From assembly GCA_021805735.1 (NCBI GenBank), contig JAJZEE010000028.1:1-39082 (forward strand): DNA of 39,082 nt. Reading direction: 5' to 3'. Position 1 is the first letter of the stretch. The number at the start of each line of letters is the position of its first letter. The stretch comes from Bacillota bacterium. GTDB taxonomy: Bacteria; Bacillota; Bacilli; Alicyclobacillales; SLC66. The notes under the pieces are model-generated. The model was not told the DNA's origin and did not search any database. It saw nothing but the letters and a program-made list of their open reading frames with translations. Positions 1 through 39,082 of the stretch are shown piece after piece. The position numbers and the translations under genes are program-made.

Positions 1-96
1 ATCTGCATGACCCATAAAATGTAAGGCCATCGTTCCAAGAGTGGATAGGTACTTTTTTGCGCCTTCAGAGCAAAAAACAAGAACCATTTTCGTATA

Positions 97-231
97 AAAA
101 AGGGGTCAGGTAAGACCCGCGCAGTGCAAGGAAGCGAGCCAAGAATGCGGACCGAGCGTACGTTTTGGGTACGTGAGGGAGCATTCTTGGCGCTGACGCC
201 GGAATGCGCCGGGGAGTTCTGACCCCTTTTT
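97..231. repeat. Nested palindromic element with 13-bp terminal inverted repeats (MITE/REP-like)
   Basis: The ends are a perfect 13-bp inverted repeat (97-109, AAAAAGGGGTCAG, against 219-231). Inside is a perfect 11-bp inverted repeat (138-148 GCCAAGAATGC against 181-191) and a small central hairpin (157-161 CGTAC against 169-173). The GGTC/GACC pair at 105-108 and 114-117 could form a further short stem. No ORF fits within it. The A-tract plus GGGGTCAG termini and nested stems suggest a non-autonomous palindromic element or a structured RNA; the family assignment is inference. The 96 bases to its left hold only a weak T6GC/GCA6 hairpin (53-60 and 70-77) and no recognisable gene. Confidence 0.55.
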
Positions 232-243
232 GAACAACCTCTA

Positions 244-275
244 ATGAACCCTGACAGGATGTTGTCAGGGTTCAT
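244..275. promoter_or_regulatory. Perfect 13-bp inverted repeat upstream of the DinB-family gene
   Basis: ATGAACCCTGACA (244-256) is exactly complementary to 263-275 with a 6-base centre. No T-tract follows, so it is not a normal intrinsic terminator. A TATACT hexamer follows at 280-285, 36 bases before the start codon, so the palindrome lies across the -35 side of a possible promoter. An operator for a dimeric repressor or a leader hairpin both fit; the sequence does not decide. Confidence 0.45.
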
Positions 276-320
276 GTCCTATACTAGAGATGAAAATCAG
301 AACTCACGGGAGGGGCCTGC

Positions 321-824
321 ATGTTCTATAAGATCGACGATTTTGTGGGTGAATGGAAAAACGAAGCCGAGGGGACCCAAAAGATTTTAAACGCCCTCAC
401 GGATGAATCTCTCGGTCAGGAGGTCTCGCCCGGTTTTCGAAGTTTGGGCCGACTGGCATGGCATCTGGTGGGGACGTATGGAGAGATGCTACCACGAGCC
501 GGACTTACGTTCGACGCGCCGACGGATCATGATCCGGTTCCCCAGACGGCCCGTGCGATCGCCGACGCGTACAGGCAGGTTGGCGAAGCGATGATCTCGG
601 CGGTGCAAACTGCGTGGACAGACGAGACGCTGACGCAAACCAGCATGATGTACGGGGAAGAATGGAAAAACGGTGCTACTTTGCGGATTCTCATTCAACA
701 CGAGGTGCACCATCGCGCGCAGATGACCGTGCTGATGCGGCAGGCGGGATTACAGGTTCCCGGCGTCTACGGGCCATCCAAAGAAGAGTGGGCTGGATTT
801 GGCATGCAGGCCCCCGAAGTGTGA
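321..824 (+). CDS. DinB family (YfiT-like) metal-binding protein
   Basis: The 167-residue product is a typical DinB/YfiT-superfamily four-helix bundle protein. The family's metal-binding histidine triad is visible as H48 (in LAWHLVGTY), H127 and H131 (in IQHEVHHRAQM). Members are often thiol-dependent transferases (bacillithiol or mycothiol) or damage-inducible proteins of unknown activity; the substrate cannot be read from sequence. The start is supported by GGGAGGGG seven bases or so upstream of the ATG. It appears to be a single-gene unit behind the inverted repeat at 244-275. Length is normal for the family and nothing looks broken. Confidence 0.85.
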   Translation: MFYKIDDFVGEWKNEAEGTQKILNALTDESLGQEVSPGFRSLGRLAWHLVGTYGEMLPRAGLTFDAPTDHDPVPQTARAIADAYRQVGEAMISAVQTAWTDETLTQTSMMYGEEWKNGATLRILIQHEVHHRAQMTVLMRQAGLQVPGVYGPSKEEWAGFGMQAPEV

Positions 825-856
825 TGATTGCGGCGCCCAAGCCTGTCGGCGGAAGG

Positions 857-957
857 CGCCGTATAGTTCTCCAGGAAATTAAGCATTTTCCCGAACATCT
901 CCTGTCGATGTCGCTTCAACCCGTGTCCATCGTCTTCATAGACGACCAATTCGCATC
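857..957 (-). pseudogene. C-terminal remnant of an S9/prolyl-oligopeptidase-type alpha/beta hydrolase
   Basis: Reading the minus strand in one frame gives about 33 residues, including CELVVYEDDGHGL and then MFGKMLNFLENY. This matches the pattern at the very C-terminus of S9-family peptidases (VxYEDEGHGF...FLExHL), where the His of GHG is the catalytic histidine. The recognisable part starts a few bases after the stop codon of the gene ending at 960, and nothing of the rest of the hydrolase is present. It is probably a leftover of a gene otherwise lost. The match is short, so the assignment is tentative. Confidence 0.5.
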
Positions 958-959
958 CC

Positions 960-1709
960 CTACCACGCGATATCCTCCGGATAATCGAGCCCAATGCTGA
1001 TGTCCTCGACTGAACAGTTATGGTGACGGGCCGCCGCTGTCACATCCCGTTCCAGTATTTGATATTCCCGGCCCTGTTCACCCAAACGCTTGGCCATCGT
1101 GGAGATGCTTTTTCTTCGTTGATCCTTCTCCATGTCGAGAAAACGGATGTTCAACTGATCCACATACTGGGTGATGTACCCGTCCATCCACGTATACTCT
1201 TTATTGATTAGGTTCATGATCCGGGGGAAGGAAGCCTCTGACACCGTGTCCTTCACACATTTCGCAACGGCCGATTGAAACACCCGTACATTGGCGATGT
1301 CCGGATCCCATACGCTGCGCCTGTCCGTCAGGGGCGTGAACTTTTCCTTCGACAGCTTCTTTGCATGCAGCCAGAGGAAGTCATTCAGCGCCATGACGAC
1401 AAATAGCACCTCCGGCCAGAGCACCTGAATCTTGTAATAGAGATTCTTCTCCTGCGCAATGACGGCCAGACGCCTTATCTTGTCCGCATCCAATCCGTTC
1501 TCCACAAACTCGACGTCCCGATCCCCCATGAGCGCGTGGCGCAGGTCATAACAAACCCCCAGCACCCGCAGGCGGGCGCCTTCGTAATGTCCAAATTCGC
1601 CCTCGTCGCCGACCACCGTATGCAGGGATAGATAGAGCCCGTCCATATCCAGATAGTCTCCCAGGACTTCGACGCCTGCATCGTGTGGCGTGGATCTCAC
1701 ATGGATCAT
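960..1709 (-). CDS. Hypothetical protein, possibly DUF6904 family
   Basis: 249-residue soluble protein with no signal peptide or membrane segment. The N-terminal half, with LGDYLDMDGLYLSLH, YEGARLRVLGVCYDLRHALMG and LYYKIQVLWPEVLF, resembles a Firmicute protein family of unknown function that I associate with DUF6904; that name is from memory and unverified. The C-terminal part (about 170-230) is charged and probably helical. An AGGAGGGG ribosome binding site about ten bases upstream supports the ATG at 1709. It stands alone: the 260 bases upstream (1710-1969) hold no convincing gene. No function can be assigned. Confidence 0.7.
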   Translation of the reverse strand: MIHVRSTPHDAGVEVLGDYLDMDGLYLSLHTVVGDEGEFGHYEGARLRVLGVCYDLRHALMGDRDVEFVENGLDADKIRRLAVIAQEKNLYYKIQVLWPEVLFVVMALNDFLWLHAKKLSKEKFTPLTDRRSVWDPDIANVRVFQSAVAKCVKDTVSEASFPRIMNLINKEYTWMDGYITQYVDQLNIRFLDMEKDQRRKSISTMAKRLGEQGREYQILERDVTAAARHHNCSVEDISIGLDYPEDIAW

Positions 1710-1969
1710 GATTCGTCGCCCCTCCTTCGGTTCTTCCGTATGCCTTCAGCGATCAGGAACTCTGAAGCCGCCACTCGGCATATATACATCAAGATTACAC
1801 CAGAAACGCTTTCCGATCGAGCGATCCGCAAGCCAGCAGAAATCTCACGCAAACCAGCAGCCCGGGTAGCCATTTCGTTCCATCGCCCCACTGACCCCAA
1901 GAACCATCCGCCAGCATGCCTCGCCCCAGGCAAACGCCAGAGTAGCGTCACAAGCTGGTTGTACTGATC

Positions 1970-2932
1970 TTACAGGTGTGCGCCATGTGTTTCCACGGTC
2001 GTCAGCTTTTCATAGAATTCCAGGTATTTATCCTTGTCGGCGCTCGCCCGCAGCGCCATTGCCGTGCGCGGGTGCTCGTCCAGTAGACCCGTGATCGCAT
2101 AAGGAATCGTATAGCCCCACTCCACCCTCTCGCGCAAGGGAATAAACTGCCGTTCGATGATGTCGAGGAGCGACCGGACATCATACCGCGCGCTGTGCAG
2201 ATGGCCGACGAGCAACTCCGTCGGACAGTTGCCCGCCGCCCGCCCCATGCCGAAAACCGACGAATCAAGGTACGTAACGCCTTGGTCGAGACCGGTGAGC
2301 GTGTTGGCAAACGCCATTTGCAGGTTATTGTGCGTGTGAATACCCAGCGTCTTGTTGGGTGCAAACTTCTGAAACTTGGCCACCAGGTACTCGATGTCCT
2401 TGCCAAACAGACTGCCGAAAGAGTCGACCACATACACGATGTCCACCGGACTGTCGTTCAATTGTTCGAGGGCCTCATTCAAGTCATTTTCCCGCGAATG
2501 GGAGACGGCCATGATGTTCAGGCTGGTTTCGTAGCCGAGGTCGTGAAACTTCCCGGCCAGCTCAATCCCTTTGTCCACGTCCTTGATGTAACAGGCCACG
2601 CGGATCAGATCCAGGTAGCTCTCGTCGCGCGAAACGATATCCCGCTCATCCACCCGACCGATATCGACTAACGCTGACAGTTTCGTCGCCGTTTTCTCGC
2701 CAATCGTCGTCCGAATGAGTTCTTCTGTCAAATAAGCCCATGGACCGGCGTTGGGAACATGATGCAACAGGGGTGAATTTTTGTACCCAATCTCCATGTA
2801 ATCCACGCCGGCGCGACTGAGCGCCTGATAGAGCGCCCCCACAAACTCAGCAGAAAAATCCCAGCCATTGACCAGTCCGCCGTCCCTAATCGTGCAATCC
2901 AGTATTTTCGCTTCCCGCTGCTTCCTCGTCAT
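1970..2932 (-). CDS. DRE-TIM (HMGL-like) aldolase / acyltransferase-fold protein
   Basis: The product of 320 residues belongs to the HMG-CoA-lyase-like TIM-barrel family that includes 4-hydroxy-2-oxovalerate aldolase and isopropylmalate synthase. The N-terminal DCTIRDGG corresponds to the catalytic/metal-binding D-x-T-x-R-D-G motif, GIHTHNN supplies the HxHN metal ligands, and FGMGRAAGN is the conserved loop near the end of the barrel. There is no LeuA-type regulatory domain, so a stand-alone aldolase is likelier than an isopropylmalate synthase. The start at 2932 follows GGGGGAG; the frame stays open further upstream only because it runs through the T-box leader. Expression should be controlled by that leader, tying it to amino-acid metabolism. 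The substrate is unknown. Confidence 0.8.
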   Translation of the reverse strand: MTRKQREAKILDCTIRDGGLVNGWDFSAEFVGALYQALSRAGVDYMEIGYKNSPLLHHVPNAGPWAYLTEELIRTTIGEKTATKLSALVDIGRVDERDIVSRDESYLDLIRVACYIKDVDKGIELAGKFHDLGYETSLNIMAVSHSRENDLNEALEQLNDSPVDIVYVVDSFGSLFGKDIEYLVAKFQKFAPNKTLGIHTHNNLQMAFANTLTGLDQGVTYLDSSVFGMGRAAGNCPTELLVGHLHSARYDVRSLLDIIERQFIPLRERVEWGYTIPYAITGLLDEHPRTAMALRASADKDKYLEFYEKLTTVETHGAHL

Positions 2933-2959
2933 CGCTATCTCCCCCATGTCGGATCTCTG

Positions 2960-3222
2960 TACAATACAAAAAGCCCCGTCCCTCCAGGGACGAGACACAC
3001 TCGCGGTACCACCCTGGTAGAGAGCGTAGGCTCTCCACCTTCGTTGCGATAACGGCAGCGGTTTGCGCCACCGACCTGGACTACTGACGCCTCTGCGCGT
3101 TTGCCCAAGCAGCTCCGGAGTGTACTTCGTGCGTCCACGCAGACCGATTCGCAGCAACCACCGGCTCTCTGAACTGCGGCAAACGCCTACTCTCTCCATC
3201 CCAGCTAGTGACATGTAAAATT
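2960..3222 (-). promoter_or_regulatory. T-box riboswitch leader; specifier probably UAC (Tyr)
   Basis: The minus strand carries the canonical T-box sequence AGGGTGGTACCGCG (3002-3015), followed by a terminator hairpin and T-run. Stem I is closed by GCGTTTGCC (3178-3186) pairing perfectly with 3097-3105, and its distal part has the usual AGAGAGCCGGTGG and TGCTGCGAATCGG blocks. On the 3' side of Stem I the specifier context reads GAAG-UAC-ACUCCGGAG, placing the specifier at 3122-3124. UAC followed by a purine fits the T-box rule and would sense uncharged tRNA-Tyr. A one-base shift would read GUA (Val), so the specificity is less certain than the element. Confidence 0.9.
2968..2992 (-). terminator. 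Intrinsic terminator of the T-box leader
   Basis: On the minus strand CGTCCCT and AGGGACG (2986-2992 and 2977-2983) form a hairpin, followed by GGGC and a run of five T (2968-2972). It directly follows the T-box sequence, whose GGTGG bases would pair with the left arm region in the antiterminated state. It sits about 36 bases before the aldolase start codon. Confidence 0.8.
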
Positions 3223-3228
3223 GCGAGC

Positions 3229-3258
3229 ATCGTAGCACATGTACAGGTTTAACGTCAA
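3229..3258 (-). promoter_or_regulatory. Sigma-A type promoter of the T-box aldolase gene
   Basis: TTGACG (minus strand, 3253-3258) and TACGAT (3229-3234) are separated by 18 bases. Transcription from here would begin near 3222, just before Stem I of the T-box. Confidence 0.6.
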
Positions 3259-3317
3259 CCCGCGTCTGGAGTTGCCGCGAGTGATACTGTAGACGCCGAA
3301 ATAGTTCCCTGTTTAAC

Positions 3318-4241
3318 TTAGCATTTTAGTGCTCCGTTCGGAAGAAACGCATGCACGCCTTTCGTTCCATTTACGATTTGAGTGATCCGCAAATCGACAA
3401 CAAGGCTGGAAAGCGCCAATGCTTCTTTGCGCTCGTATCCAAATAGCTCTTTCATCAAGTCTAACATGCCTTCAAGAGCAATCATCGTAGCCTCGTTCAG
3501 ATCTTCATGAAAACCAAAGGTAATCCAACCTGTCGATGTTTTTGCTCTTGGCATGGAGATATGCATGTCTTCTCTTAGTGTCACTGTAAGGTCAACGAGT
3601 TCCATTGGGCATTCCAAAGCCGTTACCGCGACTTCACCATCGCCCTGTACTGCATGTCCGTCTCCCACAGAAAACAATCCACCGGCAACCGCAATCGGCA
3701 AATAGAGGACACTCCCTGCAACGAGTTCCTTGCAATCGATATTTCCACCACAGAAACGAGGCGGGGCAGTGGATTGCGGACCTTCTTCATCTGCGGGCAT
3801 GCCCATCACCCCCATGAACGGACTCAACGCAACTTGATGGCCATACTGATCGGTCCCGATCATGGAGTTCGTGTCCAATTCCCAGTTCAGATGTAATTCC
3901 TCTCCCGAATCGATCCCCAGTCTTTGATTGACAGGGTGGGTGAAGCGTCCCGAAGCGGTCCATCCCCACGCTCCCGGAATAATCCTGTTGATCTGTATCT
4001 CAAGGACCATCCCCGGTTCTGCCCCTTGTATGGCAATCGGTCCACACAATGCATGACCGGGTTCTTTTGGCTCAAACTGCCGTCTCTTGTGACTCTCTGA
4101 AAACGGCTCCAATCCCCACCCGGCATCAAGAGTTTTGTACCGTATGGTATCTCCGGAATGAATGGATAAAACCGGGGTTCTATCCTTTGAGAATGGGCCA
4201 TGAAGGGTTCCGGCTTGTGCCTCAATGTAATGAATTGTCAT
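3318..4241 (-). CDS. Acetamidase/formamidase family protein
   Basis: The 307-residue protein matches the FmdA/AmdA family, which hydrolyses short amides (formamide, acetamide) to ammonia and the acid. Recognisable blocks are the N-terminal HGPFSKDRTPVL and SGDTIRYKTLDAGW, the central GPIAIQGAEPGMVLEI, then SPFMGVMGMPADE, CGGNIDCKELVAGS and GDGHAVQGDGEVAVTALE, all in the expected family order. AAAGGA upstream of the ATG supports the start. It is divergent from the ABC importer genes at 4452-7187, a pairing that suggests uptake and hydrolysis of a nitrogenous compound; that functional link is inference. The preferred amide cannot be deduced. Confidence 0.85.
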   Translation of the reverse strand: MTIHYIEAQAGTLHGPFSKDRTPVLSIHSGDTIRYKTLDAGWGLEPFSESHKRRQFEPKEPGHALCGPIAIQGAEPGMVLEIQINRIIPGAWGWTASGRFTHPVNQRLGIDSGEELHLNWELDTNSMIGTDQYGHQVALSPFMGVMGMPADEEGPQSTAPPRFCGGNIDCKELVAGSVLYLPIAVAGGLFSVGDGHAVQGDGEVAVTALECPMELVDLTVTLREDMHISMPRAKTSTGWITFGFHEDLNEATMIALEGMLDLMKELFGYERKEALALSSLVVDLRITQIVNGTKGVHAFLPNGALKC

Positions 4242-4351
4242 CGTATCATCCTTTAGGGATTTGGCCTCGGCGTCCCCCCTATTGTATCAACCATTTGTGG
4301 AGTACGAAATACGCTTCTTATGGAACATTCCTGCCCAGGAGAAACTTTCGA

Positions 4352-4380
4352 TTTACGAAGAGGCTAGTAACGAGTATAAT
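4352..4380 (+). promoter_or_regulatory. Promoter of the NMT1/SsuA-type ABC importer operon
   Basis: TTTACG (4352-4357) and a perfect TATAAT (4375-4380) are separated by 17 bases, 71 bases before the start codon of the binding-protein gene. The remaining 5' untranslated region shows no clear riboswitch. Confidence 0.55.
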
Positions 4381-4451
4381 GCGCTTAAATATCTACTAAG
4401 TTATGCGCGAAGCATACTTTTGTCACATTATTCTGATTAGGGGGATTTATC

Positions 4452-5489
4452 ATGTCATCATCACGTAGTCGCTGGCTAAGAGGGGCAGGAGCAGCACTTC
4501 TGACTTTCGCCATGCTCACAGGCATCAGCACAGCACAGGCGGAATCAACGCCGATTACAGTAGGAACGACGCCGCTGGTCAGTTCCACGCCGCTCTTTCT
4601 CGCCCAGGGACTCGGTTATTGGAAGAAACTAGGACTAAATGTGAAGCTCGACATCTCCGCCGATGCTGGCACCATCGACGTCGCAACGGCCGCCAACAGC
4701 TACGATGTAAGCGCTACAGGCATCACCGCCAGCCTTTTCAATCTTTGGAGCAGCGGTAAGCGGGAATACATTGTGGCAGACAAGGGTCGCATCTGGCCCG
4801 GGCAGAAGTTTGAGGCGCTGGTCGTCAGCAACAAAGCGTACAACTCGGGCGTGAAGAGTATCAAGGCGCTGAAAGGCAAGTCATTTGGCGATACGTCCGT
4901 CGGTTCCACCTTTGACTTCCTGCTTGGCTCGATCCTGCAGAAAAACGGCCTGAGCATCGCGGACGTGAGGGACACCCCTCTTCACACGGTGCCGAATCTC
5001 GTTTCTGCGGTCATGTCCGGCCAGGTCGACTCTGCCATCTTGCCTCAGCCTGCCGCCAACATAGCGCTCGCGTCCGGGAAGGTGCACCTGCTGACGTGGG
5101 TGGATTCGCAGGTCAAGGCCGATCTGCTCGTCATTGCCTATTCGCCCAATTTTGTAAAGAATAAGCCGGACGGCGTGAAATTTATGGAAGGCTATCTGGA
5201 GGCTGTCCAGTATTACATGCAGCACGTATATCACAATCACAACCTGAAGGATCCGTATCTGCTTAGAGCATTGAAGATCATCTCCGGATTTGCCCATCAG
5301 CCGCAAAAGGCGATCATGAGCGAACTGATCTACGTCAGCCCGACTGGCGCAGTCGACGCGGCCAATGCGCAGAACCAACTCAACTTCTATCTTGCGCATC
5401 AGTACGTGACGCAGAAAGTTAACGTCAAGAGCATGATCGATAACTCATTTCGCCAGGCGGCGCTCGCTGCGTTGCACAAAAAGAAATAA
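4452..5489 (+). CDS. ABC transporter substrate-binding protein (NMT1/SsuA-like)
   Basis: 345-residue exported solute-binding protein of the NMT1/THI5/SsuA class: a Sec signal peptide (about 1-30), then PITVGTTPLVSSTPLFLAQG and YWKKLGLNVKL, the usual opening of the fold, with DTSVGSTFDFLLGSIL and QVDSAILPQP further on. The gene is followed by ATPase and permease genes, so this is the importer's receptor. Relatives bind alkanesulfonates, taurine, nitrate, pyrimidine precursors or aromatics; the ligand is unknown. Unusually for a Gram-positive binding protein no lipobox cysteine is seen: the signal peptide ends in STAQA-ES, like a type I cleavage site. GGGGGAT supports the ATG. Confidence 0.82.
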   Translation: MSSSRSRWLRGAGAALLTFAMLTGISTAQAESTPITVGTTPLVSSTPLFLAQGLGYWKKLGLNVKLDISADAGTIDVATAANSYDVSATGITASLFNLWSSGKREYIVADKGRIWPGQKFEALVVSNKAYNSGVKSIKALKGKSFGDTSVGSTFDFLLGSILQKNGLSIADVRDTPLHTVPNLVSAVMSGQVDSAILPQPAANIALASGKVHLLTWVDSQVKADLLVIAYSPNFVKNKPDGVKFMEGYLEAVQYYMQHVYHNHNLKDPYLLRALKIISGFAHQPQKAIMSELIYVSPTGAVDAANAQNQLNFYLAHQYVTQKVNVKSMIDNSFRQAALAALHKKK

Positions 5490-5572
5490 TGAGCAAATTC
5501 TGGAGTGCGCACCGCCCCCATTGACTCTCGAGAGTTCGCGCCTCCGCCAATTTTATCGTGGGAGGAACAGGC

Positions 5573-6364
5573 ATGCGGCTCATCATGGAGAGCGTGAACA
5601 AGACATACCGGGACAAACGCGGGCAGGAGACGCACGTTCTCCAGGACATCGACCTGAGTGTGGAAAAGGACGAGTTTCTAGCCATTGTCGGGCCGAGCGG
5701 ATGCGGCAAATCGACCCTTCTCGGCATGGTCGCAGGCCTTGTGCCACTAACCAGCGGGAGCATCAGTTTTGCTTTGGAGGATGGACAGTCACCCCATGCA
5801 CCGCGCATCGGGGTCGTCTTTCAAGAACACGCCCTGTTCCCCTGGCGCACTGTTCAGCGCAATGTGGAGTATGGTTTGGAAGTGCAGCGAATCGGCAAAC
5901 GGGAACGCACTGAACGAGCTCGGACACTGATCGATATGGTCGGGCTCAGCGGCTTTGAACAGCGTTATCCCCACCAGTTGTCAGGCGGCATGCGGCAGCG
6001 AGTGGGGATAGCACGGGCCCTGGCGATCGAACCGGACCTGCTGCTCATGGACGAACCCCTGTCGGCGCTTGATGCGCAGGTGCGGCAACTACTTCAGGAG
6101 GAACTTCTGCGCATCTGGGAGCAGCACCGACAAAAAACTCTCTATGTCACGCACAACATAGCGGAGGCGGTGGCGATGGCCGACCGCATCGTGGTGCTGT
6201 CACGCCGACCAGGTCGCATTCGCGCCGTACTGACTGTGGAGATTCCGCGCGCTGAACGCAGCTTGCCTGATCGGCAGACGCAAGTCGCGGAGTATCAAAG
6301 ACAAATCTGGGATCTCATTCGTTCCGACGCGGAGCAAGCGTTATATGAGGACGTCAGGGGATAG
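5573..6364 (+). CDS. ABC importer ATP-binding protein (SsuB/TauB-like)
   Basis: 263-residue nucleotide-binding subunit. Walker [10 protein letters not shown] is at residues 40-48, the Q-loop glutamine at 84 ([11 protein letters not shown]), signature LSGGM at 136-140, Walker B LLLMD at 156-160 with catalytic E161, and H-loop His194 (THN). The FQEHALFPW block is typical of the SsuB/TauB/nitrate-transporter subfamily. The ATG at 5573 is preferred over the upstream in-frame GTG at 5558 because GGGAGGA lies just before it. The gene lies between the binding protein and the permease and is almost contiguous with the latter. Confidence 0.92.
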
Positions 6365-6368
6365 AAAT

Positions 6369-7187
6369 ATGGATACTTCAAACAGGGATGCGTCTCCCGC
6401 CAATCGGGTGATCGTCCGGTATCGGTTGCGCTTTCTGGATCGCCGCGCCCCAGCGTGGGTGGGAGTCATCGGAGTGGCGTCGATCCTCGCTATTTGGCAG
6501 ATGGCATCCAGCTTCGGCTTTGTTTCGGAGGCGGACCTGCCAGGTCCCGCCTCCATCTTTCAGGCGGCGGTCAGCATGGTTCAAAACGGATCGCTCTTGT
6601 TGAACGTCGAAGCCAGTCTGATCCGCATCGTGGCCGGGTACTTCATAGGCGCCATCTCAGGCATTCTCATCGGCCTGTGGTTCGGGTTCTCGCGCATCAC
6701 GGAGCGCGTGGGCATGCCTATAGCAAACGCCCTCTACCCCATCCCAAAGCTGGCGATCATCCCGCTCCTCATTCTCTGGATCGGAGCGGGCGAGATGCCC
6801 AAGATTCTCGTCGTGGCCGCCGAGGTATTCTTTCCGGTACTTTTCAATACCTACAGCGGCGTGCGCAACACCGATCCATTGCTGATTCGCGCGGCGGCGA
6901 GTTTTGGCGCGCAGCCGCTCACACTGATCCGCCAAGTCATCCTGCCCGCCTCCTTGCCGACCATCTTCGCCGGTTTGCGCATCGGAGCGGGACTGAGTCT
7001 ACTCGTGCTCGTGGCGGCGGAGATGATCGGAGCGCAACACGGTATCGGCGCCATGATCCTCACCTACTCGTCACTCATGCAGACTCCGAATCTGATGGTT
7101 GGCGTGATCCTGCTGAGTATCTTGGGTCTCGCCATCACGCGCGGGCTGGGTCAGATTGAACGCTGGTTGCTGCCGTGGAAAGAGTGA
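6369..7187 (+). CDS. ABC importer permease (SsuC/TauC-like)
   Basis: 272-residue integral membrane protein with about six transmembrane helices and a binding-protein-dependent transport inner-membrane domain. The coupling (EAA-type) loop that docks on the ATPase is in the region AAASFGAQPLTLIRQVILP, followed by GLRIGAGLSL. The start at 6369, four bases after the ATPase stop codon, has CAGGGGAT at good spacing; an in-frame ATG at 6345 inside the ATPase gene has no ribosome binding site. It completes the importer: receptor, ATPase, permease. Its 3' end converges on the cobalamin genes with no clear terminator between. Confidence 0.9.
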   Translation: MDTSNRDASPANRVIVRYRLRFLDRRAPAWVGVIGVASILAIWQMASSFGFVSEADLPGPASIFQAAVSMVQNGSLLLNVEASLIRIVAGYFIGAISGILIGLWFGFSRITERVGMPIANALYPIPKLAIIPLLILWIGAGEMPKILVVAAEVFFPVLFNTYSGVRNTDPLLIRAAASFGAQPLTLIRQVILPASLPTIFAGLRIGAGLSLLVLVAAEMIGAQHGIGAMILTYSSLMQTPNLMVGVILLSILGLAITRGLGQIERWLLPWKE

Positions 7188-7233
7188 ACGGGTGCGTGAC
7201 ACTTTGTTGGTGCCGCGCTAGCAGCATGAAAGT

Positions 7234-8310
7234 CTATGGCCTGAGATCCAAAAGACGCGAGACTTCGCGCCACAATCGCTCGTTGTCCGCGCGGGTTTTA
7301 ATGGCGATTCGCAGGTATTCCCGCCCTAATCCGGTAAACTGTGAACATCTCCGAACAAACATCCCGTTGCTTTGCAATCCACGTTCCAATTCGTCGCAAA
7401 TGTCGCCATTTAAAAATCGCGCCAAAAAGAAATTGACGCTTGTAGGATAGACGTGAATGTCCTCGTGACTCCCCCAGGTTTTTCGAATGAACGACTGTTC
7501 TTCCCGCAGCCAGCCTCGCGTCCGGTCTATGAACGCGTGGTCTTGGTAAGCGGCCGAGGCAGCTGCCAGAGCCAATGCATTGACGCTCCAGCTGTCACGG
7601 GTTTGCTCAATTCGATCCACCATCTCTGGAACGGCCACACCAAACCCAAAACGCAACCCGGGAATAGAGAAGATTTTGGTTGCGGACTGGATGACAAAGA
7701 TGCGCTTGCGGCAAGCGGCCTCACCCACTGCAGAAACGTCTTCGGGATTCGGCAGAAAGTCGATGAACGACTCATCGATCAGAATAAAAACGCCAGCTTC
7801 GGCCCACATAGTAAAGTGCTTCATCCAGTCGGATTTTGCCCAATAAACTCCTGACGGATTGTGAGGGTTGTTCAGTACTACGGCATCGCCAGCCTGAAGT
7901 CGCCGATTAAATCGGTCGAGAGGCAAGCGCACCGTTTCCTGGATATCCAAGGGAATCTGCTCTGATGATCCGTAGAGACGCGCTATCCTCTCGTACTCGG
8001 AAAATGCCGGCGAAAAAACAAACGTACGTTTTGGTTGTATGGCCCGGAATATCAGCTCCAGCACCTCGATCGCTCCATTGCCGCAAAACAAGCTGTCTGC
8101 GGGAATTCCGTTGGCGCCCGCGATGACATGTTTGATGGCCGTGTGTCGCGCATCGGGATAGTGCCGAATTAAAGGCAACGCGCTGAGAAGAGCCTCCATC
8201 GCCGACTCTGGCGGTCCAAGGGGATTAATGTTCGCGCTAAAGTCAAGGACATCTGCCAACTTGCGCCCGGTTGCCGCCGCATACTCGTAAACCCGACCGC
8301 CATGCTTCAA
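7234..8310 (-). CDS. cobD: Threonine-phosphate decarboxylase
   Basis: 358-residue fold-type I PLP enzyme that makes (R)-1-aminopropan-2-ol O-phosphate, the linker between corrin ring and nucleotide loop of cobalamin. The N-terminal MKHGGRVYEYA and DFSANINPLGPP are typical of CobD, as against histidinol-phosphate aminotransferase; NNPHNPSG (147-154), LIDESF with D179, and SATKIFSIPGLRFG with the PLP lysine K212 are all present. Translation appears to start at a TTG with AGAGGG eight bases upstream. It is the last gene of the minus-strand cobalamin cluster, 96 bases after cbiB. Its partner CbiB uses the product next door. Confidence 0.88.
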   Translation of the reverse strand: MKHGGRVYEYAAATGRKLADVLDFSANINPLGPPESAMEALLSALPLIRHYPDARHTAIKHVIAGANGIPADSLFCGNGAIEVLELIFRAIQPKRTFVFSPAFSEYERIARLYGSSEQIPLDIQETVRLPLDRFNRRLQAGDAVVLNNPHNPSGVYWAKSDWMKHFTMWAEAGVFILIDESFIDFLPNPEDVSAVGEAACRKRIFVIQSATKIFSIPGLRFGFGVAVPEMVDRIEQTRDSWSVNALALAAASAAYQDHAFIDRTRGWLREEQSFIRKTWGSHEDIHVYPTSVNFFLARFLNGDICDELERGLQSNGMFVRRCSQFTGLGREYLRIAIKTRADNERLWREVSRLLDLRP

Positions 8311-8406
8311 ATGTTTTCCCTCTTTTCCAGTGCAAATAAAGACAAAATATGGAGTTGCACCGAGCAGCGTTGCATCATATCAGTAACCAGTCCGGCAACG
8401 CCAGCA

Positions 8407-9381
8407 TCAGCCACTTACAGACAACCATAAGAGCAGTCCTCCCGAAGCCGCCATTCCAAGCAGGATGAGGACCGCAACATTTACCATACTGGCTGTTCGA
8501 ACGATGTCTGTCGGCTCCAAAGAGAGTGTCACGTCCCCCATTGGGCTTCGTATTGAGACAACGCCGCCGTAACTGTTTTGACCACCCAACTGAACCCCAA
8601 GCGCTCCGGCGATCATGGCTTCCGGAATGCCGCTGTTGGGACTCGGGTGCTTTCTCGCATCCCGTCTCATCGTCCGCCAGGCCCGACCGGCGTCGCCTCC
8701 ATTCAGCCAAACTGCGGCCCAAAGGATTGGCGCCGTCACTCGCGCCGGAATGTAGTTTAGGGCATCGTCAAGCCGGGCTGACGCCCAACCAAAGTAAAGA
8801 TAGCGGTCGTTTTTATACCCCACCATGGAATCCAGCGTATTCACGGCGCGAAAGGCCATCGCCAGAGGGGCGCCGCCCAGACAGCCAAACAGCGCAGGCG
8901 CTACAATCGCGTCGACAAGGTTCTCCGCCAATGTCTCCACCGTGGCCCGAACGACCTCCGGTTCTGAGAGTTGATCGGTGTCCCGTCCAACAATCCAGCT
9001 CACCGAAACTCGCGCTTCCTCAAGTCCCCGGATGGTAAGCTTTTGATAGACATCTCTGCCTGCTTGAATCAGCCCTTTCCAGGCGATGGTCGTAGATATC
9101 AACCAGACTTCCGCGATATCCGCTGCAAGCAGTGACCACTTCCGGATTAGAAATAACAGGAACCAGGTCAGCGTGGTTACGGCGACAACCGTTGCCATCG
9201 TCAGCCATATACCCAACCACCGTTCCCGTCGCGGACGGGTTCCTGGGGAGCGGTTCCATGCCCGATCGGCCCAATCGATCCACTTCCCTATCACAACCAC
9301 CGGGTGAGGGAGCCAACGCGGATCTCCGACTATGGCATCGACTATGATCGCAGTCGCGGTCAACAGACACGTTTTCACCAT
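8407..9381 (-). CDS. cbiB: Adenosylcobinamide-phosphate synthase
   Basis: 324-residue polytopic membrane protein of the CbiB/CobD family, which attaches aminopropanol (or its phosphate) to adenosylcobyric acid. Diagnostic segments are AIIVDAIVGDPRWLPHP at the N-terminus, LAENLVDAIVAPALFGCLGG, and NTLDSMVGYKNDRYLYFGWA. AAGGAG eight bases before the ATG supports the start, and the ATG overlaps the TGA of the small ORF ahead of it, indicating translational coupling. It lies directly upstream of cobD, so both linker-forming enzymes are encoded together. In some naming schemes the protein is called CobD; the neighbouring decarboxylase carries that name here. Confidence 0.92.
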   Translation of the reverse strand: MVKTCLLTATAIIVDAIVGDPRWLPHPVVVIGKWIDWADRAWNRSPGTRPRRERWLGIWLTMATVVAVTTLTWFLLFLIRKWSLLAADIAEVWLISTTIAWKGLIQAGRDVYQKLTIRGLEEARVSVSWIVGRDTDQLSEPEVVRATVETLAENLVDAIVAPALFGCLGGAPLAMAFRAVNTLDSMVGYKNDRYLYFGWASARLDDALNYIPARVTAPILWAAVWLNGGDAGRAWRTMRRDARKHPSPNSGIPEAMIAGALGVQLGGQNSYGGVVSIRSPMGDVTLSLEPTDIVRTASMVNVAVLILLGMAASGGLLLWLSVSG

Positions 9382-9500
9382 GGCTCCCGCTCCTTGAGCA
9401 GATCAAACGGGATTCCGGCCACCACCAGATAAACGCTCTCAGCGACTGCGGCCATCAACCCTGCCTCTCCTTGGTCTCCGCAGCGCGTGTAATATCTCAA
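9375..9500 (-). pseudogene. 41-codon ORF resembling the C-terminus of CobU (remnant or small gene)
   Basis: Between the CobT-BluB fusion and cbiB the minus strand has a 41-codon frame beginning with TTG (9498-9500). The TTG overlaps the TGA of the fusion gene as TTGA, has GGGGAGGAAA in front of it, and the frame ends in a TGA that overlaps the cbiB start. Its end, AAVAESVYLVVAGIPFDL, resembles the last residues of CobU/CobP (adenosylcobinamide kinase/guanylyltransferase; AAADEVWLVVSGI in Salmonella, from memory). The P-loop half of CobU is absent, so it cannot have that activity. I read it as a deletion scar of cobU that kept both coupled junctions, but a functional small protein cannot be excluded. 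Confidence 0.6.
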
Positions 9501-11473
9501 TCCCTTTCCTCCCCGGCTCCTCTTCTCTGTCGATCCGCCGCACTTTCCACGTCTATGTCTGACTGGGCATCTTTTGTTCCAAAGTTCTCCGTCGCATTGG
9601 TTTGTTCCCAGCTATCGTAAAATACGATCGTTTCAAGTGGCAACCGGCTTCCCCATCCGACCCGCTCCATGACGGGGATTTCTGGAAAGTGTGGCGTGTA
9701 GCCGACGGTGAGGAGCGCGACAGGGTCGACATGGTCAGGTATGTTAAGAATATCTCGGATGTCCTGCTTCTGATAGATACTGACCCAACCGACGGCGACC
9801 CCTTCAGCTCGCGCAGCCAGCCACATATTCTCAATCGCGCACGCTGTGGACATCAAGTCGGTCTCCGGAATGGTGTTTCGACCCAACACATGCGGTCCTC
9901 CACGCGTCGGATCGTTCGTGACACAGAATGTCACAGGCGCCTGTATAATCCCTTCGACTTTCAGACGCAAATAAAACTCCTTTTTCATATCTTGATAGTG
10001 TTCAGAGGCGATGACACGTTCCCGCTCCACCACCTGTTGCAACCGCTTCAAAGTATCCCTGTTCTTGACGACGATAAAGTTCCATGGTTGCATGTACCCG
10101 ACCGACGGGCCGTTATGTCCCGCCTCCAGGATACGACTTAGCACCTCAGTTGGCACCGGATCCGGCAGAAACACGCGGATGTCCCGCCTCGCCATAATCG
10201 CTTTGTAAACTGCAGCCCGTTCCGCATCTGTAAAGTCCAGTTCCATAGGGGAGCTAGTCACAATGTCGGCGTCACGCAGTCCGGCATCGGGAACCACAGC
10301 AGCAGCACCACCACCACGAACAGCCTGTAAGTCCTGGTGAACAATGGTTCCCGCCGACGGACCAGTCAAAGGAGTCTTTCGATGTGGATTGGTCACCCGG
10401 GCGTCCTCAAACGTAGCAGTTTCCGCCATCACCTTGCAGGCGTTCTGTAAGAGTGAGAGGGCGAACAACCCGCCCGAGCCCTCACCGAGACCTAAATGCA
10501 AGTCAAGCATCGGTCGCAAGCCGAGTTCTTGCAACACGTACCGATGCGCCGGTTCGGTCGACACGTGAGAAGCGATCAGGTAATCGCCAATCACCGCATT
10601 GAGGCGAGTGGCCCACAGTGCGGCAGTTCCCGTCATTAGTCCATCCAGTACAACAGGAACGCGCCGACTCGCTCCTGCGATAACTGCGCCAGCCAAAGCG
10701 GCAATTTCAAATCCACCAAGTTTCCCCATTACATCCCAAGGGTCATCGGCAGCAGGTTGATTAACTTCGATCGCCAGGGAAATGACCGCTTGCTTGTGTA
10801 ATAGCTGGTCGTCGCCGATTCCTGTGCCGCGGCCAACGACTTCCGCCGGCGGCTTCGCCAACATGCACGTCAGCATGGCGGAGGCGGCTGTGGTGTTACC
10901 AATACCCATTTCACCGACCACAAGAACATCGTGTCCGCTGTCGATGAGTTGATCCGCAACTTCGATGCCCACCTGCACCGCCTCGAATGCCTCTTCCCGC
11001 GACATGGCAGGCCCTTTTGTGAAATTTTGCGTACCTGCCGCCACTTTCCGAACCATTGCCTTTGGATGCCGCACTGTGTTGCGGACACCGACGTCCACAA
11101 CTGTCAGAGAGACACCTTGATTTCGTGCCAAGACACTGCTGACGGCGGTTCCCATACACATGTTGACGACCATCTCTTCGGTCACTTCGCGTCCATACGC
11201 GGAGACACTCTCCTCGCTCACACCGTGATCCGCTGCAAAAATGATCGCCGCAGCCCGGGTAATCGACGGAACCACTCGGCTTGTCATGCCACTCAGGCGG
11301 ACCACAGTTTCCTCCAGACGGCCAAGGCTGCCAGGCGGCTTGGTCAAGTCATCCATTCGCTCCTGCGCCCGTTTCATCGCGTGACGGTCAAGGGCACTTG
11401 TATTCTGCCATCTTTTTTCCAGTTTCGTCAGCAACCGAACTCCCCTTCTCAATTTAGCAATGCTTTCCGCCAT
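9497..11473 (-). CDS. cobT-bluB: CobT-BluB fusion: DMB phosphoribosyltransferase plus DMB synthase
   Basis: 658 residues in two domains. Residues about 25-375 are CobT, nicotinate-nucleotide:dimethylbenzimidazole phosphoribosyltransferase: FAADHGVSEE, GEMGIGNTTAASAM and LGLGEGSGG, with the catalytic-base glutamate at E331. Residues about 420-620 are BluB, the flavin-dependent enzyme that converts reduced FMN to 5,6-dimethylbenzimidazole: ARRDIRVFLPDPVP, GPSVGYMQPWNF and EGVAVGWVSI. A linker of about 45 residues joins them. The fusion therefore makes the lower ligand and activates it. No ribosome binding site precedes the ATG; a TTG at 11434 (codon 14) with AAGGGGAG six bases upstream may be the true start. 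No B12-riboswitch core was found upstream. Confidence 0.93.
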   Translation of the reverse strand: MAESIAKLRRGVRLLTKLEKRWQNTSALDRHAMKRAQERMDDLTKPPGSLGRLEETVVRLSGMTSRVVPSITRAAAIIFAADHGVSEESVSAYGREVTEEMVVNMCMGTAVSSVLARNQGVSLTVVDVGVRNTVRHPKAMVRKVAAGTQNFTKGPAMSREEAFEAVQVGIEVADQLIDSGHDVLVVGEMGIGNTTAASAMLTCMLAKPPAEVVGRGTGIGDDQLLHKQAVISLAIEVNQPAADDPWDVMGKLGGFEIAALAGAVIAGASRRVPVVLDGLMTGTAALWATRLNAVIGDYLIASHVSTEPAHRYVLQELGLRPMLDLHLGLGEGSGGLFALSLLQNACKVMAETATFEDARVTNPHRKTPLTGPSAGTIVHQDLQAVRGGGAAAVVPDAGLRDADIVTSSPMELDFTDAERAAVYKAIMARRDIRVFLPDPVPTEVLSRILEAGHNGPSVGYMQPWNFIVVKNRDTLKRLQQVVERERVIASEHYQDMKKEFYLRLKVEGIIQAPVTFCVTNDPTRGGPHVLGRNTIPETDLMSTACAIENMWLAARAEGVAVGWVSIYQKQDIRDILNIPDHVDPVALLTVGYTPHFPEIPVMERVGWGSRLPLETIVFYDSWEQTNATENFGTKDAQSDIDVESAADRQRRGAGEERD

Positions 11474-11545
11474 CGTGATTTGTGCACGGTGAATTTCATC
11501 GAATCAGGAACGGCGTGGTGAGCATCCCATCCGTTTTTCAAAACA

Positions 11546-11585
11546 AGTATAGAACAAAAAGGAGCAGGTGATCAGAAGATATCTT
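11546..11585 (-). promoter_or_regulatory. Possible promoter and palindrome upstream of the cobalamin operon
   Basis: A TATACT -10-like hexamer lies at 11546-11551 on the minus strand, with only a poor -35 (TGATCA-like) upstream. Just beyond that is the perfect 10-bp palindrome AAGATATCTT (11576-11585), in a position where a regulator could contact RNA polymerase. The assignment rests on position only. Confidence 0.3.
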
Positions 11586-11672
11586 ATCAGAGACACGTCC
11601 GTTGCGGCATGTCCAACAATTTGACCCGATGAGGGCTATCACCGCCATCCACATCAGTGTAAAATAGGTTTC

Positions 11673-12290
11673 ATGAGGCACAACGAACGGGGTGTATGTT
11701 GGACTCCCATGACATCTATTGAGGCAATCTCCGACTTTTTATTTGTAAATCGCCGTGAAATATTTACACGCCCAGATCTGGTCATTTTCCACCCCGGCCA
11801 TTACAAGGAATTGAACGAGGACATTCTCCGTCTCTACCACGAGGAGGGGTTTTCGTTCCTCACGCTCTCTGGCGCACCCAATTCCTTCATGGGCGGAAAG
11901 TCGGAATACGAGGTTCATAAACCATTCCTCATGGCAGGCGGTGTTCCCGAGGAAACTATCCTGCTCGAACCCGATGGAAAAACGATCGAAGAGATCGTCC
12001 GCAACTCGTTTCTCATTCCATCGAGATATGGATTGACTTATCAGACCGCCCTCTTGGTCGGCAAGTCATTCTTCGCCAGGCGTCTGCTTCTGATGGGGGA
12101 ACTGTTTGCGCCAGAAGACGTCAGAGTCGACGTTCTTGGTCTTTCTGATAGGCGCGGCATCACCAGGACGGAGTGGATGAACAGCGAAATCGGCCGCCAG
12201 CGCGTGTCAGGTGAATTTAAAAGGATATCTTCACTTCTCTCCGAATTAAACCATTACATTCCCTCCCCGTCCGTCTTCACCACGCCGTAG
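11673..12290 (+). CDS. YdcF/SanA/ElyC-like (DUF218) family protein
   Basis: 205-residue cytosolic-looking protein with DUF218-type order of motifs: DLVIFHPGHY near the start, FSFLTLSGAP, then the GVPEETILLEPDGKTIEEIVRNS block that corresponds to the family's GVP...E..S.NT.EN segment. Family members are linked to envelope and polyprenyl-phosphate metabolism, but biochemical roles are poorly defined. The N-terminal glycine-rich loop is degenerate. The start is uncertain: ATG 11673 has no ribosome binding site, and ATG 11709 is the other in-frame option. The 3' end overlaps the opposing acetyltransferase gene by 37 bases. Confidence 0.65.
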   Translation: MRHNERGVCWTPMTSIEAISDFLFVNRREIFTRPDLVIFHPGHYKELNEDILRLYHEEGFSFLTLSGAPNSFMGGKSEYEVHKPFLMAGGVPEETILLEPDGKTIEEIVRNSFLIPSRYGLTYQTALLVGKSFFARRLLLMGELFAPEDVRVDVLGLSDRRGITRTEWMNSEIGRQRVSGEFKRISSLLSELNHYIPSPSVFTTP

Positions 12291-12790
12291 ACAACAAGAT
12301 CTTCATACTCCCCCCATTTGCGCACATGGTGTACGAGTGTTCCCTCATACGACATTCCGATCTTCTGCATGACCCGAGATGACGCAGGATTCTTTATCAT
12401 GGCAAAGGCAAATATGCGATGTAGATTCAATTCGCCAAATCCAAACTCAATCACCCGATCAGCAGCCTCGGTCGTGTATCCCTGCCCCCAGTACGGCTTG
12501 CCTATCCAGTAGCCCAATTCGGCCCGTCGGTGCTCTTGGGCAATCCCGAGACTGACCACGCCCATGAAGACATCGTCCGACTTTCGTATGATGGCAAAGG
12601 TGTATCCTCTCCCTTCCTCGGCGCGCGTTTGAACCCCCTCGATCCACGTCTCCGCCGCGCCATCAGGATACGGGTGTGGCACAAGCAGCGTGGTTTTGGC
12701 AATGTCAAAGTCCCCTGCAAGCTGTTGCACCGTCTTCGCATCGTGCATGTCAGGCGTTCGCAAAATCAGACGTTTCGTCTCCAGAGCCAT
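12254..12790 (-). CDS. GNAT acetyltransferase, RimJ/RimL type
   Basis: 178-residue N-acetyltransferase of the RimJ/RimL-like GNAT subgroup (Acetyltransf_3): LETKRLILRTPDMHDA at the N-terminus, FMGVVSLGI on the central strand, and the acetyl-CoA binding region ELGYWIGKPYWGQGYTTEA, followed by NLHRIFAFAMIKNPASSRVMQKIGM. The acceptor is unknown; relatives modify ribosomal proteins, amino acids or antibiotics. AAAGGAG lies 12-13 bases before the ATG, a slightly long spacing. It is encoded alone, convergent with and overlapping the YdcF-like gene. Confidence 0.87.
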   Translation of the reverse strand: MALETKRLILRTPDMHDAKTVQQLAGDFDIAKTTLLVPHPYPDGAAETWIEGVQTRAEEGRGYTFAIIRKSDDVFMGVVSLGIAQEHRRAELGYWIGKPYWGQGYTTEAADRVIEFGFGELNLHRIFAFAMIKNPASSRVMQKIGMSYEGTLVHHVRKWGEYEDLVVYGVVKTDGEGM

Positions 12791-12938
12791 TCAGTGCTCG
12801 CACTCCTTTGTGGTCCATTTCGCTACAGGAAAATCGAACATCCGACGAGGACCGGTCAAACGTGAACTCTTATATGATACAGTAGATTAGCCCATTGCAC
12901 ATAGAAATTAGCGCGGCGAACCATGCTTCGGGAGAGGG

Positions 12939-13402
12939 ATGAACACCCGATTGAAAACGGCGGACCTGCCTGCGAAGTGTTGTCAAAACATGATCGATAT
13001 CCATGGAGAAGCGGATGGAGCAGCATTTCTCGAACGGATTCTCGAAAGCAGGGCGCAACTCGCGAATGCTTGGGAATTGCGCCTGGACGGTTCGTGTCCT
13101 GAACTGTCCTACAACTATGTGGAGAGCGGAGCGACGCGAACGGGAGCGCCCATCATGTTGAACCCATTGCCCTTCTTCATAATCACTATGACCGCTACCC
13201 TGACCCCTCGCGCGCACTCTCCGATCAGATGGACATTCTGTGCCATGAGGCCGATTTGAACAGGGAGCGACTGTTGCAGTACGGTGTGGCCCGCTGTGTT
13301 CTCATGGCCTGGTGGGTGCTGGAGGATCATGGGTCAGGATGGGAGAGGAGCATCGCCGCCGCAAAGATTTTTCTTGCCCTGCTACAGCCGCCGCTGATGT
13401 AA
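12939..13402 (+). pseudogene. Internally deleted aminoglycoside/hydroxyurea phosphotransferase (APH_6_hur) pseudogene
   Basis: The first 75 codons from ATG 12939 encode an APH-like N-terminus: MIDIHGEADGAAFLERIL, then PELSYNYVESG and GAPIML, which parallels the LSYNxV...GxxxVLK nucleotide-binding strand region of streptomycin 6-kinase-like enzymes. From about 13168 a different frame encodes the family's C-terminus: ALLHNHYDRYPDP, EADLNRERLLQYGVARCV and AWWVLEDHGSGWE, ending in TAA at 13402. The whole middle, including the HGD catalytic loop and the Mg-binding DxG region, is missing at a junction near 13160. With about 155 of the usual 270-300 residues and a frame change, it cannot be an active kinase. 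Confidence 0.75.
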
Positions 13403-13528
13403 CCAAATGCGCGCCGCAAACGTCTATCCCAGAAAATCGCCGCAGGCGAATTTTCGACCCGGTTGTTGGTGCTGCGCAGCAGCATGGAGATCTATCCAAC
13501 GACATCATCCATATCGGAGGAGAACATC

Positions 13529-15943
13529 GTGAATCGTGGCCCTACAACAGTAAAAAATGGGAAACGCATGAGCAATCGCCATGCGCGGATCTCCCTTGCG
13601 CTCATCACCGCCCTTCTTATCGGCGTCATTGCCTACTCTTTACCGCTTTCTTTCGCGACTGCGACAGCCGGAAATCCCGACTACACCCCTGCCATACAGT
13701 TGCCTTTGCCCGCGCAGGGCACGACGAATCAACTCCCGAACTATTCGACCTATCGCAGTCCAAACTTTCGAACTCCGGGACAACAGACGGCGAGCGTCAC
13801 CCTGACTGTCCACGTTCCTGCCAGCATGTTTTCATTCGACTTCGAGTTGGTCGTTCAAAATCGCGCGACCGGCGCCGTGAGCGCCCAACCACTGCGAGGC
13901 GTCGCGAACAAGTCGGACCCGTCCCTGGTCCATGCGACTCTACAACTCCCCCATGGCGCATACGTGATCGGCCTTTACGAGTCCCCTCTCACGGCCGGGA
14001 TTCATCCATGGGGATGCAGTGGAACCCTGACGGTTCAGGGGCCCGCCGCATTGTCTCTGCGGCCAGTTCCTATCCTGCACGCCGGAGCGTCCAGCGTCAT
14101 TGCTGGCGCCGTCATAAACATGACTGGCGCACAGCCCGCCGTCGTTCTCGCCCTTCCCGTCGCGGCCACAGCCGACTACGCGGAATCGGCTGTGGCCGCG
14201 ACAGCAACTGGTCGTTTTGACGTGCGGGTGCCGGGAACCGGACTCTTTGACCTGCTTGCATTTCAGCCAGGGCAAGGTGCAGTTGCTCTCACCGCCGTCG
14301 CCACAATGGCCGACAAGAAGGTGAACGCAAATCTGACATTGCCACATTGGTCGGCTCAGGATTACACGGTGCTGGTGCAAAAAGGACTGGCCTATACCGG
14401 AAATCCGCTGTGGACGTGGGGACGCGCGGCAGGCCGCCAACCGCTGTCTCTTTCGATCGCCCCACTGCAGGGAGCGCCGCCTTTTCGAAAGATTCGCCTG
14501 ACGGTCAATCAGCACGCATTCTCTTACAAGGGAACACCTTGGCCGAAGAACTATGAAAATCTGTCCGCCATCTATAGCGTATCGAACGCCTCAGGTTTGC
14601 TGCTGTCGGCCAATTTGCCTGGCGTTCCCACCGGCACCAACGGCAACGACGCGTTGCCCCTCAATCGCTGGCCCTATTACCTGGCGTGGAATCTGAATGG
14701 AGCCGTCAATCACGCGACAACTGCGGGGTTGGCGGCCGCGCGAAGTCCATTTTCCGCCCCCGTCCTGGCGGAGCTTCCTGTTTCTTCCGCCCAAGCCAAG
14801 ACAGTCCATGCGCGCGAGCCTCGGAGGCCACTCCAACTTCAGTCTCTTTTTATGCAGACAGCAAAGGTGGGTTGGGCGTTAGGCGGCCAGTCATCCTCGG
14901 GTCGGCCCTTGCTGTTTCGCACGACCGATGGCGGATCGAGATGGGTGAAAATCGCGGGGCCCGATTCGGCGGAGGCGCAGACGACAGTCTTTTCTGGTCC
15001 TGACGCGGCATGGTACGCCGTAAGAGGCGGCACCGCCAAACACCCATGGGCCATCGTATACCACACCGTCGACGCAGGTCTTCACTGGTGGGCATCCCGA
15101 CATTTGCCTTTGGCGCCTGAGAGATCCAACAACCTTGATCTGCTGGTCTCTCAACCGCGCGGAGCCGTCTGGCTGGGCGCCTTCGCTGGCGGGATGAACT
15201 CAATGCAGTTTGTCGCGCTTTATCGATCGACCGACAACGGGATGCACTGGTCGGGGAGTGCAAATCCGCTGCCTGTCGACGGGCTGCTCGGATTTGTCAC
15301 AGCCGACATCGGATACGGGCTCATGATCCATGATGGCGGCGGGGTGGCCGCATGGCTTGCCGACAAGTCCCCGACTAGCATGAAAGCCCCGCCGCTCGAA
15401 CCACAGTTTTATGGAACCCGAAATGGAGGAATGACGTGGACCGCCCGTCCGCTGCCTGTTCCGAAAGGCTATCAAAACGGACTGGACTACCTGCTCCCGA
15501 TTCAGTGGTTCGGCCGCACGGGAATGATGCCCGTCACCTTTTATACAGGCAGTCTCACCTCACCCTATTTGGCATGGGGCCTATACGTGACCCAAGATGG
15601 CGGACAAACGTGGAAGTACGATCAGGCGTACCGCGTGAATGGCAATGCGGCGTCGCAAAATACAGTGAGAGTCACATTTGACATCGCTGCGGCAGATCAA
15701 ATCTATCGAGAGATCACCGTTACACCCGGGTCTTCGGTCACCCCTAAGCAACGAACCACTCTCTGGCGCGCTACAAGCCCAACGGGTCCCTGGACGCTTT
15801 TGTCCCGGATGTCCGGACTGCCCACTCCCGGCGGCAGCCTGGATATGCTCTCGTCCGGAAACGGATGGGCGATCGGACCTGACAGTATCTATGTGACGCG
15901 CGACGGAGGCCGCACATGGCGAATTATTCACCCGACCGCATAA
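13529..15943 (+). CDS. Secreted or membrane-anchored BNR/Asp-box repeat protein
   Basis: 804 residues. A hydrophobic N-terminal segment (about 21-45, ALITALLIGVIAYSLPLSF) acts as signal peptide or anchor. Residues about 50-430 are unrecognised beta-rich sequence. The C-terminal half carries six Asp-box (BNR) repeats near residues 463, 512, 566, 629, 687 and 789, for example TTDGGSRW, STDNGMHW, TQDGGQTW and TRDGGRTW, implying a sialidase- or sortilin-like beta-propeller outside the cell. No glycosidase catalytic residues can be claimed. The GTG start at 13529 follows GGAGGAG; in-frame codons further upstream lack one. The 3' end overlaps the opposing lipoprotein gene by 16 bases. Function unknown; adhesion or carbohydrate binding are possibilities. 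Confidence 0.8.
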   Translation: MNRGPTTVKNGKRMSNRHARISLALITALLIGVIAYSLPLSFATATAGNPDYTPAIQLPLPAQGTTNQLPNYSTYRSPNFRTPGQQTASVTLTVHVPASMFSFDFELVVQNRATGAVSAQPLRGVANKSDPSLVHATLQLPHGAYVIGLYESPLTAGIHPWGCSGTLTVQGPAALSLRPVPILHAGASSVIAGAVINMTGAQPAVVLALPVAATADYAESAVAATATGRFDVRVPGTGLFDLLAFQPGQGAVALTAVATMADKKVNANLTLPHWSAQDYTVLVQKGLAYTGNPLWTWGRAAGRQPLSLSIAPLQGAPPFRKIRLTVNQHAFSYKGTPWPKNYENLSAIYSVSNASGLLLSANLPGVPTGTNGNDALPLNRWPYYLAWNLNGAVNHATTAGLAAARSPFSAPVLAELPVSSAQAKTVHAREPRRPLQLQSLFMQTAKVGWALGGQSSSGRPLLFRTTDGGSRWVKIAGPDSAEAQTTVFSGPDAAWYAVRGGTAKHPWAIVYHTVDAGLHWWASRHLPLAPERSNNLDLLVSQPRGAVWLGAFAGGMNSMQFVALYRSTDNGMHWSGSANPLPVDGLLGFVTADIGYGLMIHDGGGVAAWLADKSPTSMKAPPLEPQFYGTRNGGMTWTARPLPVPKGYQNGLDYLLPIQWFGRTGMMPVTFYTGSLTSPYLAWGLYVTQDGGQTWKYDQAYRVNGNAASQNTVRVTFDIAAADQIYREITVTPGSSVTPKQRTTLWRATSPTGPWTLLSRMSGLPTPGGSLDMLSSGNGWAIGPDSIYVTRDGGRTWRIIHPTA

Positions 15944-17343
15944 TAGGGTCGCATGGAAACGGCCATCTCCAGAGCCAGCAGCGGGCTCTGATAGCTCGCC
16001 ACGTCGTAAACCGTCTTACCGCGCGTCCACTCGACGGAACTGGAGTTTCCGCCTGGAGCCAGACGAGCCATGATCACCCCATTGACATCCGGCACGGGCA
16101 GAAAGTGCGTATGAAGATAGGCCACCATTTGTCGAGCCAAATTTACATTGGGCGCTGGCGTGAAATAATCGCCGAGTTCGATCGTCCAGCGACCCTCGCG
16201 CCAGACAATCACCGCGCTTCCTCTGGACTGGTAAACGACTCCTTGAATTCCGTTCCCCAAGTTGACGGCTCTTCGTACACCAACCAAAGGCAAAGGGGCG
16301 CGTACCGAACGCTGCGCCCAGATGGACGATTCAAACCCCATGCCCCCAAAACTGGCATACTCGGCCTGATATAAGTTTTTCAGTTTGGCGCTGTTGACAG
16401 GAACAGGCGACGGCAGGGCGTATATCCCGATGCCGTAATGATCGCGGTCGGCGACCGTCCGTGCAGAGATGGCCGCCGTGTGATTGGGAACCGCCAGAAA
16501 CGTTGGCGCCAGCAGCGGCACGGGCGGCGATTTGGTCAAAGGGTCCATGGCCTGCCGGATGACGGAAGGAAATCCGCCATGTTCCAGACTTGTGGTCGAT
16601 GCACTCCCGCCACGCGGCACACTTTGCGCAGCGCCCACCTCGGATGGTGCGGAAAACGGCAGTCCTGCGATCTCTCCACTGTACCCGCCTCGCATCTCGT
16701 TCCAGTATCCGGCGATCTTGATCGCTGTTTGGTTGGCGAGAAACTGGCCCGTTATCAGATCGAGCGCATACACCGGGTTGCCGTTGGCAGGATTGGGCGT
16801 GGCAAACGTCACGAAGTTGGCTGTGAAGCGCACCCACCAGACCGGTTGATTAAAGACGACCGCTTGCAGTGGGCGTCCGTTGTACGAAACGCCCACCATG
16901 AACAAACGGGGCTGATGCTGTGCATAGGCGGCTTTGTCATTGGCTGCGTTCTCGTAAACACTGAGTGTGAATGGCTTGCCATAGAGCGTACCTCTCCACG
17001 CATCCACTGTGTGAAACTCCTGCGCCGTATAGGGAATGACCTCGGTCGACGCAGTCTTAAACTGCACCCGAGCCTTATAGCCGCTCGGCAGTGCAGAAGG
17101 AGCGACCCGCGGCGACAGGCGCTCGATCTTCCCTTCGAACATCGGAAGCTTGCCCTGGACGCCCAGACTCGCCAACTCTTGCGCCGTCAATCCAGGACTG
17201 GTGGCAGGGGTTTGAAGTTCCGCTCGATTTGTTGCACGGTTGGCCGTAAAAGGCGGGTTGGCTGCGGTCGTTGCGCCTGTTCCGCAACCGGCCAGAATCA
17301 ACGCGAGAGACGCCTTTGTAAGAATGATGCCCATTCGCTTCAT
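15928..17343 (-). CDS. Lipoprotein of unknown function
   Basis: 471-residue exported lipoprotein: MKRMGIILTKASLALILAGC is a lipoprotein signal with lipobox LAGC and lipidated Cys20, followed by a Thr/Ala/Asn-rich linker. The mature part, with GTLYGKPFTLSVYENAAN, VVFNQPVWWVRF and REGRWTIELGDYF, belongs to no family I recognise; it looks beta-rich. AAGGGGA eight bases before the ATG at 17343 fixes the start; the frame extends 14 codons further up without a ribosome binding site. It converges on the Asp-box gene with a 16-base overlap, so transcription of one may interfere with the other. An envelope role is likely. Confidence 0.75.
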   Translation of the reverse strand: MKRMGIILTKASLALILAGCGTGATTAANPPFTANRATNRAELQTPATSPGLTAQELASLGVQGKLPMFEGKIERLSPRVAPSALPSGYKARVQFKTASTEVIPYTAQEFHTVDAWRGTLYGKPFTLSVYENAANDKAAYAQHQPRLFMVGVSYNGRPLQAVVFNQPVWWVRFTANFVTFATPNPANGNPVYALDLITGQFLANQTAIKIAGYWNEMRGGYSGEIAGLPFSAPSEVGAAQSVPRGGSASTTSLEHGGFPSVIRQAMDPLTKSPPVPLLAPTFLAVPNHTAAISARTVADRDHYGIGIYALPSPVPVNSAKLKNLYQAEYASFGGMGFESSIWAQRSVRAPLPLVGVRRAVNLGNGIQGVVYQSRGSAVIVWREGRWTIELGDYFTPAPNVNLARQMVAYLHTHFLPVPDVNGVIMARLAPGGNSSSVEWTRGKTVYDVASYQSPLLALEMAVSMRPYYAVG

Positions 17344-17692
17344 GTGAGGTTTCCCCTTGTGAACAACGGATTCTTGATGCGTCATTGACGATGCAACCCG
17401 TCAAAAGGTTACAAGATGAATACCGGTCCAACGTTCACGCAAGTATAGGTATGATATCCCTGCGAATGCAAAATATCCTCTCCAATCTGCCGAGCGCATC
17501 TCGCAAACTTTGAGGGAGTGGCGTTCGAGGAGACAGACAAGCAAACGGACAAACGACTTTTTCGGACAACGGATGCGAATCAAGCGACAACTCCAGCTGC
17601 GCTCCATTCGGGTCACGGGAGTTCATCGACAGCGAATGGTCAAGATTCTGGACATCAATCGTGACAAGAATGAAGCCTGTAACGTGTTCCAC
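17344..17692. other. Intergenic region between two minus-strand genes
   Basis: 349 bases without a convincing gene. On the minus strand a TATACT hexamer (17442-17447) with a TTGCAT-like -35 at 18-base spacing could be the promoter of the lipoprotein gene. Open frames here have no ribosome binding sites or recognisable products. Confidence 0.35.
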
Positions 17693-18637
17693 TCATCCGC
17701 CCTTGTTGAATTGGGGATTGACAGGAACCACTTCGCCACCGTGACAGATGACGGATACAATATCCTTGATCGCATCGACGACAACATCGGGTCTGTCTTC
17801 ATATACAGCGTGACCGGCGCCCGAGGCCGTAATTCTTTCTCCGTACTTCGACAAATTCGCCTGTTCTTCCATTAACTCTTGCCATATGCATTCAAGCAGT
17901 TCGGCTTCCTCACGCGGTGTACCATCATCCACAGCCTGAGCAGTAGAATAATCAGGATCTCTTCCAATCACCTTCATTGGAACCTGAGGAAACCCTCCTG
18001 CCTGACCAATCTCAGTCGCACAACGAGTCCAATTCTCTATTTCCGCTGCCATCGTCGCATATAAGTTCGGATTGCAGTAAAATCCCTTGATTTTCTGCTG
18101 AATCTCTGCCGGCCATTTGAAATGTAGCGCTCGCAACTCAGGATGGATCTCTTTCAGCAGTTGCGTCTGGCTCATCCTGGCATATTGCTTGCACCTTTGC
18201 ACCCACGCTGCATCCGAATCTCGGTCATCCGAAACGGGCAGCACCAGTTCGCTCAATCTATGCAAATGGACAGACGTCGAGTCAACCAAAATCAATCCCG
18301 CAACCTTTGATGGATACCTTACGGTGAAATGCTGTGCGCACAGCCCGCCATAGGAATGACCAACTAACACAATTGGGTCGATAATCTTCAACTGCTGCAA
18401 GGTTTTATAGAGTTTATCAGCGGCTTCCCCTGTTGTTCCAATTCCCGTGTAATCACTCTCTCCGCAACCCGCGCGATGCACCAAGAGAACTTGAAGGGAT
18501 TTTTCCAAACCACTTATGACTTCAATCCAATCATACAGGGAACACATCATGCCTGGGAGGATAGCAACTGTCGGCGTTCCTTCCCCACTCAACCACACCT
18601 CGATTGTTTCAGCCCCAACATCCACGATCTTGTGCAT
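17693..18637 (-). CDS. Alpha/beta hydrolase
   Basis: 314-residue alpha/beta-hydrolase-fold protein without a signal peptide. The oxyanion region is ILPGMMCSLYDW, the nucleophile elbow GHSYGG has the serine at about residue 95, and the catalytic histidine is probably in SGAGHAVYEDRPDVV near the C-terminus. The general shape (PGxxxSxxDW, HRAGCGES) matches the proline iminopeptidase/haloperoxidase-like group of esterases and peptidases; the substrate is unknown. AGGAGG nine bases before ATG 18637 fixes the start, so the longer open frame from 18682 is not used. It is a single-gene unit. Confidence 0.88.
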   Translation of the reverse strand: MHKIVDVGAETIEVWLSGEGTPTVAILPGMMCSLYDWIEVISGLEKSLQVLLVHRAGCGESDYTGIGTTGEAADKLYKTLQQLKIIDPIVLVGHSYGGLCAQHFTVRYPSKVAGLILVDSTSVHLHRLSELVLPVSDDRDSDAAWVQRCKQYARMSQTQLLKEIHPELRALHFKWPAEIQQKIKGFYCNPNLYATMAAEIENWTRCATEIGQAGGFPQVPMKVIGRDPDYSTAQAVDDGTPREEAELLECIWQELMEEQANLSKYGERITASGAGHAVYEDRPDVVVDAIKDIVSVICHGGEVVPVNPQFNKGG

Positions 18638-18989
18638 TTCAGTTTTCCTCCTGACAGCCTCCCCTTGCACGGTAAGAAACAACTGTAGAATTCAATTACT
18701 AAATGAAAAACACCCTCGTTCTCTGATCAACTGAAGTGGTCGAAGCAACGATCCACGGAAAAGCGGAGATGTTTTCTTATATGGTACGCAAACCTCAACA
18801 CAGAGATCAAGTCTGAAATATTCCTTGAACCTTTGATGGTGGCGCGCCAGCGGTGAGATTTTGCTTCGCAAAACTCAGACATGGGAGCCTATCCCTGAGC
18901 ATTCTGTGTACATCCACGCAAGGATGTAACCTCAAACGAGATTTCAACGTCTAACGTATATCTGCCGATACGCATCGGAGTGAGCGGAC
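18638..18989. other. Divergent intergenic region
   Basis: 352 bases between divergently transcribed genes. It contains a short hairpin (18855-18864 against 18868-18876, GAGATTTTGC-TTC-GCAAAACTC with one bulge) but no clear promoter pair, RNA gene or ORF. Confidence 0.3.
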
Positions 18990-20591
18990 ATGAACATCCG
19001 AAGGTCAACATTGAATCCAACCGCAGGCCAACCGCTGCGAGATCGCACGCGCGAGCATACCGCGCGGCCTCGCAAGACTGCGAAGGACTTCGGCGGCAGA
19101 TCTGTCCGTGCGAGACTTGCCCTCACGGGAGCGGCCTGCGTAACCGCGCTGCTGTTGCCGCCAGCGACGATCACAGTTGCATCGGCTCAATCCGCGGGTA
19201 CCCAGACTCTTCGTCTGTACAGCAACACCGTGCTCAAACCGAGGAACCCCATTCCACTGCCAGCGTTGCCCAACCTCGACAACCCTTGGTCAACCCGGAT
19301 TCCAACCGTCGTTGTGAAGGTTTCTTCCGCTGTGGAGATGGCAAAACCGGCTTCCCCTCCCCCCAGTGTGTTCGCGCCAGTTCCGGCGGGCGTTGCGAAT
19401 CGCCTGGCCGCCTACCTGTTTCCCGTCAATCAATGGGATTGGATGTACGTGATTGGACCGCGCGGGCTAAAAGGAAGCGCAGAGCTCGCAGCTGACGGAT
19501 CGGACGCCATTGTGCTGAAAAATAAGCATGCGCTCATCGAATTGGATACCCCCGGCGGATCTCCCATCACGGCCTTTGCCATGGCGGAACAGTTTCACCC
19601 AGCCGCCGGAAAGGCTTTGACCCATGCGGGGTTGGGGATCACGTATAGCCAGAGCGACTCACTGCGCCACAGCACCGTCCAGTATGAGTACCGCCACCGA
19701 TTGGCGCTGTTTGCGTTCGCAAGCCAAGGAGGCCAATCGGTGTACGGATACAATCTCTATGATCCATCGGGCCAAGCCATGAGGGTGAACCCATTCGGCC
19801 TCTCGGCCCAGTTTGTCTACGCGTCCGGCCGCACAGACGGCAACTTGGCCAAATGGGTCATGCAATCCGGTCTGTCTGCCCTGACCCACATCGGAGCCCC
19901 CGATCTCAGCGGCGCACCGATCAAGACAGCGACCGTCAGCGTATCGGCGGGGAATCGCGCCTATACCCTGCAGGCCCCCAAAGGTTTCAGCAGCTACGGC
20001 ATGGCAACGCTCACGCAATCAGGCGTGGCCTGGCTTCAGCAGCCGACATGGGTAGATACGGGATCGGGAATGCGGGCGAACATTCCTTCCGGACCCTTTT
20101 TCATCGATCTAAGCCCGCTGGATTCCAGAACACTGACGGTCGCGTCGCCCACACGACAGCTCGTTTCCATCCCGCCCTACATGTTGCCAGACGCCTCAAA
20201 TGTTCCGTGGTACACATCCGTCAACTTGCTTCGAACCGCTGGTCCAAACTGGTTGCTATACACCGCCACATATGCAGGCGTTGGAATGAACCAGCCGGCG
20301 GCCAATGACCTGTACGCGATTGACGTCGGTTCAGCGTCGAGCCGCCCCGTCCACATTACATCGTTTGTCTACGCCGGCGGCATGTTTTTCTCGGTGGGCG
20401 TTTATGGATCTTATGTGGTATACGATCAGTCCGGCATAACGGGCGCCAAGGGTGGTTTTTCGCATCACATCTGGCTGGTGGACCTGAACACGGGGAAACG
20501 GCGACACCTTCCCACCTCCGCCCTGAAAGGTTCCAGCGTTTCGGTCACGATTCATGGAAAGCGTGTGCATGTTCTCCTCTCGGGCGAATGA
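18990..20591 (+). CDS. Secreted protein of unknown family
   Basis: 533 residues. An Arg-rich N-terminus of about 40 residues (with DRTREHTARPRKTAKD) precedes a hydrophobic stretch, ALTGAACVTALLLPPATI, ending in SVASAQS-like residues that suggest signal peptidase cleavage near residue 66; the long n-region is unusual. A proline-rich segment (about 80-130, with PASPPPSVFAPVP) follows, then roughly 400 residues with LNTGKRRHLP, LYAIDVGSAS and similar strand-turn patterns that could be a beta-propeller. I do not recognise a family. GGAGTGA upstream supports the ATG. It lies alone upstream of an M20 dipeptidase gene with its own likely promoter. Confidence 0.72.
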   Translation: MNIRRSTLNPTAGQPLRDRTREHTARPRKTAKDFGGRSVRARLALTGAACVTALLLPPATITVASAQSAGTQTLRLYSNTVLKPRNPIPLPALPNLDNPWSTRIPTVVVKVSSAVEMAKPASPPPSVFAPVPAGVANRLAAYLFPVNQWDWMYVIGPRGLKGSAELAADGSDAIVLKNKHALIELDTPGGSPITAFAMAEQFHPAAGKALTHAGLGITYSQSDSLRHSTVQYEYRHRLALFAFASQGGQSVYGYNLYDPSGQAMRVNPFGLSAQFVYASGRTDGNLAKWVMQSGLSALTHIGAPDLSGAPIKTATVSVSAGNRAYTLQAPKGFSSYGMATLTQSGVAWLQQPTWVDTGSGMRANIPSGPFFIDLSPLDSRTLTVASPTRQLVSIPPYMLPDASNVPWYTSVNLLRTAGPNWLLYTATYAGVGMNQPAANDLYAIDVGSASSRPVHITSFVYAGGMFFSVGVYGSYVVYDQSGITGAKGGFSHHIWLVDLNTGKRRHLPTSALKGSSVSVTIHGKRVHVLLSGE

Positions 20592-20702
20592 GTCCGTAGA
20601 ACAACTCGCGTATCAGGATGCAGGATTTCTCGTGCCTTGCCTATATGATATATACTAAGACTGTCCAGAAAACTGAGAACGCTCGCCGGGGGGAGTTTCA
20701 TT

Positions 20703-22079
20703 GTGGCGGAATGGAAGGCATACCTAGACTCGAATCGAGACAAGTTTTTGGCTGAATTTATTGATTTCTTGCGAATTCCAAGCATTTCTACTCTTGCGCA
20801 ACATCGGGAGGATGTGCAAGCGGCCGCCGCTTGGCTTGTATCGCGAATGCAGCGTGCGGGCCTGGAAAACGTGGAAATTCTCCAAACAGACGGTCACCCC
20901 ATGGTTTACGCCGACTGGCTACACGCCGAGAATACTCCCACATTGTTGCTCTATGGACATTACGATGTCCAGCCTGCTGATCCATTGGAACTCTGGGAAA
21001 CACCCCCTTTTGATCCGGAGGTTCGCAACAGCCGTCTATACGCTCGCGGCGCAAGCGACATGAAAGGCAACGTGCTGCTCATGATCCAGGCGTGCGAGGC
21101 GCATCTCAGCACGAACGGCAGGTTGCCTGTTAACGTGAAGTTTCTCATCGAAGGGGAGGAGGAGATCGGCAGCCCATCCATGCCCAAATGGTTGACGAAC
21201 AATGCCGGCAAAGTCTCTTGCGACTTCGCAGCCAGTTCCGACTCAGCCCAAATCAGCGAAAAGGCGCCGACCGTCATCGTAGGCGCCAAGGGTACATGCG
21301 GGTTGCAAATTGACGTCAGGACAGCGCCGCGAGATCTGCATTCCGGTATAGGCGGAGGCATCGTTCACAACGCGCTGCACGTTCTCGCACAAATAATAGC
21401 CTCCATGCATGACGCGGACATGCATATCACCGTCGACGGATTTTACGATAACGTCGAAATGCCATCCCCAGAGGACCGGGAAATGTGCGCCCGCATGCCC
21501 TTGCATGATGATTTGCTGCGCGCAACGTTGGGTGTTGACAGCTTAATCAGCGAGCCAGGTTACAAGCCAATCGAATCGACGTGGTTTCGGCCAACACTGG
21601 AGGTCAATGGCATGTGGGGCGGATTTCAGGGAGACGGCGTAAAGACCATCGTTCCTTGTGAGGCGCACGCCAAGATAACTTGTCGCCTTGTGGCGGGTCA
21701 ACAACCGCACGACATTGTCGCGAAGATAAAGTCCCATATTGAGCGATGTACACCCAAGGGTGTCAACGTGACCGTTTCAGTCATGGCGGGAGCGGCCGAC
21801 CCCTACCTGATACCGGCAGGTCACCCGGCTCTGCAGGTTGCGGATCAGGCGCTGCGCGATGAAATGGGGTATACTCCAGTGCACTTTCGCATGGGTGCAA
21901 CCGTGCCGATTTTGGGCATATTGAAACAACGACTCGGTGTAGAGGTCGTATCGCTGGGTTTCGCTGGATTAAGCGACAACATCCATGCGCCTAACGAATC
22001 GGTTTCCCTCACCCTATATCACCTTGGACCGAAGGTGTACGCCCGCTTCCTTGAAGTGTTGGCTCTCTCAACCAGGTAG
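20703..22079 (+). CDS. M20 family dipeptidase (PepV/ArgE/CNDP-like)
   Basis: 458-residue di-zinc metallopeptidase of family M20. H86 and D88 (YGHYDVQPAD), the bridging D119 (GASDMKGN), the general-base/metal glutamates in IEGEEEIGSP (about 150-154), D180 and the C-terminal NIHAPNES histidine are all present; the lid domain carries the DLHSG motif. Such enzymes cleave dipeptides or acylated amino acids in the cytosol. Translation starts at GTG after GGGGGGAG. A TATACT hexamer at 20651-20656 may be its -10, without a good -35. A homologue of the same length lies convergent to it at 22235. Confidence 0.9.
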   Translation: MAEWKAYLDSNRDKFLAEFIDFLRIPSISTLAQHREDVQAAAAWLVSRMQRAGLENVEILQTDGHPMVYADWLHAENTPTLLLYGHYDVQPADPLELWETPPFDPEVRNSRLYARGASDMKGNVLLMIQACEAHLSTNGRLPVNVKFLIEGEEEIGSPSMPKWLTNNAGKVSCDFAASSDSAQISEKAPTVIVGAKGTCGLQIDVRTAPRDLHSGIGGGIVHNALHVLAQIIASMHDADMHITVDGFYDNVEMPSPEDREMCARMPLHDDLLRATLGVDSLISEPGYKPIESTWFRPTLEVNGMWGGFQGDGVKTIVPCEAHAKITCRLVAGQQPHDIVAKIKSHIERCTPKGVNVTVSVMAGAADPYLIPAGHPALQVADQALRDEMGYTPVHFRMGATVPILGILKQRLGVEVVSLGFAGLSDNIHAPNESVSLTLYHLGPKVYARFLEVLALSTR

Positions 22080-22087
22080 TCTTGCTT

Positions 22088-22115
22088 GTCAGCGGTGTCG
22101 TTGGACACCGCTGAC
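22088..22115. terminator. Perfect 12-bp stem-loop between the convergent M20 genes
   Basis: GTCAGCGGTGTC (22088-22099) and GACACCGCTGAC (22104-22115) pair perfectly around GTTG, nine bases after the stop codon of the first M20 gene. There is no T-run, so it is at best a weak intrinsic terminator; an mRNA 3'-end stabilising hairpin is equally possible. Confidence 0.45.
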
Positions 22116-22234
22116 GCGTATCCGCTTCCGCAATTCAAATGTGGCAGGCAGTTCGGAACATGGATGAGCAGAGTGTCTGCATGCGCTCTGTCGCGTGAGA
22201 AAATGAAGTCAAACGCTACTATGGCAACCTTGAT

Positions 22235-23611
22235 TCACTGCCGGAGAACTCCCGGCAATTCCTCCAGGTACATACAGACAACCTCTTGCAGCCAGTAGAA
22301 ATTCTCCAGGCGGAGGAATTCATTGGGCGCGTGGGCGCGTTCGTCTTTTTGTGAGGCGCCGACCGTAATGGTCTCTACCCCGAGCGTCTGTCGCAACATT
22401 CCCATCACAGGAACTGTTCCACCGCTGCGCTCAAATTTCACATGTTTCCCGGTCGTCTGTTCCAGGATGCGTTGGAGCGTCACAACGCTGGTATGTTCGG
22501 CTGGCAGTTGATAAGGATATGCCGACCCAGGCAGGTCTTCCACAAACACGTCGACGTAGTCGGGGGCCACTCGATAAATGTGGGCCTTTACGAGTTCTCG
22601 AATCTTCTCCGGGTCCTGATTCGCCGCCAATCGGCAGGTGATTTTCGCGAATGCTTCATGGGGTATGACCGTTTTGACGCCTTGCCCCTGAAAGCCGCCC
22701 CACATACCGTTGATCTCAAGAGTTGGGCGGGCAACAGATCGCTCGACGGGTGTATACTCAGGTTCTCCGAACGATGTTTTCACACCGGCCTGCCTCATGA
22801 CCGCGTCGAAGGCGGGTGTCATTTTCGCAATAACGTCGCGCTCCGCATCCGAAATGGACTTTACATCCTCATAGAACCCGTCAACTTGAATTCGACCTTC
22901 CTCGTCACGGAGCGACTCGAGGATGGAAATGAGGCCGTGCAGTGCATTGGGAGCATAGCCGCCGGCGCCGGAGTGGAGATCGACGTCCGCCGTCTTCACA
23001 CGCACCTGAAGTCCCGCTAATCCGCGGTTGCTGAGGCCAATTTGCGGTTGCTCCCGAGTGCCAATGCCGCCGTCGGCGCTGATGGTGAGATCGCACGCAA
23101 GCAGTTGCCTGTTCTGCTGGATGAAGCCGCCCAGTGACGGACTGCCAATCTCCTCTTCGCCTTCAATCAGAAATTTGATATTGACAGGCAGCATTCCCCT
23201 CGTTTGCAGCAACGCCTCGCACGCGACAATTGACAACAACACGTTTCCTTTCATATCCGAGGCCGCCCGCGCGTAAATCTTCCCGTCCTCGATGTGCGGA
23301 TGAAACGGGGGATGCATCCATAGTTCCAGCGGTTCCGCAGGCTGCACGTCAAAATGGCCGTAGATCAGTACGGTCGGTTTATCCGGCGATTCTATCCGCT
23401 CAGCGTACACCACCGGATGCCCCTTCGTCTCCATGATGCGAACATCGCTGATGCCCGCTCGACGAATACGATCCGCTGTCCACTGTGCAGCCCGCCTCAC
23501 ATCCTCCCCATGTTCCGGACTCGTCGATACACTGGGGATGCTAAGAAATTGAACGAGATCGTGTAGAAAAGTTTCCCGATGTTCCTCTAAGTACGATTTC
23601 CAGTGGCTCAT
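22235..23611 (-). CDS. M20 family dipeptidase, second copy
   Basis: 458-residue M20 metallopeptidase, a clear homologue of the neighbouring one with the same domain order: YGHFDVQPAEPLELW, RAASDMKGNVLL, IEGEEEIGSPS, a DLHSGAGG lid motif, GGTVPVMGMLRQTLGVE and AHAPNEF. The metal ligands and catalytic glutamate are all present, so it should be active. Sequence divergence from the first copy is large, pointing to an old duplication or separate acquisition. GGGGGTAGAAGGG upstream supports the ATG. It follows the small putative secreted gene by 15 bases and may be the last gene of a minus-strand unit starting near 26762. Confidence 0.9.
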   Translation of the reverse strand: MSHWKSYLEEHRETFLHDLVQFLSIPSVSTSPEHGEDVRRAAQWTADRIRRAGISDVRIMETKGHPVVYAERIESPDKPTVLIYGHFDVQPAEPLELWMHPPFHPHIEDGKIYARAASDMKGNVLLSIVACEALLQTRGMLPVNIKFLIEGEEEIGSPSLGGFIQQNRQLLACDLTISADGGIGTREQPQIGLSNRGLAGLQVRVKTADVDLHSGAGGYAPNALHGLISILESLRDEEGRIQVDGFYEDVKSISDAERDVIAKMTPAFDAVMRQAGVKTSFGEPEYTPVERSVARPTLEINGMWGGFQGQGVKTVIPHEAFAKITCRLAANQDPEKIRELVKAHIYRVAPDYVDVFVEDLPGSAYPYQLPAEHTSVVTLQRILEQTTGKHVKFERSGGTVPVMGMLRQTLGVETITVGASQKDERAHAPNEFLRLENFYWLQEVVCMYLEELPGVLRQ

Positions 23612-23626
23612 GCCCTTCTACCCCCA

Positions 23627-23986
23627 TTAGTCGGTCATTCCCCCGTCAAAGCAAAGATCCGGGATGTTGCCGTGGATCACGATCCGGACGATGCAGGAAA
23701 GAACGCCTTTGATTTTGTCTTTGCATCGTTCGGGTAGTAACATCGCTTGGCTCCGATGTCGTTGTATGATGTTCCATTCGACATGAGGATACAAAATCCC
23801 TTTTGGTTCCGGCTCGTCCGGGTTACGGATGAGTATCGCTTTTGCCCCGTTTGGCGGGTGATCATGTGTGCTGCAGTTCCACAGGTTTTGTACGGGCGCG
23901 GCAACCCCGCCAGCCCAAGCTGCGACAATCACTGCACAAACCACGAAGCCGCGAGACAGCCCGCCCATCTGGCGCCCGTGTTCCAT
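23627..23986 (-). CDS. Small putative secreted protein
   Basis: 119 codons. The N-terminus MGGLSRGFVVCAVIVAAWAGGVAA, from the second methionine, is a plausible Sec signal peptide (residues 7-30); the remaining about 90 residues are basic, with four cysteines, and match nothing I know. No ribosome binding site is visible at either possible start (23986 or 23968), so the call relies on the signal-like segment and on position: 70 bases after one minus-strand gene and 15 before the next. An overlapping shorter frame (23677-23928) on the same strand is a competing reading. Treat as uncertain. Confidence 0.4.
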   Translation of the reverse strand: MEHGRQMGGLSRGFVVCAVIVAAWAGGVAAPVQNLWNCSTHDHPPNGAKAILIRNPDEPEPKGILYPHVEWNIIQRHRSQAMLLPERCKDKIKGVLSCIVRIVIHGNIPDLCFDGGMTD

Positions 23987-24056
23987 TTATGTCCAGTTCA
24001 TCCTGCTCATTTTGACAGGTTCTCAGCAGCATCTCTAAAGTGCCCCTGCACCTTGA

Positions 24057-25175
24057 TCAAGTACTTGGTGAGGCGTGGTAGGCGCAGAGCTCAGCATCAA
24101 TATTGACGGTAAGGATCGTTCCTTCATATGCAATGGGTTCTTGGGTTGGAAATAGTGGAAGTTTCATGCTGTACAATATGTAGTACAGCGGTTGCAACGT
24201 GTTTGCAGAAAAGACTTGAATACCTGCACCGCCAGCCAGCACCACGCGCCCCTCGTCCACGATCGGCCAAAAATATAATGATCTCGTTGCCTTAACCTGT
24301 CCGAGAGGCCTTCCGCTCGTGGCGTCGATTTCCCACAAATGTCCTGTCGCGGTTGTCAGGTACACATGGTCCTGAACAACACTGACTCGCCCGGCGGTGA
24401 TATACGATTTGAAATGCAGTTTCCAGATGATGTGGCGGGTGACAGTTACGGCAGCCACAGTGTTGCCCGCCACTACAATTATGCTTCCGTCTGGGCCAGC
24501 CAAAGCTTGTGTAACTGGATCCGATGAAGTCGGGTATCCGGGATTGTAACTATAGAGTCGGTGACCGTCACGCATCAGACCGACCATTTGTCCATCGGCG
24601 AGTCCCAATAAAAGAGTATTTCGGACGGTCTGCACGGAGGAGATCGCTGATGGCTCCTCCTGAGACCATATCATTGCTCCACTGTCAGCCGCATACTGTG
24701 TCAGTCTGTGGCTGTTCCAAGCGACGTCCACATACCCTTGCGACACGTATAGGTGAGTAACCGCGCCAGGGAGAGTTTGTTTCCAAAGCAGACGACCGTC
24801 GGAGGATGAAAAAGCGGCCACGTCGCCCCCCTGTGAGACGACCGTGACTGTATCGTCAGCAGCCATGCATCCCCCGAAGTCAAATTGTCCAGGCAAAGGA
24901 ACTGCATTATGCCACAAAGCTTTGCCAGTCGCCATGTCAAAGGCGGATATCGAGGGATTATCCTGGAAGCTCGCGACGATGGCCCGATTGCCTGACTGAA
25001 TCAACCCATTGCCAGATCCATTCAAAAAAGCTCCCCACTGCTGATTCAATGGCAGCGCAATCAGGAACGGCGCCACCGTAGGGGTCGATGCATGAACCGC
25101 CGTGATCGTGTTGAACAGTGCGAACAATCCGCACGCTATAGCAAGGAGGGAGACGTTTCGCGCTGTGTTCTTCAT
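24057..25175 (-). CDS. Secreted PQQ-like beta-propeller protein
   Basis: 372 residues: signal peptide 1-29 (LLAIACGLFALFNTITAVHA), then repeats of the PQQ-enzyme/BamB type with the usual TG-x-x-x-W ends: DMATGKALWHNAV, SSDGRLLWKQTL, DSGAMIWSQEE, RHIIWKLHF and EIDATSGRPLGQV. No quinoprotein catalytic residues can be identified, so a binding or scaffold role is likelier than a dehydrogenase. It is 27 bases downstream of another propeller gene in the same direction, and the two are probably co-transcribed. AAGGAGGT lies about 20 bases ahead of the ATG, long for a ribosome binding site, with GGGGTG closer. Confidence 0.8.
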   Translation of the reverse strand: MKNTARNVSLLAIACGLFALFNTITAVHASTPTVAPFLIALPLNQQWGAFLNGSGNGLIQSGNRAIVASFQDNPSISAFDMATGKALWHNAVPLPGQFDFGGCMAADDTVTVVSQGGDVAAFSSSDGRLLWKQTLPGAVTHLYVSQGYVDVAWNSHRLTQYAADSGAMIWSQEEPSAISSVQTVRNTLLLGLADGQMVGLMRDGHRLYSYNPGYPTSSDPVTQALAGPDGSIIVVAGNTVAAVTVTRHIIWKLHFKSYITAGRVSVVQDHVYLTTATGHLWEIDATSGRPLGQVKATRSLYFWPIVDEGRVVLAGGAGIQVFSANTLQPLYYILYSMKLPLFPTQEPIAYEGTILTVNIDAELCAYHASPST

Positions 25176-25202
25176 ACAAGTTTCACCCCAGTACCTCCTT
25201 AT

Positions 25203-26762
25203 TTATTGAAACGCCGTGATGTGCGTACTCTGCGTTCCAAACATTGCATCAGTTTCCATCAGTAGGGTATCGTCAAACAATATCGGTTCTCCCCCAGTAA
25301 CGGCGGTTTCCGTGACCTCTGCTGGTTGGAGGGTATCCGTTTCTATGGCGTCAATACCCGTTTTGTAGCCTGTCATTACCAGCCACAGGCGGCCGTCGGT
25401 CACCAACGGCGTATACACAACGTGCTCTCCGCTTGGAACAGAGACTTGCTTTCTGACGCGCCCCGTCCGAAGATCGACGCATACGATGACGTGTCGTACG
25501 ATCGCATATGCGGATTGCAGATCTACGGCAACATTTCCTCCAACGGGTTGTCCTGACAGCGCTGTTCTCCACAGCGGAAGACCGTTTGACGTCAGAGCCT
25601 GCAGGCTGGATCCCGTAACAGCCACCACTCGTTGAACATCCGGACTTGCCAGTCCGCTGACGGCAGACTGTGAGATGCGGCGCGCCCACAACAGTTTCCC
25701 TTGGGCGGACACACAGAATAATTGGCCACCCGTTGTTCCGATCAACACCTGATGGGTTCCCGTCAGGAGCGCTGAAATGGAGACGGGGGGCTTGTACTGC
25801 CATAACCGCTTCCCCGTTTGCGCCTGAAGCGCAACCAGGCCTCCTGACTGCGTGACGACCCAAACGGTAGAACCGTCGGCCTGCATGCTGACGATCGGAC
25901 TGTGAAACGTGACACTCCAGAGTGTTCGACCGGTAAACGCAGAGAGGGCGTATACCGTAAAATTACTCTGAAGATCACCAGGTACATCGATTGGCGAATA
26001 GAGGACGACAGTGTACGACGCCGCCAGCGATACCGTATAAGGCACCGTGTCGCTGCGTACGCCATTTTGCCAAAGTGGTGTACCCGTGAGCGCATCATAG
26101 GCGGTCATGGTGCCAGTGTCGTAGTTGACAATGACAGCAGTACTTCCCGCAAGGGCAAGTGAACTGTTGTCTGGCCCGACGTATTGACTCCAGAGGGGAG
26201 AGACGGAGGCATCGATGTTAGACGATACGGATACAGAACCGGATAATGTGCCTGTGGGCGCCCTACCATGCTGCAGGTCGAGAACTGTTCCATTCCACGT
26301 CGTCTGCACGCCAATTTCCGACAAGACAAACCGGGCGGTATCCAAGGGGATGTACACTGTTTCCTGACCCTTGAAGGATGCGGGCATAATCCAATCATTT
26401 GTAGATGCAATCAAATTCATGCCAACAAGAATCTCAAGCGAACCCGAAGTATGGCTGGTCAGGCGAAGATCGCTGAGAGACTGTAAATAATCAGGGATGT
26501 CTATGCGCCATGTGCGGCCCTGCAGGTCACTGTGGATGTCTAAATGGTCCAATGCCTGGATCAGATAAGGAAGAGGAATATAAAGAGTCTTTTGTGCGGA
26601 ATGAGAATCAGCTATCTCAAGTCCTGATGCCCAAGGCATGTAACTGCCGAGAAGCACCCATCCGGGAATTGGCGACAGGTCGCTCTTCCCCAACGCGCGT
26701 CCAGTTGTGCCAAAGATAAGACTCAGAATCAAGACCACGACGACCCACGACCGCCCATGCAT
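25203..26762 (-). CDS. Secreted stalk-domain and PQQ-like propeller protein
   Basis: 519 residues. After a signal peptide (MHGRSWVVVVLILSLIFG, cleaved about residue 24) come two copies of the copper-amine-oxidase N-terminal-like stalk domain: TLYIPLPYLIQALDHL...WRIDIP (about 55-90) and TVYIPLDTARFVLSEIG...VLDLQ (about 130-165). Stalk domains are common on Firmicute wall proteins. The rest is a PQQ-like propeller: AYDALTGTPLWQN, ALSAFTGRTLWSV, ALQAQTGKRLWQY, AQGKLLWARR and VDLRTGRVRKQV. The true start is ATG 26762, following GGGGGAT; the frame is open for 89 more codons upstream through the terminator region but without a credible start. It heads the two-gene propeller unit. Confidence 0.82.
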   Translation of the reverse strand: MHGRSWVVVVLILSLIFGTTGRALGKSDLSPIPGWVLLGSYMPWASGLEIADSHSAQKTLYIPLPYLIQALDHLDIHSDLQGRTWRIDIPDYLQSLSDLRLTSHTSGSLEILVGMNLIASTNDWIMPASFKGQETVYIPLDTARFVLSEIGVQTTWNGTVLDLQHGRAPTGTLSGSVSVSSNIDASVSPLWSQYVGPDNSSLALAGSTAVIVNYDTGTMTAYDALTGTPLWQNGVRSDTVPYTVSLAASYTVVLYSPIDVPGDLQSNFTVYALSAFTGRTLWSVTFHSPIVSMQADGSTVWVVTQSGGLVALQAQTGKRLWQYKPPVSISALLTGTHQVLIGTTGGQLFCVSAQGKLLWARRISQSAVSGLASPDVQRVVAVTGSSLQALTSNGLPLWRTALSGQPVGGNVAVDLQSAYAIVRHVIVCVDLRTGRVRKQVSVPSGEHVVYTPLVTDGRLWLVMTGYKTGIDAIETDTLQPAEVTETAVTGGEPILFDDTLLMETDAMFGTQSTHITAFQ

Positions 26763-26894
26763 ACAGTATCCCCCTATTGAGGTGCATTGTAAGTGGAGGT
26801 CGGCAATATGACAAGATGTAATATTAGGAAAGCTCTGTCTCACGATCGCCCTCTTCATGCTGTCTAGAGCTATTGCCCTTGAAATAGCATGCAT

Positions 26895-26930
26895 GATAAA
26901 AACCCAGCCGCCGCAAGGCAAGCTGGGTTT
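26895..26930 (-). terminator. Intrinsic terminator upstream of the stalk/propeller gene
   Basis: On the minus strand AAACCCAGC and GCTGGGTTT (26922-26930 and 26900-26908) form a nine-bp stem, extended inward by GCC/GGC around TTGC, and are followed by a T-run. It lies 133 bases ahead of the propeller start and 280 bases after the MltG-like gene, so it either ends that transcript or acts as an attenuator in a leader. Confidence 0.7.
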
Positions 26931-27211
26931 CTCCCATGAGGGTAGCCGTGGTTTTGCATGGTGGAGGCGACCCGGGCCAAGCCAATACACAGCCGTAAAT
27001 GTCGTCATAACCGTCATAGTCTTCTGCACGGGGAGCCAAAATCCGGTCCATAAAAGCCCCCACCGCTACATGAAGTGTTGGGCATCAGCGAGAAGTCGTC
27101 GCTGGCCCGACTCATCAGGAGACAACTCACGAGCCTTTAAGACAAGCCCCATCAGTTCCGGATCTCTTGAATAGCTCTCGCTAAAATACTCCACCGCAAA
27201 TCCCCGCGCGC
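26931..27211 (-). other. Unexplained leader/intergenic region with two small ORFs
   Basis: Between the MltG-like gene and the terminator lie 281 bases. The first part has a GC-rich hairpin right at the MltG-like stop codon (27203-27222). A 42-codon frame starting at GTG 27194 (ending 27066), with CGGGGA upstream, gives SRDPELMGLVLKARELSPDE and looks protein-like but is unassigned. Next, ATG 27051 with GTGGGGGG upstream opens a frame that runs through the terminator to 26824. Sequences just 5' of the terminator (CCATG...CATGG, 26934-26961) could form an alternative stem. A riboswitch or attenuator is possible, but I could not match it to any class I know. Confidence 0.35.
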
Positions 27212-28012
27212 CTAAGGCGCGGGCGGTCCCTGTTTCAGTTCCTGCAGAATCTGCTTGACTTTCATGCCCTTCTTGAAGATGTATGTGCCCGGTTGAACGT
27301 CCGTGTCGATGCCCGTATTTTTCAGCAACATGTCAAACGCCACGGCGTTGCTCACCAGGTGTTGCTGGTACAGAAACTGCGACAGATTGCCCAAAGGCAT
27401 GCCAAGCGCCAGGTGAAACCGGAAAGCGCTCACCGTCTTCTGTACGTGAACCTTAGAGTTCCCGACATGCGTGGACGCGCCGTGATTTGCCGCCGCATGC
27501 GTCAGCGGTCCCTTCACCGCAGGTTTTGCGGCGCTTTCCACCTGGACGCGGGGCTGCACGATCGGCTGGTGGAGGAACAAGCCCAGCAAAGCCGCCGCCG
27601 CCACTGCACTCGCAAAAGCTGCGCGCCGGAACCAAGGCATATGAAAGAACTGTCGTTCGTAGACAGAAATGACTGAATCGATGCGCCAGTTCCCATTGAT
27701 CAGGATCAAGCGCATGACATACCCGGTCGCTCCGAGTCCGGCCCGGACGTAAAACGCCGGAACGTCATCCCGGACGTCTGTCGCGATCACTTCTCCTTGC
27801 AGTGTGGATCGCCACAGCTTCACGAGCGATTTTCTTTCCTCCAGACGATCGTTTTCCGTCAGATGCAAATACGGCTTGATCTCGCGCACAAAGAGCTGGC
27901 GCGGGAAATCCGGAAGTCCAATATGTCGGATGGCTCGTGCAAAGGATTTGTGTACAACTCCAGTCATGAACGATCGCAAGAACTGGTTGCTGTCCATGTC
28001 GGTCTCTCGCAC
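27212..28012 (-). CDS. Membrane protein with MltG-type LysM-like C-terminal module
   Basis: 266 residues. An N-terminal cytosolic part of about 120 residues is unrecognised. A single transmembrane helix follows near residues 130-150 (RRAAFASAVAAAALLGLFL), then an Ala/His-rich extracytoplasmic linker (about 155-190). The C-terminal 70 residues (FRFHLALGMPLGNLSQFLYQQHLVSNAVAFDML, NTGIDTDVQPGTYIFKKGMKVKQILQEL, read in two pieces) match the LysM-like N-terminal module of the peptidoglycan transglycosylase MltG/YceG, but the catalytic YceG domain is absent. It may bind or regulate wall synthesis rather than cleave. The GTG start follows AAGGA at normal spacing; an ATG five codons later is an alternative. 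Confidence 0.68.
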   Translation of the reverse strand: MRETDMDSNQFLRSFMTGVVHKSFARAIRHIGLPDFPRQLFVREIKPYLHLTENDRLEERKSLVKLWRSTLQGEVIATDVRDDVPAFYVRAGLGATGYVMRLILINGNWRIDSVISVYERQFFHMPWFRRAAFASAVAAAALLGLFLHQPIVQPRVQVESAAKPAVKGPLTHAAANHGASTHVGNSKVHVQKTVSAFRFHLALGMPLGNLSQFLYQQHLVSNAVAFDMLLKNTGIDTDVQPGTYIFKKGMKVKQILQELKQGPPAP

Positions 28013-28510
28013 CTGCCTCCATCCTTCTGACTGTTGTTGTCGCGGTTCAGGTAGCCCAAAACGAAAATCTTCGCGAGACGTCCCACGGAGATGTCTTGAT
28101 TCTCCCTGGTCGCTTGCGAAGTCAGTTGCCCGGCGCGGGTCTGAGAAACGACCCTGCCGATCAGGCCAGACTCGCCCCGGAAACGTGGTTCCCGCACTTC
28201 TTTTCGGAACGCGACTCTATTATGAAGTTGCCCTTTCTATTATAAACATGCCGTGAGCGGATGCACAACAAGCCGCCCGGAAGTCGGTCTTGCCAAAATG
28301 CGGAACCGGATCCAGTCCGGCCTTTCGGAGCAACTTGACACGCGACTTTGCCGCGTACAGGCAGAGACACGACTTAAGTCTGCATCACGGACATGCTCAC
28401 AATCCTATTGCCATGACGTAGAGGCAACCCTTTGAAGTCCTCTCCGGGTCCAATGACAGGTGAGCTTGCGCGTCTGCGTTTTTGACGCCAATCCACCTCC
28501 TGGATCCGAG
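28013..28510. other. Intergenic region with a possible minus-strand promoter
   Basis: About 500 bases without a recognisable gene. On the minus strand a TATAAT hexamer (28239-28244) with a weak TTGTGC-like -35 could drive the MltG-like gene. An open minus-strand frame (28197 to 27964) overlaps the start of that gene; it has no recognisable product. No RNA gene was seen. Confidence 0.35.
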
Positions 28511-28557
28511 ATGACAGGACATCACTCCGTGATTATAATAGTTATAACGTGTATAAC
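28511..28557 (+). promoter_or_regulatory. Promoter and palindromic operator of the toxin-antitoxin operon
   Basis: ATGACA (28511-28516) and a perfect TATAAT (28534-28539) are separated by exactly 17 bases. Immediately downstream, over the expected transcription start, GTTATA (28541-28546) and TATAAC (28552-28557) form an inverted repeat with a five-base centre. That is where an autorepressing antitoxin would bind; the operator role is inferred from position. Confidence 0.7.
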
Positions 28558-28593
28558 GCACGCTGAATATCGTAAAGATAGGTGGGAGAGCGC

Positions 28594-28866
28594 ATGAAGA
28601 ATGGAGCTGTTCCAGTGGAGCGTGTATATCGGAAGGTCACAAAAATAGGAAACAGCTTGGGTGTGACGTTTACAAAGGCCGCTTTGAAGAAAGTGAACTT
28701 GGATCTCGGCGATGACGTTGAAATCATCGTAAACGAACAGACACATGAGATTGTGCTCCGCAAAGCTGCAGCGGTCCCGCAGGGCTTGGATCCAAATTTC
28801 TTCGAAGTCCTGCAAGCGAATGTGAACCAATATCACCAAACGATTGAGGGTCTGAAAGAGCGATGA
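28594..28866 (+). CDS. AbrB/MazE-family antitoxin
   Basis: 90-residue protein. The N-terminal half (RKVTKIGNSLGVTFTKAAL, then VNLDLGDDVEIIV and HEIVLRKA) is a complete SpoVT-AbrB swapped-hairpin DNA-binding domain of the MazE/VapB type. The acidic-polar C-terminus (about 55-90, with FEVLQANVNQYHQTIEGLKER) is the part expected to wrap and inhibit the toxin. ATG 28594 follows GGTGGGAGAG; the upstream in-frame GTG at 28582 is part of that site. Its stop codon overlaps the toxin start (ATGA), typical of antitoxin-first operons. It probably represses its own promoter at 28541-28557. Confidence 0.87.
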   Translation: MKNGAVPVERVYRKVTKIGNSLGVTFTKAALKKVNLDLGDDVEIIVNEQTHEIVLRKAAAVPQGLDPNFFEVLQANVNQYHQTIEGLKER

Positions 28867-29255
28867 CAAAATTTCTCACTGATGCAGAAATCATCGCCGT
28901 CAATCAGTATGTCATTGAAGCTTTCTCACCTGGTGAACAGATTGGCGTTCAGTTCCCGCATATGCTCGATTCCGCCATGAACCGTCCAAAGCAATCTGCA
29001 TTCCGCCAGGACGCTTACAACACCATCTTCCAAAAGGCAGCGGCACTATTCGAGTCCTTGGCGCAAAATCATGCGTTCCATAACGCCAATAAGCGGACAG
29101 CCTTTTTGTCACTGTTGCAATTTCTCAGTTACAACGGATATGTATTCGTCATCGATCAGAAGCAAGCAGAAGATTTTGTCGTCGATGTCGTCAATCGCAA
29201 CTACACCTTTGAACAGATGGCTGCCATCATCGAACTGCACAGTCGCAAACGGTAA
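28863..29255 (+). CDS. doc: Doc (death-on-curing, Fic-fold) toxin
   Basis: 130-residue Fic/Doc-family toxin. The Doc motif HxFx[DN][AG]NKR is intact as HAFHNANKR at residues 70-78. In phage P1 Doc this loop phosphorylates EF-Tu and halts translation; the same activity is inferred here. FLTDAEIIAVNQYVIEAF and the downstream FLSLLQFLSYNGY helix are typical of the family. It overlaps the antitoxin gene by four bases (ATGA), implying coupled translation. Classical Doc is paired with a Phd antitoxin; here the partner is AbrB-like, a combination known in some Firmicutes. No mobile-element genes flank the pair. Confidence 0.9.
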   Translation: MTKFLTDAEIIAVNQYVIEAFSPGEQIGVQFPHMLDSAMNRPKQSAFRQDAYNTIFQKAAALFESLAQNHAFHNANKRTAFLSLLQFLSYNGYVFVIDQKQAEDFVVDVVNRNYTFEQMAAIIELHSRKR

Positions 29256-29642
29256 TGGGCTGAAGCGCCTGACCGAGTTATGCGATTCACGTCATCGTCA
29301 AACACATCTTATTTTTTCGAAAAACGTGTCTTGGCAACATACCCCGCCATACTGCATGATTTTGCACAGCGCGCGATGGATTATACCTGGGGACCGAACA
29401 ACCCATTGCCATCCGCTTGCACGATCTGCCAGGTCCATGATACTCTCAACAAGGAAGACTCATTGAAAACCGACCGTATTGGAGGATGCCGCATCGTGTT
29501 TATTTGGTTCCCATACTTGCCGTAGCAGGAGCGCAGAGAGCATGAAAACCTGTTCCACCCACGACGTGGATCAGGGCTCGCTTTTGTTTTGCCTACTGTC
29601 TCTTGGCCCAGTATGAAGAACCAGTAAACGGGGTGTGTTTTT
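29256..29642 (+). other. Intergenic region with hairpins before the ABC exporter
   Basis: 387 bases with no convincing gene. After the toxin gene is a weak A/T hairpin (TTTTTTCGAAAAA, 29312-29324). Nearer the exporter, CCTGTTCCAC (29549-29558) and GTGGATCAGG (29566-29575) pair with one mismatch around a seven-base loop, followed by GGCTCGCTTTTGTTTT: a terminator-like or attenuator-like structure about 65 bases before the start codon. An 81-codon open frame (29280-29525) has no ribosome binding site or recognisable product. Confidence 0.4.
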
Positions 29643-31427
29643 GTGTCCACCTATACGGCTGCATCCGGAGAGTCCGGATTATTTCGACTCGTACTCTCCT
29701 ACGCCAAACGACAGGCGGCTTGGCTCATCGCGGTGCTCATCTCCGCGATCACACTGATGGCGACGCAAATCTTCCAAGCCCTGCTGACGGGTCGCATCAT
29801 GAACCTCTCCATTCAGGGCATGCGCTCCGAATTGCTCGCGCCCATCGCCCTTTTTTGCGGTCTAGTCGTCTTTGGCGCCGGGATGGCCTGGTTATCGCGC
29901 TATGCCGCCATCGCCTTCTCCGCGCGGGCCGTCGGTGAATTGCAGCAAGATCTGCTGCGAAAGACGGTCGCCCTTCCCGCCCAGCATACGGATTCCCTTC
30001 GCTCCGGCGACATGCAGACGCGCATGAATCAAGATACCGAGACATTGGCCAATTTCATGACAGGCGACTTTCACAGTCTGATCCTGCAACCACTTCTCGC
30101 AGTGGTCGCCGGCGTCGTGATCGCGTCTTTCAACTTGCGGCTGTTTCTCATCACATTCGCCTACACGCCGTTCGGCATGATCATGGCAGCCTGGCTCAAT
30201 CGTCGAGCCGGACTGTGTTATCCGCGCAGGGCCGCCCATGTGGGAGCATCCAACCACCTGTTCTCGCAGATGCTGGCCGGTTTTGACATCGTCAAAATCT
30301 TTGGGCTGCACGACTGGTTTGCCCGGCGGGCGAATCGATCCTATGCCCTCGTTTACTCCGAGGATCAGCGGATCAACCGCCACGTGTCCCTGTTACAGCC
30401 CGTCTGCACTTCCATTTCGTTCGTGCCGCGAATTCTCGCCGTCCTGTACGGCGGCTGGCTCGTCGCGCACGGGAAGTTGCAAGCAGGCAATCTATTGGCC
30501 GATCTGCAGCTATTGAACTACGCGATTGGCCCGACCGTGTACCTGCCCTTTGTCCTGAACAATTGGGGGCGGACGAAAGCGGCGCTGCAGCGCGTCAAGG
30601 AGGTGCTGGATGGGCCTGAGGAACGACGCGACGGTATGCTCCCAGCCCCGACCCTATCGTCAACGCCGGCCCATTCGGCGGATGCGGTCGTACTCGACCA
30701 GGTCGTCTTTTCCTATCCCGGCGCGAAACGGGAGTTGGTTCTCGATCACGTCAGTCTCTCCGTCAAGGCCGGAACCAGGACCGCCATTGTCTGGCCCAGC
30801 GGCAGCGGAAAAAGCAGTCTGCTTGCTCTCTTGTGCGGTCTGTACGCCCCGCAGGCAGGTCAGGTGCGCCTCTGGGGCGACGATGTGCAGACACTCGATC
30901 TTGCGGCGCTCCGTTCTCAGATCGCGGTAGTCTCGCAGCGAATCGAACTCTTCTCAGGAACAATCGCCGCCGCCATTGGCATGGGCAACCCGGACAGCAC
31001 CCGGCGCGAGATCCAAATGGCCGCGCAAACGGCGGGAGCGGACGAATTCATCGCCGCCCTCCCCGCCGGATACGAAACGGTTCTGGAGGCTCAGGGAGCC
31101 AATCTCTCTGGCGGGCAACGCCAGCGTCTGGCGATCGCACGGGCCTTGCTGCGGAACGCCCCGCTGGTGCTCCTTGATGAACCGGCGGCCGCCTTGCATG
31201 CAGAAGTAGGCGAGCAGTTACAGCAGACGTTGTCCGTTTTGACCACAGGGCGAACGGTCATCTGGGTGACTCACCGGCTCGCCGACGCGGTCGACGCCGA
31301 TCAGATCTACGTCCTGGCGCACGGTCGCGTAATAGAAAGCGGCGATCACGAGAAACTGTTGCGCTCACGAGGGATGTACCGATCGATGTGGGAGGAACAG
31401 CAAGGGGAGATGAGTGCGCATGAATAA
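29643..31427 (+). CDS. ABC exporter subunit 1, with altered Walker A and D-loop
   Basis: 594 residues: a type IV-fold exporter membrane domain with six helices (about 20-320) fused to an ATPase domain (about 345-590). Signature LSGGQ (488-492), Walker B LVLLD with E513 and H-loop H544 are normal. Two conserved positions deviate: the first glycine of Walker A is Trp384 (WPSGSGKSS instead of GPSGSGKSS) and the D-loop SALD is AALH with His519 for Asp. It overlaps the next exporter gene, so the two should form a heterodimer in which one ATP site may be impaired. The GTG start has GGGGTG upstream. The substrate is unknown. Confidence 0.87.
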   Translation: MSTYTAASGESGLFRLVLSYAKRQAAWLIAVLISAITLMATQIFQALLTGRIMNLSIQGMRSELLAPIALFCGLVVFGAGMAWLSRYAAIAFSARAVGELQQDLLRKTVALPAQHTDSLRSGDMQTRMNQDTETLANFMTGDFHSLILQPLLAVVAGVVIASFNLRLFLITFAYTPFGMIMAAWLNRRAGLCYPRRAAHVGASNHLFSQMLAGFDIVKIFGLHDWFARRANRSYALVYSEDQRINRHVSLLQPVCTSISFVPRILAVLYGGWLVAHGKLQAGNLLADLQLLNYAIGPTVYLPFVLNNWGRTKAALQRVKEVLDGPEERRDGMLPAPTLSSTPAHSADAVVLDQVVFSYPGAKRELVLDHVSLSVKAGTRTAIVWPSGSGKSSLLALLCGLYAPQAGQVRLWGDDVQTLDLAALRSQIAVVSQRIELFSGTIAAAIGMGNPDSTRREIQMAAQTAGADEFIAALPAGYETVLEAQGANLSGGQRQRLAIARALLRNAPLVLLDEPAAALHAEVGEQLQQTLSVLTTGRTVIWVTHRLADAVDADQIYVLAHGRVIESGDHEKLLRSRGMYRSMWEEQQGEMSAHE

Positions 31428-33129
31428 GGCCCGCCGCTGGTTGCGCATCCTGCGCTGTCTTCCGACGCCATGGGCATTTGTCGCGACGCTCGTTTTGGGT
31501 AACCTGGCAATCGTCGGGAGCGTCGGCATCATCGGCAGTGTTGTGACGCGCGACGCCGTCAACGCATTTATCTACCATAGCGAAGCCCTGAGGCAGACCG
31601 CCGTCACGCTTGCCGTCATCAGCACCCTGCTCATTCTGGCCGTCACGCCGGTTCCGGCATTTCTGTGCAATACGTGGTCCAAGCGAACCGCGCTTTCCAT
31701 GAAAAACGCTGTCTTGTCGCACACCATGCGCCTTCCCCAGGCTGTCTTGGACGCCCGTTCCACAAGCCAGGTGTACTCCACGGCGACAAATGATCTGGGA
31801 CAACTCGAAGCGATCTTTGACGGCGGGCTGCACAGGTTGGTCAGTCCTGTCATCATCGGCCTTTCGTCCTTGGGCGCAGCCGTCTGGATGGACTGGCAAC
31901 TCGCGCTCGTACAGTTGTTTTTCGTTCTGCTGGCAAGTGCTGCGGGCGTGTGGCTGCAAGACCGGATGGGACAGACCGGTCTTGCGCTCCAAGAGGCAAA
32001 GGGTGACATAGCGGCCGTCTATGGCGAGACGCTGGCCAACTCGGCCACCATCCGGCAATATGGATTGCAGACTCTCATCGACGGACGGTTTGCGCTCGTC
32101 AATCAGAGACTGGTGGAGAGACGTCAGGCGCTGGGCCGTCTGGAAGGCCTTGCGGACAGCCTGAACCACCTGCTGCTCTCAGCGGCGTATATCGGTGTGC
32201 TTGGTTTTGGCGCGTGGTTCGCACTGCGCGGAGCCGCCACGTGGGGCGCTGTCGCAGCCGTGCTCGGTCTGCAGGCCGGCGTGGAGGATCTGGGACTGGT
32301 CGGCGGGGCGTGGGCGCGGCTGCAGGCATCCTCCGCGGGAGTGTGGCGCGTGTTCGCGCTGCTCGACGAACAGGTTGACGGACAGGTTGACGGACGGGCC
32401 GACAGGCAGGTCGAGACACAGGCCGACAAGCAGCCCGGCAGGCACGTCGAGAAGCAGGCCGAGACGCGGATCGACGGACAGGTCGCTCATTCCGAGCCCG
32501 CGTCAGTAACGGTCGAATTGGACCATGTGAGTTTCCAGTACCCTGGTCATCCACATCGTGTCCTCTGCGACGTCTCTCTGAAACTGCAGCCAAGCGCCAT
32601 CACCGCCGTCACGGGTGACAGCGGTTGCGGCAAGTCCTCACTGGCAAAGATCATCGCGAGACTCTATCCCCCGCACTCAGGCTCGGTGCGAGTCGGTGGC
32701 CGCGTCGCCTACCTGCCGCAGAGCGCATTCCTGTTTGACGACACGGTGTACAGCAACATTTTGTGCGGCAACCCTCAGGCGAACGAAGCGGAGGTGGTCC
32801 GCGCCGCCGCACTGGCTCACGCCGATGTGTTTATCCGCCAATTGCCGGATGGATACGAAACACGTGTGGGCGAGCATGGCGCCCTGCTCTCCGGTGGCCA
32901 GCGACAGCGGATTGCCTTGGCGCGAGCGTTACTCCGAAATCCTGATGTGCTCGTGCTGGATGAGCCCACCGCTGCACTCGACCCACTCTCTGAACGGGAA
33001 GTCATGGCGGCGCTCCAGGGCCTGGCGCAAGAACGAACCACCCTCCTCATCAGCCATCGGGAGCAGACCTTACGCTGCGCCCATGCCGTCTATCACATGG
33101 AAAGTGGGAGGCTTCGTCGCGTAAGATGA
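31420..33129 (+). CDS. ABC exporter subunit 2, with repeat linker
   Basis: 569 residues: exporter membrane domain (about 10-310) plus ATPase domain (about 365-569) with canonical Walker A GDSGCGKSS (about 398), LSGGQRQR (about 489), Walker B VLVLDEP, an intact D-loop AALD and H-loop SHR. Between the domains lies an added stretch of ten D/E-x-Q/R-V/A tetrapeptides encoded by a 12-bp minisatellite. ATG 31420 overlaps the end of subunit 1 by eight bases and follows GGGGAGA. The gene pair is thus one translationally coupled heterodimeric exporter. Architecture resembles CydDC- or LmrCD-like pairs, but the cargo cannot be inferred. A hairpin terminator follows at 33234. Confidence 0.88.
   Translation: MNKARRWLRILRCLPTPWAFVATLVLGNLAIVGSVGIIGSVVTRDAVNAFIYHSEALRQTAVTLAVISTLLILAVTPVPAFLCNTWSKRTALSMKNAVLSHTMRLPQAVLDARSTSQVYSTATNDLGQLEAIFDGGLHRLVSPVIIGLSSLGAAVWMDWQLALVQLFFVLLASAAGVWLQDRMGQTGLALQEAKGDIAAVYGETLANSATIRQYGLQTLIDGRFALVNQRLVERRQALGRLEGLADSLNHLLLSAAYIGVLGFGAWFALRGAATWGAVAAVLGLQAGVEDLGLVGGAWARLQASSAGVWRVFALLDEQVDGQVDGRADRQVETQADKQPGRHVEKQAETRIDGQVAHSEPASVTVELDHVSFQYPGHPHRVLCDVSLKLQPSAITAVTGDSGCGKSSLAKIIARLYPPHSGSVRVGGRVAYLPQSAFLFDDTVYSNILCGNPQANEAEVVRAAALAHADVFIRQLPDGYETRVGEHGALLSGGQRQRIALARALLRNPDVLVLDEPTAALDPLSEREVMAALQGLAQERTTLLISHREQTLRCAHAVYHMESGRLRRVR
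32365..32484 (+). repeat. Ten-unit 12-bp minisatellite inside the exporter linker
   Basis: Exactly ten in-frame 12-base units with consensus GAC-GGA-CAG-GTC encode DEQV DGQV DGRA DRQV ETQA and then DKQP GRHV EKQA ETRI DGQV. Units 1-2 are nearly identical at DNA level while the rest have drifted, with changes in the first and second codon positions as well as third. It lies between the last membrane helix and the ATPase domain of the second exporter subunit. A 12-bp unit changes copy number without shifting the frame. Confidence 0.9.
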
Positions 33130-33233
33130 TCGTGGAAGGATAAACCACGGTATGCAGCGCAGTGGAACAATCGCCGACAAACAATGCGAGCAGCAACACG
33201 TGGATGCGGCTTCGACGATGTCTTGCGAAATCA

Positions 33234-33265
33234 GGCTGAATCCCTGCAAATGTAGGGATTCAGCC
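33234..33265. terminator. Bidirectional hairpin between convergent exporter genes
   Basis: GGCTGAATCCCT (33234-33245) and AGGGATTCAGCC (33254-33265) are perfectly complementary around an eight-base loop. It lies between the ends of the ABC exporter operon (plus) and the MMPL gene (minus), so it probably ends both transcripts, although no strong T-run follows on either side. Confidence 0.65.
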
Positions 33266-33272
33266 GTATCGA

Positions 33273-36200
33273 TCATTCTTCGCGGCGCGCGTTTGTAGGC
33301 CAGAAATGGCCATTGCCCACGACATTCACCATAGCGGGCACGAAGAATCCAAGGATCACGGTGAAGTACAATAATAACCCGATCACGATCGAGAGTCCGA
33401 TCTCCACGAGCGAGGTCACACCGGCCACCGTCATGGATCCGAAAGTACCAGCCATGATCACAGCGGCGGAGAAAATTACATTGCCCATTTTTCCCATGGC
33501 AATCTGTATGGCCTTCGCTGGCGTGAGTCCATTGCGCATTTCCTCTTCGAAGCGTGACATCAGGAAGATGCTATAATCGACGCCCAACGCAACGAGCAAG
33601 AGAAAAATGAAGAAGGGAACCGACCAACTGATTCCCGGTTTGTGCAAAATGTGATCGGCGATGGTTTGTATGAGCCCCATCGTCACAAAATAGGTTCCCG
33701 CCAAAGAAGCAATGATGTACATCGGCGTAATAATGGACCGCAGCATCAGCGCCAGTAAAATGAAAATCACGGTGAGCACCAACACTACGGTGTGGGTGAA
33801 ATCCTGGTTAGAAATTTGATTCAACTCATACTGTGTCGCTGTGGTTCCCGTCGTATACAAAGCACCCTGGTGAACGGGACTGCCTTGCAGCGCTGCATGG
33901 GCCGTCTGCAACATGCCGGGGATATCGTGGATAGCGGCGCTCGAGTAAGGATTGACCCGCAAAATGACGGTGAATTCCGCGACGTGTCCGTCCGGTGAGA
34001 TGTAGGCATTCATCGCCTTGTTCAATTCTTTATTGGAGGACAATTGTGATGGCGAAACGTAAAATCCCGGATCGCCGTGGGTAGTCGCGTTCCTGGTCGA
34101 AGTCAGGAAGCTTTGAACTGCACTGACGCCATGACTCATGTGGCGGATACCAGATGACGAACCGGCCAATCCCGTTGCCATTTTTTTAATTCTACCGGTG
34201 ATCTGCCGACTCCCTGCCGTCAAAGTCTGGGAGCCTTGGGAAAGCTTTTGCGCCCCTTGTTGGAGCGACTGCGTTCCGGTTGCAATCCCTGACACTCCTT
34301 GCGCCAACTGATCGGCGCCTCTTGAAAGTTCTGTTGCTCCACGAGTTTGTTGGACTATGGCAGAAGTGAGCTTTGTACTGCCATAAGACAGCGCTGGCAA
34401 CCCTTGGGCCAGTTTCGACGCCCCTTTGTGAAGTGAATGCGTTCCCTTTGCCAGAGCGGCTGTGCTTTGTTCGAGTTTCCCTGCGCCTGTGAATAACCGC
34501 GACACGCCTGTGTCTTGTCGATTCAGACCACCCGTGAGTTGTACGGAGCCAGACTGCAATTGATGCAGACCAGTTGCAAACCGAGCGGTGTCTTGTTGCA
34601 AGGTTTCACTGGCTGCACCTGTTTTCGTCGCTGCCTGAAGTTGTGCCTGCGCCAATTGTGCAATTTGCGCCCATGTCGGATTGTTGGCAGTGTCCGGATG
34701 CGCCTTGGCCCATGCGGATAAGGCATTGACAAGGGATGTCGAACCGCGTGTCAGACCTTGCGAGCCTTGCGCCAATTGTCCTGCACCCTGTGACAATTGA
34801 TCGCTCGCCGTCGCCGATTGTGTGAGTCCCTGTGTGATTTGTTGCGATGCCTGTGTAGAGGTTTGCATCGCACCAGACAGTTTTTGCAGGTTTTGATTCA
34901 AGGAATTTGCGCCTTGCTTCAGCTTCTGAGCGGATTCGTCCAATTGTTTTGCGCCTTGGGCCAATCGCACGGCGCCGCTTGCGGTCTTGTCAAGACTCTG
35001 GGCGATCTGATGGGAAGCGTTCTGTGTTTTGAGTAGAGAATCGGCGAACTGCTGTAAATTGTTTTGTAAAGCGCTGGATCCTTTGGCCGCTCGCTGCGCC
35101 CCTTGCACCACTTTGGCTGAGCCCGTGGACAGTGAGTCCAGCTTTTGGCCAACTTCCCCAATTCCCGTGGTGACCTGTTGGGAAGCATTCACGAGCTGCT
35201 TAGAATTTTCCGATGAGGCGGATTGCATGGTGTGAAGCCCGCTCTCAACTTGACTGAGTCCATGGGCTGCCTGCTGGTTTTGATCGGCTAACTCCAATTG
35301 CGCGATGACGCTGCCTGTTGGTCGCGTCGCACTGTCCACCTGGGCAATCGACGGCAGACTGGCCAGAGCGTGCGATATGTTTTCAATCGTAGCCATGCCC
35401 TCCGGAGTCCGCAAATTGCTATTTGTTTTAAGAACGACCTGGCTTGGCAACACATTTCCCTGACCAAATGCTTTGCCCACTGCGGCGAATCCCGTTGCGG
35501 ATGGCGCGTTAGGAATATCATTTAAAGGATTGAAGGTTCGTTGGTTGGTAAACAGCAGCGCCGTCGGTACGAGCGCCAGGATGAGGACCAGGATCGTCAC
35601 CCACGAATGGCGCACTGCCATGCGGCTCGTACCCGCCCAGAACCAGGAAGGTTTATGAGCAGCGCCCTCTTTGGGTTGTTGCGGCCAATACAAGGACCGA
35701 CCGAATAAGCTCATCAGGGCAGGCAAAAGAGTTAATACGTTAAGAAGCGCAACAGAGATGCCGACAGAAACGCCGACTGCTGTTCGATAGAGGCCGAACT
35801 GAGCAAAAAATAGAATGGCAAAGGAGAAAATGACCGTCAGAGAACTGAAGATGACCGTTTTACCCACCGCACGCAGTGTGTTGCGCAAGGCCAACTCCCT
35901 GTTCCCGTGTTGCCGGGTCAATTCCTCGCGATAGCGATTGATCAAGATGACCGAGTAGTCGGTTCCTGCGCCAAACAAAGTGGCGATCAAAAAAGTCTGC
36001 GTGAAACTGGAAACTGGCAGGCCCTGCAGCGCCAATTTAGCCACAATACCGGACGAAATGACGAACGACAACCCGATGGCCAACAACGTCAAAATGGGAG
36101 CCAAGGCAGATCGAAACACCAGCAACAGGATAACAAGGACCAGTACGATGGTGACCCCGATCGTCTTTCGCACACCATCTTGTGAGATGCGCATATTGTC

Positions 36201-36740
36201 CTGTTGAATCGGCGCCTCCCCCGTGAAATACACGTGTGCACCGGATGGCGCACGGTCCATTGCAGTGCGCAATTTGGCCAGAGCAGCTTTTGTCGCATCG
36301 GAGATCTCGCCATGGGGGAAGCCAATCATGGCCATTTCCGTTGTTCCGTCTTTGCTCAAAAACGTGGAGGACAGAGCGCTGCTGGTATTGTAAAGATCCT
36401 CCACAGTATTGATTCCGTACAAGGCGTGATGATGATCCACCGTGGTTAGGGCGGATTTGAAAAACATTTGATCACGGGCCGTGAGTCCTTTGGGATTCAC
36501 GATGGCGATGACCGCGGTGCTCTTGGCGTAGTGTTTCGGGTTCACCTCATGCAGTAGGTTTTGACCCGTGATCAAAGGCGATGAGGTCGGCAAATAATTG
36601 GTCTGTGTATGGGCCACAACCGTAGAGAGATTGGGCAGCCAATGCACCGATGCCATGGTGGCTGCCATCCATATAATGATAATTAACCAGCGGAAACGCG
36701 TGATGAATCGCGCGTAGCCTTGTGCAACCGATTTATTCAC
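33273..36740 (-). CDS. MMPL/RND-family exporter with YhgE-type coiled-coil insert
   Basis: 1155 residues. The N-terminal half has a first helix (FRWLIIIIWMAATMASVHWLP), an extracytoplasmic domain and a five-helix MMPL bundle containing FGAGTDYSVILINRYREE (the conserved GxxxDY of proton-driven MMPL pumps). Residues about 485-870 are a long extracytoplasmic insert of quasi-heptad A/S-x-x-L-x-x-G repeats (QGAKQLDESAQKLKQG and many like it), as in YhgE/Pip phage-infection proteins. The second bundle has ALGVDYSIFLMSRFEEE. Such proteins export lipids, wall polymers or toxic compounds. Translation starts at GTG 36740 with AGAGGG upstream. The divergent TetR gene probably regulates it. Confidence 0.9.
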   Translation of the reverse strand: MNKSVAQGYARFITRFRWLIIIIWMAATMASVHWLPNLSTVVAHTQTNYLPTSSPLITGQNLLHEVNPKHYAKSTAVIAIVNPKGLTARDQMFFKSALTTVDHHHALYGINTVEDLYNTSSALSSTFLSKDGTTEMAMIGFPHGEISDATKAALAKLRTAMDRAPSGAHVYFTGEAPIQQDNMRISQDGVRKTIGVTIVLVLVILLLVFRSALAPILTLLAIGLSFVISSGIVAKLALQGLPVSSFTQTFLIATLFGAGTDYSVILINRYREELTRQHGNRELALRNTLRAVGKTVIFSSLTVIFSFAILFFAQFGLYRTAVGVSVGISVALLNVLTLLPALMSLFGRSLYWPQQPKEGAAHKPSWFWAGTSRMAVRHSWVTILVLILALVPTALLFTNQRTFNPLNDIPNAPSATGFAAVGKAFGQGNVLPSQVVLKTNSNLRTPEGMATIENISHALASLPSIAQVDSATRPTGSVIAQLELADQNQQAAHGLSQVESGLHTMQSASSENSKQLVNASQQVTTGIGEVGQKLDSLSTGSAKVVQGAQRAAKGSSALQNNLQQFADSLLKTQNASHQIAQSLDKTASGAVRLAQGAKQLDESAQKLKQGANSLNQNLQKLSGAMQTSTQASQQITQGLTQSATASDQLSQGAGQLAQGSQGLTRGSTSLVNALSAWAKAHPDTANNPTWAQIAQLAQAQLQAATKTGAASETLQQDTARFATGLHQLQSGSVQLTGGLNRQDTGVSRLFTGAGKLEQSTAALAKGTHSLHKGASKLAQGLPALSYGSTKLTSAIVQQTRGATELSRGADQLAQGVSGIATGTQSLQQGAQKLSQGSQTLTAGSRQITGRIKKMATGLAGSSSGIRHMSHGVSAVQSFLTSTRNATTHGDPGFYVSPSQLSSNKELNKAMNAYISPDGHVAEFTVILRVNPYSSAAIHDIPGMLQTAHAALQGSPVHQGALYTTGTTATQYELNQISNQDFTHTVVLVLTVIFILLALMLRSIITPMYIIASLAGTYFVTMGLIQTIADHILHKPGISWSVPFFIFLLLVALGVDYSIFLMSRFEEEMRNGLTPAKAIQIAMGKMGNVIFSAAVIMAGTFGSMTVAGVTSLVEIGLSIVIGLLLYFTVILGFFVPAMVNVVGNGHFWPTNARREE

Positions 36741-36833
36741 CCGATGAACCCTCTTTCAATTCTTGTACAACCATGATTCAACTTCCTGTCCAAGTTAATA
36801 TATATGTGCCGTAATGCGTTAGATACGATACAT

Positions 36834-36862
36834 TTGAATCGCATTCAGTCATTTTATATAAT
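36834..36862 (+). promoter_or_regulatory. Promoter of the TetR gene in the divergent control region
   Basis: TTGAAT (36834-36839) and TATAAT (36857-36862) with 17-base spacing. AATGCG (36813-36818) and CGCATT (36840-36845) are inverted arms 21 bases apart flanking and entering this promoter; they might form part of an operator for the regulator, a weak inference. Confidence 0.55.
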
Positions 36863-36916
36863 AGTTGCTGCAACAGAGTCAATGGGTTTGGAAGATGTGA
36901 GACAGGAGGCGGGTGA

Positions 36917-37501
36917 ATGTATCACATTAGAAAGGATAAACGGTCCATGGAGTCCAGCGGCTATCTCTACGATGCGTTGGCGTCATGGATGGGTGAAAAG
37001 CAGTTTGAGGCGATTACGGTTACAGAAGTTGTGACGCGGGCCAAACTGGGCCGAGCGACGTTTTACCGAAACTTCAGCTCGCTTGACGATATATTGCGGT
37101 GGCAATGTGATGAAGCATTTCGCGGACTTTATGTCTATTTATTGGAGTATTATCGATTGAACAACAGCGTCGCTGACACGTTTCGGGTGCCCTTCCTCAA
37201 ACCATTTCTGCGGTATTGGTACATTCATTCCAGGATCATGGAATTGTTGATTCAGGCCAACCGACTGGATATCGCGCATGATTCATTTATGAAAATGTTC
37301 GAATTGATCACTCAACATGTCGACAGGTCACACGAACTCATCTGGGCTCATTTGGATTACTTTGCCGCGGTGCGAGCGGGAACGGCGATCAATATTCTTA
37401 TTCAGTGGATCAAAAATGACAAGAACATTCCACCCGATGAGTTGGCGGATTTAATCGTAAATCAAATGATCGAATCGCTGCATCTGAATTTGCTGTTGTG
37501 A
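36917..37501 (+). CDS. TetR/AcrR-family transcriptional regulator
   Basis: 194-residue regulator. The N-terminal helix-turn-helix, TVTEVVTRAKLGRATFYRNF (about residues 35-54), is a standard TetR DNA-binding domain, with AKLGRATFYRNFSS as the recognition helix region. The C-terminal ligand domain is helical and resembles the TetR_C_7/8-like domain of Firmicute regulators. The ATG follows GGAGGCGGGTG. It is divergent from the MMPL exporter, a common arrangement for a local repressor that senses a substrate of the pump; that relationship is inference. Confidence 0.88.
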   Translation: MYHIRKDKRSMESSGYLYDALASWMGEKQFEAITVTEVVTRAKLGRATFYRNFSSLDDILRWQCDEAFRGLYVYLLEYYRLNNSVADTFRVPFLKPFLRYWYIHSRIMELLIQANRLDIAHDSFMKMFELITQHVDRSHELIWAHLDYFAAVRAGTAINILIQWIKNDKNIPPDELADLIVNQMIESLHLNLLL

Positions 37502-37561
37502 AAACAGTCGTCTCTTGAGAGGACGAGATGACCAACCGTCATGGAATCGTTATGCTAGTCT

Positions 37562-38449
37562 TCATACAATCGCACTTAACCCGGACCGACATGCATGAAG
37601 CAACGCTTCAGCCGCTTTGCCCATACTCGCATTTGTTCTATAAAGCAGGCCAATTGAAAGGGTAAGGTCAGCGCCCACCAGAGGTCGGGTTGTGGTTCCG
37701 TGAGGGAGTTCGGCCCCAGTCGACTCCGGAACGAAGGATATGCCAAGATTCGCCTGAACCATGCGTTTGATGGCTTCAAAACTTCCGACCTCTATGCCGG
37801 TGAAGGGATTATTGCCTTTCTCCATCAGTGATCATTCAATCATGGTCCGATAATGACAGGTTCGCTCTTTCATCAACATTCGTTGAGCCGACAGATCGTT
37901 GAGAGTAACGAACTGCTGGTCTGTGAGGGGATTTTGGGATGACATCAGCAGGACGAAACGTTCCTCGAACAAATGTTCATACACCAGATTCGTTTGTGAT
38001 GGGATAGGCGAACATATGCCGAAGTCCGCCGTTCCTGCTTCCACCTTCGCAGCAACAATGTCTGTCCCCCCTACCTCCAGAGATAGCTGCACATTTGGCC
38101 GTTTCACACAGAAGTCGGCAATAATGGATGGCAACCGGATGCTGGCTGACGGTTCATTGGCGGCAATGCGGACACGACCCGCATATCCGGCGCCCGCAGT
38201 CTCTAAAAGCTTCCTGATATCATCAATGCTATTCAATAAACTCCCTGTTTCAAGGCTAAGCAGTCGTCCCTCTTCCGTAAGCTGGATTCGCTTTCCATAA
38301 CGGGCAAACAACTTAACGCCCAAATCCGACTCCAATTTTTGAATTTGTATGGTGACCGTTGATTGAGCGTATTGCAGAGCTTCTGCCGCTCTTTGAAACC
38401 CGCCGAGTTCCACAATGGCATGAAATGTTTTCAGGGCTTTGAAGTCCAT
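37562..38449 (-). pseudogene. LysR-family regulator interrupted by one in-frame TGA
   Basis: From ATG 38449 the frame gives a LysR regulator: MDFKALKTFHAIVELGGFQ opens the winged helix-turn-helix (QRAAEALQYAQSTVTIQIQKLE), followed by the substrate-binding domain (AGRVRIAANEPSASIRLP onwards). At 37832-37834, after CHYRTMIE, a TGA stops it. The same frame then continues without shift as SLMEKGNNPFTGIEVGSFEAIK and GISFVP to the natural end at 37562. Total length is 296 codons, normal for LysR proteins, so one point change (for example CGA to TGA) explains the break. A truncated product of 205 residues could still bind DNA. No ribosome binding site is seen, in line with the deletion just upstream. 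Confidence 0.85.
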
Positions 38450-38679
38450 CGTCCGCCGCGTCTTATGCCAGCATTTTAAGCACTTTTTCCGCCTTGTTCG
38501 CAGCTGGTCAAATGATTGGTCCACTGATCGGCGGCTTGACCGTCGACCACATCAGTTTACAGGCCGGCATCGCGTCGAGCGCAATCACCATGTTGCTCTC
38601 CGCGGTATTTGCAGCAGCATATGGGCTCAGGCAACGTCAGCCGACACGCGACGGAATGCAGGTCGGAGTCAAATCATAA
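38443..38679 (+). pseudogene. C-terminal remnant of an MFS transporter (YbfB-like)
   Basis: A plus-strand frame that opens at the LysR start codon encodes SAASYASILSTFSALFAAG, QMIGPLIGGLTVDHISLQAG, then two hydrophobic stretches, ending in VGVKS at 38679. The F-x-x-GQ-x-IGP-x-x-G pattern and two helices match the last part of YbfB/YjiJ-type major facilitator transporters. About 78 codons remain of an expected 390-400 and there is no start codon or ribosome binding site. Its position, diverging from LysR with no intergenic space, suggests that the promoter region and most of the transporter were deleted. Confidence 0.7.
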
Positions 38680-39082
38680 CGTGGTTGATCCGCTAAGAAC
38701 GAAAAAGACGCCCTGTCTTCGTGAAGATGGCCCCTCATTCCATTCCCAGTCCGGCATTGATGGTGAAACTGACTGGTTACCTGTTTTGGTTCCGCTTCTT
38801 GAAAAGATACAAGGGCTTATCCCCTTACGAAGCGAAGCGGGCGATGCTACGGAACATGTCCAGGCGGGTAAATGTCATCACCGTTACGTATTTGCGAGCC
38901 GTCTGACATCTTTGCGCTTGCTGGCTATTTTTCGGAGGCCAGTCATTGTAGAATGTTCTTACAATAACAAAGGAGTGTGTGCCTATGTTTGCCACCCTGA
39001 TTTCGTTACGGTTCAAATTACAACTGTAAACAGGGGGCGCTTGATGAACTCGTCCCCATTTGCAAGATATGGGGGATAACAG
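38680..39082 (+). other. Right-end region without a recognised gene
   Basis: About 400 bases. A 48-codon basic frame (38760-38906, with LFWFRFLKRYKGLSPYEAKR) has no ribosome binding site and no known relative. Further on, AAAGGAG precedes ATG 38985 of a 14-codon mini-ORF (MFATLISLRFKLQL) ending at 39029, and GGGGGC precedes a 11-codon one at 39044-39079. These could be leader peptides of a gene beyond the window, or chance. Confidence 0.3.

Follow-up and report, generated by a model that had tools for sequence, protein, structure and literature searches.

A tyrosine-type T-box leader precedes a DRE-TIM aldolase of Bacillota that may form DAHP from pyruvate

T-box leader and aldolase gene at the locus

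The DNA analysed here (the window) is a stretch of 39,082 nucleotides from a Bacillota bacterium of the order Alicyclobacillales. On its minus strand, between positions 3258 and 1970, a promoter-like site, a T-box leader, a terminator-like hairpin and a coding sequence of 320 codons follow one another. The promoter-like site (3229..3258), retrieved by a consensus scan of the sequence, is of the σ70 type: the hexamers TTGACG and TACGAT are separated by 18 nt, and a TG precedes the second hexamer. The leader (2983..3211, minus strand) matched the whole RF00230 covariance model (1-219) with 111.4 bits against a gathering score of 93 (E 5.4e-24), the check that a preliminary description of this DNA had proposed. 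Stem I (3111..3206) was drawn from a consensus fold with compensatory changes; it contains what we take, by the usual names of such elements, to be the AGUA/GAA specifier loop, in which the tyrosine codon UAC (3122..3124) lies in the context GAAG-UAC-A. The antiterminator (2984..3017), recognised from sequence and consensus fold, carries the T-box sequence and a UGGU bulge (3011-3008), the partner of the tRNA acceptor end by inferred pairing. A terminator-like hairpin (2973..2996), with TTTTT after it, overlaps the 3′ arm of the antiterminator. With a score above gathering, and with Stem I, the T-box sequence and an antiterminator overlapping a terminator all present, the element qualifies as a member of RF00230, and the complete leader outlined in the preliminary description, from promoter through Stem I and T-box sequence to terminator, is indeed there.

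In the consensus fold, 28 of 62 predicted pairs had at least one sequence changed on both sides with pairing kept. Since, in addition, a T-box lies upstream of the orthologue in all nine genomes of the order that have one, the leader is not a chance match. Seventeen T-box matches were found in the same genome at E<=0.001, three of them above the gathering score.

The open reading frame called mechanically has 422 codons and extends backward through the leader; the coding sequence proper (2932-1970, minus strand) encodes 320 amino acids. The scanned neighbours, namely a DUF6904 protein, an acetamidase, an NMT1-type ABC transporter and cobalamin genes, are not amino-acid genes, and the aldolase gene therefore stands alone, as had been stated. 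Among the cobalamin genes and elsewhere in the window we noted two further features. A single open reading frame (9497-11473, minus strand) joins a DBI_PRT (CobT-type) phosphoribosyltransferase to a nitroreductase-family domain and adjoins genes for a CobD/CbiB protein and an aminotransferase. A c-di-AMP riboswitch (RF00379; 28097-28223, minus strand; 42.3 bits, gathering 38) apparently leads the minus-strand frame 27212-28012.

The protein scored 91.3 bits with the HMGL-like family PF00682 (cut-off 29) and has the first-strand Arg-Asp, the HxH motif and the fold of the DRE-TIM metallolyase superfamily; its preliminary naming as a DRE-TIM aldolase was thus well founded. Finer assignments failed. 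The cut-off for 4-hydroxy-2-oxovalerate aldolase (TIGR03217) was not reached (117.5 against 286), nor were the NCBIfam cut-offs for 2-isopropylmalate synthase (best 61 against 517), an identity that would have refuted the preliminary description. A Pfam scan at E<=1 retrieved neither DAHP synthase family (PF00793, PF01474); the aldolase could therefore only act like a DAHP synthase and is not a homologue of one.

An AlphaFold model built from 16 input sequences had a pLDDT of 87.6, with residues 19-22, just after the RDG motif, below 50. The best structural matches were 3dxi (Z 30.3, 2.3 Å over 260 residues) and 1nvm (Z 29.1, 2.7 Å over 266). To judge by their names, the 50 Foldseek and 50 VIA matches shown all belong to DRE-TIM-type enzymes or to related carboxylase/carboxyltransferase barrels, which does not settle the reaction. 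The closest solved structure, the putative Bacteroides aldolase BVU_2661 (3dxi; 29-32% identity), shares the RDGG segment and GMGRGAGN with the window protein; in contrast, no counterparts of D90 and R93 appear in the alignments, and the function of 3dxi is unknown. Among solved enzymes whose reaction is named, 4-hydroxy-2-oxovalerate aldolases (1nvm, 4lrs, 4jn6 and 8ih7) come nearest; they share the fold (Z 27-29), the first-strand Arg-Asp and the HxH motif with the window protein at only 21-25% identity, and inspection by eye revealed no dehydrogenase partner of the window protein.

Residue conservation was assessed in 217 non-identical family sequences of the phylum Bacillota. Invariant to two digits are R16, D17, G18, G19, L20, N22, Y50, D90, R111, H199, H201, R231, N235, E239 and H287, and R93 is conserved at 0.99; such near-total invariance suggests one function. 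We presume that R16, D17, H199 and H201 hold a metal-bound pyruvate enolate, roles taken over from work on 4-hydroxy-2-oxovalerate aldolases. In those enzymes the His following RDG is catalytic. Aligned with 1nvm, the window protein lacks it and reads RDGGL, so its catalytic base remains unassigned. R231 and R93 occupy the places of Ala and Ile in 1nvm; we infer, without binding data, that they bind phosphate.

Specifier codon and distribution of the leader

The loop segment GAAGUAC can be parsed either as GAA-G-UAC, with a tyrosine codon, or as GAA-GUA, with a valine codon. We therefore used a reading rule for the 3′ side of Stem I (GAA, 0-1 base, codon, purine), which was calibrated on the other 16 T-box leaders of the same genome, ten with downstream genes named by NCBIfam and six by eye. 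The expected codon stood at the specifier place in eight of the ten: trpS UGG, leuA CUC, leuS CUC, ileS AUC, pheS UUC, proS CCC, tyrS UAC and valS GUC. The misfits were serS, without the expected codon, and proC, whose codon occurs only too early in the leader. Among genes named by eye, alaS and cysS fitted and one of two thrS-like genes possibly did, while hisS, the other thrS and a serine-pathway gene did not. The rule is good, not perfect. The two thrS-like genes have a T-box each (L014, L016). Applied to the aldolase leader, the rule gives UAC followed by A; GUA would be followed by C.

The order sample comprised 59 genomes, the present one included. Orthologues with at least 68% identity occur in nine; a tenth match has only 28% identity. 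All nine have an upstream T-box (85.5-116.7 bits), and eight of these exceed the gathering score, the lowest being that of G048 (85.5 bits, gathering 93). The specifier site reads GAA[G/A]UACA in every case, with GAAGUACA in seven leaders and GAAAUACA in two (G001 and G002). Because these two read GAAAUACA, it is UAC that is kept and not GUA. The comparison of orthologous leaders that had been suggested as a check thus gave UAC throughout and no other specifier, as the tyrosine class demands. Clostridia T-boxes that read GAAUACA precede an aldolase-tyrS operon in two genomes and a tyrS-aldolase operon in a third. Taken together, the nine leaders, the own-genome calibration and these operons bear out the tyrosine assignment made beforehand; the link to tyrosine is strong, and the response to uncharged tRNA-Tyr is inferred.

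Beyond the order the leader was not seen on the Bacilli orthologues compared. A T-box motif was present at 23 of 128 loci with an identity of 55% or more, and all 23 come from the nine order genomes (several loci per genome). Orthologues of 60-68% identity outside the order (Paenibacillus, Ammoniphilus, Halalkalibacter, Seinonella and others) had no upstream T-box motif, and Rfam at E<=1e-4 retrieved no T-box from Bacilli orthologue loci L027-L034. Tyrosine T-box control of the aldolase is thus seen in this order and in three Clostridia genomes; the orthologues examined from Paenibacillus and other Bacilli do not show it.

The leader has the same parts as tyrosine T-boxes of the tyrS type (Stem I, AGUA/GAA loop, UAC specifier, T-box sequence and terminator), and a UAC T-box also lies upstream of tyrS in the same genome (L011). 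It differs in that it controls an aldolase. Two aldolase leaders of the order, in G048 (L025) and G052 (L026), depart further from that type: each has one Stem I with two antiterminator-terminator modules after it, and the two GTGGTACCGCGAG sites are 168 and 97 nt apart, respectively. At the G052 locus a second T-box (L026, 2606-2858, plus strand; 85.4 bits, below gathering) starts about 150 nt past the aldolase; the contig ends within the gene that follows it.

Gene linkage and DAHP synthase content of aldolase-bearing genomes

When neighbours were clustered for the window and eight further T-box genomes, none was common to most. Most Paenibacillus loci belonged to one of two syntenies, and no gene of aromatic metabolism was noticed immediately next to the aldolase; pheS/pheT-like genes, named by eye, lay several kb downstream in 13-14 of 80 loci examined. 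In Ammoniphilus (68% orthologue) the next gene after the aldolase, before a ccpA-like gene, encodes a bifunctional DAHP synthase/chorismate mutase. In a related genome (G199; L188 compared with L040) the flanks look alike by eye, and 273 bases stand in place of that gene.

Linkage to aromatic genes recurs among more distant homologues (33-49% identity to the window aldolase). In a class of 82 genomes, seven have a homologue, which in five lies between a fused trpEG and trpB and in the other two does not; the identity of trpEG and trpB was confirmed by NCBIfam in one genome. A sample of 291 Clostridia genomes contained 19 with a homologue, in one case with tyrS. In one Clostridia family (f139, which we guess to be gut Lachnospiraceae) the homologue is present in 84 of 348 genomes. 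Thirty query proteins were run by tblastn against the sequence within 1.5 kb of the gene at all 84 loci, some of which are cut by contig ends. In five of them tyrS lies on the same strand within 200 nt, in the order aldolase-tyrS (G1118, G1432) or tyrS-aldolase (G1204, G1375, G1185). Rfam, run on 80 of the 83 loci L233-L315, placed T-boxes before aldolase-tyrS in G1118 (98.8 bits) and G1432 (96.2 bits) and before tyrS-aldolase in G1204 (99.2 bits); upstream of tyrS in G1185 and G1375 none scored above gathering, the G1375 locus being cut by the contig. Two of the 84 loci are linked to the trp operon (trpD-aldolase-trpE in G1330, trpA-aldolase in G1230), G1355 has a T-box between the aldolase and trpC, and one locus (G1369) reads tyrA-EPSP synthase-aldolase. 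In addition, aroC lies on the opposite strand in two loci, and pheS is 0.9 kb away in one. A T-box with UUC (111.3 bits; L251, 750-959, minus strand; G1419) was seen before a pheS two genes behind the aldolase.

Eleven other aminoacyl-tRNA synthetase queries gave no match within 400 nt of the aldolase in these 84 loci. Non-aromatic queries matched cysS in two loci (opposite strand) and proC and thrS in one each, none within 400 nt; these queries came from the present genome and may be less sensitive in f139, where the own-genome tyrS query found the same five loci. In 75 of 84 loci no tested aromatic gene lay on the same strand within 400 nt.

Aromatic operons and tyrosine-controlled genes often house DAHP synthase isozymes, and we therefore counted PF00793 (type I DAHP synthase) genes in 40 aldolase-bearing and 40 aldolase-free f139 genomes. 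The groups were not random: the former were 40 of the 84, chosen among the more complete ones, the latter the 12 listed first and then others in number order. At least two PF00793 genes were present in 6 of 40 aldolase-bearing against 30 of 40 aldolase-free genomes (Fisher p 9.5e-8), and the higher-scoring type (226 bits or more) in 5 against 25 (p 6.5e-6). The deficit of a second copy had the same direction in each genome-size stratum (below 2.65 Mb, p 0.021; 2.65-3.25 Mb, p 0.004; above 3.25 Mb, p 0.016). In a tree built from the common DAHP synthase of 20 + 20 of these genomes, aldolase status required 14 changes, compared to 13.7 with shuffled labels; status being unclustered, a single clade does not explain the contrast. 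It is, however, a gene tree in which many branches are weak and one row (G1195) was misread.

A PF00793 DAHP synthase is kept in 50 of 55 aldolase-bearing genomes searched, the present one included, so the data do not show that the aldolase suffices. We considered whether the present genome has lost the shikimate pathway; a CM-DAHP synthase, TyrA and, by eye, trp genes rule this out. PF00793 was not found in 4 of 15 aldolase-bearing genomes, the MAGs G002, G010 and G013 (91, 73 and 88% complete; aroB is present in G013) and Seinonella peptonophila (G153), nor in one aldolase-bearing f139 genome (G1160). As it was also not found in 2 of 40 aldolase-free genomes, absence (5 of 55 against 2 of 40) is not a contrast in itself. 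PF01474 was absent from all 40 genomes searched for it, those lacking PF00793 included.

The Seinonella draft (NZ_FQVL01000001.1) has the aldolase, and neither a type I nor a type II DAHP synthase (PF00793, PF01474) was found in it. Its aroC, aroB, chorismate mutase, trpD-C-F-B-A and tyrA form one block, with aroB, aroC, aroH, trpB and tyrA confirmed by NCBIfam. AroB uses DAHP, and Seinonella should accordingly have a source of it. The strongest candidate for that source is the aldolase, provided that the draft, 98% complete by a figure from G360 (apparently the same genome), misses no gene.

Possible function of the aldolase

Computation shows the leader, its specifier and the conservation of both, and it shows that members of the family repeatedly lie with genes for tyrosine, tryptophan and the shikimate pathway. 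From these observations we infer a role for the aldolase in the section of aromatic amino-acid synthesis that all three end products share. The uncharacterised aromatic amino-acid-related step suspected in the preliminary description gains independent support from operons and phyletic pattern, the step itself being inferred.

Antitermination by uncharged tRNA is established for T-boxes. Here, uncharged tRNA-Tyr would pair with UAC in Stem I and with UGGU of the antiterminator bulge; the terminator would then be avoided and the aldolase made, which would raise flux into the shikimate pathway. Its predicted reaction is an aldol condensation of pyruvate, as metal-bound enolate, with erythrose 4-phosphate (E4P) to give DAHP. 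Pyruvate as donor and E4P as acceptor are proposed because of the fold, the first-strand Arg-Asp, the HxH motif and the phyletic exchange with DAHP synthase. The aldolase, tyrosine-controlled in this order, may thereby take the place of one DAHP synthase isozyme without being its homologue; E. coli AroF is likewise under tyrosine control.

We put at about one half the probability that the gene encodes a tyrosine-T-box-controlled enzyme of the aromatic pathway, most likely a pyruvate-dependent DAHP-forming aldolase, the reaction being inferred without substrate data. For DAHP formation from pyruvate and E4P taken alone the chances are even at best, and biochemistry is needed. Points against it are the DAHP synthase kept in 50 of 55 genomes, the fact that three of the five exceptions are incomplete MAGs and Seinonella a draft, the replaced RDG-His, the 75 of 84 f139 loci without a near aromatic gene and the non-random groups.

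It is possible, though we doubt it, that the same tyrosine T-box controls another aromatic-linked reaction, such as removal or repair of a 2-oxo-acid or deoxy-sugar by-product, or a reaction that branches off an aromatic 2-oxo acid. The Tyr, Trp and shikimate genes linked to the aldolase identify a pathway and not a step, coexistence with DAHP synthase is the rule, and a LigB-type gene is the next gene in G007 and G014; by itself, however, such a reaction predicts neither the scarcity of second DAHP synthases nor the lack of any known DAHP synthase in Seinonella. The LigB-type gene in question, for an aromatic ring-opening dioxygenase, lies directly 3′ of the aldolase in G014 (L115) and G007 (L116). 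The idea of a LigB meta-cleavage route was dropped, as LigB adjoins the aldolase only in these two genomes among the loci compared.

It is unlikely that the enzyme is catabolic or unrelated, such as an aldolase of the 4-hydroxy-2-oxovalerate type, and came under a tyrosine T-box by promoter capture: the gene is alone in the window without amino-acid neighbours and its nearest solved enzymes of named reaction are of that type, but tyrS/trp adjacency recurs in distant lineages and in both gene orders, the TIGR03217 score is far too low and the RDGxH segment differs. A different codon for the T-box (GUA, valine), or a T-box without function, can hardly be maintained on the double parse alone, given the GAAAUACA leaders of G001 and G002, the tyrS operons, the purine rule satisfied in eight of ten named genes and the leader retained in nine of nine genomes.

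The DAHP-forming reading would place the aldolase beside DAHP synthases of types I and II and 2-keto-3-deoxy-6-phosphogalactonate (KDPGal) aldolase by its proposed product; it differs from the former in matching no Pfam DAHP synthase family at E<=1 and, by inference, in using pyruvate rather than PEP. PMC3018139 cites KDPGal aldolase as an alternative DAHP-former and leaves missing DAHP synthases open. In Wels et al., tyrosine T-boxes are given for tyrS, NhaC transporters and the tyrosine operon of the B. cereus group (PMC2494555); the word "aldolase" is absent from its main text and from that of PMC3766115. Roseburia has complete aromatic pathways by annotation according to PMC7478625, which has no bearing on the entry step. 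We found no report of a tyrosine T-box-aldolase link in the open-access literature searched, subscription papers being outside our scope. The T-box is of a known kind, and the aldolase is a new target.

The step by which carbon enters the shikimate pathway is a central point of control, and to our knowledge it occurs in two PEP-using types. We tentatively suggest, while holding it somewhat doubtful, a new non-homologous class: a DRE-TIM metal-dependent pyruvate aldolase that would form DAHP without PEP across Bacillota under tyrosine or tryptophan control, often replacing a second DAHP synthase and in some genomes all known ones. PEP-free entry, if true, would interest metabolic engineers as well. 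The family is a concrete candidate for shikimate entry in Bacilli such as Paenibacillus and in Clostridia, and if the reaction is another, an unrecognised step linked to aromatic amino acids is still marked. Judged by the related genomes, the aldolase may be an unrecognised start of aromatic amino-acid synthesis.
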